A stretch of DNA of 64,000 bases from Rhizobium aethiopicum. GTDB lineage: Bacteria; Pseudomonadota; Alphaproteobacteria; Rhizobiales; Rhizobiaceae. Positions 1 to 64,000 of this stretch are shown one piece after another (position 1 is the stretch's first letter; the number at the start of each line of letters is the position of its first letter). The notes beneath the pieces are model-generated. The model did not search any database and was not told the DNA's origin. It saw only the letters and a program-made list of their open reading frames with translations. Where the stretch lies: NCBI RefSeq assembly GCF_014197535.1, contig NZ_JACIFV010000003.1, positions 342,091 to 406,090 on the forward strand, read 5' to 3'. Made by a program: the position numbers and the translations under genes.

Positions 1-248
1 CGGACGCCGACATCAATTATTACGACGACGTGCTGGCTTCGGAGCTCGATGCCAACAAGAACCACTATGCGCTGCACCGGCCGATTGCCGGCAAGAAGGG
101 TAATGTCGCCGTGTTCTGGAGTGGCTGGGGCGACGGTGTCTATCCTGTCTTCTGGGGCCTCGACAAGGACGGCCGTCCATTGGTGCTGTTGACGGATTTT
201 GGTGTGATCGAGAATTCCGACGGACGGCGAGAGCCGAAGGTGCAATGA
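1..248 (+). CDS. C-terminal end of a DUF4241-like protein (5' truncated by window)
   Basis: The reading frame is open from base 3 and stops at 246-248. The visible 81 residues include SGWGDGVYPVFWGLD followed by a hydrophobic strand (LVLLTDFGVIE). This Trp-Gly-Asp-Gly and Pro-Val-Phe-Trp-Gly pattern resembles the C-terminal end of DUF4241 proteins, a family of unknown function. The true start lies upstream of the window. Its stop codon overlaps the next gene's ATG (ATGA at 245-248), so the two are probably co-transcribed and translationally coupled. Family assignment is from memory of the motif; no specific function can be given. Confidence 0.7.
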   Translation, partial: DADINYYDDVLASELDANKNHYALHRPIAGKKGNVAVFWSGWGDGVYPVFWGLDKDGRPLVLLTDFGVIENSDGRREPKVQ

Positions 249-775
249 GCGGGACGATCGGGATCATGGCAGGACGGAGAGGTGCGGCTGCGATTGCAGC
301 TGCCGCGGTTTTCGCCATTCCGGTTGTTGCGTTCGCCGCCGACTGCAAACAAGAGCAGGCCGTCTACGTCGATCGTGACGGCGCCTATGAACTGCGTTTT
401 ACGCCGCTGAATTCTCCCTCGGCTGCCGCCAGCAACCAGTTCAAGGTCAATGCGCTCAAGACATCCGTCGTCATGGAAGGCTACGTGATGCCATCGGAAG
501 ATCCGGTGCGGGCGATCGGCGTCCTGATGTTCAACTGCCCGGAGGGAGACGCGACCGGCGCCGACCTCGATGCATGCACCATCTGGCAGGGCGCCGTCTA
601 CAGTATGAATGCCAAGGGCGAGATGGACAATCTGCAGCCGGAGGGTGCGGCGGCGGCCGAAAAGATCGTGCTTCCCGGCCTTGGTCCCGCCATTCGTGAA
701 TCGAGCGCCTGGGGCGAGGGCAAGGTTTCGGTGGCGCCCTGGGATGTGCTGACTTTCAAGGAGTGTGCGACATGA
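245..775 (+). CDS. Secreted hypothetical protein
   Basis: A 176-residue protein with an N-terminal signal peptide: positively charged start, an Ala-rich hydrophobic core around residues 13-29, and an AFA-like cleavage site near residue 31. The mature part contains three Cys residues (in ADCKQEQ, FNCPEG and DACTIW) plus one near the C-terminus (KECAT), which suggests disulfides and periplasmic residence. The family is not recognised. It overlaps the DUF4241-like gene upstream by ATGA and the dehydrogenase downstream by ATGA (772-775), so all three look like one operon. Confidence 0.75.
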   Translation: MSGTIGIMAGRRGAAAIAAAAVFAIPVVAFAADCKQEQAVYVDRDGAYELRFTPLNSPSAAASNQFKVNALKTSVVMEGYVMPSEDPVRAIGVLMFNCPEGDATGADLDACTIWQGAVYSMNAKGEMDNLQPEGAAAAEKIVLPGLGPAIRESSAWGEGKVSVAPWDVLTFKECAT

Positions 776-1524
776 GTGATGCACCTGTTGTTCTCGTAAC
801 CGGCGGAAGCCGAGGTATTGGCGCCGCGGTCTGCCGGCTCGCCGCGCGCCAGGGCTGGCGCGTCGCCGTGAATTACGCCTCCAGCCGACAGGCGGCGGAG
901 GCTGTCGTTGCGGCGATCACTGAGGCCGGCGGCGAGGCCGTGGCGATCCAGGGCGATGTCGGCACGGCTGCCGATATCGTCGCGATGTTTGCCGCGGTCG
1001 ATCGCCATTTCGGCCGGCTCGACGGGCTGGTCAACAATGCCGGCATTGTCGATTATCCCCAGAGGGTCGACGAGATGGCGATCGAGCGGATCGAAAGGAT
1101 GCTGCGCGTCAATGTGACCGGCTCCATTCTGTGCGCGGGAGAGGCCGTTCGCCGCATGTCGAGCCGTTACAGTGGGCGGGGCGGGGCGATCGTCAACGTT
1201 TCGTCGATGGCGGCAATCCTCGGCTCGGCGACGCAGTATGTCGATTATGCGGCCTCGAAGGCGGCGATCGATACCTTCACCATCGGGCTCGCGCGTGAGG
1301 TCGCAGCGGAGGGTATTCGTGTGAATGCCGTCAGACCCGGCATCATCGAAACCGATCTTCATGCTTCGGGCGGGCTGCCGGACCGGGCGCGCGAAATGGC
1401 GCCGTCGGTGCCGATGCAGCGTCCAGGCACCGCCGAGGAGGTGGCGGACGCTATCCTCTATCTTCTTTCTCCTTCCGCCTCCTATGTCACGGGCGCGATC
1501 CTCAATGTGAGCGGCGGCCGCTAG
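772..1524 (+). CDS. SDR family oxidoreductase
   Basis: A 250-residue classical short-chain dehydrogenase/reductase. It has the nucleotide-binding motif TGGSRGIG at residues 10-17, NNAG at 88-91, the catalytic Ser at about 144-145 and the YxxxK pair Y159/K163. The C-terminal GxxxxVSGG pattern is also typical. NADP(H) preference is suggested by Ser-Arg after the glycine motif but is not proven. The ATG at 772 is preferred over an in-frame GTG at 763 because AAGGAG at 758-763 gives a good ribosome-binding distance and the ATG overlaps the upstream stop. The substrate is unknown. It lies shortly before lpdA. Confidence 0.9.
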   Translation: MSDAPVVLVTGGSRGIGAAVCRLAARQGWRVAVNYASSRQAAEAVVAAITEAGGEAVAIQGDVGTAADIVAMFAAVDRHFGRLDGLVNNAGIVDYPQRVDEMAIERIERMLRVNVTGSILCAGEAVRRMSSRYSGRGGAIVNVSSMAAILGSATQYVDYAASKAAIDTFTIGLAREVAAEGIRVNAVRPGIIETDLHASGGLPDRAREMAPSVPMQRPGTAEEVADAILYLLSPSASYVTGAILNVSGGR

Positions 1525-1545
1525 AAGGACGGGGCAAAACACAGC

Positions 1546-1794
1546 ATGCAGTATATTCTCGAATTCCTCGGCCTGATGGCCGTCTTCTCGATCTTCCTCG
1601 TCGTGTCGGGCGCCGATTTCGCCGCCATCATGACCCGCCTCGGCATGGGCTGGTTTGCCGGCGTCTCCTATTTCTTCACGGTCAAGACGATCCGTGACCG
1701 CTTCATTGCCAGCGGCAAATGGTTCAACCGCATTACCGGAGCGGCACTCGTCGCCTTCGGCTTCCGCCTGGCGCTATCGCGCGCAGCCGACTAA
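1546..1794 (+). CDS. Small membrane protein, LysE-tail-like
   Basis: An 82-residue protein with hydrophobic stretches at about residues 5-22 and 33-45 and a C-terminal segment (FNRITGAALVAFGFRLALSR). That segment resembles the last helix of LysE/RhtB amino-acid exporters, which commonly end in a Gly-Ala-x-Leu-hydrophobic-Gly-hydrophobic-Arg-Leu-Ala pattern. Either it is a genuine small inner-membrane protein or a remnant of such an exporter. It sits 21 bases after the dehydrogenase and 26 bases before lpdA, in the same direction, so it is probably co-transcribed. Confidence 0.6.
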   Translation: MQYILEFLGLMAVFSIFLVVSGADFAAIMTRLGMGWFAGVSYFFTVKTIRDRFIASGKWFNRITGAALVAFGFRLALSRAAD

Positions 1795-1820
1795 ACGAAA
1801 AATTCAAAGGGAAAGAAGCA

Positions 1821-3227
1821 ATGTCTTATGATGTGATCATTATCGGAACCGGCCCGGGCGGCTACGTCTGCGCGGTCAAGGCAGCCCAGCTCGGCCTCAA
1901 GGTCGCCGTCGTCGAAAAGCGCGCGACCTATGGCGGCACCTGCCTGAACGTCGGCTGCATTCCGTCGAAGGCGCTGCTGCATGCTTCCGAAATGTTCCAT
2001 CAGGCCGGCCACGGATTAAGCGCGCTTGGCATCGACGTGCCGGCGCCGACGCTCAACCTCGGCAATATGATGGCTCATAAGGATGCGACGGTGAAGTCGA
2101 ACGTCGACGGCGTCGCCTTCCTGTTCAAGAAGAACAAGATCGACGCTTTCCAAGGTACCGGCAAGGTCGTTTCGGCCGGCAGGGTTTCCGTCACCGCCGA
2201 GGATGGGACGGCGCAGGAAATCGAAGGCAAGAACATCGTCATCGCCACCGGCTCCGACGTCGCCGGCATTCCCGGCGTGCAGGTCGAAATCGATGAAAAG
2301 ACCATCATCTCGTCGACAGGCGGCATTGCGTTGGAAAAGGTGCCGGAAACGCTGATCGTCGTCGGCGGCGGCGTCATCGGCCTCGAACTCGGCTCGGTGT
2401 GGTCGCGCCTCGGCGCCAAGGTCACCGTCGTCGAATATCTCGACACCATTCTCGGCGGCATGGACGGCGAGGTCTCCAAGCAGTTCCAGCGCATGCTCGC
2501 CAAGCAGGGCATCGATTTCAACCTCAGCGCCAAGGTCACCGGCGTCGAGAAGGGCGGCAAGGGCGCCAAGGTCACGTTCGAGCCGGTCAAGGGCGGTGAC
2601 GCGGTGACGCTCGACGCTGAAGTCGTGCTGATCGCCACCGGCCGCAAGCCCTACACCGCAGGCCTCGGCCTGGAAGAGGCAGGCGTGGCCCTCGACAATC
2701 GCGGCCGCGTCGAGATCGACGGACACTTCAAGACCAATGTCGCCGGCATCTATGCGATCGGTGACGTGGTGAAGGGTCCGATGCTGGCGCACAAGGCGGA
2801 AGACGAGGGTGTGGCGCTCGCCGAAATCCTCGCCGGTCAGCATGGCCACGTCAATTATGAGGTCATTCCGAGCGTCGTCTACACCCAGCCGGAAATCGCT
2901 TCGGTCGGCAAGACCGAGGACGAGCTGAAGGCGGCGGGCGTTGCATACAAAGTCGGCAAGTTCCCGTTCACGGCAAACGGCCGCGCCCGCGCGATGCTGG
3001 CGACCGACGGCTTCGTCAAGATCCTCGCGGACAAGGAGACGGACCGCGTGCTCGGCGGCCATATCGTCGGCTTCGGCGCTGGCGAGATGATCCACGAGAT
3101 CGCCGTGCTGATGGAATTCGGCGGCTCGTCGGAAGATCTCGGCCGGACCTGCCATGCACATCCGACGATGTCCGAAGCGGTCAAGGAGGCTGCACTCGCG
3201 ACCTTCTTCAAGCCGATCCATATGTAA
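1821..3227 (+). CDS. lpdA: Dihydrolipoamide dehydrogenase (E3)
   Basis: A 468-residue flavoprotein that reoxidises dihydrolipoamide in 2-oxoacid dehydrogenase complexes, passing electrons to NAD+. It shows the FAD motif GTGPGG at residues 9-14, the redox-active disulfide CLNVGC at 41-46, a second dinucleotide motif (VVGGGVIGLELG) near 180, the ATGRKP segment, and the C-terminal HAHPT catalytic His region. The start at 1821 follows an AAAGGGAAAG purine tract; longer in-frame upstream codons overlap the small membrane gene and lack homology. It is most likely the E3 of the 2-oxoglutarate dehydrogenase complex, although sucA/sucB are not in the window. Confidence 0.97.
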   Translation: MSYDVIIIGTGPGGYVCAVKAAQLGLKVAVVEKRATYGGTCLNVGCIPSKALLHASEMFHQAGHGLSALGIDVPAPTLNLGNMMAHKDATVKSNVDGVAFLFKKNKIDAFQGTGKVVSAGRVSVTAEDGTAQEIEGKNIVIATGSDVAGIPGVQVEIDEKTIISSTGGIALEKVPETLIVVGGGVIGLELGSVWSRLGAKVTVVEYLDTILGGMDGEVSKQFQRMLAKQGIDFNLSAKVTGVEKGGKGAKVTFEPVKGGDAVTLDAEVVLIATGRKPYTAGLGLEEAGVALDNRGRVEIDGHFKTNVAGIYAIGDVVKGPMLAHKAEDEGVALAEILAGQHGHVNYEVIPSVVYTQPEIASVGKTEDELKAAGVAYKVGKFPFTANGRARAMLATDGFVKILADKETDRVLGGHIVGFGAGEMIHEIAVLMEFGGSSEDLGRTCHAHPTMSEAVKEAALATFFKPIHM

Positions 3228-3252
3228 TCTTACATCTTCGTAATGAAGCGCG

Positions 3253-3286
3253 CAGCCGCTTGCCGAGAGGCAAGCGGCTGTTTTAG
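3253..3286 (+). terminator. Rho-independent terminator after lpdA
   Basis: A perfect 12-bp stem (CAGCCGCTTGCC at 3253-3264 paired with 3269-3280) with a 4-base GAGA loop is followed by TTTT. It lies 25 bases after the lpdA stop and closes that operon. Confidence 0.85.
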
Positions 3287-3329
3287 TTGTCTCATATCGC
3301 AGAGTTCGAGCATCCGGGGGAGATCAGGA

Positions 3330-3830
3330 ATGCAGCAGCCGTCCATCCTGAGTTACAGTCTCAGCCAACGTTTCCTCCACTGGGCGGTGGCGTTGCTGAT
3401 CTTCTTCAATCTGCGGTTTCCCGACGGGATGAATATCTGGCACCATCTCGTTCGCAGGGGCGAGGTGCCGACGCCCGAGCAGATTGCCTCGGCGAATATT
3501 CATGCCTATGTCGGCATCGCCATTCTGCTGCTTGCCGTCCTCAGGCTCTGCCTGCGTTTTATGCAGGGTGTGCCGCCCGAAGTTTCGCAGGAGCCGGCGA
3601 TCTTTCGTCTCGGGGCAAAGTCCGCCCATGCCGGGCTTTATATCCTGCTCTTCGCGCTGCCGCTTTCCGGCATCGCCGCTTACTATTTCGGCATCAATCC
3701 CGCCGGCTTCGTTCACGCGGATGTCTTGAAGGTCATTCTTTGGGGGCTGATCGCTGCCCACGTCGCAGGCGCGCTCGTCCATCAGTTCTATTGGAAAAGC
3801 AATGTGCTGCGCCGCATGACCCTCGGCTGA
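3330..3830 (+). CDS. Cytochrome b561-type membrane protein
   Basis: A 166-residue protein with four predicted membrane helices and His residues in the expected places for two b-type haems: H17 in the first helix (RFLHWAV), one in NIHAYVG, one in KSAHAGLY, and two in the last helix (AAHVAGALVHQFYW). This matches the bacterial cytochrome b561 family, which transfers electrons in the inner membrane, often from ubiquinol or to superoxide. The ATG at 3330 follows GGGGAGATCAGGA; an in-frame ATG at 3243 would lie in the lpdA terminator and is rejected. Confidence 0.88.
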   Translation: MQQPSILSYSLSQRFLHWAVALLIFFNLRFPDGMNIWHHLVRRGEVPTPEQIASANIHAYVGIAILLLAVLRLCLRFMQGVPPEVSQEPAIFRLGAKSAHAGLYILLFALPLSGIAAYYFGINPAGFVHADVLKVILWGLIAAHVAGALVHQFYWKSNVLRRMTLG

Positions 3831-3841
3831 CGAAAACGAGT

Positions 3842-4933
3842 TCAGTTCACGGCGGTGACGGTGAAGCCCTGCTTGCGCAGTAATTCGATGACGCCGTCCT
3901 TGCCGGGCAGATGCAGGGCGCCGACGGCCATGAAGACGTTGCCGCCGTCGAGAATGGGGGCGGCGCGTTCCGCCATCACCCTGTTTCGATCGAGGATGAC
4001 CCGCTGTTCGAAGGTGGCATAGTCGCTGCTTTCGCCTTCGTTCTCCGGTGTCACTGTCTTCAGCATCGGCATGGTCATGCCGATATCGCCGGAGAGGTAG
4101 AGATCGGTCATCGTTTCGACGACATCATTCATCTTGGCTCCGAGTTCCAGCGTCTCGATCAGCGACTTCATATGGAATTCGACCGGCAGATCGGCCATGG
4201 CCTGGATCTGCTCCGCAAGGGTTTCCAGCCCCTTGACCTCTTTGCCTTCGGCAACGGCGTCGCTGGCGATTTTCTGGTCGAGAAACTGCACGCCTCTGGC
4301 CTTGCGGGCGAGTTCGCAGACCGGAAGGGCGACGGCGCTGGAGATCATCCATGGCCGCATGCGGGAGACGGCGCTGAGCGGGATGCCGCGCTGCTTGAGG
4401 CCGGCTTCCAGGCGCTTGTAGTCCTCGGCAGAGAGCAGCTTATCGATCGTCGTGCCGTCGGTGAACATCGTCAGTTCCGGCCGTGCGAGCAGGGCGGCGG
4501 TCGCCTTGCGCTCATCGAGGATCTCGTCGGATTCGATGATGATCGTCTTGGCTGCGTCGTGGGCCGCCTGGGCGCGCGGCGGCAGGGCAAGCACGCGGGG
4601 ATCGGTCACATGCATGCTGCCAAGCAGCCATGAGGGGGCAAGTCCGGGCTTTTCGATCTTCCAGAAGATGCCCTTGCCGTTCGGCGTTGCCTCGGCTTCC
4701 TTGACCGCCGCAGCATATCGGGCGGGGTCGCTCTGCTGCAAGTCGACTATGAGATTGCGGCCGGTGCAGGCTGTGTCTTCGGCCGCCGCCGGCCTTGCGG
4801 CGAGGAGGGCGACAAACAGAGCCGCAACAAGCAGCATGTGGAAGGCTGCAATCAGCCAGAGCAGCAGATTGCCCGGTGCTGCGAGGAAAAAAACCCGGCG
4901 GTTGATCGAAGTCGTCATCATGGTGTTCCCCAC
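3842..4933 (-). CDS. TraB/GumN family protein
   Basis: A 363-residue protein with an N-terminal membrane anchor or long signal peptide (about residues 22-51). The mature domain resembles TraB/GumN (PF01963, Tiki-like) proteins: LLGSMHVTDPR near residue 104 supplies the GSxH motif, and VFMAVGALHLPGKDG near the end supplies the second conserved GxxHL motif. The eukaryotic relative Tiki is a metal-dependent protease; activity here is unproven. It probably acts in the periplasm. It is convergent with the b561 gene, with only 11 bases between them. No strong terminator is visible there. Confidence 0.85.
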   Translation of the reverse strand: MGNTMMTTSINRRVFFLAAPGNLLLWLIAAFHMLLVAALFVALLAARPAAAEDTACTGRNLIVDLQQSDPARYAAAVKEAEATPNGKGIFWKIEKPGLAPSWLLGSMHVTDPRVLALPPRAQAAHDAAKTIIIESDEILDERKATAALLARPELTMFTDGTTIDKLLSAEDYKRLEAGLKQRGIPLSAVSRMRPWMISSAVALPVCELARKARGVQFLDQKIASDAVAEGKEVKGLETLAEQIQAMADLPVEFHMKSLIETLELGAKMNDVVETMTDLYLSGDIGMTMPMLKTVTPENEGESSDYATFEQRVILDRNRVMAERAAPILDGGNVFMAVGALHLPGKDGVIELLRKQGFTVTAVN

Positions 4934-5096
4934 ATGCCCTATCGCTTCTGCTCTACGCTCGGCTTGCGCATAATCCTTTAAGAGATTGCGTTAACGAAAA
5001 CTTAGCGCATCGCTTCAGGCGGATTCATGGGCGCTAAGCTTGTCGACAATATGGGATGCCGTCGTCACAAGCGCTGCGCGTTTTGGACGACATCCA

Positions 5097-6032
5097 TCAA
5101 GCGCGCGGATGGGCTCGATCATACACCTCAAGCAACCGCGATGCATCGACGCCGGTATAGACCTGTGTTGTCGAAAGGCTGGCGTGGCCGAGCAGTTCCT
5201 GGATGGTGCGCAGATCGCCGCCGCCGGCAAGCAGATGGGTGGCGAAAGAGTGACGGAGCGCATGCGGCGTCGCCGTCTCCGGCAGGCCGAAGGCGCCGCG
5301 GAGCTTCTGCATGGCCCGCTGGATGATCGCCGCCTGCAGCTTGCCGCCGCGGGCACCGCGAAACAGCGGCTCACCGCTTTCGAGATGATAGGGGCAGAGC
5401 GCGCGATATTTCTCGACCGCATCGAAAACAACGGGCAGAAGCGGCACCAGCCGTGTCTTGTTGCCCTTGCCGGTGATGCGCAATGTCGTCGCGCCCTTTT
5501 GCAGGTCGGCGGGAACGAGAGCCAGCGCTTCGGAAATGCGCAGGCCGCAGCCGTAGAGCAGGGTCATGACAGCCGCATCGCGCGCGGCGATCCAGGGTTC
5601 GTCATGCAGTTGGGCTTCATCGCTGACGATGGTGATCGCCTGCGTGTCCGACAGCGGTTTGGGCAGCGACTTCGGCTGTTTCGGCGAACGGATCGCGCCG
5701 GCGCCGGCGGCATTGACCAGGCCCTTCTTTTCCAGGTGACGCAACAGCGAACGAAGGCCGGCGAGATTGCGGCCGAGCGAACGGGCGCCGGAGCCTTGCC
5801 TGCGCCGAGCAGCCAGGAAGGCGCGGAAATCGGCGGGGCGCAATTCCCTGATATCGCCGAGCGTTGCCGGGCCGGCGAGATGAACGGTCAGGAAGGTCAG
5901 AAACTGGCGGGTGTCGCGCTCATAGGCATCGAGCGTATGCTCGGAAAGACGGCGTTCACGAGCGAGGTTTTCGAGCCACGCAGCGCGTTCCGCCATCAGG
6001 CGCGGGTCGGCGATTACAAGCAGTTCATTCAC
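5097..6032 (-). CDS. xerC: Tyrosine recombinase XerC
   Basis: A 311-residue site-specific recombinase expected to resolve chromosome dimers at dif with XerD. The N-terminal SAM-like core-binding domain covers about residues 12-105 and the catalytic domain about 125-305. All catalytic residues are visible: R165 (GCGLRISE), K189 (TGKGNK), H257 and R260 (HALRHSF), H283 (LGHASLSTT) and the nucleophile Y292. Nothing nearby indicates a phage or integron. Length and isolated chromosomal setting fit XerC rather than an integrase. Confidence 0.93.
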   Translation of the reverse strand: MNELLVIADPRLMAERAAWLENLARERRLSEHTLDAYERDTRQFLTFLTVHLAGPATLGDIRELRPADFRAFLAARRRQGSGARSLGRNLAGLRSLLRHLEKKGLVNAAGAGAIRSPKQPKSLPKPLSDTQAITIVSDEAQLHDEPWIAARDAAVMTLLYGCGLRISEALALVPADLQKGATTLRITGKGNKTRLVPLLPVVFDAVEKYRALCPYHLESGEPLFRGARGGKLQAAIIQRAMQKLRGAFGLPETATPHALRHSFATHLLAGGGDLRTIQELLGHASLSTTQVYTGVDASRLLEVYDRAHPRA

Positions 6033-6171
6033 GTTGCTGGCCTTGAATTTGCCTTTAAGTCCGCCAATTTGAAGCAGGAACGGTTATGGAATTGCTAATG
6101 CCGGCCAAGCCTTTGTCATCCTTCGATCATATTGTACTGCGATAGCTTACAGCCCATAGACAGGATCTTTC

Positions 6172-7122
6172 ATGGCACGGCGCGATTCCATGACGGCTTT
6201 CGGACAACTCGCGGAAGCGATCGCTCTTGTTTCGCAGGGAAAGCCCGGTCACATCGTCGATACGCTGATTGCCGAACGCGGCCAAAGGATCGTGAAACAT
6301 CCGCTTTGGCCGATCATGCGACCGTTCCTCTACACGCTTCTGCGCTACAACAAGGCGATCGAATTCGCCAATGCGGTTGCCAACATGCCGGGTTTCCAGT
6401 CGTTCGAATATCTGAGCGACGTGTTGAAGCTCGACATCGGCGTCGCCAACGGCGAACGCATTCCTGAGAGCGGCGGCTTCATCCTCGTCAGCAATCACCC
6501 CACAGGCATTGCCGATGGGGTTGCCGTATTCGACCTGCTGAAAACGCGCCGGCCCGATATGATGTTCTTTGCCAATCGCGATGCGATCCGCGTCAATCCG
6601 CGTTTTGCTGAAATGGTCATCCCCGTCGAATGGCGGGAGGAGCACAAGAGCAAGCTCAAGGCGCGCGAGACGCTGCAATTGACGAACCACGCAGTGCGGG
6701 AAGGCAAGGCCACCGTGCTCTTTCCATCGGGCCGCATCGCCTATTGGGCCAATGGCCGGCTCAATGAGCGCCCATGGAAAACGTCGGCGGTTGGGCTGGC
6801 GCGCAAATACAATCTGCCGATTCTTCCGGTCCACATGACGGCCCGCAATTCCGGCCTTTTTTATTGGCTGGCGAAGTGGTCGACGGAGCTGCGCGACATG
6901 ACGGTTTTCCACGAACTCTTGAACAAGCGCGGCGACCGTTTCGATTTCGTGATCGGCAGTCTCATTCCCGCCGAACATCTCGATGGCGATGTCAACGAGG
7001 TGACGAAGGCGCTGGAGAAACATACGGTCCACGACATGGCCCGCGATGGGGACGCGACCTTCGTGCCGGTCGCCGGGCCGGCTGCGGCGATGCCGCGCGA
7101 GATGTCGGTTCTGGCCGTCTAG
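6172..7122 (+). CDS. Lysophospholipid acyltransferase-like protein (PlsC superfamily)
   Basis: A 316-residue protein with the acyltransferase fold motif SNHPTGIADG near residue 107-116 and a second block LFPSGRIAYW. The His and Asp of the first block are separated by five residues (HPTGIAD) rather than the four of canonical PlsC; this spacing is also seen in related NHPxG-type families. It probably acylates a lysolipid at the inner membrane; the substrate is unknown. It is divergent from xerC and is followed closely by a GNAT gene. Confidence 0.8.
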   Translation: MARRDSMTAFGQLAEAIALVSQGKPGHIVDTLIAERGQRIVKHPLWPIMRPFLYTLLRYNKAIEFANAVANMPGFQSFEYLSDVLKLDIGVANGERIPESGGFILVSNHPTGIADGVAVFDLLKTRRPDMMFFANRDAIRVNPRFAEMVIPVEWREEHKSKLKARETLQLTNHAVREGKATVLFPSGRIAYWANGRLNERPWKTSAVGLARKYNLPILPVHMTARNSGLFYWLAKWSTELRDMTVFHELLNKRGDRFDFVIGSLIPAEHLDGDVNEVTKALEKHTVHDMARDGDATFVPVAGPAAAMPREMSVLAV

Positions 7123-7126
7123 AACC

Positions 7127-7567
7127 GTGACGATCGACATTCGCATCTTCCGTGATCGTTTGCCGGAGGCGATGACGGGACTTGCGCACGACGCCCGGCA
7201 GGAAGGCCATCTCCATATAGGCCGGCTTATCGATGAGTGGGCAGCAGGCGACATCCGCTTCGCGCGTGACGGCGAAAGGCTGCTCGGCGCCTTTGCCGGC
7301 GAAACACTCGTTGGTGTTGGTGGCATGACCATCGAACCCGCCATGCCGGAAGCGTTGCGGATGCGGCGTTTCTACGTTCGCCCGGCGATGCGCGGTCGCG
7401 GCGTCGGCCGGATGCTTGCTCTGGCACTTCTGGATCACGCGCGACGCTTCTGCCGTTGTGTCACCGTGCATGCGGGAAACGACGGTGCGGCGAAATTTTG
7501 GGAGTCGCTCGAGTTTCGTCCCCTTGACCAGGATGGCTATACCCATGTTCTCGATCTGCGCGGTTGA
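7127..7567 (+). CDS. GNAT family N-acetyltransferase
   Basis: A 146-residue protein whose central block RRFYVRPAMRGRGVGRML (about residues 82-99) contains the R/Q-x-x-G-x-G/A acetyl-CoA pyrophosphate loop of GNAT enzymes. The region NDGAAKFWESLEF is the usual motif B end. The start is a GTG at 7127, four bases after the acyltransferase stop codon, so the two genes are probably coupled. No strong ribosome-binding site is visible, which leaves the start uncertain. The substrate is unknown. Confidence 0.82.
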   Translation: MTIDIRIFRDRLPEAMTGLAHDARQEGHLHIGRLIDEWAAGDIRFARDGERLLGAFAGETLVGVGGMTIEPAMPEALRMRRFYVRPAMRGRGVGRMLALALLDHARRFCRCVTVHAGNDGAAKFWESLEFRPLDQDGYTHVLDLRG

Positions 7568-7584
7568 GGCGAGATCGCACACCA

Positions 7585-8517
7585 TCATGCGCCGATCTCC
7601 TGGAGGCGGACGGCCTGGCGGGCCAAAAGCCGCTCGACATCGGCAATGTCGAGCGCTGAAAGTCTAGGCCCCGGCTTGCGCAAGGCGGGGGACTTGATGA
7701 CGCCGCGCTTGGCAAGCACGTATTTGCGGCAGGCAAGACCGATGCCTTGCTGCTGTTCATAGCGGGCGAGCGGCAGATAGGCATCGAAGATTTCGTGGGC
7801 GCGCTCGGGATTGCCGGCACTATAGGCTTCGACGACGCCGACCATCATCTCGGGATAGCAGAAGCCGGTCATAGCGCCATCGGCTCCGCGGCCCATCTCC
7901 TCCGGCAGAAAAAGCCCGCCATTGCCGCAGAGGATGGAGATGCGCCGCATACCGCCCTTGTCGCTGGCTGCGCGAAGCGCGGTGATTTTCGACAGGCCCG
8001 GCCAATCCTCGTGTTTGAGCATGACGCAATTGGGCACGTCCCTGACGATGCGCTCGATGACCGCGGGTGCGATCGTCACATTGGTGGTGAGCGGGTAGTC
8101 CTGCAGCACGAAGGGCGTATCACCCAGAGTTTCACCAACCGACTGGTAGAAGGCGAAGACCTGATCGTCGGTCCTGATGGTCCAGGGCGGCGCAACCATG
8201 ACGCCGGCGGCACCTTCGCCCATGACGGCCTTGGCGAGCTCACTCATCGGGGCAAGTCCGGGCGCCGACACGCCGACGACCACCGGCAGGCGCCCGTCAA
8301 GGCGCTTCAGCACACGCTCGACCACGCGCCGCGATTCCTCAGCAGTCAGCTTCGGGGCCTCGCCGAGCTGGCCGAGCACCGTCAGGCCGGTGACGCCGGC
8401 GCCTTCATAGAAATCGACCATGCTGTCGATGCTTTCGAGATCGAGCGCGCCGTCGTCGGCGAAGGGAGTTACCGCGATAACGTAGACGCCTTTGGCATTC
8501 TCGGTCAGTCTGGCCAT
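7585..8517 (-). CDS. Dihydrodipicolinate synthase family (class I aldolase/lyase)
   Basis: A 310-residue TIM-barrel protein of the DapA/NanA superfamily. It shows the GLTVLGQLGE block that replaces the usual GTTGE, the conserved Tyr in LQDYPL, and the Schiff-base Lys in VMLKHED. Substitutions around the pyruvate-binding loop indicate it is not the housekeeping DapA but a paralogue acting on another 2-oxo acid. It is convergent with the GNAT gene; 17 bases separate them. Confidence 0.87.
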   Translation of the reverse strand: MARLTENAKGVYVIAVTPFADDGALDLESIDSMVDFYEGAGVTGLTVLGQLGEAPKLTAEESRRVVERVLKRLDGRLPVVVGVSAPGLAPMSELAKAVMGEGAAGVMVAPPWTIRTDDQVFAFYQSVGETLGDTPFVLQDYPLTTNVTIAPAVIERIVRDVPNCVMLKHEDWPGLSKITALRAASDKGGMRRISILCGNGGLFLPEEMGRGADGAMTGFCYPEMMVGVVEAYSAGNPERAHEIFDAYLPLARYEQQQGIGLACRKYVLAKRGVIKSPALRKPGPRLSALDIADVERLLARQAVRLQEIGA

Positions 8518-8698
8518 TCAGTCTCCGATTCAGCTGTCGAACAAATCTTCCGGCAATCTTGGCGGCCAATTGCTTGCCCCGCAACCTTTTCGTCAAGGCG
8601 CGGTCCGTCTTGGCGAGTCGTTATCCACGTTGTCGCTCGACGAACCATCGCGTCTTTGCGGTTCCAATTCCATCGATTTGCGGGCATGGTCTCGCGCG

Positions 8699-10915
8699 AT
8701 GAGCATAGATTCGTCCGATCTCTTTGGCGCGCTTTTCGAAGCACCGCCCGTGAACCGAACGGTTCCGGTGCTGGTGCCGATGCCGGCGCCGAAACCCTAT
8801 TCCTACTCGGTGCCTGAGGGCATGGCGATCGAGCCCGGCTCGGTCGTGCAGGTGCCACTCGGGCCGCGGCAGGTGATCGGCGTCGTCTGGGACGGCGGCG
8901 AAGATGGCGTTGATCCGAAGAAGCTGCGGCCGATCAGCCATGTCTTCGATTGCCCGCCGCTTTCCAAGGAGATGCGCGATTTCATCGATTGGGTGGCGAG
9001 CTACACGCTCTCCCCGCCCGGTCTCGTTGCGCGCATGGCGCTCAGGGCGCCGAACGCCTTCGAGCCGGAGCCGATGGTGGAGGGGCTGAAATTCGTCGGC
9101 GGCGAACCTGAGCGGATGACACCGGCGCGTGCGCGCGTGCTCGCGGCCGCTTCCGACGGCCTGTCCTGGACGCGCAGCGGTCTGGCGCATGCGGCCGGCG
9201 TTTCGACGAGCGTCGTCGATGGGCTGATCACGCTCGGCATTTTCGAAACGGTGTTCCTGCCGCCGCCGCCTGTTGTGGCGATGCCGGATCCCGATTTTGC
9301 CGCCGCGCGCCTCGAAGGGCCGCAGAAAGAGGCGGCCGTGGAAATCGTCTCCGACGTCTGCCGGGGCGAATTTTCGGTGTCGCTGATCGACGGCGTGACC
9401 GGCTCCGGCAAAACGGAAGTTTATTTCGAGGCGATCGCCGAGACGCTGAAACGCGGCAAGCAGGTGCTGATCCTGCTGCCGGAGATCGCGCTGACGGCCA
9501 GTTTCCTGGAGCGTTTTCAGGACCGCTTCGGGGCAAAGCCGGCCGAATGGCATTCCGATCTCGCCCCGCGCATGCGCGAAAAGGTCTGGCGCCAGGCGGT
9601 GACCGGCGAGGTGCGCGTCGTCGCCGGCGCCCGCTCGGCGCTCTTCCTGCCTTTCGAGGATCTCGGCCTCATCATCGTCGACGAGGAGCATGATCCCGCT
9701 TACAAGCAGGAGGATCGCGTCTTCTATAATGCTCGCGACATGGCCGTCGTGCGCGGCCGCATCGGCGATTTTCCCGTCATCCTGGTCTCTGCGACGCCGT
9801 CGGTCGAAAGCCAGGTCAACGGGCAGAACGGCCGCTACAGCACCGTCCACCTGCCCACGCGGTTCGGCGACGCGGCGCTGCCGGACCTGCATCTCATCGA
9901 TATGCGCAGGCACGCGCCGGAGCGGGGCGGCTTCCTGTCGCCGGTGCTGATCCGGGCGATCGGCAAGACCGTGGAGAGGCGCGAACAGGCGCTGCTCTTT
10001 CTCAATCGGCGCGGTTATGCGCCGCTGACGCTCTGCCGGGTCTGCGGTCACCGCTTCCAATGCCCGCAATGTTCGAGCTGGCTGGTCGAGCATCGCTTCC
10101 GCAAGCAACTGCAATGCCATCAATGCGGCCATGCCGAGCGCACGCCCGAAGCATGCCCGGAATGCGGGACGCTCGATCATCTGGTCGCCTGCGGCCCCGG
10201 CGTCGAGCGCATCGCCGAAGAGGTGGAGCGACATTTCCCCGAGGCGCGGACGATCGTTCTCTCCTCGGACATGATGGGCGGGGTGAAGCGGCTGCGGCTG
10301 GAGCTTGATGCGATTGCCAAGGGTGAGGCCGATATCGTCATCGGCACACAGCTCGTCGCCAAGGGTCATAATTTTCCGCTGATGACGCTGGTCGGCATTG
10401 TCGACGCCGATCTCGGCCTTGCCAATGGCGATCCGCGTGCGGCCGAGCGCACCTTTCAGCTTCTGTCGCAGGTGACGGGGCGCGCGGGGCGCTCCGGCCT
10501 CAAGAGCCATGGGCTGCTGCAGACTTACCAGCCGCAGCATCCGGTCATGCAGGCTATTGTTTCCGCTGATTCCGATGCTTTTTACGAGCGCGAAATCACC
10601 GAGCGCGAACGCGCGGCATTGCCACCCTTCGGCCGGCTCGCCTCGATCATCGTTTCGGCCGAAACGCGCCATGACGCCGAGAATCATGCGCGCGGCATGC
10701 GCAACGCAGCACCCCAGGTCTCCGGCATCTCGGTGCTCGGCCCGGCGGAAGCGCCGCTTGCCCTGGTGCGCGGCCGCCATCGCTTCCGCCTTTTAGTCCA
10801 CGGACGGCGCAACTCCGACATGCAGGGGTTTTTGCGGGCGATGCTGTCGCAGTCGCCGAAGGAGCGCGGATCGGTGCAGGTGCAGCTCGACATCGATCCC
10901 CAGAGTTTTCTTTAA
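8699..10915 (+). CDS. priA: Primosomal replication restart helicase PriA
   Basis: A 738-residue superfamily 2 helicase that reloads DnaB at stalled forks. Visible features are the N-terminal DNA-binding domain, Walker A GVTGSGKT near residues 232-240, the DEEH box near 328, eight Cys in four C-x2-C-type pairs at about 446-490 binding two zinc ions, and helicase motif VI region VTGRAGRSG. The ATG at 8699 (MSIDSSDLFG) is chosen; longer in-frame extensions run through the upstream intergenic region and overlap the DapA-family gene. It is divergent from that gene. Confidence 0.96.
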   Translation: MSIDSSDLFGALFEAPPVNRTVPVLVPMPAPKPYSYSVPEGMAIEPGSVVQVPLGPRQVIGVVWDGGEDGVDPKKLRPISHVFDCPPLSKEMRDFIDWVASYTLSPPGLVARMALRAPNAFEPEPMVEGLKFVGGEPERMTPARARVLAAASDGLSWTRSGLAHAAGVSTSVVDGLITLGIFETVFLPPPPVVAMPDPDFAAARLEGPQKEAAVEIVSDVCRGEFSVSLIDGVTGSGKTEVYFEAIAETLKRGKQVLILLPEIALTASFLERFQDRFGAKPAEWHSDLAPRMREKVWRQAVTGEVRVVAGARSALFLPFEDLGLIIVDEEHDPAYKQEDRVFYNARDMAVVRGRIGDFPVILVSATPSVESQVNGQNGRYSTVHLPTRFGDAALPDLHLIDMRRHAPERGGFLSPVLIRAIGKTVERREQALLFLNRRGYAPLTLCRVCGHRFQCPQCSSWLVEHRFRKQLQCHQCGHAERTPEACPECGTLDHLVACGPGVERIAEEVERHFPEARTIVLSSDMMGGVKRLRLELDAIAKGEADIVIGTQLVAKGHNFPLMTLVGIVDADLGLANGDPRAAERTFQLLSQVTGRAGRSGLKSHGLLQTYQPQHPVMQAIVSADSDAFYEREITERERAALPPFGRLASIIVSAETRHDAENHARGMRNAAPQVSGISVLGPAEAPLALVRGRHRFRLLVHGRRNSDMQGFLRAMLSQSPKERGSVQVQLDIDPQSFL

Positions 10916-10993
10916 AATAGTACACCGCCATTTCCTCCTTTTCCGGCCCATGCCATAAAACACCGAATCATCCGGGCGATTTGGGGCTGATGC

Positions 10994-11383
10994 ATGGAAT
11001 TCTATTTTCCGACCGAACTCGGCGAGCAACTCGCCTTCTGCTCTGCCGCTTTTACGGCGCTGGCTGGCTTCACCATGATGTTTGCGCCAGGCCATGCTTT
11101 TCGTCTTCTCGGCCTGCAGGTGCAGGAGGGGCGGTCTGAAGGATATGGCGAGGGACGCTCGATGGGCGGTTTCTATCTCGGCTTCGGACTCGCGGCGATC
11201 ATGCTTGCCCAGACGACGATCTACATGGCCTTCGGCGCTTGCTTTGCGATGGCTGCCTTTGCGCGGATCATATCGATCCTGTCCGATAAGGGGAGCAATC
11301 TGGTCAACTATTTACTTCTGGTTGTGCAGATCGTGCTGGCTGCGCTGCCGCTGCTCTATGTATTCGGCTTCATTCAAACGTGA
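10994..11383 (+). CDS. Small integral membrane protein, possibly DUF4345-like
   Basis: A 129-residue protein with four hydrophobic segments at about residues 12-31, 57-76, 78-92 and 103-125. The central RSMGGFYLGFGLA pattern is reminiscent of DUF4345 membrane proteins, but this is only a resemblance. It stands between priA and the atp operon in the same direction. No function can be assigned. Confidence 0.65.
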   Translation: MEFYFPTELGEQLAFCSAAFTALAGFTMMFAPGHAFRLLGLQVQEGRSEGYGEGRSMGGFYLGFGLAAIMLAQTTIYMAFGACFAMAAFARIISILSDKGSNLVNYLLLVVQIVLAALPLLYVFGFIQT

Positions 11384-11638
11384 ATTTCACCGCCGGCGGG
11401 CCGCCTTCGCGGCCTGTCCGCAAGCCTTTGCGCACTTTTGCGAACAGAAATTCATGCGAAAGGCGTATTCGGACGTTACGCGTGTTGCGAGTCCGAACAT
11501 CCTATGTTAGACGGACCCCGAATTTCGGAAGAAGCAAGAGGCTTCTCTTGTGATTTCTGGGGGAAATCAAAACGAATTCAAGATCATAGGTTCGGCGCCC
11601 GCCGAGAGCCGGATTTTGGATTGAAATCAGGGAAATTT

Positions 11639-12205
11639 GTGCCAGTGGCAGACACGTCCCAGCTTACTTCTGGTGTTGCCGAGCGCTATGCCTCGTCGCT
11701 TTTCGAGCTGGCGCTCGAACAGGGCGTCGTCGACAGCGTAACCGCCGATCTCGACCGTTTCCAGGCGATGCTGGATGAAAGCGCCGAACTGAAGCGCTTC
11801 GTCGCGAGCCCGGTTTTCTCCGCCGAGGACCAGCTGAAGGCGATCATCGCCATCAGCGAGAGGGCCGGCATCAGCGGCTTCTTCGCCAATTTCTTGAAGG
11901 TCGTGGCGCGCAACCGCCGCCTGTTCGCCCTGCCGGGCATGATCAAGGCCTTCCGCGTCATCGCCGCGAATCACCGCGGTGAAATCTCCGCCGAGGTCAC
12001 CTCGGCCCATGCTCTGACCGCAGAGCAGGAAAATGAATTGAAGGCGGCGCTGAAGGGCGTCACCGGCAAAGACGTGGCGATTGCCGTCACGGTTGATCCG
12101 TCAATTCTTGGTGGTCTGATCGTCAAGGTCGGGTCCCGTCAGATTGATACGTCTCTTCGTACCAAACTCTCTACCCTTAAGCTTGCATTGAAAGAGGTCG
12201 GCTGA
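11639..12205 (+). CDS. atpH: ATP synthase F1 subunit delta
   Basis: A 188-residue OSCP/delta subunit linking F1 to the peripheral stalk. The N-terminal [13 protein letters not shown] and C-terminal [16 protein letters not shown] blocks are diagnostic. The GTG at 11639 is preceded by AGGGA at 11629-11633; a second GTG lies two codons later. It begins the F1 operon; as in other Rhizobiales the F0 genes are not in this operon. The stop overlaps the atpA start (TGATG). Confidence 0.95.
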
Positions 12206-13734
12206 TGGATATCCGCGCCGCGGAAATTTCCGCAATTCTCAAAGACCAGATCAAAAATTTCGGCAAAGAGGCAGAAGTCTCGGAAGTCGGCCAGGTTCTC
12301 TCCGTCGGTGACGGTATTGCTCGCGTTTACGGTCTGGACAACGTCCAGGCCGGTGAAATGGTCGAGTTCCCCGGCGGCATCCGCGGCATGGCTCTGAACC
12401 TTGAATCTGACAACGTCGGTGTCGTTATTTTCGGCTCCGACCGCGACATCAAGGAAGGCGACACCGTCAAGCGGACCGGCGCCATCGTCGACGTTCCGGT
12501 CGGTCCGGAACTGCTCGGCCGCGTCGTCGACGCGCTCGGCAACCCGATCGACGGCAAAGGCCCGATCAACGCGACCCGCCGTTCGCGCGTCGACGTCAAG
12601 GCTCCCGGCATCATTCCGCGCAAGTCGGTTCATGAGCCGATGTCGACCGGCCTCAAGGCCATCGACGCCCTCATCCCGGTCGGCCGCGGCCAGCGCGAGC
12701 TCGTCATCGGCGACCGCCAGACCGGCAAGACCGCGATCCTGCTTGATGCCTTCCTCAACCAGAAGGCCATCCACGACAACGGTCCGGAAGGCGAGAAGCT
12801 TTACTGCGTCTACGTCGCCGTCGGCCAGAAGCGCTCCACCGTTGCCCAGTTCGTCAAGGTTCTCGAAGAGCGCGGCGCACTGAAGTATTCGATCATCGTT
12901 GCCGCGACCGCTTCCGACCCGGCGCCGATGCAGTTCCTCGCTCCGTTTGCCGGCTGCGCCATGGGCGAATATTTCCGCGACAACGGCATGCACGCGCTGA
13001 TCGGTTACGACGACTTGTCGAAGCAGGCCGTATCCTATCGCCAGATGTCGCTGCTGCTGCGCCGTCCGCCGGGCCGCGAAGCCTATCCGGGCGACGTTTT
13101 CTACCTGCATTCGCGCCTGCTCGAGCGCGCTGCGAAGATGAACGACGACAAGGGCGCCGGTTCGCTGACCGCTCTGCCGGTTATCGAAACGCAGGGCAAC
13201 GACGTGTCGGCCTTCATTCCGACCAACGTGATCTCGATCACGGACGGCCAGATCTTCCTCGAAACCGACCTGTTCTATCAGGGTATCCGTCCGGCCGTTA
13301 ACGTCGGTCTCTCGGTTTCCCGCGTCGGCTCGTCGGCACAGATCAAGGCGATGAAGCAGGTCGCCGGCTCGATCAAGGGCGAACTTGCCCAGTATCGTGA
13401 AATGGCCGCCTTCGCCCAGTTTGGTTCTGACCTCGACGCTGCAACGCAGCGCCTCTTGAACCGCGGCGCACGCCTGACCGAACTCCTGAAGCAGCCGCAG
13501 TTCTCGCCGCTGAAGACGGAAGAGCAGGTCGCCGTGATCTTCGCCGGCGTCAACGGCTACCTCGACAAGCTGCCGGTCGCTCAGGTCGGCAAGTTCGAAC
13601 AGGGCCTGTTGTCCTATCTGCGTTCGGAAGGCTCCGCCATCCTCGATGCGATCCGCACGGAAAAGGCTATCAGCGATGACACGAAGGGCAAGCTCGTTGC
13701 TGCTCTCGACAGCTTCGCCAAGTCTTTCCAGTAA
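12205..13734 (+). CDS. atpA: ATP synthase F1 subunit alpha
   Basis: A 509-residue regulatory nucleotide-binding subunit of F1. The Walker A motif GDRQTGKTA lies near residues 169-177; the [13 protein letters not shown] and [16 protein letters not shown] signatures follow. The length is standard. It overlaps atpH by one base and is followed by atpG after 28 bases. Confidence 0.98.
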
Positions 13735-13762
13735 TCGGGCCCTAAGTTAGGACGGATCACGG

Positions 13763-16096
<2,334 letters not shown>

Positions 16097-16097
<1 letters not shown>

Positions 16098-16336
16098 TGA
16101 GCGACGCTCAGGACGAGATATTCTGCTGCGACTCCCTCAAAGGGGTCGTGGCGGAACTTCCGGAACCGGCCGCGCCGACTGTCTATCGTGCCGATAACGG
16201 CGTGCTGATGATGGTCGTCGGACTGGTTCAGACCGAGGAGGGCCTCGGATATCTCGACCAGGCCATACTGCACTGCCCGTTCTGCGGGACAAAATTGCAA
16301 GATGCAAAAGCCATAGCCGAGAAGGTAAGTCACTGA
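16097..16336 (+). CDS. Small CxxC protein inside the atp operon
   Basis: A 79-residue protein with adjacent Cys residues at C10-C11 and a C-terminal HCPFCGTKL segment (C60, C63) resembling half of a zinc ribbon. It overlaps atpD upstream and atpC downstream by single bases (TGATG at both ends), so it is translated as an integral part of the operon. The family is not recognised and the function is unknown. Four Cys could together bind zinc, or the CxxC pair could be redox-active. Confidence 0.75.
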
Positions 16337-16740
16337 TGGCTGACAATTTCAACTTTGAGCTCGTTTCGCCGGAGCGTCTGCTGCTGTCGGAGATGGTGAC
16401 CGAGGTCGTCGTTCCCGCGACCGAGGGCGAGATGACCGTCATGGCGAACCACGCGCCGACGATGACGACGATCAAGCCGGGCGTGGTGAGCGTGCGTTCG
16501 GCGTCCGGCAAGAAGCAGGACTACGTGGTGTTCGGCGGTTTTGCCGATATTCTGCCGACGGGTTGCACACTGCTGGCCGAATCCGCCGTTCCGGTCGAGG
16601 AACTCCATAAGGACGAGCTGACCCGCCGCATCGAGGCTGCCCGCAAGGAGCTCGAACATGCCGAGCTGCACGAGCACAAGTCGAAGCTCGAGCACTTCAT
16701 CATGGAACTGACGCATCTTCGCGGCATCGTCCAGGATTGA
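16336..16740 (+). CDS. atpC: ATP synthase F1 subunit epsilon
   Basis: A 134-residue subunit inhibiting ATP hydrolysis. The N-terminal beta-sandwich contains FELVSPERLLLSEMVTEVVVP and PATEGEMTVMANHAP, and the C-terminal part forms the two-helix hairpin. It is the last gene of the F1 operon and is followed by a terminator. Confidence 0.96.
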   Translation: MADNFNFELVSPERLLLSEMVTEVVVPATEGEMTVMANHAPTMTTIKPGVVSVRSASGKKQDYVVFGGFADILPTGCTLLAESAVPVEELHKDELTRRIEAARKELEHAELHEHKSKLEHFIMELTHLRGIVQD

Positions 16741-16764
16741 TCACACCGACAGCATCACTGAAAG

Positions 16765-16788
16765 GCGGCCCTCGAAGGCCGCTTTTTT
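16765..16788 (+). terminator. Rho-independent terminator of the atp operon
   Basis: GCGGCC (16765-16770) pairs with GGCCGC (16777-16782) across a 6-base loop, followed directly by six T residues. It lies 25 bases after the atpC stop. Confidence 0.88.
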
Positions 16789-17098
16789 GTTTTTGCCGTC
16801 TTCGAGCGAAGAGCGAAGCCACATCATCGAAGAGCTTGAAAGAAAGAGTGGGCGTTCAAAACCGCTTTTGCCCGGCTTATAACGGAAAGGCCACACTTGC
16901 AGCGCCGTCCGCCCCCAAGGCGCGCAAAGGCGCTGCGGCCCTTAATAAACCCATAGTGTTTTTCTGATTTGGGTCGATGTGCTGAAGCACGTCGCGATCT
17001 TTCAGATTCGCTTGTCGCGCTTCAGCGTCTTGTTTTGCCATGTCGTTTTCGTGGCCGCACATCTTTGCGCGCCATGCTTTGAACCGGGTAGACTCTCA
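16789..17098. other. Intergenic stretch between atpC and the sugar transferase
   Basis: 310 bases between two convergent genes. No convincing coding frame is seen. The portion around 16975-17060 (CACGTCGCGATCTTTCAG and following) resembles a dispersed rhizobial intergenic element from memory, but there is no second copy in this window to confirm that. Confidence 0.4.
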
Positions 17099-17836
17099 CT
17101 AGAAGCCGGTGCCGCCGCGCAACTCGATGACCAGCGTCTTGAACAGAATTTTCAGGTCGAGCAGCAGGCTGAAATTCCTGACATAATAGATATCGCAGGC
17201 GATGCGAGCCCGGGCTTGCAGCGGGCGCGCCGTCGGTCCGCGCCAGCCGCGTGTCTGCGCGAGGCCGGTGATACCGGGGCGCATGATGTGGCGATGGTGG
17301 TAGTTCGGCACCAATTCTTCGTAGAGCCTGCCGGCTGCGCGCATGTTGATGGCATGACAGCGCGGACCGACCAGTGACATGTCGCCCCTGAGGACGTTCA
17401 GAAGCTGCGGCAGCTCATCAATGTTGGTCCTGCGGAGCAGAGCGCCGATGCCGGTCACCCGTCTGTCGCCCTTGACGGTCTGCTGGATGCCGCTGGGATC
17501 GCAAGCGTCGGTGTGCATCGAGCGGAACTTGAAGACGGTGATCTTCCGGCCGTTCAGGCCCCAACGGATCTGACGGAAGAATACGGGGCCACCATCGTCG
17601 AGTTTGATGAAAAGAGCGATTGCCAGGAAAAGCGGAGCCAGCACGAGGAGAGCGCTGGCCGACATGACGATGTCGATCAGCCGCTTTACCGCCAATCGCA
17701 GAGCGGCCTTTCTGTCGGAATCGAAAAAGCTCTCCGGCTGGCGAATGTTGGAGTTCGCTACAACCAGGGTCCGGATTTTGTTCTGACGCTGAGACGAATC
17801 GAAGCGTGAACTTATCTTCGAAGTAAAAGCATTCAT
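17099..17836 (-). CDS. ExoY/WbaP-type sugar transferase (polyprenyl glycosylphosphotransferase)
   Basis: A 245-residue bacterial sugar transferase. A hydrophobic hairpin (about residues 54-76, ALLVLAPLFLAIALFIKLDD) anchors it in the inner membrane. The conserved blocks GPVFFRQIRWG, FKFRSMHTDA, IDELPQLLNVLRGDMSLVGPR and RPGITGLAQTRGWRG are all present. It should transfer a hexose-1-phosphate (galactose or glucose) from UDP-sugar to undecaprenyl phosphate, the first step of an exopolysaccharide. No other polysaccharide glycosyltransferase is adjacent, so the product is not known; PssA/ExoY are the closest named relatives. Confidence 0.9.
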   Translation of the reverse strand: MNAFTSKISSRFDSSQRQNKIRTLVVANSNIRQPESFFDSDRKAALRLAVKRLIDIVMSASALLVLAPLFLAIALFIKLDDGGPVFFRQIRWGLNGRKITVFKFRSMHTDACDPSGIQQTVKGDRRVTGIGALLRRTNIDELPQLLNVLRGDMSLVGPRCHAINMRAAGRLYEELVPNYHHRHIMRPGITGLAQTRGWRGPTARPLQARARIACDIYYVRNFSLLLDLKILFKTLVIELRGGTGF

Positions 17837-18003
17837 TACTCAAAGCCCAGAAGTTTAGATGCGATACTGAACAGCGGGGAGACAGATACATGCTTACGTA
17901 TGGTTTGTCATCGTTATAAATAAGAAATCGCTAAGCATAAAGACGCCAAAAATGGGAGTATTTCGCGTTAACCTTAATGCCTCTAGTTGAGTGGTGTTCG
18001 AAA

Positions 18004-19224
18004 TTATACTTCTAAAGGAGTAGCCCGATTACGCGGGCGCGATGTCAGGCGGTTACCCAAATCGATTACCGGTCGTTCCAACAGATAATAACTGAGGCTT
18101 GCCACCAGAAGAACCAGCGCCGCCGTCAGTGTGCAGGATTGCAGCCAACCGGTGACCACATTCTCCGAGGAGGCCCCGAACGAGCCGGGGGCGAGTCTCT
18201 GAATCAATGTCAGGATGATCTCCTGCCAGATATAAATGCCGAAGGAGATCTTGGCGACGTAGCGGACAGGAGCGTTATCAAGCAGCCTGCCCAGACGCTG
18301 CGAATGGCTGAGTGAAATCAGCGTTGTTGCGACCGCCAGTGGAAAGACCGGAAATCCATAGGGGATGTCAAGCCAGCCGTAACCTTCGGGCGAGCCGCCG
18401 GGGGATATGAGAAGGCGGTAACCGGCAATCGCAAGGGCGAGGAGTGCCGCGGCGTCGAACCAGGGGGAGCGTCTTGCGGGCAACATCACTTCGATGCCCG
18501 CGGCAAGCGCGCCGAGCGCGAAGACGGCAAAGAAGCCGATCGGATTATATTTGGGCATCCATTCCTTCGCCCCACCCTGAAGGCCATTTGCCCAGCCGCG
18601 CCCGATATCGTCGAGCGCAAAGAGCCTCAGGATCGTCAGATGGGCAAGAAGGACGACGGCAATGAAGCAGAGCCAGGCGGCGCGGGCGAAGAACGGACGT
18701 TGCCGCAGCAGCGGCAAGCGAAACAGCAGGAAAAAGCCGACCGGCAGGAGCACATAGCTGGTCACCTCGAAGGGAATGGACCAGAGCGGCCCATCGGCTT
18801 CGACGGGAAAAAACGTGCGCCAATGCCACTGGCTCATGAACAGCAGTCCCGAGACGTAGCGGACGACGAGTTCCGGCGTCAGCGGCAGGGCAAGCAGCGT
18901 CAGGCTGAGGACGAAGCTGACGCTGGCGGCGAACCAGAAGCCCGGAGCGATGCGCGCCAACCTGCGGATGGCGTAGTGCCCAAGGCTCGGCATGGCGCCG
19001 CCGGCGTCGAGAGCATGCCAGAAGGGGCGGGCAAGGAGAAAGCCGCTGAGCACGAAGAAGATGGCGACGCCGAAATTGCCGAAGCGGAGGATGTTTGCCG
19101 TTGGCGCCAATTCATCCGGAATTCTGCGCATATCCAGCCGAAGCGCGAGATGATGCGCGAGCACCAACAAGCAGGCCATCGCGCGCAGAAAGTCGGCTCC
19201 GGCCAGTCTGTCCTGTGCTCGCAT
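18004..19224 (-). CDS. Acyltransferase 3 family membrane protein (OafA-like)
   Basis: A 406-residue protein with about ten hydrophobic segments. It opens with DRLAGADFLRAMACLLVLAHH, the conserved N-terminal R/D...H motif of the acyltransferase-3 family, followed by GNFGVAIFFVLSGFLLARPF. These proteins O-acetylate surface polysaccharides or other glycans. Its neighbour is an ExoY-like sugar transferase, so decoration of an exopolysaccharide is plausible but inferred only from proximity. Confidence 0.88.
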   Translation of the reverse strand: MRAQDRLAGADFLRAMACLLVLAHHLALRLDMRRIPDELAPTANILRFGNFGVAIFFVLSGFLLARPFWHALDAGGAMPSLGHYAIRRLARIAPGFWFAASVSFVLSLTLLALPLTPELVVRYVSGLLFMSQWHWRTFFPVEADGPLWSIPFEVTSYVLLPVGFFLLFRLPLLRQRPFFARAAWLCFIAVVLLAHLTILRLFALDDIGRGWANGLQGGAKEWMPKYNPIGFFAVFALGALAAGIEVMLPARRSPWFDAAALLALAIAGYRLLISPGGSPEGYGWLDIPYGFPVFPLAVATTLISLSHSQRLGRLLDNAPVRYVAKISFGIYIWQEIILTLIQRLAPGSFGASSENVVTGWLQSCTLTAALVLLVASLSYYLLERPVIDLGNRLTSRPRNRATPLEV

Positions 19225-19311
19225 GTCGTTCCCCGCCCTGCCCGATTCGGCTCAAACCGCCAGGCTCGAAGCATTGCCGCGGAAGACCGCGTCGGCAAGG
19301 CCGGGGCGGGC

Positions 19312-20322
19312 TCATCCGAGGAGTTCGTTGGTATAATAGGTGGAAAAATCCGGCTTCTCCTTGAGCACGACGCCATTCGCATCGACGAGGATGCCGTTCT
19401 CGGCCAGGAAGCCGCCGATGGCATCGGCCTTTGCCGGGTCAAGCGTGCCGATCACGCCGGCCTCGGATCTCAGGAAATGGCCTTCGATCAACGCCTTCTG
19501 AGATGCTTTTACCAGTTCCGTGTTCATCAGCGCACCGTTGCTTCCTGATATCAGCAGGTCGCAGGCTTCGTCGGGATGGTCGATGGAGTAGACATAGCCT
19601 TGACGTGTGGCCTGGATGAAGGCGCGCGCGTGTTCTCGACTGGCCGAGAGATAGGCGTCGCTGGAAACGATGACCGTCGTCTGCTCGTCGGGAATGCCGT
19701 AATCGGAATAGTGGAAGCGGCTGATCTTCCGGTTTTCCAGCTCGGCGGCGATGCCCTCCCAGGTGTAGATCTCCAGCGTGAAGTCGATCGAGCCATTGTC
19801 CAGCGCCTCATAGGCGGAGGTGCCGAGGGTGACGGTCTTGACGTCGCCTTTGCCGCCGTCATTGCGGATCATCGCCGAGACCAGCGCGCTTTCCCAGGTG
19901 CCGCCGAAGCCGCCATAGGTCTTGCCGTCGAGATCTCTAGGGCTCTTGATGTCGTCGCGTCCGCCCTTGAAGATCAAGCGGGCGGTTTCCGTCTGGACGA
20001 CGCCGTAGACCATCTTCACGTCACCGCCGCCAGCCCGCTGCGTGAGGGCCTCGATCTCGCTGCTGATGCCGAAGTCGGCGACCCCGTTCGACACCAGCGT
20101 GCCGGCGCTGGTGTCGGTAAAGGGTAGAATTTCGACGTCTAGGCCGGCGGCCGTGTAGAAGCCCTTCGCCTTGGCGACATAGATGCCGATATGGTTGGTG
20201 TTGGGCGTCCAGTCGAGCGCGATACGAACCTTTGCGGGGGCCGATTGGGCGAAGGCGGCGCGGCCGGCGAGGCTTGTTGCAATGGCGGCGAGGATCGTCT
20301 GGCGACGAGTGAGAAGCGGCAT
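19312..20322 (-). CDS. thiY: Thiamin-precursor ABC transporter substrate-binding protein
   Basis: A 336-residue periplasmic protein with a twin-Arg-like signal (TRRQTILAAIATSLAGRAAFA) and the mature start KVRIALDWTPNTNHIGIYVAKA, the signature of ThiY/NMT1/THI5-type proteins. These bind formylaminopyrimidine or a related HMP precursor. The start at 20322 is preceded by GAGGAGG (complement of 20329-20335). It is the third gene of the thiX-thiZ-thiY operon controlled by the TPP riboswitch at 22175-22268, separated from thiZ by a palindromic repeat. Confidence 0.9.
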   Translation of the reverse strand: MPLLTRRQTILAAIATSLAGRAAFAQSAPAKVRIALDWTPNTNHIGIYVAKAKGFYTAAGLDVEILPFTDTSAGTLVSNGVADFGISSEIEALTQRAGGGDVKMVYGVVQTETARLIFKGGRDDIKSPRDLDGKTYGGFGGTWESALVSAMIRNDGGKGDVKTVTLGTSAYEALDNGSIDFTLEIYTWEGIAAELENRKISRFHYSDYGIPDEQTTVIVSSDAYLSASREHARAFIQATRQGYVYSIDHPDEACDLLISGSNGALMNTELVKASQKALIEGHFLRSEAGVIGTLDPAKADAIGGFLAENGILVDANGVVLKEKPDFSTYYTNELLG

Positions 20323-20344
20323 GGTGACCTCCTCAGGTCTTGAG

Positions 20345-20454
20345 AGCATGGCGCCGAAAAGTGTGAGCGTTTTCGCACGACATCAGGCTCTAACTCTTTA
20401 AATTGGAACAGGATTCGGATTTCAGGCCGGCCGGCCTAAAATCATCCTGTTCTT
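20345..20454 (-). repeat. Dispersed palindromic rhizobial repeat, copy 1
   Basis: On the minus strand this 110-base element starts AGAACAGGATGATTTTAGG, contains the palindrome TTTAGGCCGGCCGGCCTGAAA, then TTAGAGCCTGATGTCG, and ends near GGCGCCATGC. A second copy with the same order lies at 50255-50364. It separates thiZ from thiY and supplies the 3' end of thiZ. It resembles RIME-type intergenic elements of rhizobia. Confidence 0.85.
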
Positions 20455-21202
20455 GCGGATGAAGCAGGGTTTGCAGGATTTCGGTCTCGATTGCCTGGGC
20501 CGCGGGTGAACCGAGATCGGCGATGCTTCTCGGGCGGGGCAGGGGAACGCGGAATTCGCGGATGACACGGGCCGGACGGGCAGACAGCACGTAGATCCGG
20601 TCGGAGAGGAAAACGGCCTCGCGAACATCGTGGGTGATCAGCAGCGCCGTCCAGCGATGTTCGGTCCACATGCCTTGCAGCCACTCCTGGATCTGCGTGC
20701 GGGTCAGCGCATCGAGAGCGCCGAAAGGCTCGTCGAGCAGCAGCATGTCCTGCTTCTGGATGACGGTGCGCAGCAGCGCAGCACGTTGGCGCATGCCGCC
20801 GGAAAGAAAGGCGGGGTAGTGATGCTCGAAGCCGGCGAGGCCGAACCGCTCGAAAAGGGGCGCGACAGCGGCGCGGGCCGCCCGACGGCCCATGCCCTTC
20901 ACTTCCAGGCCGAGCGCGGCATTGTCGATGATCCGGCGCCAGGGCATCAGCGCATCACGTTGCGGCATGAAGGCAAAGGAATGCGGCGTCTGTTCCAGCG
21001 CTGCACCGTTGAAAAGCATGGCGCCGGAATCCGGCCGCAGCGCCTGTGTCAGCAGTCTCAGCACGGTCGATTTTCCGGAGCCGGATGGGCCGACGATCGA
21101 TACGAACTCGCCGTTTGCGACGGTGAGTGAAATGTCGCTCAGAACCTTCATGCCTTCGAAGGACTTCGAGATGTTGCGCAGCTCAAGCATCTGACCGGTC
21201 AT
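20390..21202 (-). CDS. thiZ: Thiamin-precursor ABC transporter ATP-binding protein
   Basis: A 270-residue ATPase with Walker A GPSGSGKST at 38-46, signature LSGGMRQRAAL, Walker B LLLDEPFGALD and switch His in ITHDVREA, typical of the nitrate/sulfonate/thiamin-precursor (SsuB/ThiZ) group. The start at 21202 overlaps the permease stop as ATGA. The last about 20 residues (EQDDFRPAGLKSESCSNLKS) and the stop are encoded by the palindromic repeat at 20345-20454 and are not part of the ATPase fold. A longer in-frame extension upstream overlaps thiX and is rejected. Confidence 0.92.
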   Translation of the reverse strand: MTGQMLELRNISKSFEGMKVLSDISLTVANGEFVSIVGPSGSGKSTVLRLLTQALRPDSGAMLFNGAALEQTPHSFAFMPQRDALMPWRRIIDNAALGLEVKGMGRRAARAAVAPLFERFGLAGFEHHYPAFLSGGMRQRAALLRTVIQKQDMLLLDEPFGALDALTRTQIQEWLQGMWTEHRWTALLITHDVREAVFLSDRIYVLSARPARVIREFRVPLPRPRSIADLGSPAAQAIETEILQTLLHPQEQDDFRPAGLKSESCSNLKS

Positions 21203-22005
21203 CGGCGCCGCTCCTGGGATGGCTGCCAGGGCATGACGAAATGCTGGATAACCAGCGTCAGCGCAAAGAGGCAGAGCGTCAACAGAGCGCTGACGATCAC
21301 GGCGGCGAGCACGAGATCGGAACGGAAATTGTTCTTGGCGTTGAGGATGTAGATGCCGAGGCCGCTTGCTGCGCCGGCATATTCGGCAAAGATTGCGCCG
21401 ACGACGGCATAGGTGATCGAGATTCGGAGGCCGGCGAAGAAATAGGGCAGCGACGAGGGAAACCGCGCCAGGCGGAAAATGCGCCAGCGGCTCGCCTTCA
21501 TCGAATTCAAGAGCTCGGCAATGTCGCGATCGGTCGCCTCGTAACCCTGAAGCAGGGCGACGAGCAGCGGGAAGAAGGTGACGAGCGCCACCAGCAATAT
21601 CTTGGGCACGAGGCCGAAACCGAACCAGAGAACGACGAGGGGTGCGATCGCCACCAGCGGCAAAGTCTGGCTGGCGATGAAGATCGGCAGCAGTGCCCGG
21701 CGCATGAAGGGCATGAAATCCATCAGGACCGAAGAGGCAAGGGCGAAGGCGAGCGACAGGGCGAAACCGCCGAGTGTGGCGCCGAGCGTAGGCCAGGTGT
21801 TTGATATCAGCCCCTCTCGGTTCAGCCAGCCCTGGACAAGGATGCGCGAAGGCGCCGGCAGAATGGACGGTTTGATGCCGGAAAGATCGACATAGAGTTC
21901 CCATGCCGCCAGAAAGGCAAAGCCTGCGAGCAAGGCTGGCATTGCCCGGTACACGGCGAGACAGAGCGTCGCAAAACGCGAATCCGATGGGCGTGGCGAA
22001 GTCAT
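21199..22005 (-). CDS. thiX: Thiamin-precursor ABC transporter permease
   Basis: A 268-residue permease with six hydrophobic segments and the EAA-type loop (DIAELLNSMKASRWRIFRLARFPSSLP), related to SsuC/TauC/ThiX. It is the first gene after the TPP riboswitch, which indicates uptake of a pyrimidine precursor of thiamin when TPP is low. No clear Shine-Dalgarno sequence precedes the ATG at 22005, so the start is approximate. The 170 bases between riboswitch and start show no other gene. Confidence 0.9.
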   Translation of the reverse strand: MTSPRPSDSRFATLCLAVYRAMPALLAGFAFLAAWELYVDLSGIKPSILPAPSRILVQGWLNREGLISNTWPTLGATLGGFALSLAFALASSVLMDFMPFMRRALLPIFIASQTLPLVAIAPLVVLWFGFGLVPKILLVALVTFFPLLVALLQGYEATDRDIAELLNSMKASRWRIFRLARFPSSLPYFFAGLRISITYAVVGAIFAEYAGAASGLGIYILNAKNNFRSDLVLAAVIVSALLTLCLFALTLVIQHFVMPWQPSQERRR

Positions 22006-22174
22006 CGGCGTTCGATTTCAGGCTTTCTTCGGGCCGTTCGCGCAAACCTGTCGAGGGCATCGGTCTCGATGCCCAGCCTGCCGCGATTGGGGGCGATTGC
22101 CTTGACGGCATCGATAGGGATGCCGGCGGAATTGCCGGATGTCGGGTAGAGTGACACTTGCGCGCCGGAATGCA

Positions 22175-22268
22175 TTTGGACCTCGCTCCGCTGGCATTAC
22201 CCAGATCAGCTTAGAAGGGTCCGGAAGCTTGCGCCTCGCATCTCAGCCCCGGCGACACGGAGCTCCCC
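22175..22268 (-). ncRNA. TPP riboswitch (THI element)
   Basis: Reading the minus strand from 22268: GGGGAGCTCCGTG, then GGGGCTGAGATGCGAGG, GACCC, and the nearly invariant CTGATCTGGGTAATGCCAGC followed by GGAGCGAGG. This is the THI-box consensus, with the CTGAGA and the GGGTAATGCCAGCG segments that bind thiamin pyrophosphate. It lies about 170 bases before thiX and should repress the thiXZY operon when TPP is plentiful. Confidence 0.95.
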
Positions 22269-22354
22269 TGTTATTTCGGCGAAAACTATCATCGGGGTTT
22301 TCTTGCCGCAACCGCAAAATTGCAAAGCCGTCCGGCAGGTCGGGACGGGGCGCA

Positions 22355-22394
22355 GATGAAAAAACACCCGGACGGAGGTCCTGTCCGGGTGTTT
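22355..22394 (-). terminator. Strong terminator of a leftward transcript
   Basis: AAAACACCCGGAC (22361-22373) pairs perfectly with GTCCGGGTGTTTT (22382-22394), a 13-bp stem with an 8-base loop. On the minus strand the stem is followed by a run of six T (complement of 22359-22364). The T-run is on the minus strand, so it terminates transcription arriving from the SoxR-type promoter at 22576-22606. Confidence 0.85.
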
Positions 22395-22569
22395 TCCGAG
22401 GTTCCGTACCTGCCGGGAACGGAACCCGAGCGCTCGCCTCTCGGCGGCTATATCGGCGAGGGCGATCGGTACGGGGGCGGACGAGCGCCGATGCCATCAT
22501 TCCAGCTTGTATCGGCCGGATACTCTCGCTGTCGCTTCTTCCTGCGCCTCGCGCTTTACGGCCGCGGGA
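22355..22569 (-). ncRNA. Predicted SoxR-activated small structured RNA
   Basis: A transcript of about 215 bases is bounded by a SoxR-type promoter (-10 TATAAC, complement of 22576-22581) and a strong intrinsic terminator. A second hairpin (GGTTCCGT ... ACGGAACC, complement of about 22401-22428) precedes the terminator. No frame with a good start and ribosome-binding site fits inside. The only ATG frame (from 22500 leftward) runs through the terminator without a stop and has no spaced ribosome-binding site. It is therefore called a candidate small RNA; a short unannotated peptide remains possible. Confidence 0.5.
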
Positions 22570-22575
22570 GCAGGG

Positions 22576-22606
22576 GTTATAAAACCTCAACTAATATTGA
22601 GGTCAA
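22576..22606 (-). promoter_or_regulatory. SoxR operator/promoter
   Basis: On the minus strand, -35 TTGACC (complement of 22601-22606) and -10 TATAAC (22576-22581) are separated by 19 bases, the long spacer typical of MerR-family-activated promoters. The spacer holds the dyad CCTCAA-CTAATA-TTGAGG (22585-22602), which closely matches the known SoxR operator CCTCAAGTTAACTTGAGG. It lies 11 bases from the soxR start codon on the opposite strand, so it could also autoregulate soxR. Confidence 0.85.
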
Positions 22607-22612
22607 TAGGCG

Positions 22613-23083
22613 ATGAATAGGATTTCTGCAGCGCCGCTCGGCAGGCTTCTGACGGTCGGCGAAGTGGCGCAACGCAGTGGCCTTGCCGTCTCGGCGCTGC
22701 ATTTCTATGAGGCCAAGGGGCTGATCTCGAGTATCCGCACGCGCGGCAACCAGCGGCGCTACGGACGCGATGTGCTTCGCCGGCTCGGCATCATCAAGGT
22801 GGCGCAACGTGTCGGCATTCCACTTTCGGAAATCCAATCGGCATTTGCCTCCCTGCCGCAGGGACGCACGCCGACGATTGCCGACTGGCAGACGCTGTCG
22901 GCGCGCTGGAAGGATGAACTCGACACGCGAATCAGACGGCTGAGCCTACTGCGAGACCGCCTGACCGGCTGCATCGGCTGCGGCTGCCTGTCGATCGAAA
23001 GCTGTCCGTTGCGCAATCCCTTCGATCGGCTCGGCGAGGAAGGGCCAGGCGCACGGCTGCTGGAAAGCGAAATCGAAGTGTGA
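22613..23083 (+). CDS. soxR: Redox-sensitive MerR-family regulator SoxR
   Basis: A 156-residue regulator with an N-terminal MerR winged helix ([22 protein letters not shown]), a dimerisation helix, and the [2Fe-2S] cluster motif at C120, C123, C125 and C131 (C-x2-C-x-C-x5-C), the same spacing as E. coli SoxR. It should activate a divergent target when the cluster is oxidised by redox-cycling compounds. Nothing resembling soxS is present; the divergent transcript is the predicted small RNA. Confidence 0.95.
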
Positions 23084-23205
23084 GCTTTCATGAAAAGCTC
23101 TAACCTCTCTGGGAAAGATGATGCCTCCTTTCTTTCGGCCGGCGCGCTCATATGTTAAGGGCGAATGGCGCAACAGGCGGCTTTGTCCGCGAGGAGGACG
23201 GCTTC

Positions 23206-23976
23206 GTGTTCCATCCGAGACTATTCGAAAATCGCAATGTCATCGTGACTGGCGCCGGGCGGGGCATTGGCCTCGAAGTGGCCCGGCAGTTCCTAGACTG
23301 CGGTGCGAAGGTGATCGTCCATACCGGACGCAAGCCAGGACGCGACCTGCCGGATTTTCTGCTGACGGCTGAATCCGAAAGGCGGGCGCTGCTGCTGCAC
23401 GCCGATTTCACCGCCGCTGGCGGCGCTGCGCAATTTGCCGAAAATGCGCTCGCTTTCTTCGAGAAGGTGCATGTGCTCGTCAATAACGCCGGCACCATGC
23501 TCGGCCGTTTTCCTGCTGCCACACTGACCGACGCAGATTATGAGGCGATCGTGCGTTTGAACCAGACGTCGGTGGTGGCGCTGACGCGTGCGCTGCTGCC
23601 GGCCTTGAAGGCGGCGGAAGGTGCTGCCATCGTCAACACCGTTTCAATTTCCGCGCTGACCGGCGGCAGTCCCGGTTCTTCGATCTATTCCGCCGCGAAA
23701 GCCTTCGTTTCCACCTATTCCAAGGCGCTTGCCCGCGAGCTCGCGCCGGATGGCATCCGCGTCAATTGTGTCTCACCCGGAACGATCGAGACGGATTTCC
23801 ATGAGCGCTATTCCTCCCGCGAAAAGCTGGAGCAGACGAGAAAGTCTATTCCCTTGCAGCGGCTGGGCACAGCGGAGGACTGCGCTCCAGCCTATCTGTT
23901 CTTGGCGGCACCCTCCCTCTCCGGATACACTACCGGCCAGGTCCTCGAGATCAATGGCGGCCAGCTTATTTGCTGA
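23206..23976 (+). CDS. SDR family oxidoreductase
   Basis: A 256-residue classical short-chain dehydrogenase with TGAGRGIG at residues 15-22, NNAG at 93-96, Ser at 147 and Y161/K165. The GTG at 23206 is preceded by GAGGAGG (23191-23197), which decides the start; an in-frame ATG at 23152 lacks such a site. The substrate is unknown. Downstream of soxR in the same direction, it could be part of an oxidative-stress or quinone response, but this is inference only. Confidence 0.87.
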   Translation: MFHPRLFENRNVIVTGAGRGIGLEVARQFLDCGAKVIVHTGRKPGRDLPDFLLTAESERRALLLHADFTAAGGAAQFAENALAFFEKVHVLVNNAGTMLGRFPAATLTDADYEAIVRLNQTSVVALTRALLPALKAAEGAAIVNTVSISALTGGSPGSSIYSAAKAFVSTYSKALARELAPDGIRVNCVSPGTIETDFHERYSSREKLEQTRKSIPLQRLGTAEDCAPAYLFLAAPSLSGYTTGQVLEINGGQLIC

Positions 23977-24009
23977 TTTAGTTAGACCTTTTTTGACATT
24001 TCATCACTT

Positions 24010-24038
24010 TTGGCAAATTCGCGTGTGCGAATATGCTA
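24010..24038 (+). promoter_or_regulatory. Promoter with ArsR-type operator
   Basis: TTGGCA near 24010-24015 and TATGCT near 24032 have a spacing of 16 bases. The spacer contains the dyad ATTCGC-GTGT-GCGAAT (24017-24032), typical of ArsR-family operators. It lies about 45 bases before the ArsR-type gene and suggests autorepression. Confidence 0.5.
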
Positions 24039-24079
24039 TTGTGCTGATCTGCCTTTTCGCTCCCCTTCCGAGATGTCGA

Positions 24080-24421
24080 ATGCCATTGCCCAAGCCCGAA
24101 CCGGGAATGTCCGGTCAGGAACTGCACAAACTCGCTGGAAACGCTCGTGAGGCGAGCGATCTGCTGAAGGCGCTGGCGCACCAGACCCGACTTCTGATTC
24201 TTTGCATACTCGCGAATGAGGAGCGGACGGTCGGTGAAATCGAAAACATCCTCGGCATTCAGCAGGCAATGGTCTCGCAGCAGCTCGCGCGTTTGAGGCT
24301 CGAAGGCCTCGTCAATACGCGCCGTCAGGGCAGGCTGGTCTATTACCGTATCGGCAATACGAGCGTGCTTGCCTTCCTCGAATCGCTGTTCGATCTTTTT
24401 CCGGCTGCAGAAAACAATTAG
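24080..24421 (+). CDS. ArsR/SmtB-family transcriptional regulator
   Basis: A 113-residue winged-helix regulator. The helix-turn-helix VGEIENILGIQQAMVSQQLARLRLEGLV and wing TRRQGRLVYYRI are standard. Only one Cys (C42, LLILCILAN) is present and no metal-binding ELCV motif is seen, so it probably does not sense arsenic; some relatives sense reactive sulfur through Cys pairs, but the second Cys is missing here. The effector is unknown. A dyad upstream suggests self-regulation. Confidence 0.88.
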   Translation: MPLPKPEPGMSGQELHKLAGNAREASDLLKALAHQTRLLILCILANEERTVGEIENILGIQQAMVSQQLARLRLEGLVNTRRQGRLVYYRIGNTSVLAFLESLFDLFPAAENN

Positions 24422-24499
24422 TACCCGCCCTTGCGGAGCACGGTTGCTGCGTCGAAGATAGGCTGATCCGGATGATTTCGCGCCGGATCGGGAGACCGG

Positions 24500-25393
24500 A
24501 TGATCGACAAGCTGGAATTTTTCATTGCCCTTGCCAACGAAAAGCATTTCGGCCGCGCCGCCGAGGAGTGCGGGATCTCGCAGCCGACACTCTCGGCCGC
24601 CATCCGGCAGCTTGAAGATCAACTTGGCGTCATGCTGGTGCAGCGCGGCTCGCGGTTTCAGGGGCTGACGCCGGAGGGGCAGCGGGTGCTTGAATGGGCG
24701 CGGCGCATCGTCGGCGACGCCCGCACCATGCGCGAGGAGATGCGCGCGGCCCGCCGCGGCCTTTCCGGCCACATTCGCCTTGCCGCCATTCCGACGGCGC
24801 TCGCCATGCTTTCGCGCATCACCACGCCCTTTCAGGAACGGCATCCCGGCGTGACCTTCTCGATCGTCTCGCGTAATTCGCTGCAGGTGCTGAGCATGCT
24901 CGAAAATCTCGAAATCGATGCCGGCATCACCTATCTCGAAAACGAGCCGCTCGGCCGGGTCACCAGCGTTCCGCTCTACGCCGAGCGCTATCATCTGATT
25001 ACGGCTGCAGGCAGCCCGCTGTCCGATCGCGACAATGTGACCTGGAAGGAGGTCGGCGATCTTAGGCTTTGTCTATTGACCGCCGACATGCAGAACCGGC
25101 GCATCATCAACCGGCATCTGACGGAAGCCGGCGCCACGGTGCATCCGACGCTCGAATCCAATTCGATGATCGTGCTGTTCTCGCATGTCAGGACCGGGCG
25201 CTGGGCGAGCATCATGCCGCGCAACGTCGCGAAATCGTTCGGTTTTCCAGTGGAAATCCGGATGATTCCGATCGTCGAGCCTGAGGCGCATCATCTGGTC
25301 GGTCTTGTCGCGCCTTATCGCGAGCCCTTCACCCCGCTCGTCTCGGCACTGCTGCACGAAGCGAGAGTGCTCGTGCGGGACGAGGAACTCTGA
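24500..25393 (+). CDS. LysR-family regulator, probably of the formate dehydrogenase operon
   Basis: A 297-residue LysR regulator: N-terminal helix-turn-helix (FGRAAEECGISQPTLSAAIRQLEDQLG) and a C-terminal periplasmic-binding-like effector domain. It lies directly upstream of fdsG in the same direction, with 134 bases between, the position taken by FdsR-type regulators in other formate dehydrogenase clusters. It is likely to sense formate or a related metabolite; this is inferred from position. Confidence 0.9.
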   Translation: MIDKLEFFIALANEKHFGRAAEECGISQPTLSAAIRQLEDQLGVMLVQRGSRFQGLTPEGQRVLEWARRIVGDARTMREEMRAARRGLSGHIRLAAIPTALAMLSRITTPFQERHPGVTFSIVSRNSLQVLSMLENLEIDAGITYLENEPLGRVTSVPLYAERYHLITAAGSPLSDRDNVTWKEVGDLRLCLLTADMQNRRIINRHLTEAGATVHPTLESNSMIVLFSHVRTGRWASIMPRNVAKSFGFPVEIRMIPIVEPEAHHLVGLVAPYREPFTPLVSALLHEARVLVRDEEL

Positions 25394-25405
25394 TAGAAAA
25401 AACCT

Positions 25406-25432
25406 ATCAATCCACGAGATAGCTTTATTGAT
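25406..25432 (+). promoter_or_regulatory. Possible LysR binding dyad before fdsG
   Basis: ATCAAT (25406-25411) and ATTGAT (25427-25432) form a 6-bp inverted repeat with a 15-base gap, about 100 bases upstream of fdsG. Spacing and location would suit a LysR-type activator site. The evidence is only the dyad. Confidence 0.3.
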
Positions 25433-25527
25433 TGTCGTCGGCTTCCCTGAGATGGTGTCTCGACGATGGCGCCGGCTGGGGGAGGCCTGCCATCCCGAAA
25501 CGAGCGAGCCGCCGGGAGGGCTGCCTG

Positions 25528-26003
25528 ATGACCATTCATATCGCCGCAGGCGATATCGCAGCGCGTACGCGTACCATCGTCGCCGACCTTCGCTTCCTTG
25601 AAGGACCGCTGCTTCCCATTCTTCACGAGGTTCAGCGAGAATTCGGTTATGTGCCGCAGGAAGCCCTGCCTGTGATCGCGGAAGAACTGAACCTCTCGCG
25701 CGCCGAAGTGCACGGGGTGATGACATTCTATCACGATTATCGCGACCATCCCGCCGGCCGCCATGTGCTGAAGCTCTGTCGCGCCGAGGCCTGCCAGTCG
25801 ACGGGCGGCGACGCGCTGGCTGAACGCGTCAAGGCGCTGCTCGGTATCGATTTTCATCAGACGACGCTCGACGGCACCGTGACGCTGGAGCCGGTCTACT
25901 GTCTCGGCCTTTGTGCCTGCGCCCCGTCGGCGATGCTCGACGGCGAGGTTTATGGCCGGCTCGACGATCAGCTGGTCGCGGAACTCGTTGCGGAGACACG
26001 TCG

Positions 26004-26007
<4 letters not shown>
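25528..26007 (+). CDS. fdsG: NAD-dependent formate dehydrogenase gamma subunit
   Basis: A 159-residue thioredoxin-fold [2Fe-2S] protein of the NuoE type. The cluster ligands are C84, C89 (LCRAEAC), C125 and C129 (YCLGLC). It carries electrons within the soluble molybdenum formate dehydrogenase between the FdsA and FdsB subunits. The ATG at 25528 follows GGGAGGG; longer frames are rejected. The stop overlaps the fdsB ATG. Confidence 0.95.
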
Positions 26008-27560
<1,553 letters not shown>

Positions 27561-27579
27561 TGGTTTTTTATTCGAAGTT

Positions 27580-27716
27580 GCCCCTCACCCTAACCCGCTC
27601 CTCGCCTGCGGGGAGAGGGGACGTGCCACGAGGGCGCGTATCGAGTGAAGGTGGTGCGGCATACCCCTTCGCCCCGCTTGCGGGGAGAAGGTGCCGGCAG
27701 GCGGATGAGCGGCATG
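27580..27716 (+). repeat. Dispersed palindromic repeat between fdsB and fdsA
   Basis: This stretch contains CCCCTCACCCTAACCCGCTC, an inverted pair around GCCTGCGGGGAGAGGGGACG and a second arm CGCTTGCGGGGAGAAGGTGCC ending in GGCAGGCGGATGAGCGGC. It has the layout of the common rhizobial BIME-like intergenic repeat. It occupies most of the 198 bases between fdsB and fdsA. A short related hairpin (CTTCTCCCCTCGGGGAGAAG) lies at about 30678-30697, just before fdhD. Confidence 0.7.
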
Positions 27717-27758
27717 CCTCAAGGCGCCCGATACTGAAATCTAGCGGAGGTGCAATCC

Positions 27759-30638
27759 ATGTCTCTCATCCATGAAATCGACTACGGCACTCCCGCTTCG
27801 AAATCCGAAACCATGGTGACGCTCACCATTGACGGGCAGCAGATCAGCGTGCCGGAGGGCACCTCTATCATGCGGGCCTCGATGGAAGCCGGCATCGAGG
27901 TGCCGAAGCTCTGCGCCACCGACATGGTCGATGCCTTCGGCTCCTGCCGACTCTGTCTCGTCGAGATCGAGGGCCGCGCCGGCACGCCGGCCTCCTGCAC
28001 GACGCCGGTGGCGGCAAACATGGTGGTTCACACGCAGACGGGACGATTGAAGGATATCCGCCGCGGTGTGATGGAGCTTTATATTTCCGATCATCCGCTC
28101 GACTGTCTCACCTGCGCTGCCAATGGCGATTGCCAGTTGCAGGATATGGCCGGTGCTGTCGGCCTGCGCGACGTGCGCTACGGCTATGAGGGCGACAATC
28201 ACGTCCAGGCGCGCAGCAACGGCGACATTAATCTGAAATGGATGCCGAAGGACGAGTCCAATCCATATTTCACCTATGATCCCTCCAAATGCATTGTCTG
28301 TTCGCTTTGCGTGCGCGCCTGCGAGGAAGTGCAGGGCACCTTCGCGCTGACGATCGAAGGGCGTGGTTTTGGCTCCCGCGTGTCACCCGGCATGCATGAG
28401 AATTTCATGGATTCCGAATGTGTTTCCTGCGGCGCCTGCGTCCAGGCCTGTCCGACGGCGACGCTGACGGAGAAATCGGTGATCGAGATCGGCCAGCCGG
28501 AGCATTCGGCCGTCACCACCTGCGCCTATTGCGGTGTCGGCTGCTCCTTCAAGGCGGAGATGCGCGGGGAGGAACTGGTGCGCATGGTGCCGTGGAAGGA
28601 CGGACAAGCCAATCGCGGCCATTCCTGCGTCAAAGGCCGCTTCGCCTACGGTTATTCCACACACAAGGACCGCATTCTCAACCCGATGATCCGCGAAAAG
28701 GTCAGCGATCCCTGGCGGGAGGTGAGCTGGGACGAGGCCTTCGCGCATGTGGCGTCGGAGTTCCGCCGCATTCAGTATCAATATGGGCGCGACGCGATCG
28801 GCGGCATTACCTCCTCGCGCTGCACCAATGAGGAAACCTATCTGGTGCAGAAGCTGGTCCGCGCCGGTTTCGGCAACAACAATGTCGATACCTGCGCCCG
28901 CGTCTGCCATTCCCCGACTGGCTACGGTCTCGGCCAGACATTCGGAACCTCGGCCGGCACACAGAATTTCGACAGCGTGGAACAATCCGATGTCGTCGTC
29001 ATCATCGGCGCCAATCCGACGGACGGCCATCCGGTGTTCGGCTCGCGGCTGAAGAAGCGGCTGCGTCAGGGGGCGAAGCTCATCGTCATCGATCCGCGCC
29101 GCACTGATATCGTCCGGTCGCCACATGTCGAGGCTTCCTACCACCTGCCGCTGAAGCCGGGCACCAATGTCGCGGTCATGACGGCGTTGGCGCATGTGAT
29201 CGTCACCGAAGGGCTCTACGACGAGGCATTCATCCGCGAGCGCTGCGACTGGTCGGAATTCGAGGACTGGGCGGCCTTCGTCGCCGAACCGCAACATAGT
29301 CCCGAAGCGACGGAGGTTTTCACCGGCGTGCCGGCGGCGGATCTGCGCGGTGCGGCAAGGCTCTATGCCAAGGGCGGCAATGGTGCGATCTATTACGGCC
29401 TCGGTGTCACCGAACACAGCCAGGGTTCGACGACGGTCATCGCGATTGCCAATCTGGCGATGGCGACCGGCAATATTGGCCGTCCCGGCGTCGGCGTGAA
29501 CCCGCTGCGCGGCCAGAACAATGTGCAGGGCTCCTGCGATATGGGTTCCTTCCCGCACGAGCTGCCCGGCTACCGGCATATTTCCGACGATGCCACGCGC
29601 GACATCTTCGAAAAGCTCTGGGGTGTGAAGCTCAGCGACGAGCCGGGCCTGCGCATTCCGAATATGCTTGATGCGGCGGTCGACGGCTCCTTCAAAGGCC
29701 TTTACGTCCAGGGCGAGGACATTCTCCAATCCGATCCCGACACGAAACATGTCGCGGCAGGCCTTGCGGCAATGGAATGCGTCGTCGTGCAGGACCTGTT
29801 CCTCAACGAAACCGCCAACTACGCCCATGTCTTCCTGCCCGGTTCGACCTTCCTCGAGAAGGACGGCACATTCACCAATGCCGAGCGACGCATCAACCGC
29901 GTGCGCAAGGTAATGACGCCGCGCAACGGTTATGGCGATTGGGAGGTGACGCAGAAGCTTGCCCAGACCATGGGGCTCGACTGGAATTATGCCCATCCGT
30001 CCGAGATCATGGACGAGATTGCCGCGACGACGCCGAGTTTCGCGCTTGTGTCCTACGATTACCTCGACAAGATGGGCTCGGTGCAGTGGCCCTGCAACGA
30101 GAAGAACCCGCTCGGCTCGCCGATCATGCATGTCAACGGTTTCGTGCGCGGTAAGGGCAAGTTCATCCGCACTGAATATGTGGCGACCGACGAGCGCACC
30201 GGCCCGCGCTTCCCGCTGCTGCTCACCACGGGCCGCATCCTCAGCCAGTATAATGTCGGAGCGCAGACACGCCGGACGGAGAACGTCGTCTGGCACGCGG
30301 AAGACCGGCTGGAGATCCACCCGCACGATGCCGAACAGCGCGGCGTCCGCGATGGCGATTGGGTGAAGCTCGCCAGCCGCTCCGGCGACACCACGCTCCG
30401 GGCGTTGATCACCGATCGTGTCGCGCCCGGTGTCGTCTATACGACCTTCCATCATCCCAATACGCAGGCCAACGTCATCACCACCGACTTTTCCGATTGG
30501 GCGACCAACTGCCCGGAGTATAAGGTGACAGCGGTGCAGGTCTCGCCGTCGAACGGACCGAGCGAGTGGCAGCTCGAATATGACGAGCAGGCACGGCAAT
30601 CGCGCCGCATCGCCGGCAAGCTCGAAGCGGCGGAGTGA
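27759..30638 (+). CDS. fdsA: NAD-dependent formate dehydrogenase alpha (catalytic) subunit
   Basis: A 959-residue molybdoenzyme oxidising formate to CO2. The N-terminal NuoG-like part binds a [2Fe-2S] cluster (C-x11-C-x2-C, CATDMVDAFGSCRLC), a His-Cys [4Fe-4S] cluster (HPLDCLTCAANGDC) and two ferredoxin clusters (CIVCSLCVRAC, CVSCGACVQAC). The FdhF-like part starts with CAYCGVGC and has the molybdenum ligand C383 in ARVCHSP, so it is the Cys form, not selenocysteine. ATG 27759 is preceded by GGAGG; a GTG at 27750 overlaps that site and is rejected. Confidence 0.97.
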   Translation: MSLIHEIDYGTPASKSETMVTLTIDGQQISVPEGTSIMRASMEAGIEVPKLCATDMVDAFGSCRLCLVEIEGRAGTPASCTTPVAANMVVHTQTGRLKDIRRGVMELYISDHPLDCLTCAANGDCQLQDMAGAVGLRDVRYGYEGDNHVQARSNGDINLKWMPKDESNPYFTYDPSKCIVCSLCVRACEEVQGTFALTIEGRGFGSRVSPGMHENFMDSECVSCGACVQACPTATLTEKSVIEIGQPEHSAVTTCAYCGVGCSFKAEMRGEELVRMVPWKDGQANRGHSCVKGRFAYGYSTHKDRILNPMIREKVSDPWREVSWDEAFAHVASEFRRIQYQYGRDAIGGITSSRCTNEETYLVQKLVRAGFGNNNVDTCARVCHSPTGYGLGQTFGTSAGTQNFDSVEQSDVVVIIGANPTDGHPVFGSRLKKRLRQGAKLIVIDPRRTDIVRSPHVEASYHLPLKPGTNVAVMTALAHVIVTEGLYDEAFIRERCDWSEFEDWAAFVAEPQHSPEATEVFTGVPAADLRGAARLYAKGGNGAIYYGLGVTEHSQGSTTVIAIANLAMATGNIGRPGVGVNPLRGQNNVQGSCDMGSFPHELPGYRHISDDATRDIFEKLWGVKLSDEPGLRIPNMLDAAVDGSFKGLYVQGEDILQSDPDTKHVAAGLAAMECVVVQDLFLNETANYAHVFLPGSTFLEKDGTFTNAERRINRVRKVMTPRNGYGDWEVTQKLAQTMGLDWNYAHPSEIMDEIAATTPSFALVSYDYLDKMGSVQWPCNEKNPLGSPIMHVNGFVRGKGKFIRTEYVATDERTGPRFPLLLTTGRILSQYNVGAQTRRTENVVWHAEDRLEIHPHDAEQRGVRDGDWVKLASRSGDTTLRALITDRVAPGVVYTTFHHPNTQANVITTDFSDWATNCPEYKVTAVQVSPSNGPSEWQLEYDEQARQSRRIAGKLEAAE

Positions 30639-30711
30639 CGATGCCGGGGCGATTTGGCGTTGTCGGCGAGGTTCTTCCTTCTCCCCTCGGGGAGAAGAGG
30701 AGGCGTCTGTG

Positions 30712-31536
30712 ATGACTTTCGCCACCACGGCCCGTGCTCCCGAAACCGCCCGCCGCAACGGCGTCATGCACAGCGGTTCGCGCATCGTGCCCGAGGAAGT
30801 GCCGATCGCCTTTTCCTATGGCGGCAGTTCGCATGCGGTGATGATGGCGACACCGGCGGATCTTGAGGATTTCGCCGTCGGCTTCAGCCTAACGGAAGGA
30901 ATTATTGCCAAGCCGGCGGAGATATCCGCCGTCGAGATCGTCGCGGGTGGGCAGGGCATCGACGTGCAGGTTAGCCTTGCCGACGACGTCGCCGATCGGC
31001 TGCAGGCCCGCCGCCGCAGCATGGCCGGACCGGTTGGCTGCGGGCTCTGTGGGATCGAATCGATCGAACAGGCGGTGCGGCCGGTGCCCGATGTCTCGGC
31101 ATCGCCGTTGATGCTGTCTCATGCGGATATCGTTCGGGCCGTTTCGCTTCTGAACGAGGCGCAGCCGCTGCATCGGGAGACGCGGGCCGTCCATGGCGCT
31201 GGATTCTACCTTCCCGGCGGCGGGCTGATTGCGGTTCGCGAAGATGTCGGTCGCCACAACGCGCTGGACAAACTCTGCGGCGCCGTCATCCGCGCCGGCG
31301 AAAGTGGCGGGAACGGCGCGGTCGTCGTCACCAGCCGGCTGTCGGTCGAAATGGTGCAGAAGGCGGCGATCCTCGGCAGCCCCGCACTTATCGCCATTTC
31401 AGCGCCGACGGCCCTTGCCATCCGCACGGCCGAAGCGGCCGGCATGACGCTCGTCGCGCTGGTGCGCGGCGAAGATTTCGAGATTTTCACACACCCGCAC
31501 CGCATCTCGCCCGGAAGTATCGCCGATGTCGCATGA
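30712..31536 (+). CDS. fdhD: Formate dehydrogenase sulfurtransferase/chaperone FdhD
   Basis: A 274-residue protein that transfers sulfur from a cysteine desulfurase to the bis-MGD cofactor of formate dehydrogenase. The catalytic loop GPVGCGLCG contains C110 and C113, and the EDVGRHNALDK block is conserved. In fds operons this gene is also called fdsC. The start at 30712 follows AGGAGG (30698-30703). It overlaps fdsD by 11 bases. Confidence 0.94.
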   Translation: MTFATTARAPETARRNGVMHSGSRIVPEEVPIAFSYGGSSHAVMMATPADLEDFAVGFSLTEGIIAKPAEISAVEIVAGGQGIDVQVSLADDVADRLQARRRSMAGPVGCGLCGIESIEQAVRPVPDVSASPLMLSHADIVRAVSLLNEAQPLHRETRAVHGAGFYLPGGGLIAVREDVGRHNALDKLCGAVIRAGESGGNGAVVVTSRLSVEMVQKAAILGSPALIAISAPTALAIRTAEAAGMTLVALVRGEDFEIFTHPHRISPGSIADVA

Positions 31537-31771
31537 TACCAAAACCAAGCTTGTCTATATGGCAAATCAGATCGCCACCTTTTTCAAAAGCCAGCCGCAA
31601 AACGAGGCCGCACAAGGCGTCGCCACGCACATCAACAAATTCTGGGAGCCGCGCATGCGGCGGCAATTGTTTGAAATTCTCGAAAAGGAGGAAAACGGTC
31701 TGGATGCTCTCGTGCTTCAGGCCGCTCCCATGATCCGCAAGCCGGAGGCGGAGGCAAACCAGGTCCGGTAA
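31526..31771 (+). CDS. fdsD: Formate dehydrogenase delta subunit
   Basis: An 81-residue protein with KLVYMANQIATFFKSQP and THINKFWEPRMRRQL, the conserved blocks of FdsD. It is the small accessory subunit at the end of fds operons and is needed for assembly or stability. It overlaps the end of fdhD. No terminator is obvious right after it; the 234 bases to the convergent cheW contain that gene's terminator only. Confidence 0.92.
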   Translation: MSHDTKTKLVYMANQIATFFKSQPQNEAAQGVATHINKFWEPRMRRQLFEILEKEENGLDALVLQAAPMIRKPEAEANQVR

Positions 31772-31955
31772 TCCAAAGTGGCGTCTGCCGGGGGCGCAGC
31801 AAACTGCCTGCGCATGCGCCACTGCATACGTCGAAATCTAATCGATTTAAAAACGGAAGTTCGAAGTTTTACAGCCTCCTTTGCGCGCCTGAGGCGGTTG
31901 ACCGGTCCGGCCGACGAGACCGACCGCTGCAAGCCTAAATTTCCTAACGAGCAAT

Positions 31956-31981
31956 AAAAAACCGCCGGGAGCGGCGGTTTT
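31956..31981 (-). terminator. Rho-independent terminator of cheW
   Basis: AAAACCGCC (31958-31966) pairs with GGCGGTTTT (31973-31981) across a 6-base loop. On the minus strand it ends in a T-run. It lies 25 bases beyond the cheW stop. Confidence 0.85.
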
Positions 31982-32005
31982 CCGATATCCAATCGTTCTG
32001 GCAGA

Positions 32006-32482
32006 TCAGGCGGCCAGTTCATCCGTCTCGTTTTCCTTGAACATCTTGGCAAGGTTCAGGAAGCAGATCATGCCGTTTTCCGAAGCGATGATGCCCTCGC
32101 AGAAAGCGCGGTCGAAGGAGGCGGTCACCTCAGGCACCGGCTGGACCTGGCTGGACGAGATGGTGAGAATATCCGAGACGCGGTCCACGAGCATGCCGAT
32201 GACCATGCTATGAACTTCGGCGACCACGATGGCGCTGCGTTCGTTGGCAACCGTACTCTTCATGCCGAGCTTATAGGCGAGATCGATGATCGGGATGACC
32301 GAACCACGCAGGTTCATGACACCGATAACATCGGCCGGCGAATGCGGGATCGGGGTCGAGGGCGCCCAACCGCGGATTTCGCGGATGGTCGTGGTCTTGA
32401 CGCAAAATTCCTGATCATGGAGGCGGAAGGCAATGATCTCGAGCGTATCGCCGCTGAAGCTAGTGGAATTGATCGTGGCCAT
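32006..32482 (-). CDS. cheW: CheW-like chemotaxis coupling protein
   Basis: A 158-residue CheW-domain protein. Conserved blocks are IIAFRLHDQEFCVKTTTIREI, GVMNLRGSVIPIIDLAYKLG and GMLVDRVSDIL. CheW links chemoreceptors to the kinase CheA. No receptor or other che gene is nearby, so it may serve a receptor array encoded elsewhere. The ATG at 32482 follows GGGAAGAA; a longer frame starts five codons earlier without support. Confidence 0.93.
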   Translation of the reverse strand: MATINSTSFSGDTLEIIAFRLHDQEFCVKTTTIREIRGWAPSTPIPHSPADVIGVMNLRGSVIPIIDLAYKLGMKSTVANERSAIVVAEVHSMVIGMLVDRVSDILTISSSQVQPVPEVTASFDRAFCEGIIASENGMICFLNLAKMFKENETDELAA

Positions 32483-32677
32483 TAGAATTCTTCCCAACTG
32501 TCGTAAGCCAAAGCAGAAGCGGGTGCGCCACCATTGGCGCGGACGAGCTTTGCCTTCACACCACGCGATGACTTTGCACTCAAAGCATCGTTACGGTTAG
32601 CGACGACATTAACGGAAGAGTGTTGCCCAAATCTAAATCGGGAACGGGAGTGTGAAGCTTTTCCGCCTCGCTCTACT

Positions 32678-33877
32678 TCAGCCGATCGTCATTTCGATCT
32701 GCGAGACGGCCCAATCGACCTGCTCCCTCGTTATAACAAGTGGCGGAGCGAGGCGAATCGTGTGGTCATGGGTGTCCTTGGCGAGAAGGCCGCGCTCCTT
32801 CAGCGCATGGCAATATTGCCGCGCGCCGCCGGCTTCGGGCTCCAGCTCGATCGCCATCATCAGGCCACGGCCACGTACATCTCTGACAATGTTGGAGCGG
32901 ATCGACCTCAAGCCTTCGAGGAAATAATCGCCCATCGCGGCGGCGTTCTCGATCATGCCTTCCTCCACGAGCACCTTGAGGGCCGTGCGCGCCACCGCGC
33001 AGGCGAGCGGATTGCCGCCGAAGGTCGAACCGTGCTGGCCAGGCTTCAGCACGCCCAGCACCTCGGAATTGGAAAGGACGGCGGATACGGGATAGAAGCC
33101 GCCGGAAAGCGCCTTGCCGATCAGCGTCACATCGGCCTCTATGCCTTCGTGCTCCTCCGCCAGCAGCTTGCCGGTACGGCCGAGGCCGGTCTGGATCTCA
33201 TCGAGGATCAGAGTGACGTTGTTGTCGGTGCAGAGCTCGCGGATGCGGGTGAAATAACCGGCCGGCGGGATGATGACGCCGGCTTCGCCCTGGATCGGCT
33301 CGATCAGGGCTGCCACGGTATTGCCGTTGATCGCGGCCTCGAATGCCTCGGCGTCGCCGAAGGGAATGATGCGGAAGCCCGGCGTGTAGGGGCCGAAGCC
33401 GGTGCGGGCGTCGGGATCTGTGGAGAAACTGATGATGCTCAGCGTGCGGCCATGGAAATTGTCGGCGCAGACGATGATTTCCGCATTTCCTTTAGGAACG
33501 CCCTTGACCTCGTAACCCCATTTGCGCACCGCCTTGATGGCGGTCTCCACAGCCTCGGCGCCGGAATTCATCGGCAGGATCTTGTGCGAGCCCGTCAGCG
33601 CCGCAAGCTCCTCGTAGAGATGGGCGAGCTGATCGTTGCGGAAGGCGCGGGATGTGAGCGTCAGTCTGCCCGCCTGTTCGACCATGGCGGCGAGGATCTT
33701 CGGGTGGCAATGGCCCTGATTGACGGCAGAATAGGCCGAGAGGCAATCGAGATAACGATTGCCGTCGGTATCCCAGACATACACGCCTTCGCCACGCGTC
33801 AGCACCACGTCGAGCGGCTTATAGTTGTGGGCGCCGAGTCGCTGTTCCGTTGCGATCAGTTTTTCCGAAGTGTTCAT
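32678..33877 (-). CDS. rocD: Ornithine aminotransferase
   Basis: A 399-residue class III PLP aminotransferase converting ornithine and 2-oxoglutarate to glutamate-5-semialdehyde and glutamate. The PLP Lys is K255 ([10 protein letters not shown]) and the Asp before it is in LILDEIQTG. The Y/F residues and length match bacterial OAT rather than acetylornithine aminotransferase. It lies 21 bases after the arginase gene, forming an arginine catabolic operon. Confidence 0.95.
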
Positions 33878-33898
33878 GGCGCTTCTCCCTCAGCTTGT

Positions 33899-34834
33899 CT
33901 ATGCGGCGCGTGTCGGACGATCGAAGATGCGGCGGCCGAAGAGGCTTGCCGTCAGTTCCACCAGTATACGGGCGCTCTTGCCGCGATCATCGAGGAACGG
34001 ATTGAGCTCGACGAGATCGAGCGACGAGACGAGGCCGCTGTCGGAAAGCATTTCCATGACAAGATGCGCTTCGCGGAAGGTCGCACCGCCAGGCACCGTC
34101 GTGCCGACTCCGGGCGCGATGTCGGGATCGAGGAAGTCGAGATCGAGGCTGACATGCAGCAGGCCGTTGGCCTTGGCGACAACAGCGAGAATCTCGCGCA
34201 TGATGGCGCCGATGCCCTGCTCGTCGATCGCCCGCATGTCGAAGACGTTGACGCCGTGTTCATGGATTTCCTCGCGCTCGCGCGCATCGACCGAACGGAT
34301 ACCGACTTGGAAGACATTCTTCGGGTCGACGAAGGGCCGGTCCTTCGGGAGGATTTCGGCGAAATCCGCCTCGCCGCAGAAGAAGGCAACAGGCATGCCG
34401 TGAATATTGCCGGAGGGTGATGTTGCCGGAGAGTTGAAATCGGCATGGGCATCGAGCCAGAGCACGAAGAGCGGGCGCTCCTTGCTGGCGGCATAACGCG
34501 CCATGCCGGAGACGCTGCCCATCGACAGGCTGTGATCGCCGCCGAGAATCAGCGGAAAGCGGCCGGCGGCGGCGACGTCATAGACGCTGCTTTCCAATGC
34601 GCGGGTGAAGGCACCGACGATCCTCAGATTATGGGCTTTCGGATGATTCGGCAGATCCATCGCCGGCACGACAGAGAGATCGCCGATATCGGCGACGTCG
34701 TGGCCGAGATCAATTAGGGTCTGGTCGACGCCGGCGATCCGCAGGGCGGCAGGGCCCATGGCGGCGCCTCTGCGACCCGAACCTTCTTCCAAGGGTGCGC
34801 CGATGAGGGTGACAGATCGCGATTGCGCATTCAT
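33899..34834 (-). CDS. rocF: Arginase
   Basis: A 311-residue arginase hydrolysing arginine to ornithine and urea. The two-manganese ligands are visible: H101 (GGDHS), D128, H130 and D132 (DAHADFN), and D231 and D233 (SLDLDFLDP). The start at 34834 (MNAQSRS) follows GGAG; upstream in-frame codons cross the divergent promoter and are rejected. In rhizobia this gene is often called arcA. Likely controlled by the divergent Lrp-type regulator. Confidence 0.95.
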   Translation of the reverse strand: MNAQSRSVTLIGAPLEEGSGRRGAAMGPAALRIAGVDQTLIDLGHDVADIGDLSVVPAMDLPNHPKAHNLRIVGAFTRALESSVYDVAAAGRFPLILGGDHSLSMGSVSGMARYAASKERPLFVLWLDAHADFNSPATSPSGNIHGMPVAFFCGEADFAEILPKDRPFVDPKNVFQVGIRSVDAREREEIHEHGVNVFDMRAIDEQGIGAIMREILAVVAKANGLLHVSLDLDFLDPDIAPGVGTTVPGGATFREAHLVMEMLSDSGLVSSLDLVELNPFLDDRGKSARILVELTASLFGRRIFDRPTRAA

Positions 34835-34956
34835 TCGAGGGCTCCGTTTGAGGCCTGTTTTCGGCCGATAGTGGGATAAAGGGCTGGCGGCAAAAAGATG
34901 GAAAAGTGCCAGAAATGGATTATGATTGCGCAGATTGATAAAGCTATTTTGACAAA

Positions 34957-35394
34957 GTGTTCGACGTGGACGATCTCGATACCGAACTTCTGAGTGCGCT
35001 TCGCCACAATGCTCGCATGTCCGTCTCCTCGCTCGCGGCAATGACCGGTGCATCGCGGGCAACGGTCGCCGCCCGTATCGACCGGCTGGTCGCCGGCGGC
35101 ACCATCGTCGGCTTCACCATCCGCACCAGTCACGAGACGCGATCCGCCGGCGTGCGCGCGATCGTCATGATCGAGGTGCTCGGCAAGCTCGCCGACCGGG
35201 TGGCCGATCAGCTCAGGGGCTTGCCGCAGGTGCGGGCGCTTCACAGCACCAACGGCAAATGGGATTTCGTCGCCGAACTGGAGGACCGCGATCTTGCCGC
35301 CTTTGACGAGACGCTGCGTCGAATCAGGTTGATCAACGGCATCAATTCGACCGAGACCAACATTCTTCTTAAAACGAGCAAGACGGGTTTCTAA
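34957..35394 (+). CDS. Lrp/AsnC-family regulator, likely of arginine catabolism
   Basis: A 145-residue regulator: helix-turn-helix SVSSLAAMTGASRATVAARIDRL and a RAM ligand-binding domain (LGKLADRVADQLRGLPQVRALHSTNGKWDFVAEL). It is transcribed divergently from the arginase-rocD operon across 122 bases and probably activates it in response to arginine or ornithine. The start is GTG 34957. It is convergent with tamB, with six bases between. Confidence 0.9.
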   Translation: MFDVDDLDTELLSALRHNARMSVSSLAAMTGASRATVAARIDRLVAGGTIVGFTIRTSHETRSAGVRAIVMIEVLGKLADRVADQLRGLPQVRALHSTNGKWDFVAELEDRDLAAFDETLRRIRLINGINSTETNILLKTSKTGF

Positions 35395-35400
35395 GCTGCT

Positions 35401-38400
35401 TTAATATTCCCGTTCATAGACGATGCCCGCTTCGCCGGCGCCATTCCCGCCGGCGGCTCCCCGCAATTTGACGCCGCGGCCGACATCGAGATTGATGATT
35501 GCCTTGGCGCCGGCCGAGCCGCCCTGCTGCAATTCGAAATAGGTACGGTCGTTGAGATAGCGGCCGACGCTGACGCTCGTCTGGCCCTTCGCGTCGGTGC
35601 TGATGTCGAAATCGTCGACGCCGAGCTGGTTGCGCAGGCCCTCGAAAAGCGAGGTGGAGCGGTTGCCGGCCAGCTGGCTGACCGCATCGGCGAGCTGGGC
35701 GATCTGCACCGGCGACAGCTTCGACATCGACTGACCGAAGATCAGCTGCGCCAGCACCTCGTCTTGCGGCAGCTGGGGCGAGGAGGAAAAGGTGATCGAA
35801 GGATCGGTGGCAAGGCCTGAGACATCGACCGTCAGGGTCGTCGTGCCGGAGGTGGAGGTCGCTTCCATGTCGAGCGCCGGCGTCAGGTCGCCGGCAAAGG
35901 TGATCCTGCTCTTGTCGGAGAAGTTCAGACGGCGGTTGAGAATGGTCAGCCGGCCGCGGCGCATGGTAAAGCCGCCGGTGACGATGGGTGCTGCCGCCGT
36001 TCCGCGGATCGTCACGAGACCTCCGAGCTCGGCATCGATGCCGCGGCCGCGCGCGAAGATCTGCGAGGGCGCATCGATTTCGAGGTCGAGCGTGATAACG
36101 GAGGACTTCTCGCCCGGCTTTCGCTCGCCGTCAGCGCGCAGCTGCGCCAGCACCGCTCGCGGTGCATTCTTATGCCGGATGTCGATTTCGCGCAGCGAGG
36201 TCGGCAATCTCTCCGGGACAGTGATCGAGGTCTTGTCCAGCCGGAGCTTGCCGCTCAGCGTTGCGCTCATGATCGGCCCGCGCAGGCCCACCGTCCCGTT
36301 GACAGTCGAGACAACAAGCGTTCCGTCGACATAGACGGCCTTGTCGAGCTTGATCGAGATGTCGGCGGGAAAACCGCCGGCGGGCTGGATGCCGATGGTG
36401 CCGCTTGCCGAAATCGTGCCGCCGCCGCCAAGATTGCCGCTGAGGCGCGAGATGACGGCCTGGTTGCCATTGAAGGTGACGGTGGCTGCGAGATTGTTGA
36501 CGGCAAGATTGCGCCTGACGTCGACGAGCTTGGCGCCTGATGTCGAGACAGTGCCGTTAATGACGGGTGCCGCGGCCGTTCCGCCAATCTTAAGATCGAC
36601 GCTGGCGACGCCGTCGGCGACAAAGCCCTGCTGTGCGAGCGGGGCACCAAGTACGGCGAAGGGAACATTGCCGTTGAAGCGCATGTCGATGGCGCGGTTG
36701 CCCGATATCACGACGCTACCGCCGCCTTTCAGCGACATGCCGGCGTCGCCGGCAAGGCTGGTATCGACCGTCAGCCTGTTGTCGGCAAGCTTGCCGGATG
36801 CCCCGATGCTGAATGACGAAAGACCGGCGCCTTTCGTCTGGCTCGTCGCGGCATTTTTCCAGTCGACCTTGAAATCGACGGCGGGCGAGGACAGCGCGCC
36901 CGTCGCCTTGGCCGTTGCCGTGATCGTACCTTCGGCTCCGATGCCCGGAACAAAGCCGTTGGCGATGGCGGCCGGAACATTGGCAGCGTTCGCGGTGACG
37001 TCGATCGATCGGATCGTAGTGCCTGCAATGGAAAGATTACCGGTGGCTTTCAGCGAAATGCCGCCACTGCCGCTGAGGTCGGCATCGAAATCCAGTCGGT
37101 CGCCGGCATATTTTCCCGTCGCCGCCAAGGCAAGGCGGGAGAGGCCGGCGGCCTTGGTGTGGCTGGTCGCGGCATCTTTCCAGTTCAGCTTGAAATCGAT
37201 GATCGGGTCGGCGGGCGTTCCCGATGTCTGGGCGCTCGCCGACAGTGTGCCTTCGGCACCGAGGCCGGGAACAAAGGCATTGGCGATATTTGCCGGCAGC
37301 GCCGGAATATCGGCATTGATCGAAAGATCGCGTATGGCCTTTCCCGCGATCGTTACGCCACCCGCCGCCTTGGCCAACGTGCCCTCCTTGCCGGCAAGGC
37401 TGGCATCGAAGTCGACCCTGTCATTGACGAACTTGCCGGAGGCCGCGGCACTCAGGCCCGACAAGCCGCTGCTCCTGGTCTGGGCGGTGGCGGCGTTCTT
37501 CCAATCGAGCTTGAAATCGACAGCGGGTTTGGGCAGCGCTCCTGAGGCGGATGCCGTTCCCGACACGGTGCCCTCCGCGGCAAGACCGGGAACGAAGCCG
37601 TTGGCAAGGCCCGCGGGCAGATTGGCGAGATCGGCTTTGACGTCAATGTTGCGGACCGAGGTACCCGATATCGCCACATTGCCCGCGGCATTCAGTGAGA
37701 GACCGTCCTGGCCGCCAAGATTGGCGTTGAAGTCGAGCTTGTTGTCGGCAAGATGTCCCGATGCGGCAAGCGCGAGGCCGGAAAGATGCGCGCTTCTGGT
37801 GTGGCTGGTTGCGGCGTCCGCCCAGTCGAGCTTGAAATCGGCCTTGGGTGCAGCGGGTGTTCCGGCTGCCGAGAGCGTGCCGGATATCATGCCGCCGGCC
37901 GCCAGATCGGGGACGAAGGCATTGGCGAGAGCGGCGGGGAGTTTGGCGATTTCGGCATCGACCTTCACGCTGTCGATTGCCGTACCGGCGAGAGCGACAT
38001 TGCCCGTGGCCTTCAATGAGAGACCTTGATCGCCACCGGCCGCCGCGTTGAAATCCAGCTTGTTATCGGCAAATTTCCCCGATGCGGTCATGTCGAGTGT
38101 GGCAAGGCCGGCACGCTTCGTGTGGCTCGTCGCAGCGTCTTTCCAATTGAAATCGAAATTGGCGGTCGGGGCGGAAAGCGAGCCGGCAGCCGAAACCCTC
38201 CCCGAGACCGTGCCTTCGGCGGCGAGATCGGCGACGAAGCTGTTTGCCAGGCTTGCCGGGATATTTGCCAGCGTCGCATCGGCCGCGACGGTGCCGATCG
38301 TCGTGCCGGTAACGGCGACATTGCCGTTCGCCTTCAGCGAGAGGTGGTTGGCGCCGGCAACCGCGGCGTCGAAATCAAACTTGTTGTCGGCGAACTTTCC

Positions 38401-41400
38401 GGACGCGGTGACGCCAAGACCGGCGAGGCCGGCCCGTTGTGTGTGGCGCGTCGCGGCGTTTAGCCAATGGAGATCGAAATCGGCGGTCGGGGCTGCAAGC
38501 GACCCGCTGGCCGCGACGGTTCCGGAGATCGCGCCTTCCGCTGCGAGATCGGGGACGAAGCCGTTGGCAATCGCTGCCGGGATATTGTCCAGTGTTGCGC
38601 CGACCTTGACGTCGCCGATCGTCGTCCCGGCGATATCCATGTTGCCGTTTGCCTTGACCGAGAGTCTGTCGGCGCCGATGGCTGCAGCGTCGAAATCGAG
38701 CTTGTTGTCCGCGAATTTGCCGGACGCGGTCACATCAAGAGCCGCGAGGCCGGCGCGCTTCGTGTGGCGCGTCGCAGCACTTTTCCAGGCGAGGTCGAAA
38801 TTGGCGGTTGGAGCCTTAAGGGAACCGGCGGCAGTCACCTTTCCCGTGATCGCGCCTTCGGCGGCGAGATCGGAAACGAAACCATTGGCGACCTGCGCCG
38901 GCAGGTTGAGGATATCGGCGTCGATATCGAACACCGGCGCCGCCGGATCAGCGAGCCCGACGTCGCCGCCAGCCTTGAGGGAAAGGCCGTCGGCCCCGCC
39001 GATCGTCGTATCGAAATCGAGCTTCTTGTCGGCAAATTTACCGCTGGCGGTGATGCCGAGCGGTGCCAGGCCCGCGCCCTTAAGCTGCCCTGTCGTCGCA
39101 TCCTTCCAGTCGAGTTTGAAATCGGCGATGGGTGCTGCCGGCGTTCCCGTCACGGCAATCGTTCCCGAGATCGTGCCGCCGGCCGAAAGGTTCGGCACGA
39201 AACCATTGGCCAGCGCTGCTGGCAGTTCATGGATGTCGGCATTCAGCTTCAGCGTCTCGCCGACGGAGCCGGTGACGCTCACCGAACCGGTGCCTGTTTT
39301 CAGCGTCAGTCCGTTCAGACTGGCGGTGCCGCCGCCGATCGTGACCTCAGTCGGTGCGGCAAGCTCGACCGGGATGTTGCGGGGGCTGGCCGAGAAGCGG
39401 TCAAGGTTTACCGCGATCGTGCCGCCTGGCGCCTGGATATTGCCGGCGGCCAGCACCGGATTGCCGTCATAGGCGGCGTTAAGATCGAAATCGGTTCGGT
39501 TCTGCTGCCTGGTGAAATCGAGCGAAAGGCCGGCGAGCCTGTTTTCTCCGGCAGCCAACTCTTCGGCGCGGATTGTGCCGTTTGCCGCAAGGGCGCTGAG
39601 ATCGCTGACCGTGAGGTCGATATCCGGCTTGACGATCGCCAGCGTATCGCGGCGGATCGAGGCGCCTGATGCAATGAGCTTGAGCGCGATCTTGCCGCCG
39701 TCGCTCTCGATGCCGAGCGAACCCTTGAGATCTCCTTCGGCTTTCTGGCCGCCGAGCGCAGCCAGCAAGCCGAGCTTGGGAAAATCGAAGGTCAATGCGC
39801 CCGAGGGCGTCAGGGAGGGCGAAAGCTCCAGCTTGCCGGTCAGCCGGTTGCCGCCGACATCGGCGGTCAGTGCGGGAATGCTCGTCTTGCCGTTCTCAGA
39901 ACGGATGTCGCCGTTGATGCCGATCGGCTGTCCGTCGATCGTGCCGGTGGCCGCAAACTTCCCCTGCGGCGCCTTGGGATCGGCGACACCCGACAGATCG
40001 ATATTGAGGTTGGCGAGCGCGCGATCAGCCATCTGCAGGCTGGGAGCCTTGATATTGGCGGTCACGGAGATCGCCGGCAGTTCGCCTCCGATCCTCAGCG
40101 CGTAACCGGCGCCGCCACTCGCGCTCGTCATCAGCTTGCCGACATCGGGCAGCCGACCTGAAAGATCGGCGTTCAACATCGAACCGTCGAGCGCGACGTT
40201 GCCGGCCGCTTCAAGCGTGCCGGATTTCAGGACGAGATTGGACAGCGCGAATTTCGACGGGATCGTGCCGGTCACCTGGCTTTCGAGCAAGATCGGCTGA
40301 TCGAACCTGCTCGTCGCCGCGGACGGCAGGGCCGCCGGTTCGACACTCACCTTGACATTGCCGGTCAGCGCGCGGTCCGCCAGCCGATAGGAGCCGTTGA
40401 GGCTGCCGTTGATATTGGCGCTTTCGACGGTGGTGCCGTTGAAGCCGATGTCGCCCGACGAAATCTGGAGCGGCGAGGCGATGGTGATAGGGCCTTGAAC
40501 TGCGCGATTGAGGTTCGGTTCGGCAAAGGTCGCGTCGCCGGCTACGAGGCGCAGCTGAACGCTGCCGGAACGGGCGGCAAGATTAAAGGCGTCGCTCTTT
40601 GCCGTCAGCTTGACGTTGCCGATATCGGCCTGCGGCAGGGTTGCGCTGTCGAGCGAGCCGCTGAGGCTCAGTCGGGCGGCCTGCGCGTCGCCTGTCAGAG
40701 CCAGGTTGAGGCCCGATATCAGGAAGCGCGCTTCGCCTTCGGCGAGCGGCCAGCGGAAATCGACGGGGCCGGATGTGCCGAGCAGATTGGCGTTCAGGCT
40801 GTTGTTGCCGGCCGGATCAAGCGCTCCCGATGCGGCGATGACGACGCTGCCGGTGGCGATATTGCCGGTCTGGATATCGATCTTGCCGTGGTCGTCGAAG
40901 GTGGCGGCAAGGTCGATATTGGTCTGGCCGGCGAAAAGCGGCCGGAATGCCGCGGGAAGAAGCGAGCTCAGGTCACCGCCACCCTTGAGATCGAGATGGT
41001 GCAGCCCCTCTGCGCCAATCGCATGCCGGCCCTCGATTGCAGCGCGCTGTTGCCCGTCGAGCGCAGCCTGTATCTTGCCTGTCCAGTCGGATATCGGTCC
41101 CTGGCCGTCGAGGTCGATGTTGACGGCAGGATTGCCAGGCAGGCCGAGGAAGCCCGCCAACAGCCCACCCTTCGGCTCGGCAAGCTGCGCCTTCAGCCGC
41201 AGCCGGTTTTCGGCCGGCGCGTAGGCGATATCGGCAGTAAGGCGCGCATCCGGAACCGCGTGGCGGCTGACATTGACCATCGCTTCGCCGCCGTCGCCAT
41301 CCGCCGAAAGGCTGCCGTCGGCGGCGAGCGCGAAGGCCCGCCCGGCAAAAGCTTCGGCCAGTTTGATATCGGGCAGGGCCACATGGTCGACATCGATCTT

Positions 41401-41823
41401 GACCGGAAGTGCGAAGCCGCCGGAATTTTCGGCGCCGGGCCGCGAAGGCAGGGTGCGCACCGGCTTGCGCAGCACGTTGATCGTGTCGATCTGGAAACGT
41501 TTGGCGTGGAATGTTCCCGTCAGCAGCGCCAGCGGGTTCCAATCGATTGCCACACCGTGGATTTCCGCAAAAACGCCCCTCGTGTCGGATAGGGAGATTT
41601 CGGCGGCGCGAAGCCCGCCGGTCAAAAGGCCTTCCGGTTCGCGCACCTCGATCGTCATGTCGCGGTTGGAAAGGGTGGAGGCGATCCTTTCGGTGACGAT
41701 GCGGGCGCCAAAGGAGGTGAAGCCGAAGATCGCGAGCGCCGCCACAGCGAGAATCAAAATGGCGCCTACGGCATAGCCGGTGACCCGCACAATCCAGTTG
41801 ACGATTTTTGCCAGCGTTTGCAT
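35401..41823 (-). CDS. tamB: Translocation and assembly module protein TamB
   Basis: A 2140-residue AsmA-like inner-membrane-anchored protein that spans the periplasm and works with TamA in outer-membrane assembly and lipid transport. An N-terminal membrane helix (about residues 12-34) is followed by a long beta-rich repeat region and a C-terminal DUF490/TamB domain (about 1715-2140, LDKTSITVPERLPTSL). Residues about 866-1717 consist of eight tandem 107-residue repeats. It is larger than E. coli TamB (1259 residues). It follows tamA by 61 bases. No clear ribosome-binding site precedes the ATG. Confidence 0.93.
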   Translation of the reverse strand: MQTLAKIVNWIVRVTGYAVGAILILAVAALAIFGFTSFGARIVTERIASTLSNRDMTIEVREPEGLLTGGLRAAEISLSDTRGVFAEIHGVAIDWNPLALLTGTFHAKRFQIDTINVLRKPVRTLPSRPGAENSGGFALPVKIDVDHVALPDIKLAEAFAGRAFALAADGSLSADGDGGEAMVNVSRHAVPDARLTADIAYAPAENRLRLKAQLAEPKGGLLAGFLGLPGNPAVNIDLDGQGPISDWTGKIQAALDGQQRAAIEGRHAIGAEGLHHLDLKGGGDLSSLLPAAFRPLFAGQTNIDLAATFDDHGKIDIQTGNIATGSVVIAASGALDPAGNNSLNANLLGTSGPVDFRWPLAEGEARFLISGLNLALTGDAQAARLSLSGSLDSATLPQADIGNVKLTAKSDAFNLAARSGSVQLRLVAGDATFAEPNLNRAVQGPITIASPLQISSGDIGFNGTTVESANINGSLNGSYRLADRALTGNVKVSVEPAALPSAATSRFDQPILLESQVTGTIPSKFALSNLVLKSGTLEAAGNVALDGSMLNADLSGRLPDVGKLMTSASGGAGYALRIGGELPAISVTANIKAPSLQMADRALANLNIDLSGVADPKAPQGKFAATGTIDGQPIGINGDIRSENGKTSIPALTADVGGNRLTGKLELSPSLTPSGALTFDFPKLGLLAALGGQKAEGDLKGSLGIESDGGKIALKLIASGASIRRDTLAIVKPDIDLTVSDLSALAANGTIRAEELAAGENRLAGLSLDFTRQQNRTDFDLNAAYDGNPVLAAGNIQAPGGTIAVNLDRFSASPRNIPVELAAPTEVTIGGGTASLNGLTLKTGTGSVSVTGSVGETLKLNADIHELPAALANGFVPNLSAGGTISGTIAVTGTPAAPIADFKLDWKDATTGQLKGAGLAPLGITASGKFADKKLDFDTTIGGADGLSLKAGGDVGLADPAAPVFDIDADILNLPAQVANGFVSDLAAEGAITGKVTAAGSLKAPTANFDLAWKSAATRHTKRAGLAALDVTASGKFADNKLDFDAAAIGADRLSVKANGNMDIAGTTIGDVKVGATLDNIPAAIANGFVPDLAAEGAISGTVAASGSLAAPTADFDLHWLNAATRHTQRAGLAGLGVTASGKFADNKFDFDAAVAGANHLSLKANGNVAVTGTTIGTVAADATLANIPASLANSFVADLAAEGTVSGRVSAAGSLSAPTANFDFNWKDAATSHTKRAGLATLDMTASGKFADNKLDFNAAAGGDQGLSLKATGNVALAGTAIDSVKVDAEIAKLPAALANAFVPDLAAGGMISGTLSAAGTPAAPKADFKLDWADAATSHTRSAHLSGLALAASGHLADNKLDFNANLGGQDGLSLNAAGNVAISGTSVRNIDVKADLANLPAGLANGFVPGLAAEGTVSGTASASGALPKPAVDFKLDWKNAATAQTRSSGLSGLSAAASGKFVNDRVDFDASLAGKEGTLAKAAGGVTIAGKAIRDLSINADIPALPANIANAFVPGLGAEGTLSASAQTSGTPADPIIDFKLNWKDAATSHTKAAGLSRLALAATGKYAGDRLDFDADLSGSGGISLKATGNLSIAGTTIRSIDVTANAANVPAAIANGFVPGIGAEGTITATAKATGALSSPAVDFKVDWKNAATSQTKGAGLSSFSIGASGKLADNRLTVDTSLAGDAGMSLKGGGSVVISGNRAIDMRFNGNVPFAVLGAPLAQQGFVADGVASVDLKIGGTAAAPVINGTVSTSGAKLVDVRRNLAVNNLAATVTFNGNQAVISRLSGNLGGGGTISASGTIGIQPAGGFPADISIKLDKAVYVDGTLVVSTVNGTVGLRGPIMSATLSGKLRLDKTSITVPERLPTSLREIDIRHKNAPRAVLAQLRADGERKPGEKSSVITLDLEIDAPSQIFARGRGIDAELGGLVTIRGTAAAPIVTGGFTMRRGRLTILNRRLNFSDKSRITFAGDLTPALDMEATSTSGTTTLTVDVSGLATDPSITFSSSPQLPQDEVLAQLIFGQSMSKLSPVQIAQLADAVSQLAGNRSTSLFEGLRNQLGVDDFDISTDAKGQTSVSVGRYLNDRTYFELQQGGSAGAKAIINLDVGRGVKLRGAAGGNGAGEAGIVYEREY
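36670..39227 (-). repeat. Eight tandem 321-bp repeats within tamB
   Basis: Each unit encodes about 107 residues running from LPAxxANGFVPxLAAEG through SGSLxAPTADFxLxWKxAAT, GLAxLxxxASGKFADNKLDF, LSLKAxGNVAISGT to VxAxLAN. Repeat boundaries recur every 321 bases. The central units are most alike and the outer ones more diverged, consistent with expansion by unequal crossing over. Confidence 0.85.
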
Positions 41824-41884
41824 CGGCGCGGACTACCCCGTTTTCATGCGGCCCATCGATCGGAAAGAACCAAAAGCGGCAACC

Positions 41885-43813
41885 CTAGAAGGATTGGCCG
41901 ATGCCGGCATAAATTCCATAATCTGTGCCATCTTCGTACTTGTTCAGCGGCACGGCAAAATCAAGCCGCAGCGGCCCGAAAGGTGTGGCATATCGTATTC
42001 CCGCGCCGGCGCCCGCGCGGATATCGGAAAAACCCGGGAAGGTGCTGTCCGATACGGTGCCGACATCGATGAAGGGCACGAGGCCGATCGTATCTGTGAT
42101 CTTGAAGCGGGCCTCCAGCGACCCCGTCACATAGGAGCGGCCGCCGGTGGCATCGCCATTGTCATTGTAAGGCGAAATTTCCTGATAACTGTATCCCCGC
42201 ACCGAACCGCCGCCGCCGGCGAAAAAGCGCTGCGTGGCAGGAATGTCCTCGATCCCGCCGCCGCCGATCAGCACGCCGGCGGCGACCTTGCCGGCAAGCA
42301 CGAGGCGATCTTCAGCGCCGAACGGTAGATAGCCGGAGATCGAGCCCTCGAACGCCGCATAGGGTGTGGCGTTGAATACCTCGTAGCCGGGCTTTGCCGA
42401 GGCTGTCGCGCGATAGCCTTCGGTCGGATTGAACTTGTCGTCGCGTGCGTCACGATCATATTGAAGCGGGAGGGCGATGGTCAGATAGTCATTGGTGCCA
42501 AAGGCGTCGTCATCGCGCTCCCAGCTGACTTCGCCGCTCGCCGACACCGTGTCCTTCTCGGTCAGTTCATAGGAAAGGCCCAACGAGGCGGTGACGAGCG
42601 TCGCGTTATAAGCGTCCGGATTCTGGGTCTTGGCGACGATACCGGCCTTCAGCGTGGCGGCCGGGAAGAAGGCGCCGGGCTTGGTGAAGAGGATGCCGGC
42701 GGAATAGTCGAGGCTGCCGACATCGGTGGCTTCGCCGAGCCGCGAGACCGAGCCTTCGATCCTCAGCGTCTCGGCCTCGCCGAACAGGTTGCGGTGGCCC
42801 CAATAGCCCTGGATGCCGAGGCCGTCGGTGGTGGAATATTGCGCGCCGACGCCGAAATAGCGCCTCTTGCCTTCGGACACCTCGATCGTCATCGGCAGCG
42901 TACCATCAGGCGCCAGCGCATCGCCCTCATGAATGGTGACGCTCGAAAAGACGCCGAGGGCGCGAAGCCGCTCGCCGGCCTTCTTCAGCCTTTCCGGCGA
43001 ATAGGCGTCCCCTTTGTTCAGCCGGGAATAACGCTGGATAAAACCTGGCCGCACGGTTTTTTCGCCGGTGACCCCGACATCGCCGATCGGGGCGACAGGC
43101 CCGCCTTCGGCAGCAAGCACGATGTCGACCGTATCGCTCCTGTGATCGGCGACGACCTTGCGTTCGGTCAATTTGGCAAAGGGCCGGCCTTCGCTTTTCA
43201 ACTGTTCGACAATCTTGTCGCCGGCCTTAATGATGGCGAGCGAGCCGGCCTCGGCGCCGGGGGCAAGGTCGTAATCGGCGGGATTGCGATCCGCGGCGTC
43301 GCCGCCGAATTGCACCTCTCTGACCCTGAAAACAGGGCCGGGTGTTATATTGACGGTGACGGGGACCGGCCCGGAGCGGTCGAATGTCGGATTGGGCGGC
43401 AGGTCGTCGATATCCTTGCCATCGATGGCGATCGTCACCACGCCGCCGTAACGGGCTTTTTCATACAGGGTGGCGATCAGCCGCTCGCGGTCGTCACGGG
43501 CCTTGACGACGATGCCGAGATCGCCGGAGACGGGCTGTTTCTGGTCGCTGACGAGGCGGGAGCTGTTTTCGAGCGCTTCCTTAAGATCGGGATCGGCGGT
43601 GTCGGCCTTGAGGTCGACGTGATAGCGCACCGGATCGGGCACCTGTTCGCTCTCGTCCTCCTCCTTGCCGAAGATGGTGATGCCGAAAAGCTTGAAGGCG
43701 TAAGCATCGCCGATCAGGACCGGTGAGAAAGCAGCTGCCGCTGCGACCACCATCATGGTGCCTGTTCGCCGATACGCAGTACCTATTTTCGGACTTGTCC
43801 CTCTAATCCGCAT
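41885..43813 (-). CDS. tamA: Outer-membrane assembly protein TamA (Omp85 family)
   Basis: A 642-residue BamA-like protein. A signal sequence (to about residue 40, ending AYA) precedes POTRA-type domains (for example VNITPGPVFRVREVQFGG) and a C-terminal 16-strand barrel (about 280-642) with GGGGSVRGYSYQE and the terminal VPLNKYEDGTDYGIYAGIGQSF-like strand ending in Phe. The start at 43813 is preferred to one 21 codons upstream. It is the first gene of the tamA-tamB pair. Confidence 0.94.
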   Translation of the reverse strand: MRIRGTSPKIGTAYRRTGTMMVVAAAAAFSPVLIGDAYAFKLFGITIFGKEEDESEQVPDPVRYHVDLKADTADPDLKEALENSSRLVSDQKQPVSGDLGIVVKARDDRERLIATLYEKARYGGVVTIAIDGKDIDDLPPNPTFDRSGPVPVTVNITPGPVFRVREVQFGGDAADRNPADYDLAPGAEAGSLAIIKAGDKIVEQLKSEGRPFAKLTERKVVADHRSDTVDIVLAAEGGPVAPIGDVGVTGEKTVRPGFIQRYSRLNKGDAYSPERLKKAGERLRALGVFSSVTIHEGDALAPDGTLPMTIEVSEGKRRYFGVGAQYSTTDGLGIQGYWGHRNLFGEAETLRIEGSVSRLGEATDVGSLDYSAGILFTKPGAFFPAATLKAGIVAKTQNPDAYNATLVTASLGLSYELTEKDTVSASGEVSWERDDDAFGTNDYLTIALPLQYDRDARDDKFNPTEGYRATASAKPGYEVFNATPYAAFEGSISGYLPFGAEDRLVLAGKVAAGVLIGGGGIEDIPATQRFFAGGGGSVRGYSYQEISPYNDNGDATGGRSYVTGSLEARFKITDTIGLVPFIDVGTVSDSTFPGFSDIRAGAGAGIRYATPFGPLRLDFAVPLNKYEDGTDYGIYAGIGQSF

Positions 43814-43925
43814 CCGCTGCTTTTGGTTACGCCTACATGAAGCTTCGTTGCCCAGCCGTGAACAGCTTAGCGGCAAAATCGCGCAGGGTGTACCATTTTA
43901 AATTGCCCACGCGCTAATTCAGTAC

Positions 43926-43954
43926 AAAAAATCCCGGATGTGTGTCCGGGATTT
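43926..43954 (-). terminator. Rho-independent terminator of the glycine-zipper gene
   Basis: AAATCCCGGA (43929-43938) pairs with TCCGGGATTT (43945-43954) across a 6-base loop. On the minus strand the stem runs into six T residues. It lies about 25 bases beyond the 43981 stop. Confidence 0.85.
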
Positions 43955-43980
43955 CCTGATTTTGCGTCTTGCCAGCGCTG

Positions 43981-44238
43981 TCAGCGCGGGCAAGCGTCGA
44001 TATAACGGCGACCATAACGGTCGCGATAGTAGCACTGGCCGGGCTGTTCCGCGACGCTACCGATCAAGGCCCCCGACACGCCGCCGATGGCGGCACCGAC
44101 CGCAGCACCTCGGACATTGCCGGTGACTGCACCGCCAATGACTGCGCCGGATGCAGCACCGATTCCGGCGCCCTGCTGCGTCGGTGTGCAGCTTGCGACC
44201 GACAGGCCGATCAATGCGAGTATGACAGCTTTTTTCAT
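43981..44238 (-). CDS. Glycine-zipper lipoprotein
   Basis: An 85-residue protein with a lipoprotein signal (VILALIGLSVASC, lipobox Cys at residue 17) and a repeated Gly/Ala zipper (GAGIGAASGAVIGGAV, GAAVGAAIGGVSGALIG) that can form membrane-associated helices. It resembles YMGG/Gly-zipper envelope proteins. Probably attached to the outer or inner membrane. Function unknown. Confidence 0.85.
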   Translation of the reverse strand: MKKAVILALIGLSVASCTPTQQGAGIGAASGAVIGGAVTGNVRGAAVGAAIGGVSGALIGSVAEQPGQCYYRDRYGRRYIDACPR

Positions 44239-44566
44239 CTCTTTTCTCCTGGGTTATCGCCCAATGGGCATAGGCCGTCCCTATTGTTTTTTTGGCACGC
44301 TAGCTCGAAAACTATGTCGGAAGAAAGGGTTGTCCACTCCTGTCCGGATTTTTTTGCTTTGAAGGGGTGTTGCGGGCCTTGCGGAATTTGCGCCTATGTC
44401 GGGCGCTTTTGCCGCATGGCCCCATTGATTGTGGCGCACGTATTTTTTTGTCTGGAATCATTCAAAAAACTGGGCCTTTTGCCGCAGTTGATGTTAAACC
44501 AAAGGGTAAGCATTGACGCGCGGACGTCCGATCGGCAAGAACGGCCGCGTGATACTGGAGCATATG
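44239..44566. other. Regulatory region upstream of hemA
   Basis: 328 bases between the divergent glycine-zipper gene and hemA. No coding frame is convincing. I looked for a perfect Fnr/FixK box (TTGAT-N4-ATCAA) and did not find one. Promoters for both genes must lie here but no clear consensus was found. Confidence 0.4.
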
Positions 44567-45781
44567 ATGGATTTCGAAGCATTTTTCAAAAACGAGCTTG
44601 ACGGGCTTCATGCCGAGGGCCGCTACCGCGTTTTTGCCGATCTCGAACGTCACCGCGGCAACTTCCCACGTGCGACGCGCCATACGGCCGATGGCGAGAA
44701 GGAAGTCACGGTCTGGTGCTCCAACGACTATCTCGGCATGGGCCAGAACCCGAAGGTCATCGAGGCGATGAAGGCCGCCATCGACCACTGTGGCGCGGGT
44801 GCGGGAGGCACCCGGAATATTTCTGGCACCAACCATTACCACGTCCTGCTCGAGCGTGAGCTTGCCGATCTGCACGGCAAGGAATCGGCACTGATCTTCA
44901 CCTCAGGCTATGTCTCCAACTGGGCCGCACTCGGCACGCTCGGCGCGAAAATTCCCGGCCTGATCATCTTCTCCGATGCGCTCAACCATGCCTCGATGAT
45001 CGAGGGCATTCGTCATGCCAAATGCGACAAGGTGATCTGGAAACACAATGACGTCGCCGATCTCGAAGCCAAGCTTGCGGCCTCCGATCCGAAGGCGCCG
45101 AAGCTGATCGCCTTCGAGAGCGTCTATTCGATGGATGGTGACATCGCCCCGATCAAGGAGATCTGCGATCTGGCCGACAAATACGGCGCGATGACCTATC
45201 TCGACGAGGTGCATGCGGTCGGCATGTACGGCCCCCGCGGCGGCGGCATTGCCGAGCGCGAGGGACTGATGGATCGGCTGACGGTGATCGAGGGCACACT
45301 CGGCAAGGCCTTCGGCGTGATGGGCGGCTATATCGCTGCCTCAGCGGCGTTGTGCGACTTCATCCGCTCGTTTGCCTCCGGCTTCATCTTCACCACGGCG
45401 CTGCCGCCGGCATTGGCCGCTGGTGCGGTCGCCTCGATCCAGCATCTGAAGGTCAGCCAGTTCGAGCGCGCCCGCCATCAGGACCGGGTGCGCAAATTAC
45501 GCTCGCTGCTCGATCAGCGCGGCATTCCGCATATGCACAATCCCAGCCACATCGTGCCGGTGATGGTCGGCGATGCCGCCAAGTGCAAGTGGATCTCCGA
45601 CCTCTTGCTCGACAATTGCGGCGTCTATGTCCAGCCGATTAACTATCCCACAGTGCCGAAGAAGACCGAGCGGCTGCGCATCACCCCGACACCGCTGCAT
45701 TCCGACGCCGATATCGCCCATCTCGTGGACGCCCTGCATTCGCTCTGGTCGCGTTGCGCGCTGGCAAGGCACGTCGCCTGA
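44567..45781 (+). CDS. hemA: 5-Aminolevulinate synthase
   Basis: A 404-residue PLP enzyme condensing glycine and succinyl-CoA to 5-aminolevulinate, the first step of haem synthesis by the C4 (Shemin) route used in alphaproteobacteria. The PLP Lys is K247 ([12 protein letters not shown]). The [17 protein letters not shown] block is typical of rhizobial HemA. The start at 44567 (MDFEAFF) is 6 bases from GGAG; an adjacent ATG at 44564 is too close to it. Confidence 0.97.
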
Positions 45782-46009
45782 TCTTTCAACGATCGCCCGG
45801 GTTCTAATCCCGCGAATCAGAACCTCGATCGGAGGTTCCGACGGCGATTGTTCGTTCCACATTCATTAGCTGGTAAGGTTATCCAGCGCCGCCCTGTCGC
45901 TCTGCCGATGAATGATGCATTGCAATCCGCTCTCATGGATTCGCATCGGCTTTTTCCACGCCTTCCTTCCTGCAATTCACGCCTCGCTGTTCCGTCTCTC
46001 GAATTGCAT
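45782..46009. other. Intergenic region between hemA and the LacI-type regulator
   Basis: About 230 bases (plus the operator region to 46081) with no coding frame supported. Imperfect inverted repeats around 45785-45855 could fold into a hairpin but lack a T-run. Confidence 0.35.
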
Positions 46010-46057
46010 GAGAAAACCTTTTCTCACTTGACAATAAGATTGGTAAAAGCTTTTCTC
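46010..46057 (+). promoter_or_regulatory. Paired LacI-type operators flanking a -35 box
   Basis: GAGAAAACCTTTTCTC (46010-46025) and GGTAAAAGCTTTTCTC (46042-46057) are two closely similar palindromes with centres 32 bases apart, three turns of the helix. TTGACA at 46028-46033 lies between them. They sit just upstream of the LacI-family gene, so they probably bind that regulator. Confidence 0.65.
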
Positions 46058-46081
46058 AAGCCAATTCAGAAGGAGGACGTT

Positions 46082-47104
46082 CTGAACATATCGGGAGGAA
46101 AAAGAGGCAGGATCACCATCCATGAGGTCGCGTCGGCTGCTGGCGTGAGCATTTCGACGGCGTCGAAGGCGCTCAACGACACCGGCCGGATGGGAGCGGA
46201 AACCCGCGAACGGGTGAAGCGGATTGCCGGCGAAATCGGATATCGGCCGAATGCGCTGGCAAGAGGGCTTCTCAGCAAACGCAGCTTCACCGTCGGGCTG
46301 CTGACCAACGACACTTACGGCCGTTTCACGCTGCCTGTGATGGCGGGTATTTCGGACGCTCTCGTCGATCATGGCGTTTCGGTTTTCCTGTGCGCCATCG
46401 AAGACGATCCGGCGCTCGCCCAGATCCACGTCGATGCGATGCTGGACAAGCAGGTCGACGGCATCATCGCCACGGGAAAGCGCCTGGACAGGCGTCTGCC
46501 TGTCGACCTGTCGAATTTGCATGTGCCTGTCGTCTACGCCTTCACCGAGGGGACGCAGAACAGCGTTACCTTTCGTTCGGACGACGAGCAGGGTGCGAGG
46601 CTGGCGGTCGAATGGCTCGCGACGATCGGGCGGCGGCGGATTGCGCATATTACCGGGCCGGAGGACTTCTTCTCGGTGCGGGAGCGGGCCGGGGCCTATC
46701 ATCAGGTGGCGGGCCACCGCGAGCCGGTGCTCTATGGCGTCTGGTCGGAAAACTGGGGCCATGAGGCGGTGGAACAGCTTTGGGAGAGGCCGGGGGAAAA
46801 GCCGGATGCGCTCTTCTGCGGCAACGACCAGATCGCCCGGGGCGCCGTAGATGCGCTGCGCGAGCGCGGCGTCAAGGTGCCGCAGGACGTCTCGGTGATC
46901 GGCTTTGACAATTGGGAGATTGTTGCGGCCCAGACGCGGCCGCCGCTGACGACGGTAGATATGGAGCTGAAGGAGCTCGGGCGGCAGGCCGGATTGACGG
47001 TGCTGGCGCTTGCGGAAGGACGGCCTGTCGAGCCGGGAGTGAGGAAGTTGCCCTGCCGGCTCGTCGTCCGGCGGTCATGCGGGGGTAGGACCCCCGAGGA
47101 ATAA
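46082..47104 (+). CDS. LacI-family transcriptional regulator
   Basis: A 340-residue repressor. The helix-turn-helix RITIHEVASAAGVSISTASKALN is followed by the hinge and a sugar-binding domain. It precedes a sugar ABC transporter and GH127 arabinofuranosidase and probably senses a sugar released from arabinofuranosides. The start is unusual: no in-frame ATG or GTG lies near the helix-turn-helix, but a CTG at 46082 is five bases from AAGGAGG (46070-46076). An in-frame TTG at 46040 is the alternative, giving a non-homologous extension. Confidence 0.85.
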   Translation: MNISGGKRGRITIHEVASAAGVSISTASKALNDTGRMGAETRERVKRIAGEIGYRPNALARGLLSKRSFTVGLLTNDTYGRFTLPVMAGISDALVDHGVSVFLCAIEDDPALAQIHVDAMLDKQVDGIIATGKRLDRRLPVDLSNLHVPVVYAFTEGTQNSVTFRSDDEQGARLAVEWLATIGRRRIAHITGPEDFFSVRERAGAYHQVAGHREPVLYGVWSENWGHEAVEQLWERPGEKPDALFCGNDQIARGAVDALRERGVKVPQDVSVIGFDNWEIVAAQTRPPLTTVDMELKELGRQAGLTVLALAEGRPVEPGVRKLPCRLVVRRSCGGRTPEE

Positions 47105-47159
47105 GAATCAGGGAAATGAGCAAAGGCGCGAGGAGATGCGCCATATTGGGAGGAGTGTC

Positions 47160-48398
47160 ATGATCAAGCGTCTATTGGCGGCGACCGGCATCGCTACTTT
47201 GTGCCTGGTGTCGGCTGCATCGGCTGCCGAAAACGTCGAAATGTGGGTCCGGTCGGGGATCGGCGACGCCTTCAAGAAAGTCGTCGAAGCCTATAATTCC
47301 AGTCATGAGAACAAGGTCGTGATGACCGAAGTGCCGTTCTCCGAACTGGTGCAGAAATATGCGACGGCAATTGCCGGCGGACAGGCGCCGGATGCGCTGT
47401 CGATGGACCTCATCTACAATCCAGCCTTTGCGGCGGCCGGGCAGCTGGAAGACCTGACGGACTGGGCGAAGTCGCTGCCCTATTTCAACTCGCTGTCGCC
47501 GTCGCATGTCCGCCTCGGCACCTATCAGGACAAGATCTACGGCCTGCCGCTCTCTGTGGAAACCTCGGTCTTCGCCTGGAACAAGGATCTCTACAAGAAG
47601 GCCGGCCTCGACCCGGAAAAGGCGCCTGATAACTGGGATGAAATCACCGCCAATGCCGAGAAGATCCGGGCTCTCGGTGACGATACTTATGGCTTCTATT
47701 TCTCCGGCGGCGGCTGCGGCGGCTGCATGATCTTCACCTTCACGCCGCTCACCTGGGGTGCCGGCGCCGATATCCTGTCGGCCGACAGCAAGAAAGCGAC
47801 GCTCGATACGCCTCAGATGCGCAAGGCCGTCGACATCTACCGCAACATGGTCAAGAAGGACCTGGTGCCGGCGGGTGCGGCCAGCGACAACGGTACGAAC
47901 TTCCTGACCTTCACCAACGGCAAGATCGGCCAGCAGAGCCTCGGCGCCTTTGCCATCGGCACACTGGTGACCCAGCATCCCGAGATCAATTTCGGCGTGA
48001 CCCTCATTCCCGGCGTCGACGGCAAGCCTTCCTCCTTTGCCGGTGGCGACAATTTCGTCATCACCAAGGGAACGAAGAAGATCGACGCGGTGAAGGAATT
48101 CCTCGAATATATCTATTCGATGGACGGCCAGAAGATCATGGCGAAATATGGCAGCCTGCCGACACGCGGCGATATCGCCGACAAGGTGCTGGAAGGTCTC
48201 GATCCGCGCATGCAGGTCGGCCTGAAGGCGATCAGTGTCGCCAAGACGCCCTATACGCTGCAGTTCAACGACCTGATCAACAGCGCCAACGGTCCGTGGG
48301 CAAGCTTCACCAACGCGGCGATCTTCGGCGACGATGTCGACGGTGCGTTCTCCAGCGCCCAGTCGGAAATGCAGTCGATCATCGATAGCGGCCAATAA
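47160..48398 (+). CDS. Sugar ABC transporter substrate-binding protein
   Basis: A 412-residue periplasmic binding protein (family 1, UgpB/MalE-like). A signal peptide cleaved after LVSAASA precedes ENVEMWVRSGIGDAFKKVVEAY. The ATG at 47160 follows GGGAGGAG. Together with two permeases, a GH127 enzyme and an ATPase it forms one uptake operon; the substrate is probably an oligo- or disaccharide containing beta-L-arabinofuranose, inferred from GH127. Confidence 0.92.
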   Translation: MIKRLLAATGIATLCLVSAASAAENVEMWVRSGIGDAFKKVVEAYNSSHENKVVMTEVPFSELVQKYATAIAGGQAPDALSMDLIYNPAFAAAGQLEDLTDWAKSLPYFNSLSPSHVRLGTYQDKIYGLPLSVETSVFAWNKDLYKKAGLDPEKAPDNWDEITANAEKIRALGDDTYGFYFSGGGCGGCMIFTFTPLTWGAGADILSADSKKATLDTPQMRKAVDIYRNMVKKDLVPAGAASDNGTNFLTFTNGKIGQQSLGAFAIGTLVTQHPEINFGVTLIPGVDGKPSSFAGGDNFVITKGTKKIDAVKEFLEYIYSMDGQKIMAKYGSLPTRGDIADKVLEGLDPRMQVGLKAISVAKTPYTLQFNDLINSANGPWASFTNAAIFGDDVDGAFSSAQSEMQSIIDSGQ

Positions 48399-48471
48399 CT
48401 CTCCCAAGGCCGCGGCCGGGGAGCGGTGGCAGCTTCCCGGCCAACTTCCATAGACAGATGCGGAGCGTTTG

Positions 48472-49389
48472 ATGACCGGTTCCGGTTCAGAGACCCTATT
48501 GCCTCGGCGGAGGCGGCGGCGCAGATCCAACTGGCGCGGCCCTCTCTACATCGCGCCTGCCATGGCGCTGGTCATCGTCTTCTTCGTCATGCCGGTTCTT
48601 TTCACCGGATGGATGAGCCTGCACAACTGGCCGCTGATGGGAGCGTCGCGCTGGATCGGCCTCAACAATTACTACCGCATGGTCAACGACACTCGCTTCA
48701 TGACGGCGCTGAATTTCACCGCCTATTACACCGTGATCGTCACCATCGCGATCTTCGCCGTCGCCTTTCCGCTGGCGATCTTCGTCGAGAAGGAACGGCA
48801 GTTCGTCAGCGCCTACCGGACGATCATCTTCCTGCCTGTCGTGGTCGGCCTTGCCACGGCCTCGCTGCTCTGGGTCTGGCTCGCCAATGTCGATAGCGGC
48901 TTCATCGGCCCCGCCCTGAAAGCGCTCGGTCTTGTGGAAAAGAGCCCCAATCTTCTTGCGACCTTCGACACCGCCTTCCTGACTGTTGTGGTGATGGTCG
49001 TCTGGAAGATCGCCGGCTTCACCATGATCATTCTGCTGACCGGGCTGCAGGCCATTCCGTCCGATCTGACCGAGGCGGCCCGCATCGACGGCGCCGGCCG
49101 CTGGCAGCGTTTCCGGCATCTGACGCTGCCGCTGATGCGCAAGACGATCGCGCTGGCGCTGATCGTCTCGGTCACCGGCTCGATCCTCGCTTTCGACCAG
49201 TTCTACATCATGACGGCGGGTGGACCGCAGAACAAAATGATCTCGGTGGTCTATTACATCTTCAACCAGTCCTTCGTCTCCTTCAATCTCGGATATGGCG
49301 CAGCGCTCTCGATAGCCCTTCTCGCCATCCTGGTCGCCATCAGCATCGTGCAGCTCTGGCTGCTTCGCGTCGGGGAGGAGCGTTCATGA
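48472..49389 (+). CDS. Sugar ABC transporter permease (MalF/UgpA type)
   Basis: A 305-residue inner-membrane permease with six helices. The EAA loop is AIPSDLTEAARIDGAGRWQRFRHLTLPLM near residues 190-220. An Arg-rich N-terminus precedes the first helix. It overlaps the next permease by ATGA (49386-49389). Confidence 0.92.
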   Translation: MTGSGSETLLPRRRRRRRSNWRGPLYIAPAMALVIVFFVMPVLFTGWMSLHNWPLMGASRWIGLNNYYRMVNDTRFMTALNFTAYYTVIVTIAIFAVAFPLAIFVEKERQFVSAYRTIIFLPVVVGLATASLLWVWLANVDSGFIGPALKALGLVEKSPNLLATFDTAFLTVVVMVVWKIAGFTMIILLTGLQAIPSDLTEAARIDGAGRWQRFRHLTLPLMRKTIALALIVSVTGSILAFDQFYIMTAGGPQNKMISVVYYIFNQSFVSFNLGYGAALSIALLAILVAISIVQLWLLRVGEERS

Positions 49390-50249
49390 CGACATCAAGG
49401 CAACGCCGCGCCCGCAAGGCCATCCGCACGAAGTCGGCCTATCATCTGACAGGCATCGCCATTTCGATCTTCTTTCTGGCGCCCTTCGCGATCACGCTGC
49501 TCGCCTCCTTCCGGCCGGGTGCCGAAGCCAGCCTGCCGCCCTTGCCGCCGTGGCCGACATCCGGCGTCAGCTTCGACGCCTATGCGCTACTCGATACGTT
49601 CGGCGCCGGCATCTGGCAGCACATGATCAATTCGCTGCTCGTTTCGGTCGCTACCGTGGTGCTCACCGTCCTCGTCAGCCTGCTCGCCGGCTATGGCTTC
49701 TCGCGTTATCGCTTCCCGATGAAGAATGCACTCTTCGTGCTGATCATCGCCACTTTGATGATCCCGTTCCAGTCGATCCTGACGCCGCTCTTCATCATCC
49801 TGGCAAAACTCGGCCTCAACAATTCACTGCTCGGGCTGACGCTCGTCTATGCGACGCTGCAGCTGCCCTTCTCGGTCTTCATGATGCGCAATGCTTTCGA
49901 TGCCGTGCCGAAGGAAATCGAGGAGGCCGCGCGCATCGACGGCGCGCGCGATCTGAAGCTCCTGGCGCGGGTTCTCCTGCCGCTGTTGTTGCCCGGTGTC
50001 GCGACGGTGGCGATCTTTGCCTTCCTCAATGCCTGGAACGAGTTTCTTGCCGCGCTCGTGCTCCTCTCGAGCAATGAGAAATACACCCTGCCGGTGCTGA
50101 TGACGGCGGTTCGCGCCGGACGGCTCGGCGCCATCAACTGGGGAGCGGTGCAGGCCGGTGTCGTCGTCATGACGATCCCCTGCCTGATCGTCTTCCTGCT
50201 CCTGCAACGCTACTACATGCGCGGGCTGATGGCCGGCGCGGTGAAATGA
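49386..50249 (+). CDS. Sugar ABC transporter permease (MalG/UgpE type)
   Basis: A 287-residue permease with six helices and the EAA loop AVPKEIEEAARIDGARDLKLLARVLLPLLLPG. It pairs with the preceding permease as the transmembrane channel. It is followed by a palindromic repeat and then the GH127 gene. Confidence 0.92.
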   Translation: MTTSRQRRARKAIRTKSAYHLTGIAISIFFLAPFAITLLASFRPGAEASLPPLPPWPTSGVSFDAYALLDTFGAGIWQHMINSLLVSVATVVLTVLVSLLAGYGFSRYRFPMKNALFVLIIATLMIPFQSILTPLFIILAKLGLNNSLLGLTLVYATLQLPFSVFMMRNAFDAVPKEIEEAARIDGARDLKLLARVLLPLLLPGVATVAIFAFLNAWNEFLAALVLLSSNEKYTLPVLMTAVRAGRLGAINWGAVQAGVVVMTIPCLIVFLLLQRYYMRGLMAGAVK

Positions 50250-50254
50250 TCCCA

Positions 50255-50364
50255 AGAACAGGATGATTTTAGGCCGTCGGCCTAAAATCTGAATCCTGTT
50301 CTAAATTAAATAGTTAGAACATGATGTCGTCCGAAAACCGCTCACACTTTCCGGCATCATGCTC
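50255..50364 (+). repeat. Dispersed palindromic rhizobial repeat, copy 2
   Basis: The sequence runs AGAACAGGATGATTTTAGG, palindrome TTTTAGGCCGTCGGCCTAAAA, GAATCCTGTTCTAAATTAAA, TTAGAACATGATGTCGTCCG and ends CGGCATCATGCTC. It matches copy 1 (20345-20454, minus strand) over its whole length. It separates the permease from the GH127 gene within the sugar operon. Confidence 0.88.
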
Positions 50365-50376
50365 AAGGTAGAGCCC

Positions 50377-52299
50377 ATGACCAAATCAAGCAACGACCGC
50401 CAGTTTCGTCCCGTCGCCGTTCCCGATGTCGAGCTCGGCGGCTTCTGGGGCAAATGGCAGGACGCCGTCTGCAATTCCACCGCTGAAACCTTGCTCGACC
50501 GCTGCGTCGAGGCCGGTATGCTGAAGGCGATCGACGTCAGCCAGCCGAGCCCCGGCGTCGTCATTCCGATCCAGCCCTGGGGCGGCACGACGCAGATGTT
50601 CTGGGATTCGGATCTTGGCAAGTCGATCGAGACCATCGCCTATTCGCTTTATCGCCGGCCGAACCCGAAGCTGGAGGCGCGCGCCGATGAGATCATCGAC
50701 ATGTATGAGAAGATGCAGGACAAGGATGGTTATCTGAACGCCTGGTTCCAGCGCGTCGAGCCATCCCGCCGCTGGACCAACCTGCGCGACCATCACGAGC
50801 TCTATTGCGCCGGCCATCTGATGGAAGCCGCGGTCGCCTATTATCAGGCGACCGGCAAGCGAAAGCTGCTCGATATCATGTGCCGCTACGCCGATTACAT
50901 GATCAAGGTTTTCGGCCATGGCGAGGGTCAAATACCAGGCTATTGCGGCCATGAGGAAATCGAGCTGGCGCTGGTCAAGCTTGCCCGCGTGACCGGCGAG
51001 AAGAAATATCTCGACCTCTCGAAATTCTTCATCGACGAACGCGGCACCGAGCCCCACTTTTTCACGGCGGAGGCCGCTCGCGACGGCCGCAGCGCTGCCG
51101 ACTTCCATCAGAAGACCTATGAATATGGACAGGCGCACCTGCCGGTACGCGAACAGACGAAGGTCGTCGGCCATGCCGTGCGCGCCATGTACCTCTATTC
51201 CGGCATGGCCGACATCGCCACCGAATATAAGGACGACAGCCTGACGGCGGCGCTCGAAACGCTCTGGGACGATCTGACCACCAAGCAGATGTACATCACC
51301 GGCGGCATCGGCCCGGCCGCCTCCAACGAAGGCTTCACCGATTATTACGATCTGCCCAACGACACGGCCTATGCGGAAACCTGCGCCTCCGTCGGCCTGG
51401 TCTTCTGGGCAAGCCGCATGCTCGGGCGCGGGCCGGACCGGCGTTACGCCGACATCATGGAGCAGGCGCTCTATAACGGCGCGCTGCCGGGTCTTTCCAC
51501 CGACGGCAAGACCTTCTTCTATGACAATCCGCTGGAAAGTGCGGGCAAGCACCATCGCTGGAAATGGCACCATTGCCCGTGCTGCCCGCCGAACATCGCC
51601 CGTCTGGTGACGTCGATCGGCTCATACATGTATGCGGTTGCCGACGATGAGATCGCCGTGCATCTCTATGGCGAAAGCACCGCCCGGCTGAAGCTTGCCA
51701 ATGGCGCCGAGGTGGCGTTGGAGCAGAGCACCAACTATCCGTGGGACGGCGCCGTTGCCTTCACGGCCAGGCTGACAAAACCGGCTCAGTTTGCACTGTC
51801 GCTGCGCATTCCGGACTGGGCGGAGGGCGCAACCCTCAGCGTCAACGGGACGATGCTCGAGCTCGGCGCCCATGTCCGCGACGGGTATGCCAGGATCGAC
51901 CGCGAATGGGCGGACGGCGATCGCGTCGCCCTCTACCTGCCGCTGGCGCTTCGCCCGCAATATGCAAACCCGAAAGTGCGCCAGGATGCCGGCCGTGTCG
52001 CCTTGATGCGCGGCCCCCTCGTCTATTGTGTGGAAACAACGGACAATGGCAAAGACCTCAACGCCATCGTTCTGCCTCGCGAACTCCCGGCCGCCGAAAC
52101 CGTCCTGCTGAAGGACCTCAATGATGCCGTCGCACTCGATCTCAAGGTTGAGCGTGAGGAAACATCGAATTGGGGCACTTCGCTCTATCGCAAGGCGCCG
52201 GCCGAAAGGCGGGTCGCCACCGCGCGCTTCGTGCCCTATCATCTCTGGGACAACCGCGCGCCCGGAGAGATGCTCGTCTGGGTCCAGGCGGACAAGTAG
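50377..52299 (+). CDS. Beta-L-arabinofuranosidase, GH127 family
   Basis: A 640-residue (alpha/alpha)6-barrel glycoside hydrolase. The Zn-Cys active site of the family is visible: E334 and C336 (AETCAS) and C402-C403 (HCPCCPPN), equivalent to E338, C340, C417 and C418 of HypBA1, with one of the paired Cys as nucleophile. No signal peptide is seen, so it acts in the cytoplasm on sugars brought in by the neighbouring transporter. The ATG at 50377 is chosen; the in-frame ATG at 50359 lies in the repeat. Confidence 0.93.
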   Translation: MTKSSNDRQFRPVAVPDVELGGFWGKWQDAVCNSTAETLLDRCVEAGMLKAIDVSQPSPGVVIPIQPWGGTTQMFWDSDLGKSIETIAYSLYRRPNPKLEARADEIIDMYEKMQDKDGYLNAWFQRVEPSRRWTNLRDHHELYCAGHLMEAAVAYYQATGKRKLLDIMCRYADYMIKVFGHGEGQIPGYCGHEEIELALVKLARVTGEKKYLDLSKFFIDERGTEPHFFTAEAARDGRSAADFHQKTYEYGQAHLPVREQTKVVGHAVRAMYLYSGMADIATEYKDDSLTAALETLWDDLTTKQMYITGGIGPAASNEGFTDYYDLPNDTAYAETCASVGLVFWASRMLGRGPDRRYADIMEQALYNGALPGLSTDGKTFFYDNPLESAGKHHRWKWHHCPCCPPNIARLVTSIGSYMYAVADDEIAVHLYGESTARLKLANGAEVALEQSTNYPWDGAVAFTARLTKPAQFALSLRIPDWAEGATLSVNGTMLELGAHVRDGYARIDREWADGDRVALYLPLALRPQYANPKVRQDAGRVALMRGPLVYCVETTDNGKDLNAIVLPRELPAAETVLLKDLNDAVALDLKVEREETSNWGTSLYRKAPAERRVATARFVPYHLWDNRAPGEMLVWVQADK

Positions 52300-52310
52300 G
52301 TCGTTTGGGG

Positions 52311-53396
52311 ATGACGAACGGTATGGGTAACAAGAGCGTCGTCCTTCAGGACGTGCGAAAAAGCTATGGCAATCTGCCGGTGGTCCACGGCATCGACCTG
52401 ACGATCGAGGAGGGCGATTTCGTCGTCTTCGTCGGTCCGTCCGGCTGCGGAAAATCGACGCTGCTTCGCATGATCGCGGGTCTTGAGGACGTGACCGATG
52501 GGGAGATCGAGATCAAGGGACGTGTTGTCACCGACCTCGATCCATCCGAGCGCGGCATCGCCATGGTCTTCCAATCCTACGCGCTCTATCCGCATATGAG
52601 CGTGCGCGACAACCTGGCCTTCGGACTGAAGATGGCGCGTACGAATGCCGCCGAGATCGAGACGCGCGTCAAGGCAGCCTCCGCGATCCTGAAGATCGAC
52701 CATCTGCTCGACCGGCGGCCCGGCCAGCTTTCCGGCGGCCAGCGCCAGCGTGTGGCGATCGGGCGAGCGATCGTGCGCGAGCCCGATGTTTTCCTGTTCG
52801 ACGAACCGCTGTCCAATCTCGATGCGGAACTGCGCGTTTCCATGCGCATCGAGATCGCCCGCCTTCATCGCGAGCTCGGCAACACGATGATCTATGTCAC
52901 GCATGATCAGACCGAGGCGATGACGCTCGCCGACAAGATCGTCGTGTTGCGCGACGGCCGCGTCGAGCAGGCCGGGACACCGCGGGAAATCTACGAGAAT
53001 CCTTCGAATACATTCGTGGCGGGCTTCATCGGCTCGCCGAGGATGAATCTCCTGAATGCCCGATGGAGCGAAGACGGCCTGGTCGACGTTGCCGGCGGGC
53101 GCGTCGAAAGTGGCCTGCTGCCGAAAGACAGGCCGGCCGGTGCGGCCGTGACGCTCGGTCTGCGGCCGGAGCATCTGAAAGTGGCGCCCGAGCTGACTGG
53201 CGGCCTTACGGCAAGGGTCGATTTTTCCGAGTATCTCGGCGGAACGCAGTATCTCTACTGCCAGCTCTGCGATGGCCAGTCGCTCACCGTCGAGCACCGG
53301 TCGCCGACCAGCATTGCGGCCGGCGAAGAGGTCAGCCTGCAGTTCGAGCCGTCGAATTGCCGATTGTTCGATGAGGGCGGCAATCGGCTGCGATAG
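52311..53396 (+). CDS. Sugar ABC transporter ATP-binding protein (MalK/UgpC type)
   Basis: A 361-residue ATPase. Walker A GPSGCGKST is at residues 42-50, the signature LSGGQRQR near 142, Walker B FLFDEPLSNLD near 161, and a C-terminal TOBE-type domain carrying GLRPEHLKV. It energises the two permeases upstream. An alternative ATG at 52323 has no better site. Its stop codon (TAG, 53394-53396) is the first part of a palindromic repeat. Confidence 0.94.
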   Translation: MTNGMGNKSVVLQDVRKSYGNLPVVHGIDLTIEEGDFVVFVGPSGCGKSTLLRMIAGLEDVTDGEIEIKGRVVTDLDPSERGIAMVFQSYALYPHMSVRDNLAFGLKMARTNAAEIETRVKAASAILKIDHLLDRRPGQLSGGQRQRVAIGRAIVREPDVFLFDEPLSNLDAELRVSMRIEIARLHRELGNTMIYVTHDQTEAMTLADKIVVLRDGRVEQAGTPREIYENPSNTFVAGFIGSPRMNLLNARWSEDGLVDVAGGRVESGLLPKDRPAGAAVTLGLRPEHLKVAPELTGGLTARVDFSEYLGGTQYLYCQLCDGQSLTVEHRSPTSIAAGEEVSLQFEPSNCRLFDEGGNRLR

Positions 53397-53524
53397 AGCG
53401 GTTCAGGTTTTCACGGAAGTGCTGAACCGCTCTAACTTTTTGGATTTACGCAATTCCCGGCAAAAGCGCTTTGCGCTTTGCCTGGGAAAACCGCTTCGCA
53501 CTTTTCCTGGAATTGCTCTGCAGC
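53394..53524 (+). repeat. Palindromic intergenic repeat between the sugar operon and dxr
   Basis: A perfect 13-bp inverted repeat, TAGAGCGGTTCAG (53394-53406) and CTGAACCGCTCTA (53422-53434), is followed by a second imperfect palindrome around GCAATTCCCGGCAAAAGCGC ... CCTGGAATTGC (53450-53520). Its composition and arrangement are typical of dispersed rhizobial repeats. It could also act as a transcription barrier between the convergent operons. Confidence 0.7.
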
Positions 53525-53535
53525 CGCCCGAGCCC

Positions 53536-54726
53536 TCACCCGACGAGATCGAGTTTCATCAGCTTTGCCGCCCGTTGCCGGGCTTGCCTGTCGGCGTTGA
53601 AAACGTCGTCCATGCCGGCAGCCGGCGGCAGGCCGGCCAGTTCGTCCATGACCCTCTCGGTGACCTCGGCCATGGCGAGGAAGGACAGGCGCCCTTCGAT
53701 GAAGGCTTCGAGCGCTACTTCCTTGGCGCCGTTCAGCACCGCGCCCTGAACGCCGCCGCGCGTCATCGCAAGGCGCGCCAGCCGCAAGGCGGGGAACCGC
53801 ACCTCATCCGGCGCCTCGAAATCGAGCCGCGCGAGTCTGGCGAAATCCAGCCGCTCGACCGGCAAGTTCGGCCGGCGCGGGAAGGACAGCGCGTAACCGA
53901 TGGCGGTGCGCATGTCAGGCGCGCCGAGCTGCGCCAGCACCGAACCGTCGGTATAACCGACCATGGAATGGATGATCGACTGCGGATGGAAAATCACCTC
54001 GATCTGTTCGGGCCTCAGCCCGAAAAGGTGGCGGGCTTCGATCATCTCCAGCGCCTTGTTGAACATCGAGGCGCTGTCGATCGAGATCTTCAAGCCCATC
54101 GACCAGTTCGGATGGGCGCGCGCGGTTTCCACCGTCACATCGGCCATCTCCTTCAACGAAGCGGTACGGAAAGGGCCGCCCGAGGCGGTCAGGATGACAC
54201 GCTCGACGGCATGGCGCTGGTTTTCTTCCAGCACCTGGAAAATCGCATTGTGCTCGCTGTCGACGGGAAGCAGTTTTCCGCCGCCGGCGCGGATCGCAGC
54301 GATGAAGAGATCGCCGGCCGAGACCAGACATTCCTTGTTGGCAAGGGCGATATCGGCGCCACGGCGTGCAGCGGCAAGCGTCGGCGCCAGACCCGCAGTG
54401 CCGACGATTGCCGCCATCGCCCAGTCGGCATCGCGGTCGGCCGCTTCCATCAGGCCGGATTTTCCCGACGCGACCGCGATGCCGCTGCCGAAAAGTTCGC
54501 TCTTCAGCGCTTCATAATGCCGGTCGTTTGCCGTCACTGCCAGCCGCGCACCGAAGGATCTGGCCTGCCGGGCGAGCAGCTCGACATTGCCGTTGCCTGT
54601 CAGAACGGAAATTTCGAAGTTCTCCCGCCCGCCCAGATGTTCGACAACATTGAGGGTATTGCGGCCGATCGACCCGGTTGAGCCGAAGATGCTGAGGCGC
54701 CGCGGCGCGGTTTTGCCGGTCATCAT
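53536..54726 (-). CDS. dxr: 1-Deoxy-D-xylulose-5-phosphate reductoisomerase
   Basis: A 396-residue NADPH-dependent enzyme of the MEP isoprenoid pathway producing MEP. The NADPH motif GSTGSIGRNTL is near residues 15-25. The metal site is DSEHNAIFQ and the substrate loops include LTASGGPFR and MGLKISIDSASMFNKALE. Standard length. It is convergent with the sugar operon. Confidence 0.96.
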   Translation of the reverse strand: MMTGKTAPRRLSIFGSTGSIGRNTLNVVEHLGGRENFEISVLTGNGNVELLARQARSFGARLAVTANDRHYEALKSELFGSGIAVASGKSGLMEAADRDADWAMAAIVGTAGLAPTLAAARRGADIALANKECLVSAGDLFIAAIRAGGGKLLPVDSEHNAIFQVLEENQRHAVERVILTASGGPFRTASLKEMADVTVETARAHPNWSMGLKISIDSASMFNKALEMIEARHLFGLRPEQIEVIFHPQSIIHSMVGYTDGSVLAQLGAPDMRTAIGYALSFPRRPNLPVERLDFARLARLDFEAPDEVRFPALRLARLAMTRGGVQGAVLNGAKEVALEAFIEGRLSFLAMAEVTERVMDELAGLPPAAGMDDVFNADRQARQRAAKLMKLDLVG

Positions 54727-55103
54727 TTGGAATTTCGCGAAAATGTCTCTCGTAGGCTCAGGCTCTACTAGGGTTTGGAGGGTGCGGCAAGTGTGCGGTG
54801 CAGCAGATATCAGCCCTTCGGGGGTTTACAGAGCGGCGGTGGGATGTGATCCTTATGACATTCCCGAAGGGATGTGATTCCCATGCGGCCTGTCTTGGGC
54901 GCATGGGCTATCGGGGCGCTGCGGCGGCCATTGAAAAACGGGCACTTGGCTGCCCTCGGCTTTTTCGGCCAACATTAAATCGAGGATGACATCGGGATGA
55001 ACGGCTTGGCCGTGCTGCCCGTTCGCGTTCGCTGCGAGCACTTTGGTGCGGTATCGTGCCGTTCGATGAGCCGGCACGTGTCAGGTCAAAACGATCGGAT
55101 CAC
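54727..55103. other. Intergenic region between dxr and a divergent secreted-protein gene
   Basis: 377 bases. No coding frame has support. A near-duplicate phrase (GGGATGTGATCC near 54840 and GGGATGTGATTCC near 54870) is present. Promoters for the two divergent genes should lie here, but no clear consensus was identified. Confidence 0.4.
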
Positions 55104-55754
55104 ATGACGACATTCAGAATAGCCATCCTTCTTTTCGCCATCCTGCCTCCGCTGAGCGCGGCTGCGAAGGCGGACGACCTGCTGATCTGGTCGCCTGCCA
55201 AGGTCTCGGATCGGTCGTACAAGGCGACGATGGGTTTTCGTCTGCCGGCCGAATGGGAGACGAGCGCCGGCGCCGACCTCGCATTGGCAGCAACAAAAGC
55301 CGGTGCGCCGCTGCCAGATTCCGAACAGGCCATGCTCTGGGGCAGGATCAGCAAGACGACCGTTACGCCGGCGGGTCAATCGCAGCGGGGCGCCAGGGTC
55401 AGCGTCGATACGCTGCGCGGCAGCGGCGCTCTGACGCTCAGCCGCTCGCGCAGCTGGATCCTGTCGGACTCGCTCGACATGCAATCGAGCCGCTCCCTCA
55501 GCGTCCGTTACGACCCGGTCGATGCCAGGGAGACTTCGGTAACGGCATCGCAGGCGCTGAAGCTGATCTATCCCTGGACCGGAACCTCGCTTTCGGCCGG
55601 CGCAGGCGTCAGCAATGCCAGCGGCGACTTCTCGAGCACGGTGGCGGTCAACCAGGCGATCCTGCCGAATCTCAACCTCGATGCCTCGGTCAGCAATCCG
55701 TTCTCGCCCGATGAGGCCGGCAGCGTCAATCTCCGCTATCGCGTCAGCTGGTAA
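55104..55754 (+). CDS. Secreted hypothetical protein, possibly beta-rich
   Basis: A 216-residue protein with a signal peptide (about residues 1-23, ending SAAAKA). The rest alternates hydrophobic and polar residues (VSVDTLRGSGALTLSRSRSW, LNLDASVSNPFSPDEAGSV) and ends VNLRYRVSW with a terminal aromatic, a pattern typical of outer-membrane beta strands. The family is not recognised. The ATG at 55104 is chosen because it opens the signal peptide. Confidence 0.72.
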   Translation: MTTFRIAILLFAILPPLSAAAKADDLLIWSPAKVSDRSYKATMGFRLPAEWETSAGADLALAATKAGAPLPDSEQAMLWGRISKTTVTPAGQSQRGARVSVDTLRGSGALTLSRSRSWILSDSLDMQSSRSLSVRYDPVDARETSVTASQALKLIYPWTGTSLSAGAGVSNASGDFSSTVAVNQAILPNLNLDASVSNPFSPDEAGSVNLRYRVSW

Positions 55755-55814
55755 CGCAGGAAACCAAACGGGGCCGATGGCGTTTCTTCTTCAGATCTTT
55801 CGGAGGAACGGAAT

Positions 55815-56105
55815 ATGGTTTTCAAAGAGCCGACATTTCACGGACTTGCGCCCGAAATGGAAGCGGAGATCGCCAATCGCGCATCTCTCGAGGCCGCCGT
55901 CGCCAATGCATTGGCAATCGCCGGCGGCATCGATGCCTCGGATGTGGAAGTGACGATGGAGGAAGGTCAGGTCGTATTGACAGGCACGGTCGGTACGGTC
56001 GGGGAGATCGAACGGGCAACCGCTGTCGCCAGGGCGGTCGAAGGCGTCAATGCGGTGCAGAACCGAATCCTGCTCAGCGGGTCTGCCGTCGGCAGCCCGC
56101 ATTGA
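55815..56105 (+). CDS. BON-domain protein
   Basis: A 96-residue protein containing one BON domain: helix (SLEAAVANALAIAGGIDASDVEVTMEEG), strand VVLTGTVGT and helix/strand EIERATAVARAVEGVNAVQNRI. BON domains bind phospholipid or membranes. No signal peptide is seen. The start follows GGAGGAACGGAAT. It lies 60 bases after the secreted-protein gene. Confidence 0.9.
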   Translation: MVFKEPTFHGLAPEMEAEIANRASLEAAVANALAIAGGIDASDVEVTMEEGQVVLTGTVGTVGEIERATAVARAVEGVNAVQNRILLSGSAVGSPH

Positions 56106-56134
56106 TATTATCGAAACCTGTCTCGCTTGCGAGC

Positions 56135-56157
56135 GCGCCGGCCTTGCCGGCGCCTTT
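56135..56157 (+). terminator. Possible terminator after the BON gene
   Basis: GCGCCGGC (56135-56142) pairs with GCCGGCGC (56146-56153) with a 3-base loop, followed by only three T. Weak T-run, so only a candidate. Confidence 0.4.
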
Positions 56158-56175
56158 ACGCCGGCGCTTGGCCGA

Positions 56176-56328
56176 TCAACCGGCGAAGCGCTCGACGAGG
56201 AAGGATGAACCGGCCGGTCGATCGGTCTTCGCTGTGGCCACCGGCCCCTGCGGCTGATAGGCGATGGCGAGCAGCAGAGCGCTGACGGCGACATAGGCGA
56301 TTGCCAAAAGAGTCATCTTGATACGCAT
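56176..56328 (-). CDS. Small single-span membrane protein
   Basis: A 50-residue protein with one hydrophobic segment (MTLLAIAYVAVSALLLAIAY, residues 5-24) and a polar C-terminal tail. The start at 56328 follows GGGAGAA. Signal-anchored envelope protein of unknown function; coding is inferred from the good ribosome-binding site and the clean membrane segment. Confidence 0.55.
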   Translation of the reverse strand: MRIKMTLLAIAYVAVSALLLAIAYQPQGPVATAKTDRPAGSSFLVERFAG

Positions 56329-56396
56329 GATGCGTTCTCCCGTTTTCGCGATAAACGCGGCCGATGTCGCGAAGTTCCTCATGGCGAAATCAGAGG

Positions 56397-56431
56397 AAAA
56401 GCCCGACCAGGGGAGGAGCGGCCGGGCTTTT
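56397..56431 (-). terminator. Terminator of the small secreted protein gene
   Basis: AAAAGCCCG (56397-56405) pairs with CGGGCTTTT (56423-56431), with a 17-base loop that may pair further. On the minus strand it ends in TTTT. It lies just past the 56449 stop. Confidence 0.6.
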
Positions 56432-56448
56432 CGTGCCTAGACACTGCC

Positions 56449-56706
56449 TTATCGGCAGATCCGGGTCTCCTTGATGATCGTATGGCCGTGACGGCGGATT
56501 CTTTCCGTCTTGGTGAAGCAATCCTCGGAGACGCGGCGCATCATGTGATGGCGGTAGTAGGGCCGGTGGCGATAATAGGGGCGCTCCGAATCGGTATAAT
56601 AAGGACGCGGGTTATCGGTGGTGATAGTCACGCTGGCCGCCTGGGACGGCATGGCGGAAAGGACGGACGCTGCAGCGAGCGTGCAAGCAAGAATGAACTG
56701 TTTCAT
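56449..56706 (-). CDS. Small secreted Arg/Tyr/His-rich protein
   Basis: An 85-residue protein. Signal peptide to about residue 23 (SAMPSQA). The mature part has a repeated aromatic-basic run (RPYYTDSERPYYRHRPYYRHH) and two Cys (EDCFTK and terminal TRICR), possibly disulfide-bonded. Similar small basic periplasmic proteins are common in rhizobia; function unknown. Followed by a terminator. Confidence 0.75.
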   Translation of the reverse strand: MKQFILACTLAAASVLSAMPSQAASVTITTDNPRPYYTDSERPYYRHRPYYRHHMMRRVSEDCFTKTERIRRHGHTIIKETRICR

Positions 56707-56852
56707 GACGAGCCTCTCTTTCTGAGTTGGTCATAGTTTCAACTCGCCGGAAGCGCCGCCGGTTCAATCACATAGCGTTACCGATTGTGTCGAAGGCAGA
56801 AACCTTTGCGGCTGCGGATCGTTAGCGCAGGGAACAGCCGGAGGCCACGATC

Positions 56853-57371
56853 GTGGGACAGATTGCAAGGATCATCGCCATTGTTGCCGGTCTTGCCGGC
56901 GGCACGGTGTTTTCGCAGGCGCCGGAATTTGCGCAACAATATCGCCAGCGGATCGGCGGCGCGATCGATGAGCTGCGTGTCATCGTCGAAGACTTCAACC
57001 GCCAAGCCGCTCAGCACCAGCTCGACCGCCAGCAGGCGCTGAACGCCTATGCGCAATCTTCCGACGATTTCCTGCGCGACCGCGGCATTTCCATGCAAAG
57101 CACGATCACCCGTTATGAAACGCTGCAGTCGCAGCAACTGAAACTCGGCACCGCCGCTCCTGTCGCCAAGCCCTTCGTGCTGCTGAGGAATGCGGATGAT
57201 GTGGTTTTCGCCAATACCTGGCGCGACTTCGTGCCTGGCCTGCCGGTCAGCTTCGCCGGACTGGTCTGGGGCGCGATCGGTTTTGTCGGCGGATCGGTTG
57301 CGGCGGCGCTGCTGGGATGGGGGGCGCGACGCGTTGGCCGCGGACGACGAGCCTATCGTCAGCTGCCGTGA
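56853..57371 (+). CDS. DUF2937-family membrane protein
   Basis: A 172-residue protein with an N-terminal hydrophobic helix (about 5-22) and a C-terminal one (about 130-155, VSFAGLVWGAIGFVGGSVAAALLGW), with a helical hydrophilic middle (QQYRQRIGGAIDELRVIVEDFNRQ). This arrangement matches DUF2937, an alphaproteobacterial family of unknown function. Start GTG 56853. Confidence 0.78.
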   Translation: MGQIARIIAIVAGLAGGTVFSQAPEFAQQYRQRIGGAIDELRVIVEDFNRQAAQHQLDRQQALNAYAQSSDDFLRDRGISMQSTITRYETLQSQQLKLGTAAPVAKPFVLLRNADDVVFANTWRDFVPGLPVSFAGLVWGAIGFVGGSVAAALLGWGARRVGRGRRAYRQLP

Positions 57372-57580
57372 GCCAATACCGGAGGTCAGGCGCCCTGCTG
57401 CCCATCTTCAAGACGAGATCAGTGCTTCCATTCCTCCGGCAGCATGTGCCGAAGCAGACGAATTAAAGCAAGCGGCCGCCGCAAGATGCTCTGCCCAGCT
57501 CAATGAAGAACGGCGATGGTCGTTCCGCCAGCTTCATCCGCGGCGCGAATAATCGCCGCCCTCAGTTGCTCAGGTTTAGC

Positions 57581-57706
57581 GTGACCGTTCACTTCGTTGG
57601 CATCTCTGGGATAATCGCACTCGCTGGGCTTACGGCCGGCGCGACCATCACCTGGGCGAGCGATGGAGCGGTTGCGTGGCTGCGGCACTGGTTGAGGATC
57701 AACTGA
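57581..57706 (+). CDS. Possible 41-residue membrane peptide
   Basis: From a GTG at 57581 the frame encodes MTVHFVGISGIIALAGLTAG and continues ATITWASDGAVAWLRHWLRIN, one hydrophobic segment with a short polar tail. A weak AGG lies 7 bases before. Between 57372 and 57580 nothing else is seen. It could be chance; the opposite strand also carries a short open frame here. Confidence 0.35.
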   Translation: MTVHFVGISGIIALAGLTAGATITWASDGAVAWLRHWLRIN

Positions 57707-57723
57707 AGATTGGGATAGCAGCG

Positions 57724-57993
57724 CTATCGATCTCGTTTTCGATGCGCGATCTGGGGTATTGCTGCATCGATATGAACTTCGGCAGCCAGATGACCATGGA
57801 CGTCCCGAATCTCGATCGCCTGCGGGAGTTCCTTCTGATTGGATAAGATGGCCCTGCCAACTAGTTCTCTGAGGGCTTCGCCTGCCTCTTCTCTTGCTGC
57901 GTTCAAGTCAAGGAACATCTCACCGTCTGGGTCGAGCACGATGTGGTCAGCGTGTTTGATGTGAAAATAATAGGTGGGCAATGCACTCCCCAT
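57724..57993 (-). CDS. DUF6894-like small protein
   Basis: An 89-residue protein: YYFHIKHADHIVLDPDGEMF, then DLNAAREEAGEALRELVGRAI and IEIRDVHGHLAAEVHI. This pattern (Y-F-H-I followed by DxxG and a helix, ending in a short beta segment) matches the small DUF6894-type proteins abundant in Rhizobiales. Start is uncertain: ATG 57993 or a TTG at 58017. Function unknown. Confidence 0.7.
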   Translation of the reverse strand: MGSALPTYYFHIKHADHIVLDPDGEMFLDLNAAREEAGEALRELVGRAILSNQKELPQAIEIRDVHGHLAAEVHIDAAIPQIAHRKRDR

Positions 57994-58249
57994 CTCCAGT
58001 CGTTCCACGTCTGGCAATCACCTGCACGTGGCGGCTGAGAATGAGGCTTCCAGGCCAGGCTTACACAGGTGGCAATTCCCTGCAGTTTGTCGCCAAACCG
58101 ATTTTTCGCATGCAGGTTCCGCTGGGGTGGAGCATATTAGCAATTGGGATTAAAACGGTATCGATTGCCTCGCTCGTGCGTTTAAGAGGGCGAATGGGTC
58201 TGAATCGGCAAATGACTATGCCAACGCAGACACAGGGAGGCGTGACGCT

Positions 58250-59035
58250 GTGACAAAAATTGCGCAAAAAAATACCAGGAACAAGTTGCTGCGAAGGCTT
58301 CGAGAGGAGGCTTTTGAGCATATCGCATCAGACCTGAATCGCGTTGATCTTCCGGTCCGCCGGTCTTTGGTTGAACCTAATCAACCCATTGAGCGCGTTT
58401 GTTTTATTGAGAGCGGCTTAGCTTCAATGGTGGCCGTGGCTCCAAACGGAACAGGCATCGAGGTGGGTCAGATTGGATACGAGGGGATGAGCGGATATCC
58501 GGTGGTGCTCGGCGTCGATCGGATGCCAAACCGCGCTTTCATGCAGGTTTCAGGGGACGGCATTGAACTGCCCACCAGCCGCTTCCTGCCGCTCTTGCGC
58601 GACGAAGCAACTCGCCTGATGTTTCTCCGCTATGTTCACACGCGGGAGCTGCAACTGGCTTACTCGGCTCTGGCGGCGGGCCGATACAACATGCATCAGC
58701 GTCTCGCGAGATGGCTGCTTATGTGCCATGACCGTCTTCTCGTGGACACTATGCCCGTTACTCACGAGTTTCTGGCATTAATGCTTGGTGTCAGGCGGTC
58801 CGGTGTCACCGACCATCTGCATATCCTCGAGGGCATGCGCGCCATTAGGTCGACGCGAGGGAACGTCCAGATTTTAAACCGCCAAGTTCTCCTCGATGTT
58901 GCCGATGGTTGTTACGGCGCCCCGGAAGCCGAGTACGAACGTCTTCTTGGGTCCCCGTCGTCAGACGATCAAAGACCGGCAAGATTGAAGGGGGCGTGGG
59001 GTACGTGGTCTGGCTCTACTATCGAAAATCAATAA
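58250..59035 (+). CDS. Crp/Fnr-family transcriptional regulator
   Basis: A 261-residue regulator. The N-terminal cyclic-nucleotide-binding-like barrel (LVEPNQPIERVCFIESGLAS, GQIGYEGMSG) is followed by a dimer helix and a C-terminal winged helix (LALMLGVRRSGVTDHLHILE). No Fnr-type Cys cluster is seen at the N-terminus. Start GTG 58250. Codon use is less GC-rich than neighbours, suggesting it may have been acquired. Overlaps the convergent next gene by 17 bases. Confidence 0.87.
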   Translation: MTKIAQKNTRNKLLRRLREEAFEHIASDLNRVDLPVRRSLVEPNQPIERVCFIESGLASMVAVAPNGTGIEVGQIGYEGMSGYPVVLGVDRMPNRAFMQVSGDGIELPTSRFLPLLRDEATRLMFLRYVHTRELQLAYSALAAGRYNMHQRLARWLLMCHDRLLVDTMPVTHEFLALMLGVRRSGVTDHLHILEGMRAIRSTRGNVQILNRQVLLDVADGCYGAPEAEYERLLGSPSSDDQRPARLKGAWGTWSGSTIENQ

Positions 59036-59228
59036 GCAGGCTCAACAAACTGTCCTCATCCTTTAAGCCGTGCTGATAAGACTGAATGATCCGAGAGGCT
59101 AGGTCCTGGCGCTGCGGGTCCGAGGTGATCTTTTTCGCCGATGCCACGTGATCGAAGACCCTTTGGCAGAGGGCCACTTCGGCGTCATTCAGCACGTTCT
59201 GCGCCTGTGCAATTGGAGATGGGATCAT
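59019..59228 (-). CDS. Small hypothetical protein
   Basis: A 69-residue mostly helical protein (LNDAEVALCQRVFDHVASA, QDLASRIIQSYQHGLKDEDS). No recognised family. The start at 59228 begins the conserved-looking part; a longer frame to 59321 is less likely. Convergent and overlapping with the Crp-like gene. Confidence 0.6.
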   Translation of the reverse strand: MIPSPIAQAQNVLNDAEVALCQRVFDHVASAKKITSDPQRQDLASRIIQSYQHGLKDEDSLLSLLIDFR

Positions 59229-59846
59229 GACAGCCTCATTTCCCCGGCAAGCGAAGGGTAGGGCTGAATGGCGCCTGATCAAGCAGGATCGCAAACACGA
59301 AGTATTTCGTGGGTTAATCACACCAATCGTTTCGTTGAGCGGGGCTCCATGTCCGGGCGAATCCCTCCCGGAGCAGCTTGGCTCCGATCTCTTGTAGCAC
59401 CGGCGGAGTCCAGATCGCCCGTCGTCTTTTTCGGTGATCTAGATTACAGCCCTTTCAAGCAAGAACCGCTGGCCGGGCGCAGCATTTCAGCGCAATTTTC
59501 TATGATCTGGTCAATCTTGTCGAACTCGCAGCTTTGGATATTGTGTGCGAAATGGATTACACGCGTGCCGATGGAACCCGGAATACTGAGCTTGATGGGG
59601 TTTCAGGTTTACAGCACGTCTTGTGTTCAAACCTCGGCAGGCTTCGTGAGTCCGCGGCGGTACTCGATGGACCAACTGCATGGGTGCCGGCGAGAAGCGT
59701 TTGAGAGATTCGCGGCTTCCATGTTGCACCGCATGTTGCATGGATTTGCCGCTAGCTCTTTGAAATGACTGTAAACCAATGCGAGCGGTTGCAACATGAA
59801 TGCGCCACAGAATGACGGAAAATCAGTGCTAAGCACTTGATTTGGA
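59229..59846. other. Gene-poor stretch next to tRNA-Arg
   Basis: About 620 bases with lower GC than the flanks and no convincing gene. A 166-residue frame (59268-59768) has no recognisable motif and atypical composition. The stretch abuts the 3' end of the tRNA-Arg gene, a frequent insertion point for integrative elements, but no integrase is found. Confidence 0.5.
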
Positions 59847-59923
59847 TGGTGATCCCGGCGCGATTCGAACGCGCGACCCCCAGATTAGGAATCTGGTGCT
59901 CTATCCTGCTGAGCTACGGGACC
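59847..59923 (-). tRNA. tRNA-Arg (anticodon CCT)
   Basis: The minus strand gives a 77-base cloverleaf: GGTCCCG acceptor start, D-arm AGCTCAGCAGGATAGAGC, anticodon stem CCAGA-TTCCTAA-TCTGG with CCT at 34-36, T-arm GCGCGTTCGAATCGCGC, and encoded CCA at 59847-59849. It reads AGG codons. Confidence 0.95.
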
Positions 59924-59976
59924 ACTAGATGCCATGCATACAAAAGGCTTGGCGCGAAGCCAAGCCTTAATTCTCG

Positions 59977-61140
59977 TCAAAGGCCGAGGCGTTGTTCGGC
60001 GAGGCGGACCCAGTAGGAGATGCCGTGGGCGATGGCTTCGTCGTTGAAGTCGTAGGCCGGGTTGTGGAGGCCGGCGCTGTCTCCGTTGCCGATGAAGATG
60101 AAGGCGCCGGGACGGGCGTTCAGCATGTAGGAGAAGTCCTCGCCGCCCATCATCGGATCGATTTCGGCATTGACGTTTGCCTCGCCGGCAATGGCGCTCG
60201 CAGTGGCGACGGCATGCTCGGTCTCATCGGGATGGTTGACGGTGACGGGATAATTGCGATTGAAGCTGATCTCGGCCTCGGCGCCATGGGCTGCGACCAG
60301 GCCTTCGACGATCTGCCGGAAGCGTTTTTCGGCGAGCGTGCGCACCTCGCTGTCGAGGGTGCGGACGGTGCCGGCGAAAGTCGCGTCATTGGGGATGACG
60401 TTATGGGCGAAACCGGCATTGAACTTGGTCACCGAGACGACGACAGAGCTGATCGGATCGGCGGTGCGCGAGGCGATCATCTGCAGATTGCTGACGATCT
60501 GGGCGCTGATGGCGATCGGGTCGATCGTCCGGTGCGGCTGGGCGGCGTGGCCGCCGCGGCCCTTGATGGTGACGGTGAACTCGTCGGTTGCCGCCATGAT
60601 GGCGCCCTTGCGGATCGCAAACTGTCCGACAGGCAGGCCCGGCAGGTTGTGCATGCCGTAGACCTCTTCGATGCCGAAGCGCTCCATCATGCCATCCTTG
60701 ACCATCAGATTGCCGCCGCCGCCGCCTTCTTCGGCGGGCTGGAAGATGACGGCGACATTGCCGTTGAAATTGCGGGTTTCGGCGAGATATTTCGCAGCGC
60801 CGAGCAGCATGGCGGTATGGCCGTCATGGCCGCAGGCATGCATCTTGCCGGGTGTCTTCGAAGCCCAGGGCTTGCCGGTGACTTCGGTCAGCGGCAGGGC
60901 ATCCATGTCGGCGCGCAGGCCGATCGTGCGGCGGCCTTCGCCCTTGCCCTTGATCAGGCCGACGACGCCGGTGCGGCCGATGCCGGTGACGATCTCGTCG
61001 ACCCCGAATTCCTTGAGTTTTTCAGCGACGAAAGCAGCCGTGTTTTCCACCGCGAAAAGAAGCTCGGGCCGGGCATGGATATGGCGGCGCCATTCGGCGA
61101 CTTCGTCCTGCAATTCGGCGGCTCTGTTCAAAATCGGCAT
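59977..61140 (-). CDS. M20D-family amidohydrolase (hippurate hydrolase-like)
   Basis: A 387-residue metallo-amidohydrolase. Metal ligands are visible: H101, C103 and H105 (MHACGHDGH), E137-E138 (QPAEEGG), H164 (YGMHNLPG) and a C-terminal GGEDFSYM with the last His. The Cys form marks the peptidase M20D group including hippurate hydrolases and IAA-amino-acid hydrolases. The start at 61140 follows AGGAAA; substrate unknown. Confidence 0.92.
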   Translation of the reverse strand: MPILNRAAELQDEVAEWRRHIHARPELLFAVENTAAFVAEKLKEFGVDEIVTGIGRTGVVGLIKGKGEGRRTIGLRADMDALPLTEVTGKPWASKTPGKMHACGHDGHTAMLLGAAKYLAETRNFNGNVAVIFQPAEEGGGGGNLMVKDGMMERFGIEEVYGMHNLPGLPVGQFAIRKGAIMAATDEFTVTIKGRGGHAAQPHRTIDPIAISAQIVSNLQMIASRTADPISSVVVSVTKFNAGFAHNVIPNDATFAGTVRTLDSEVRTLAEKRFRQIVEGLVAAHGAEAEISFNRNYPVTVNHPDETEHAVATASAIAGEANVNAEIDPMMGGEDFSYMLNARPGAFIFIGNGDSAGLHNPAYDFNDEAIAHGISYWVRLAEQRLGL

Positions 61141-61298
61141 ATTGGCTTTCCTGTTATCAAATCCCGACAATCGTTCATCACTTCAAAAGGGCGTGAGGCC
61201 CGTGCAAATTACTTCGTCAATGACCTTTGCCATGTCATAGCCATATAGGCTAGATAGATGAAGGTTGCGAGATTTTCCGGACATCTGAAGGACGAACC

Positions 61299-62432
61299 GT
61301 GTCGACGAGCCACTTCCGTTTGTTTGCCGCCAAGCGGCCGTTTCGTTTCATGATTGCCGCGACTGCCGCTTTTGTCGCCTCCGTTTCGCTCGTGCAGGCC
61401 AATCCGCATATTCTCGTCGACGTGCAGACAGGCCGCGTCCTCGAACACGAAGAAGCCTTCCGCAAGTGGTATCCGGCCTCGCTCACCAAGCTGATGACCG
61501 TCTATACGGTCTTCGATGCGATCCGCGCCGGTCAGATCAGCCTCGATACACCCATCGTCATCAGCAAACGCGCCGCCGCCCAACCGGCCGCCAAGATGTA
61601 TTTCAAGCCGGGCCAGAAGCTGACGCTCGACAGTGCCTTGAAGATCCTGATGGTGAAATCGGCCAACGACATTGCGGTTGCGGTCGCAGAAGCCGTCGGC
61701 GGTACGCAGGAAGGTTTCGTGACCCGGATGAACGGCGAGGCGCTGAAGCTCGGCATGACGGATTCGCACTTCGTCAATCCGAACGGCCTGCCCGGCAAAG
61801 GCCAGTATACGACGGCGCGCGACCTAGCGGTGCTGACGGTGGCGCTGCGTCGCGACTTTCCGCAATATGCCAGCTATTTCGCGCTCGAGGGCTTCACCAC
61901 CGGCCAGCAGAACGTGCCGAACCTCAATATGCTGATCGGCCGTTTCGCCGGTGCCGACGGCATGAAGACCGGCTTCATCTGCGCCTCGGGCTTCAACCAG
62001 ATCGGTTCGGCGACGCGCAACGGCCGTACGCTTGTTTCCGTCGTGCTCGGCACGGACAGTCTCGCGGCGCGTGCCGATGCGACGGCGAACCTGTTGCAGA
62101 AGGGCTTTACGACGCAGTTTCCCGGCAGCGACACGCTCGGCTCGCTGAAGCCCTACGGCCTGGGACAAGACCAGGTGACCGACATTACCGCCGATATCTG
62201 CAGCGCCAAGGGCGCCAAGGTGCGCAGCGAAACGCGAGACGAGGTCGGCCGCATGAAGGTGCACTCGCCCTATATTCTGGAAATGGACCACGACCCGCAA
62301 TTCGTCTTCGCCGGCCTCATCCCAGGGCAGGACCCGCAGCCGCCTCAGCAGCCGGAAAAGGTCGCGACCGGCGATACGGCCGGCGGCATCGCCAACGTGC
62401 CGGTGCCGCTGCCGCGTCCGACCGCGTTCTAA
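61299..62432 (+). CDS. dacA: D-alanyl-D-alanine carboxypeptidase (DacA-type)
   Basis: A 377-residue class A low-molecular-weight penicillin-binding protein that trims the fifth D-Ala of peptidoglycan stem peptides. A signal peptide (about residues 1-34) leads to the active site: S61-LT-K64, S121-A-N123 and K223-T-G225. The C-terminal region ends in a Pro-rich tail. Start GTG 61299. Confidence 0.94.
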   Translation: MSTSHFRLFAAKRPFRFMIAATAAFVASVSLVQANPHILVDVQTGRVLEHEEAFRKWYPASLTKLMTVYTVFDAIRAGQISLDTPIVISKRAAAQPAAKMYFKPGQKLTLDSALKILMVKSANDIAVAVAEAVGGTQEGFVTRMNGEALKLGMTDSHFVNPNGLPGKGQYTTARDLAVLTVALRRDFPQYASYFALEGFTTGQQNVPNLNMLIGRFAGADGMKTGFICASGFNQIGSATRNGRTLVSVVLGTDSLAARADATANLLQKGFTTQFPGSDTLGSLKPYGLGQDQVTDITADICSAKGAKVRSETRDEVGRMKVHSPYILEMDHDPQFVFAGLIPGQDPQPPQQPEKVATGDTAGGIANVPVPLPRPTAF

Positions 62433-62462
62433 GACAAGATGGGCTTCTAAGGTAAGGCAGAT

Positions 62463-63632
62463 ATGAGCGCGTTTAACGACAGGATTCCGGTCACCATCCT
62501 GACCGGCTTTCTCGGCGCCGGCAAATCGACGCTGCTGAACCGCATCCTCAAAGACCCCGAGATGAAGGATGCGGCTGTCATCATCAATGAATTCGGCGAT
62601 GTCGGCATCGACCATCTGCTGGTCGAAAGTTCCGGCGACTCGATCATCGAATTGTCCGACGGCTGCCTCTGCTGCACGGTGCGCGGCGAGCTTGTCGATA
62701 CGCTGGCGAACCTGATGGATGCCGTGCAGACGGGCCGCGTCAAGCCGGTGAAGCGCGTCGTCATCGAAACCACCGGCCTTGCCGATCCGGCGCCCGTCAT
62801 GCAGGCGATCATGGGCAATCCGGTCATCGCCACGAATTTCGAACTCGACGGTGTCGTGACGGTCGTCGACGCAGTGAACGGGCTGCAGACGCTCGACAAT
62901 CACGAGGAAGCACGCAAGCAGGCGGCCGTCGCAGACCGGCTGATCGTCTCGAAGACATCGATGGCCGGCGGGACGGCGGAGCTGGAACAGCGCCTGCGGA
63001 CGCTCAATCCGCGCGCGGCGATGATGGATGCCGACGGCGCCGAGGCCGGCAGCGCCGCGCTCCTGGTCAACGGTCTCTATGATCCCACGACGAAGATCGC
63101 CGATGTCGGCCGCTGGCTGCAGGACGAGGATGCGCACGAGACGCATCACCACACTCACGGCCACGATCATGATCACGATGGCGATCACCATCACCACGGC
63201 CACCGCCATGATCACGGCCATGCGGGTCAGGATCCGCACGACGTCAATCGTCACGATGCCTCGATCCGGTCTTTCTCCATCGTCGAAGAGAAGCCGATCG
63301 ATCCGATGGCGCTCGAAATGTTCGTCGATCTCTTGCGCTCGGCCCATGGCGAAAAGCTGCTACGGATGAAGGCGATCGTATCCGTCTCCGACCGGCCGGA
63401 ACGGCCGCTGGTGCTGCACGGCGTCCAGAGCATCTTCCACCCGCCGGTGCGGCTGCCGGCGTGGCCGGATCCGCAAGACCGGCGCACGCGCATGGTGCTG
63501 ATCACCAAGGACCTGCCCGAGGCCTTCGTGAAGGATCTCTTTGACGCCTTCCTCGGCAAGCCGCGGATCGACACGCCGGATCGTCAGGCGCTGTCCGACA
63601 ATCCACTCGCCATTCCGGGTTTGCGCATCTAG
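62463..63632 (+). CDS. CobW/ZNG1-family GTPase (zinc metallochaperone)
   Basis: A 389-residue G3E GTPase. Walker A GFLGAGKS is at residues 15-22 and the metal motif GCLCC at 67-71 (C68, C70, C71). A His-rich tract of about 35 residues (223-256) with many HH, HD and HG dipeptides should bind zinc or a similar metal, and the C-terminal CobW_C domain follows. It is likely to deliver metal to a protein, although the client is unknown. Confidence 0.93.
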   Translation: MSAFNDRIPVTILTGFLGAGKSTLLNRILKDPEMKDAAVIINEFGDVGIDHLLVESSGDSIIELSDGCLCCTVRGELVDTLANLMDAVQTGRVKPVKRVVIETTGLADPAPVMQAIMGNPVIATNFELDGVVTVVDAVNGLQTLDNHEEARKQAAVADRLIVSKTSMAGGTAELEQRLRTLNPRAAMMDADGAEAGSAALLVNGLYDPTTKIADVGRWLQDEDAHETHHHTHGHDHDHDGDHHHHGHRHDHGHAGQDPHDVNRHDASIRSFSIVEEKPIDPMALEMFVDLLRSAHGEKLLRMKAIVSVSDRPERPLVLHGVQSIFHPPVRLPAWPDPQDRRTRMVLITKDLPEAFVKDLFDAFLGKPRIDTPDRQALSDNPLAIPGLRI

Positions 63633-64000
63633 AGCGTGCTGCAATTTTCCGGAATCGGGATTCGCAAATCAGCGGAAATGTGATTCCCTATGCATGCCGG
63701 GAAAGGATGGCCGGCATGGATGACGCGACCCTATTCCGCAGACCTTCGCGAGCGTGCGTTGGTCCGATTGAGTGCCGGGGAGACGACGCGGTCGATCGCG
63801 GCCGCACTTTCGATTGCTCCCTCCTGCGTTTCGAAATGGAAGCGACGCCTTGCCGAGACCGGCTCGCTTGAGCCTGGCCGCGCCGGCGGAGGCAAGAAGC
63901 GAACTCTGTCGGGCGAGCGGGCCGACTGGTTGCGTGAACGCTGCCGATCCAGCCCGTTCACGACACGCGGATTGGTGGCGGAATTGGCCGAACGTGGCAT
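63630..64000 (+). mobile_element. IS630-like insertion sequence, left portion
   Basis: The segment from just after the CobW stop (TAG at 63630-63632) leads into the IS630 transposase. IS630 elements insert at TA dinucleotides; the TA of that stop codon is a candidate target. The terminal inverted repeat cannot be confirmed without the right end. Confidence 0.55.
63720..64000 (+). CDS. IS630-family transposase, N-terminal part (cut by window end)
   Basis: The ATG at 63720 opens a frame that runs to the end: TRPYSADLRERALVRLSAGE, a helix-turn-helix with AAALSIAPSCVSKWKRR, then SPFTTRGLVAELAERG. This is the characteristic N-terminal domain of IS630-type transposases. The DDE catalytic domain lies outside the window. 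The element's left end is probably between 63630 and 63720, close to the cobW-like stop codon. Confidence 0.88.
   Translation, partial: MTRPYSADLRERALVRLSAGETTRSIAAALSIAPSCVSKWKRRLAETGSLEPGRAGGGKKRTLSGERADWLRERCRSSPFTTRGLVAELAERG

Follow-up and report, generated by a model that had tools for sequence, protein, structure and literature searches.

Which unit does SoxR control from the divergent side of its own gene in Rhizobium aethiopicum? We analysed a stretch of 64,000 nucleotides (the window) in which soxR (22613..23083, plus strand) encodes a 156-aa protein that matches TIGR01950 with 225.6 bits (cutoff 116.9) and carries the cysteine pattern C-X2-C-X-C-X5-C, which we take to be the iron-sulfur motif of the SoxR family. 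In Escherichia coli, soxR and soxS form a divergent pair whose CCTCAA-N6-TTGAGG operator lies in a promoter with a 19-bp spacer. A preliminary description of the window had reported the same design on the minus strand, with a soxS-like operator, an additional hairpin and a 13-bp intrinsic terminator with a T-run, and every one of these elements was recovered in our analysis. The -35 box TTGACC (22601..22606), read from the sequence and kept in most soxR loci of the genus, and the -10 box TATAAC (22576..22581) are separated by 19 bp, and a perfect palindromic SoxR-type operator, CCTCAATATTAGTTGAGG (22585..22602), overlaps the end of the -35 box and fills most of this spacer, as in a SoxR-activated promoter. 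Exact CCTCAA-N6-TTGAGG occurs at only two places in the genome.

Minus-strand transcription is predicted to start at 22568..22571, as judged solely from the position of the -10 box, and to end at an intrinsic terminator hairpin with a U run (22359..22395), whose 13-bp stem (22361-22395) is made up of 11 bp and two further A-T pairs and whose U run extends to 22359. The predicted RNA thus runs from about 22570 to 22359 (~210 nt), with the additional hairpin at 22400..22426. The predicted fold of the 217-nt segment was more stable than that of shuffled sequences, with a z-score of -3.13, and 1 of 200 shuffles was equally good. The claim that this region lacks a credible reading frame also stood: a 115-aa frame opening with TTG (22243-22590) crosses the terminator and begins upstream of the predicted start site, and an alignment of twelve loci (L001-L012) revealed indels of 1-2 nt in the region. 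At the level of sequence, the unit therefore has its own promoter, an intrinsic terminator and no conserved frame, as a small RNA gene would, while three relatives keep short frames.

To place the unit in context, we collected soxR loci across the genus. Searches at E <= 1e-55 identified soxR in 119 of 148 genomes, and addition of genome G035, which carries a partial soxR (L016), brought the total to 120 loci; L026, which duplicates genome G005, was removed and L032 kept for that genome, and three loci without soxR (L021, L137 and L138) were included neither in the count of 86 nor in that of 120. Of the 120 loci, 110 have TTGACC-N19-TATA, so the leftward promoter is no chance match. Its conservation has to be read with care. 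In 108 of the 110 loci with the leftward promoter, CGTAAAG appears on the minus strand (22554-22560 in the window), its spacing from the -10 box being almost constant. We considered this motif as a conserved 5' seed of the RNA and set it aside, since its plus-strand complement fits the -35 box of soxR at the right spacing. Together with TATAAA it looks like the soxR promoter itself: CTTTACG...TATAAA (22554..22583, plus strand), with 17 bp between TTTACG and TATAAA, is predicted to overlap the region where the RNA starts, and its -10 box overlaps that of the leftward promoter. The conservation of the leftward -10 box and of CGTAAAG in the leader can therefore not be credited to the RNA, and, as the -35 box is partly operator, it is mainly the hairpin and the terminator that independently support a leftward unit.

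The origin of the segment became apparent from a DNA search of the 148 genomes, in which the soxR side and the hairpin-terminator side often matched several hundred bp apart. When translated, the intervening sequence in six of these loci (L031, L035, L037, L041, L043 and L045) proved to be an FMN-reductase frame. In L031, L043 and L045 it is 191 aa long, with a ribosome-binding site ahead of a start codon that lies 81-84 nt from soxR. PF03358 (FMN_red) matched two of the six frames with 132 and 123 bits, and solved structures of related proteins include 1rtt, ArsH and chromate reductase. The window itself contains no intact FMN_red (PF03358) coding sequence, and only ~80 nt of the 3' end are left: positions 22441..22520 (minus strand) align as a decayed remnant of the last reductase codons, with the start and stop lost and small indels introduced, and 22363-22506 (query 24-167) is 82% identical (E 4.6e-31) to the intact locus of genome G104 over the 3' end of the gene and its 3' UTR. 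No close copy of the reductase was found elsewhere in the genome, the best match having 37% identity. Judged from these alignments, the segment is a deletion remnant of an FMN-reductase gene, the divergent soxR partner in most loci of the genus. The extra hairpin predates the deletion and, where the gene is intact, lies in its 3' UTR.

Reductase homologs (E <= 1e-40) were also detected in 13 of 111 genomes of other Rhizobiaceae genera. These loci resemble the one studied here in having soxR (9/13) and the operator with at most one mismatch (11/13), but they retain the protein, and the loop sequence with its stem was seen in 0 of the 13. As the divergent soxR/reductase pair also occurs in other Rhizobiaceae, we conclude that the reductase was there first and that the arrangement in the window arose by deletion. 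The arrangement thus shares with E. coli soxR-soxS a divergent SoxR-controlled unit of the same operator and spacer design, whereas the partner here was an FMN reductase of which only the RNA ends remain. Comparative data accordingly bear out the preliminary description in that a SoxR-type promoter precedes a short, structured, non-coding unit, while the FMN-reductase origin of that unit had been missed; likewise, the proposal that an RNA took the place of soxS holds for the non-coding unit, but the lost partner was the reductase and not soxS.

We then asked how the two forms are distributed. Of the 120 soxR loci, 82 have an FMN-reductase match between promoter and hairpin, 79 of them with a frame of at least 180 aa; L109 and L112 appear damaged, and L301 failed the scripted start test. 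All 82 keep both TTGACC-N19-TATA and the hairpin, the latter found by script in 81 and accepted by eye in L296, which failed the stem threshold. The reductase is absent from the other 38 loci, 28 of which retain both hairpin and promoter and ten of which, as scored by script, retain neither. On the soxR tree, reductase losses with the hairpin kept number from 3 (nodes below 0.95 collapsed) to 10 (fully resolved) if only losses are allowed, and reductase changes number 3 to 8 if regain is allowed, counts that are based on one or two short genes and that recombination could lower. The deletion junctions differ between groups of loci. Relatives thus appear, from these comparisons, to have lost the coding part of the reductase separately, three or more times, while keeping promoter, hairpin and terminator. 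A distant locus, L303 (soxR 72% identical), looks like a separate case. A homolog of the segment is found in genome G019 (C2:4,094,191-4,094,538).

Eight of the ten loci without the hairpin (L134, L288-L293 and L320) form one clade that lacks the reductase, the hairpin and the TTGACC box. By script the operator is present in 7 of these 8; in L292 the operator is truncated by the soxR start that we assumed, so that neither operator nor promoter could be scored there. A match of the loop pattern at position 853 of L289 was excluded as chance. In L134, ATP-synthase-type genes, recognised from translations, lie left of soxR, and the oxidoreductase gene on the other side is of the same kind as that in the window. 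The remaining two loci, L318 and L319, encode distant SoxRs (61-62%), lack the hairpin and contain one in-frame TAG in the searched stretch. They were scored as promoter-less because the pattern required TATA, and may have TTGACC-N19-TATGAA together with a different leftward gene. The ten loci lacking reductase and hairpin alike imply that the RNA is dispensable in some species, and, since they come mostly from one clade, the contrast between kept and lost hairpins gives weak support. In genome G003 (L021, G003:C29), a deletion has removed soxR, yet operator, leftward promoter, hairpin and terminator are all still in place, which counts against a small RNA reading, although this genome has a second SoxR elsewhere, with 63% identity.

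The hairpin is strongly conserved. Its stem, GGUUCCGU/ACGGAACC (22400..22426, minus strand), identified from alignments and covariation, carries the near-invariant loop UCCCGGCAGGU (22408..22418). Across 110 hairpins the loop follows the consensus YGGCAGGY, with GCAGG in all 110 and GGCAGG in 109; the forms encountered were UCCCGGCAGGU (52), UUCUGGCAGGU (47), CUCUGGCAGGU (6) and others (5). For covariation analysis we used 67 of 85 hairpins after removal of near-identical sequences (alignment A1; a second alignment, A2, contains 47). Over the 19 pairs of two helices in the 67 sequences, 97.9% of pairs were standard and 12 pairs had two-sided changes, and none of 500 shuffles equalled the observed covariation on any of five measures. 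The segment therefore has a conserved secondary structure with covariation, as is characteristic of small RNAs. In distant loci such as L120 most of the first stem is replaced (CCGGUCUCUCGU/ACGGGAGAUCGG in L120, where the three loop-adjacent pairs are the same), while the loop is kept. On the minus strand, G-U cells in the alignment number 64 and A-C cells 12, identifying this as the strand that folds. A comparison of hairpin with codon conservation across Rhizobium, proposed in the preliminary description, thus came out in favour of the hairpin, which is conserved with a covarying stem in a region without a conserved frame. The Rfam search suggested alongside it returned no known family, as the hairpin motif fell below every Rfam cutoff and only TPP and tRNA reached the gathering score in the window; RNAI, at 28.1 bits against a cutoff of 47, was rejected as a general three-hairpin likeness.

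When the genome was scanned with a covariance model of the motif, a single site scored strongly, at 86.9 bits, and the runner-up reached 30.1. Such single-copy occurrence counts against a small RNA reading; it is also why we rejected a multi-copy palindrome, the 19-nt loop region having one exact copy and 3 places with 3 mismatches in the same genome. Other model matches there were discarded: L256 is a hairpin-terminator without the loop, two overlap the same locus, and L259 (21 bits), where CCCGGCAGGTGCG occurs without a visible terminator, was attributed to chance. One-mismatch matches in genomes G039 and G004, considered as hairpins away from soxR, lack stem or terminator. Across 297 genomes of the family, the loop region matched with at most two mismatches in 48, and a backward control also gave many matches; at six of the matched loci that were inspected in other genera (L069, L082-L085 and L087), no hairpin was seen. 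The model matched in 8 of the 297, including 4 outside the genus in which no loop sits on the stem; its search filters are stricter, so weak relatives may have been missed. Two pairing partners for the loop were also rejected: ACCTGCCGG (22332-22340, past the terminator) is absent from L002, L003, L009 and L011 and was taken as chance, and the ACCU of the second hairpin is missing from that position in distant loci such as L120.

Does this conservation outlast the enzyme? One alternative is that promoter, 3' UTR hairpin and terminator are inert leftovers of a reductase gene lost recently, with an RNA perhaps made and having no effect. We counted changes per site on the tree of a clade of twelve species (L001-L012), none of which has the reductase. 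The leader plus remnant accumulated 150 changes in 143 sites, compared with 57 in 75 for four-fold degenerate sites of soxR. The hairpin changed at 3 per 27 sites, the loop at 0 per 11, the terminator at 8 per 31, the -35 box at 0 per 6 and the -10 box at 1 per 6; the sequence beyond the terminator had 56 changes in 77 sites and the TPP aptamer 30 in 114. Binomial tests against the four-fold sites, which treat changes as independent, gave the hairpin P = 1.8e-5, the loop 4.1e-4, the terminator 1.1e-3, the -35 box 0.012 and the -10 box 0.065. The hairpin is thus more conserved than the adjacent TPP riboswitch, while the stretch from promoter to hairpin changes freely. Inert leftovers are what a coding part that is clearly a deletion remnant would suggest, and one clade has also lost the hairpin and the TTGACC box; however, a leader and remnant that changed about once per site next to an unchanged loop and a slowly changing terminator, and the retention of both hairpin and promoter in 28 of 38 reductase-less loci, make this explanation unlikely in our assessment.

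A second explanation places the function in termination. A TPP riboswitch (RF00059, 57.5 bits; 22166-22279, minus strand) begins ~80 nt past the terminator and is followed by an ABC transporter operon whose binding protein is of the NMT1/THI5 type (PF09084, 19312-20349). Leftward transcription might persist because the operator and -10 region are common to the soxR promoter, and the terminator might block read-through into the riboswitch and the operon, with the hairpin aiding termination or RNA stability. Besides the closeness of the riboswitch, the overlap between the predicted soxR promoter and the leftward promoter fits this proposal, as does a T run that is longer in L001-L012 and L014 than in most other aligned loci. 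On the other hand, it leaves the near-invariant loop on a covarying stem unexplained, and many reductase loci have only a weak U tract, TTTCCC, after the second hairpin; we regard it as distinctly improbable. That the remnant encodes a short peptide is very improbable indeed: in-frame frames of 29 codons in L013 and L015 and of 28 codons in L287 do run from the old start, but in L001-L012 the old start codon has changed to GTG, GCG or GCC, frames differ and indels of 1-2 nt are common, and L014 and L104 leave almost no room for a frame. The deletions in L013, L015 and L287 could represent a stage toward the non-coding form.

The explanation that we consider probable, based on these comparisons, is that the segment comprises the remains of an FMN-reductase gene whose promoter, 3'-UTR hairpin and terminator make a SoxR-induced small RNA of ~210 nt. 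The anatomy of a small RNA gene is clearest in L014 and L104, where the unit consists of promoter, short leader, hairpin and terminator and the predicted RNA is down to ~92 nt and 112 nt, respectively, so short that no promoter inside the lost gene is needed. We further propose, more tentatively, that the SoxR-controlled reductase gene repeatedly and independently became a stand-alone SoxR-driven small RNA, selection keeping the 3'-UTR RNA and not the enzyme. Redox-cycling compounds oxidise the iron-sulfur cluster of SoxR, which then re-shapes promoters with a 19-bp spacer. In the window, the oxidised protein would re-shape the leftward promoter in this way, and polymerase would transcribe ~210 nt and halt at the terminator before the TPP riboswitch. 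The RNA, held by two hairpins, would present the loop UCCCGGCAGGU to a target RNA or protein. In reductase-bearing species the same hairpin would reside in the 3' UTR of the reductase mRNA, from which it might be freed by processing.

If this is true, SoxR has a direct RNA output, and the separate losses are parallel natural experiments on the conversion of an mRNA into a small RNA, in which the same promoter and 3'-UTR hairpin can be compared directly with and without the coding sequence in close species. The motif, a YGGCAGGY loop on a covarying stem, would also be precise enough to pull out the target of the RNA. Small RNAs derived from 3' UTRs are a known class in bacteria. The hairpin and terminator conserved after the stop codon in gene-bearing relatives resemble them, but the window no longer contains the coding sequence of the host gene, and little separates the RNA from the mRNA promoter. 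The redox-induced small RNAs OxyS and MicF of E. coli too represent an RNA output of an oxidative-stress regulon, but one that is controlled by OxyR and SoxS. The titles and abstracts surveyed described no small RNA driven directly by SoxR, in rhizobia or elsewhere. Passages of three R. etli transcriptome papers (PMC2881028, PMC4167512 and PMC3188799) do not name the segment, and their supplementary tables may list it; PMC4167512 reports 18 new regions in its Table 1, where the final entry shown is 3,776,471-3,776,654 on the chromosome. According to PMC2881028, a TPP riboswitch, ReC76, is expressed in R. etli, and it could correspond to the one in the window.

Two further loci of the genome bear on SoxR. 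One encodes a second SoxR-like protein (L286 1480-1929, G000:C30:4348) that is 51% identical and has the C-X2-C-X-C-X5-C motif; its locus contains no operator, even with 2 mismatches allowed. The other carries the sole other perfect SoxR-type operator (L056 1501-1518; G000:C2:481225-481242), which is part of a promoter of the form TTGACC-N19-TACAGA on contig C2 and is followed by a small frame on the minus strand. By eye, we take this frame to encode an ABM-type monooxygenase, and it is a possible remaining protein target of SoxR.
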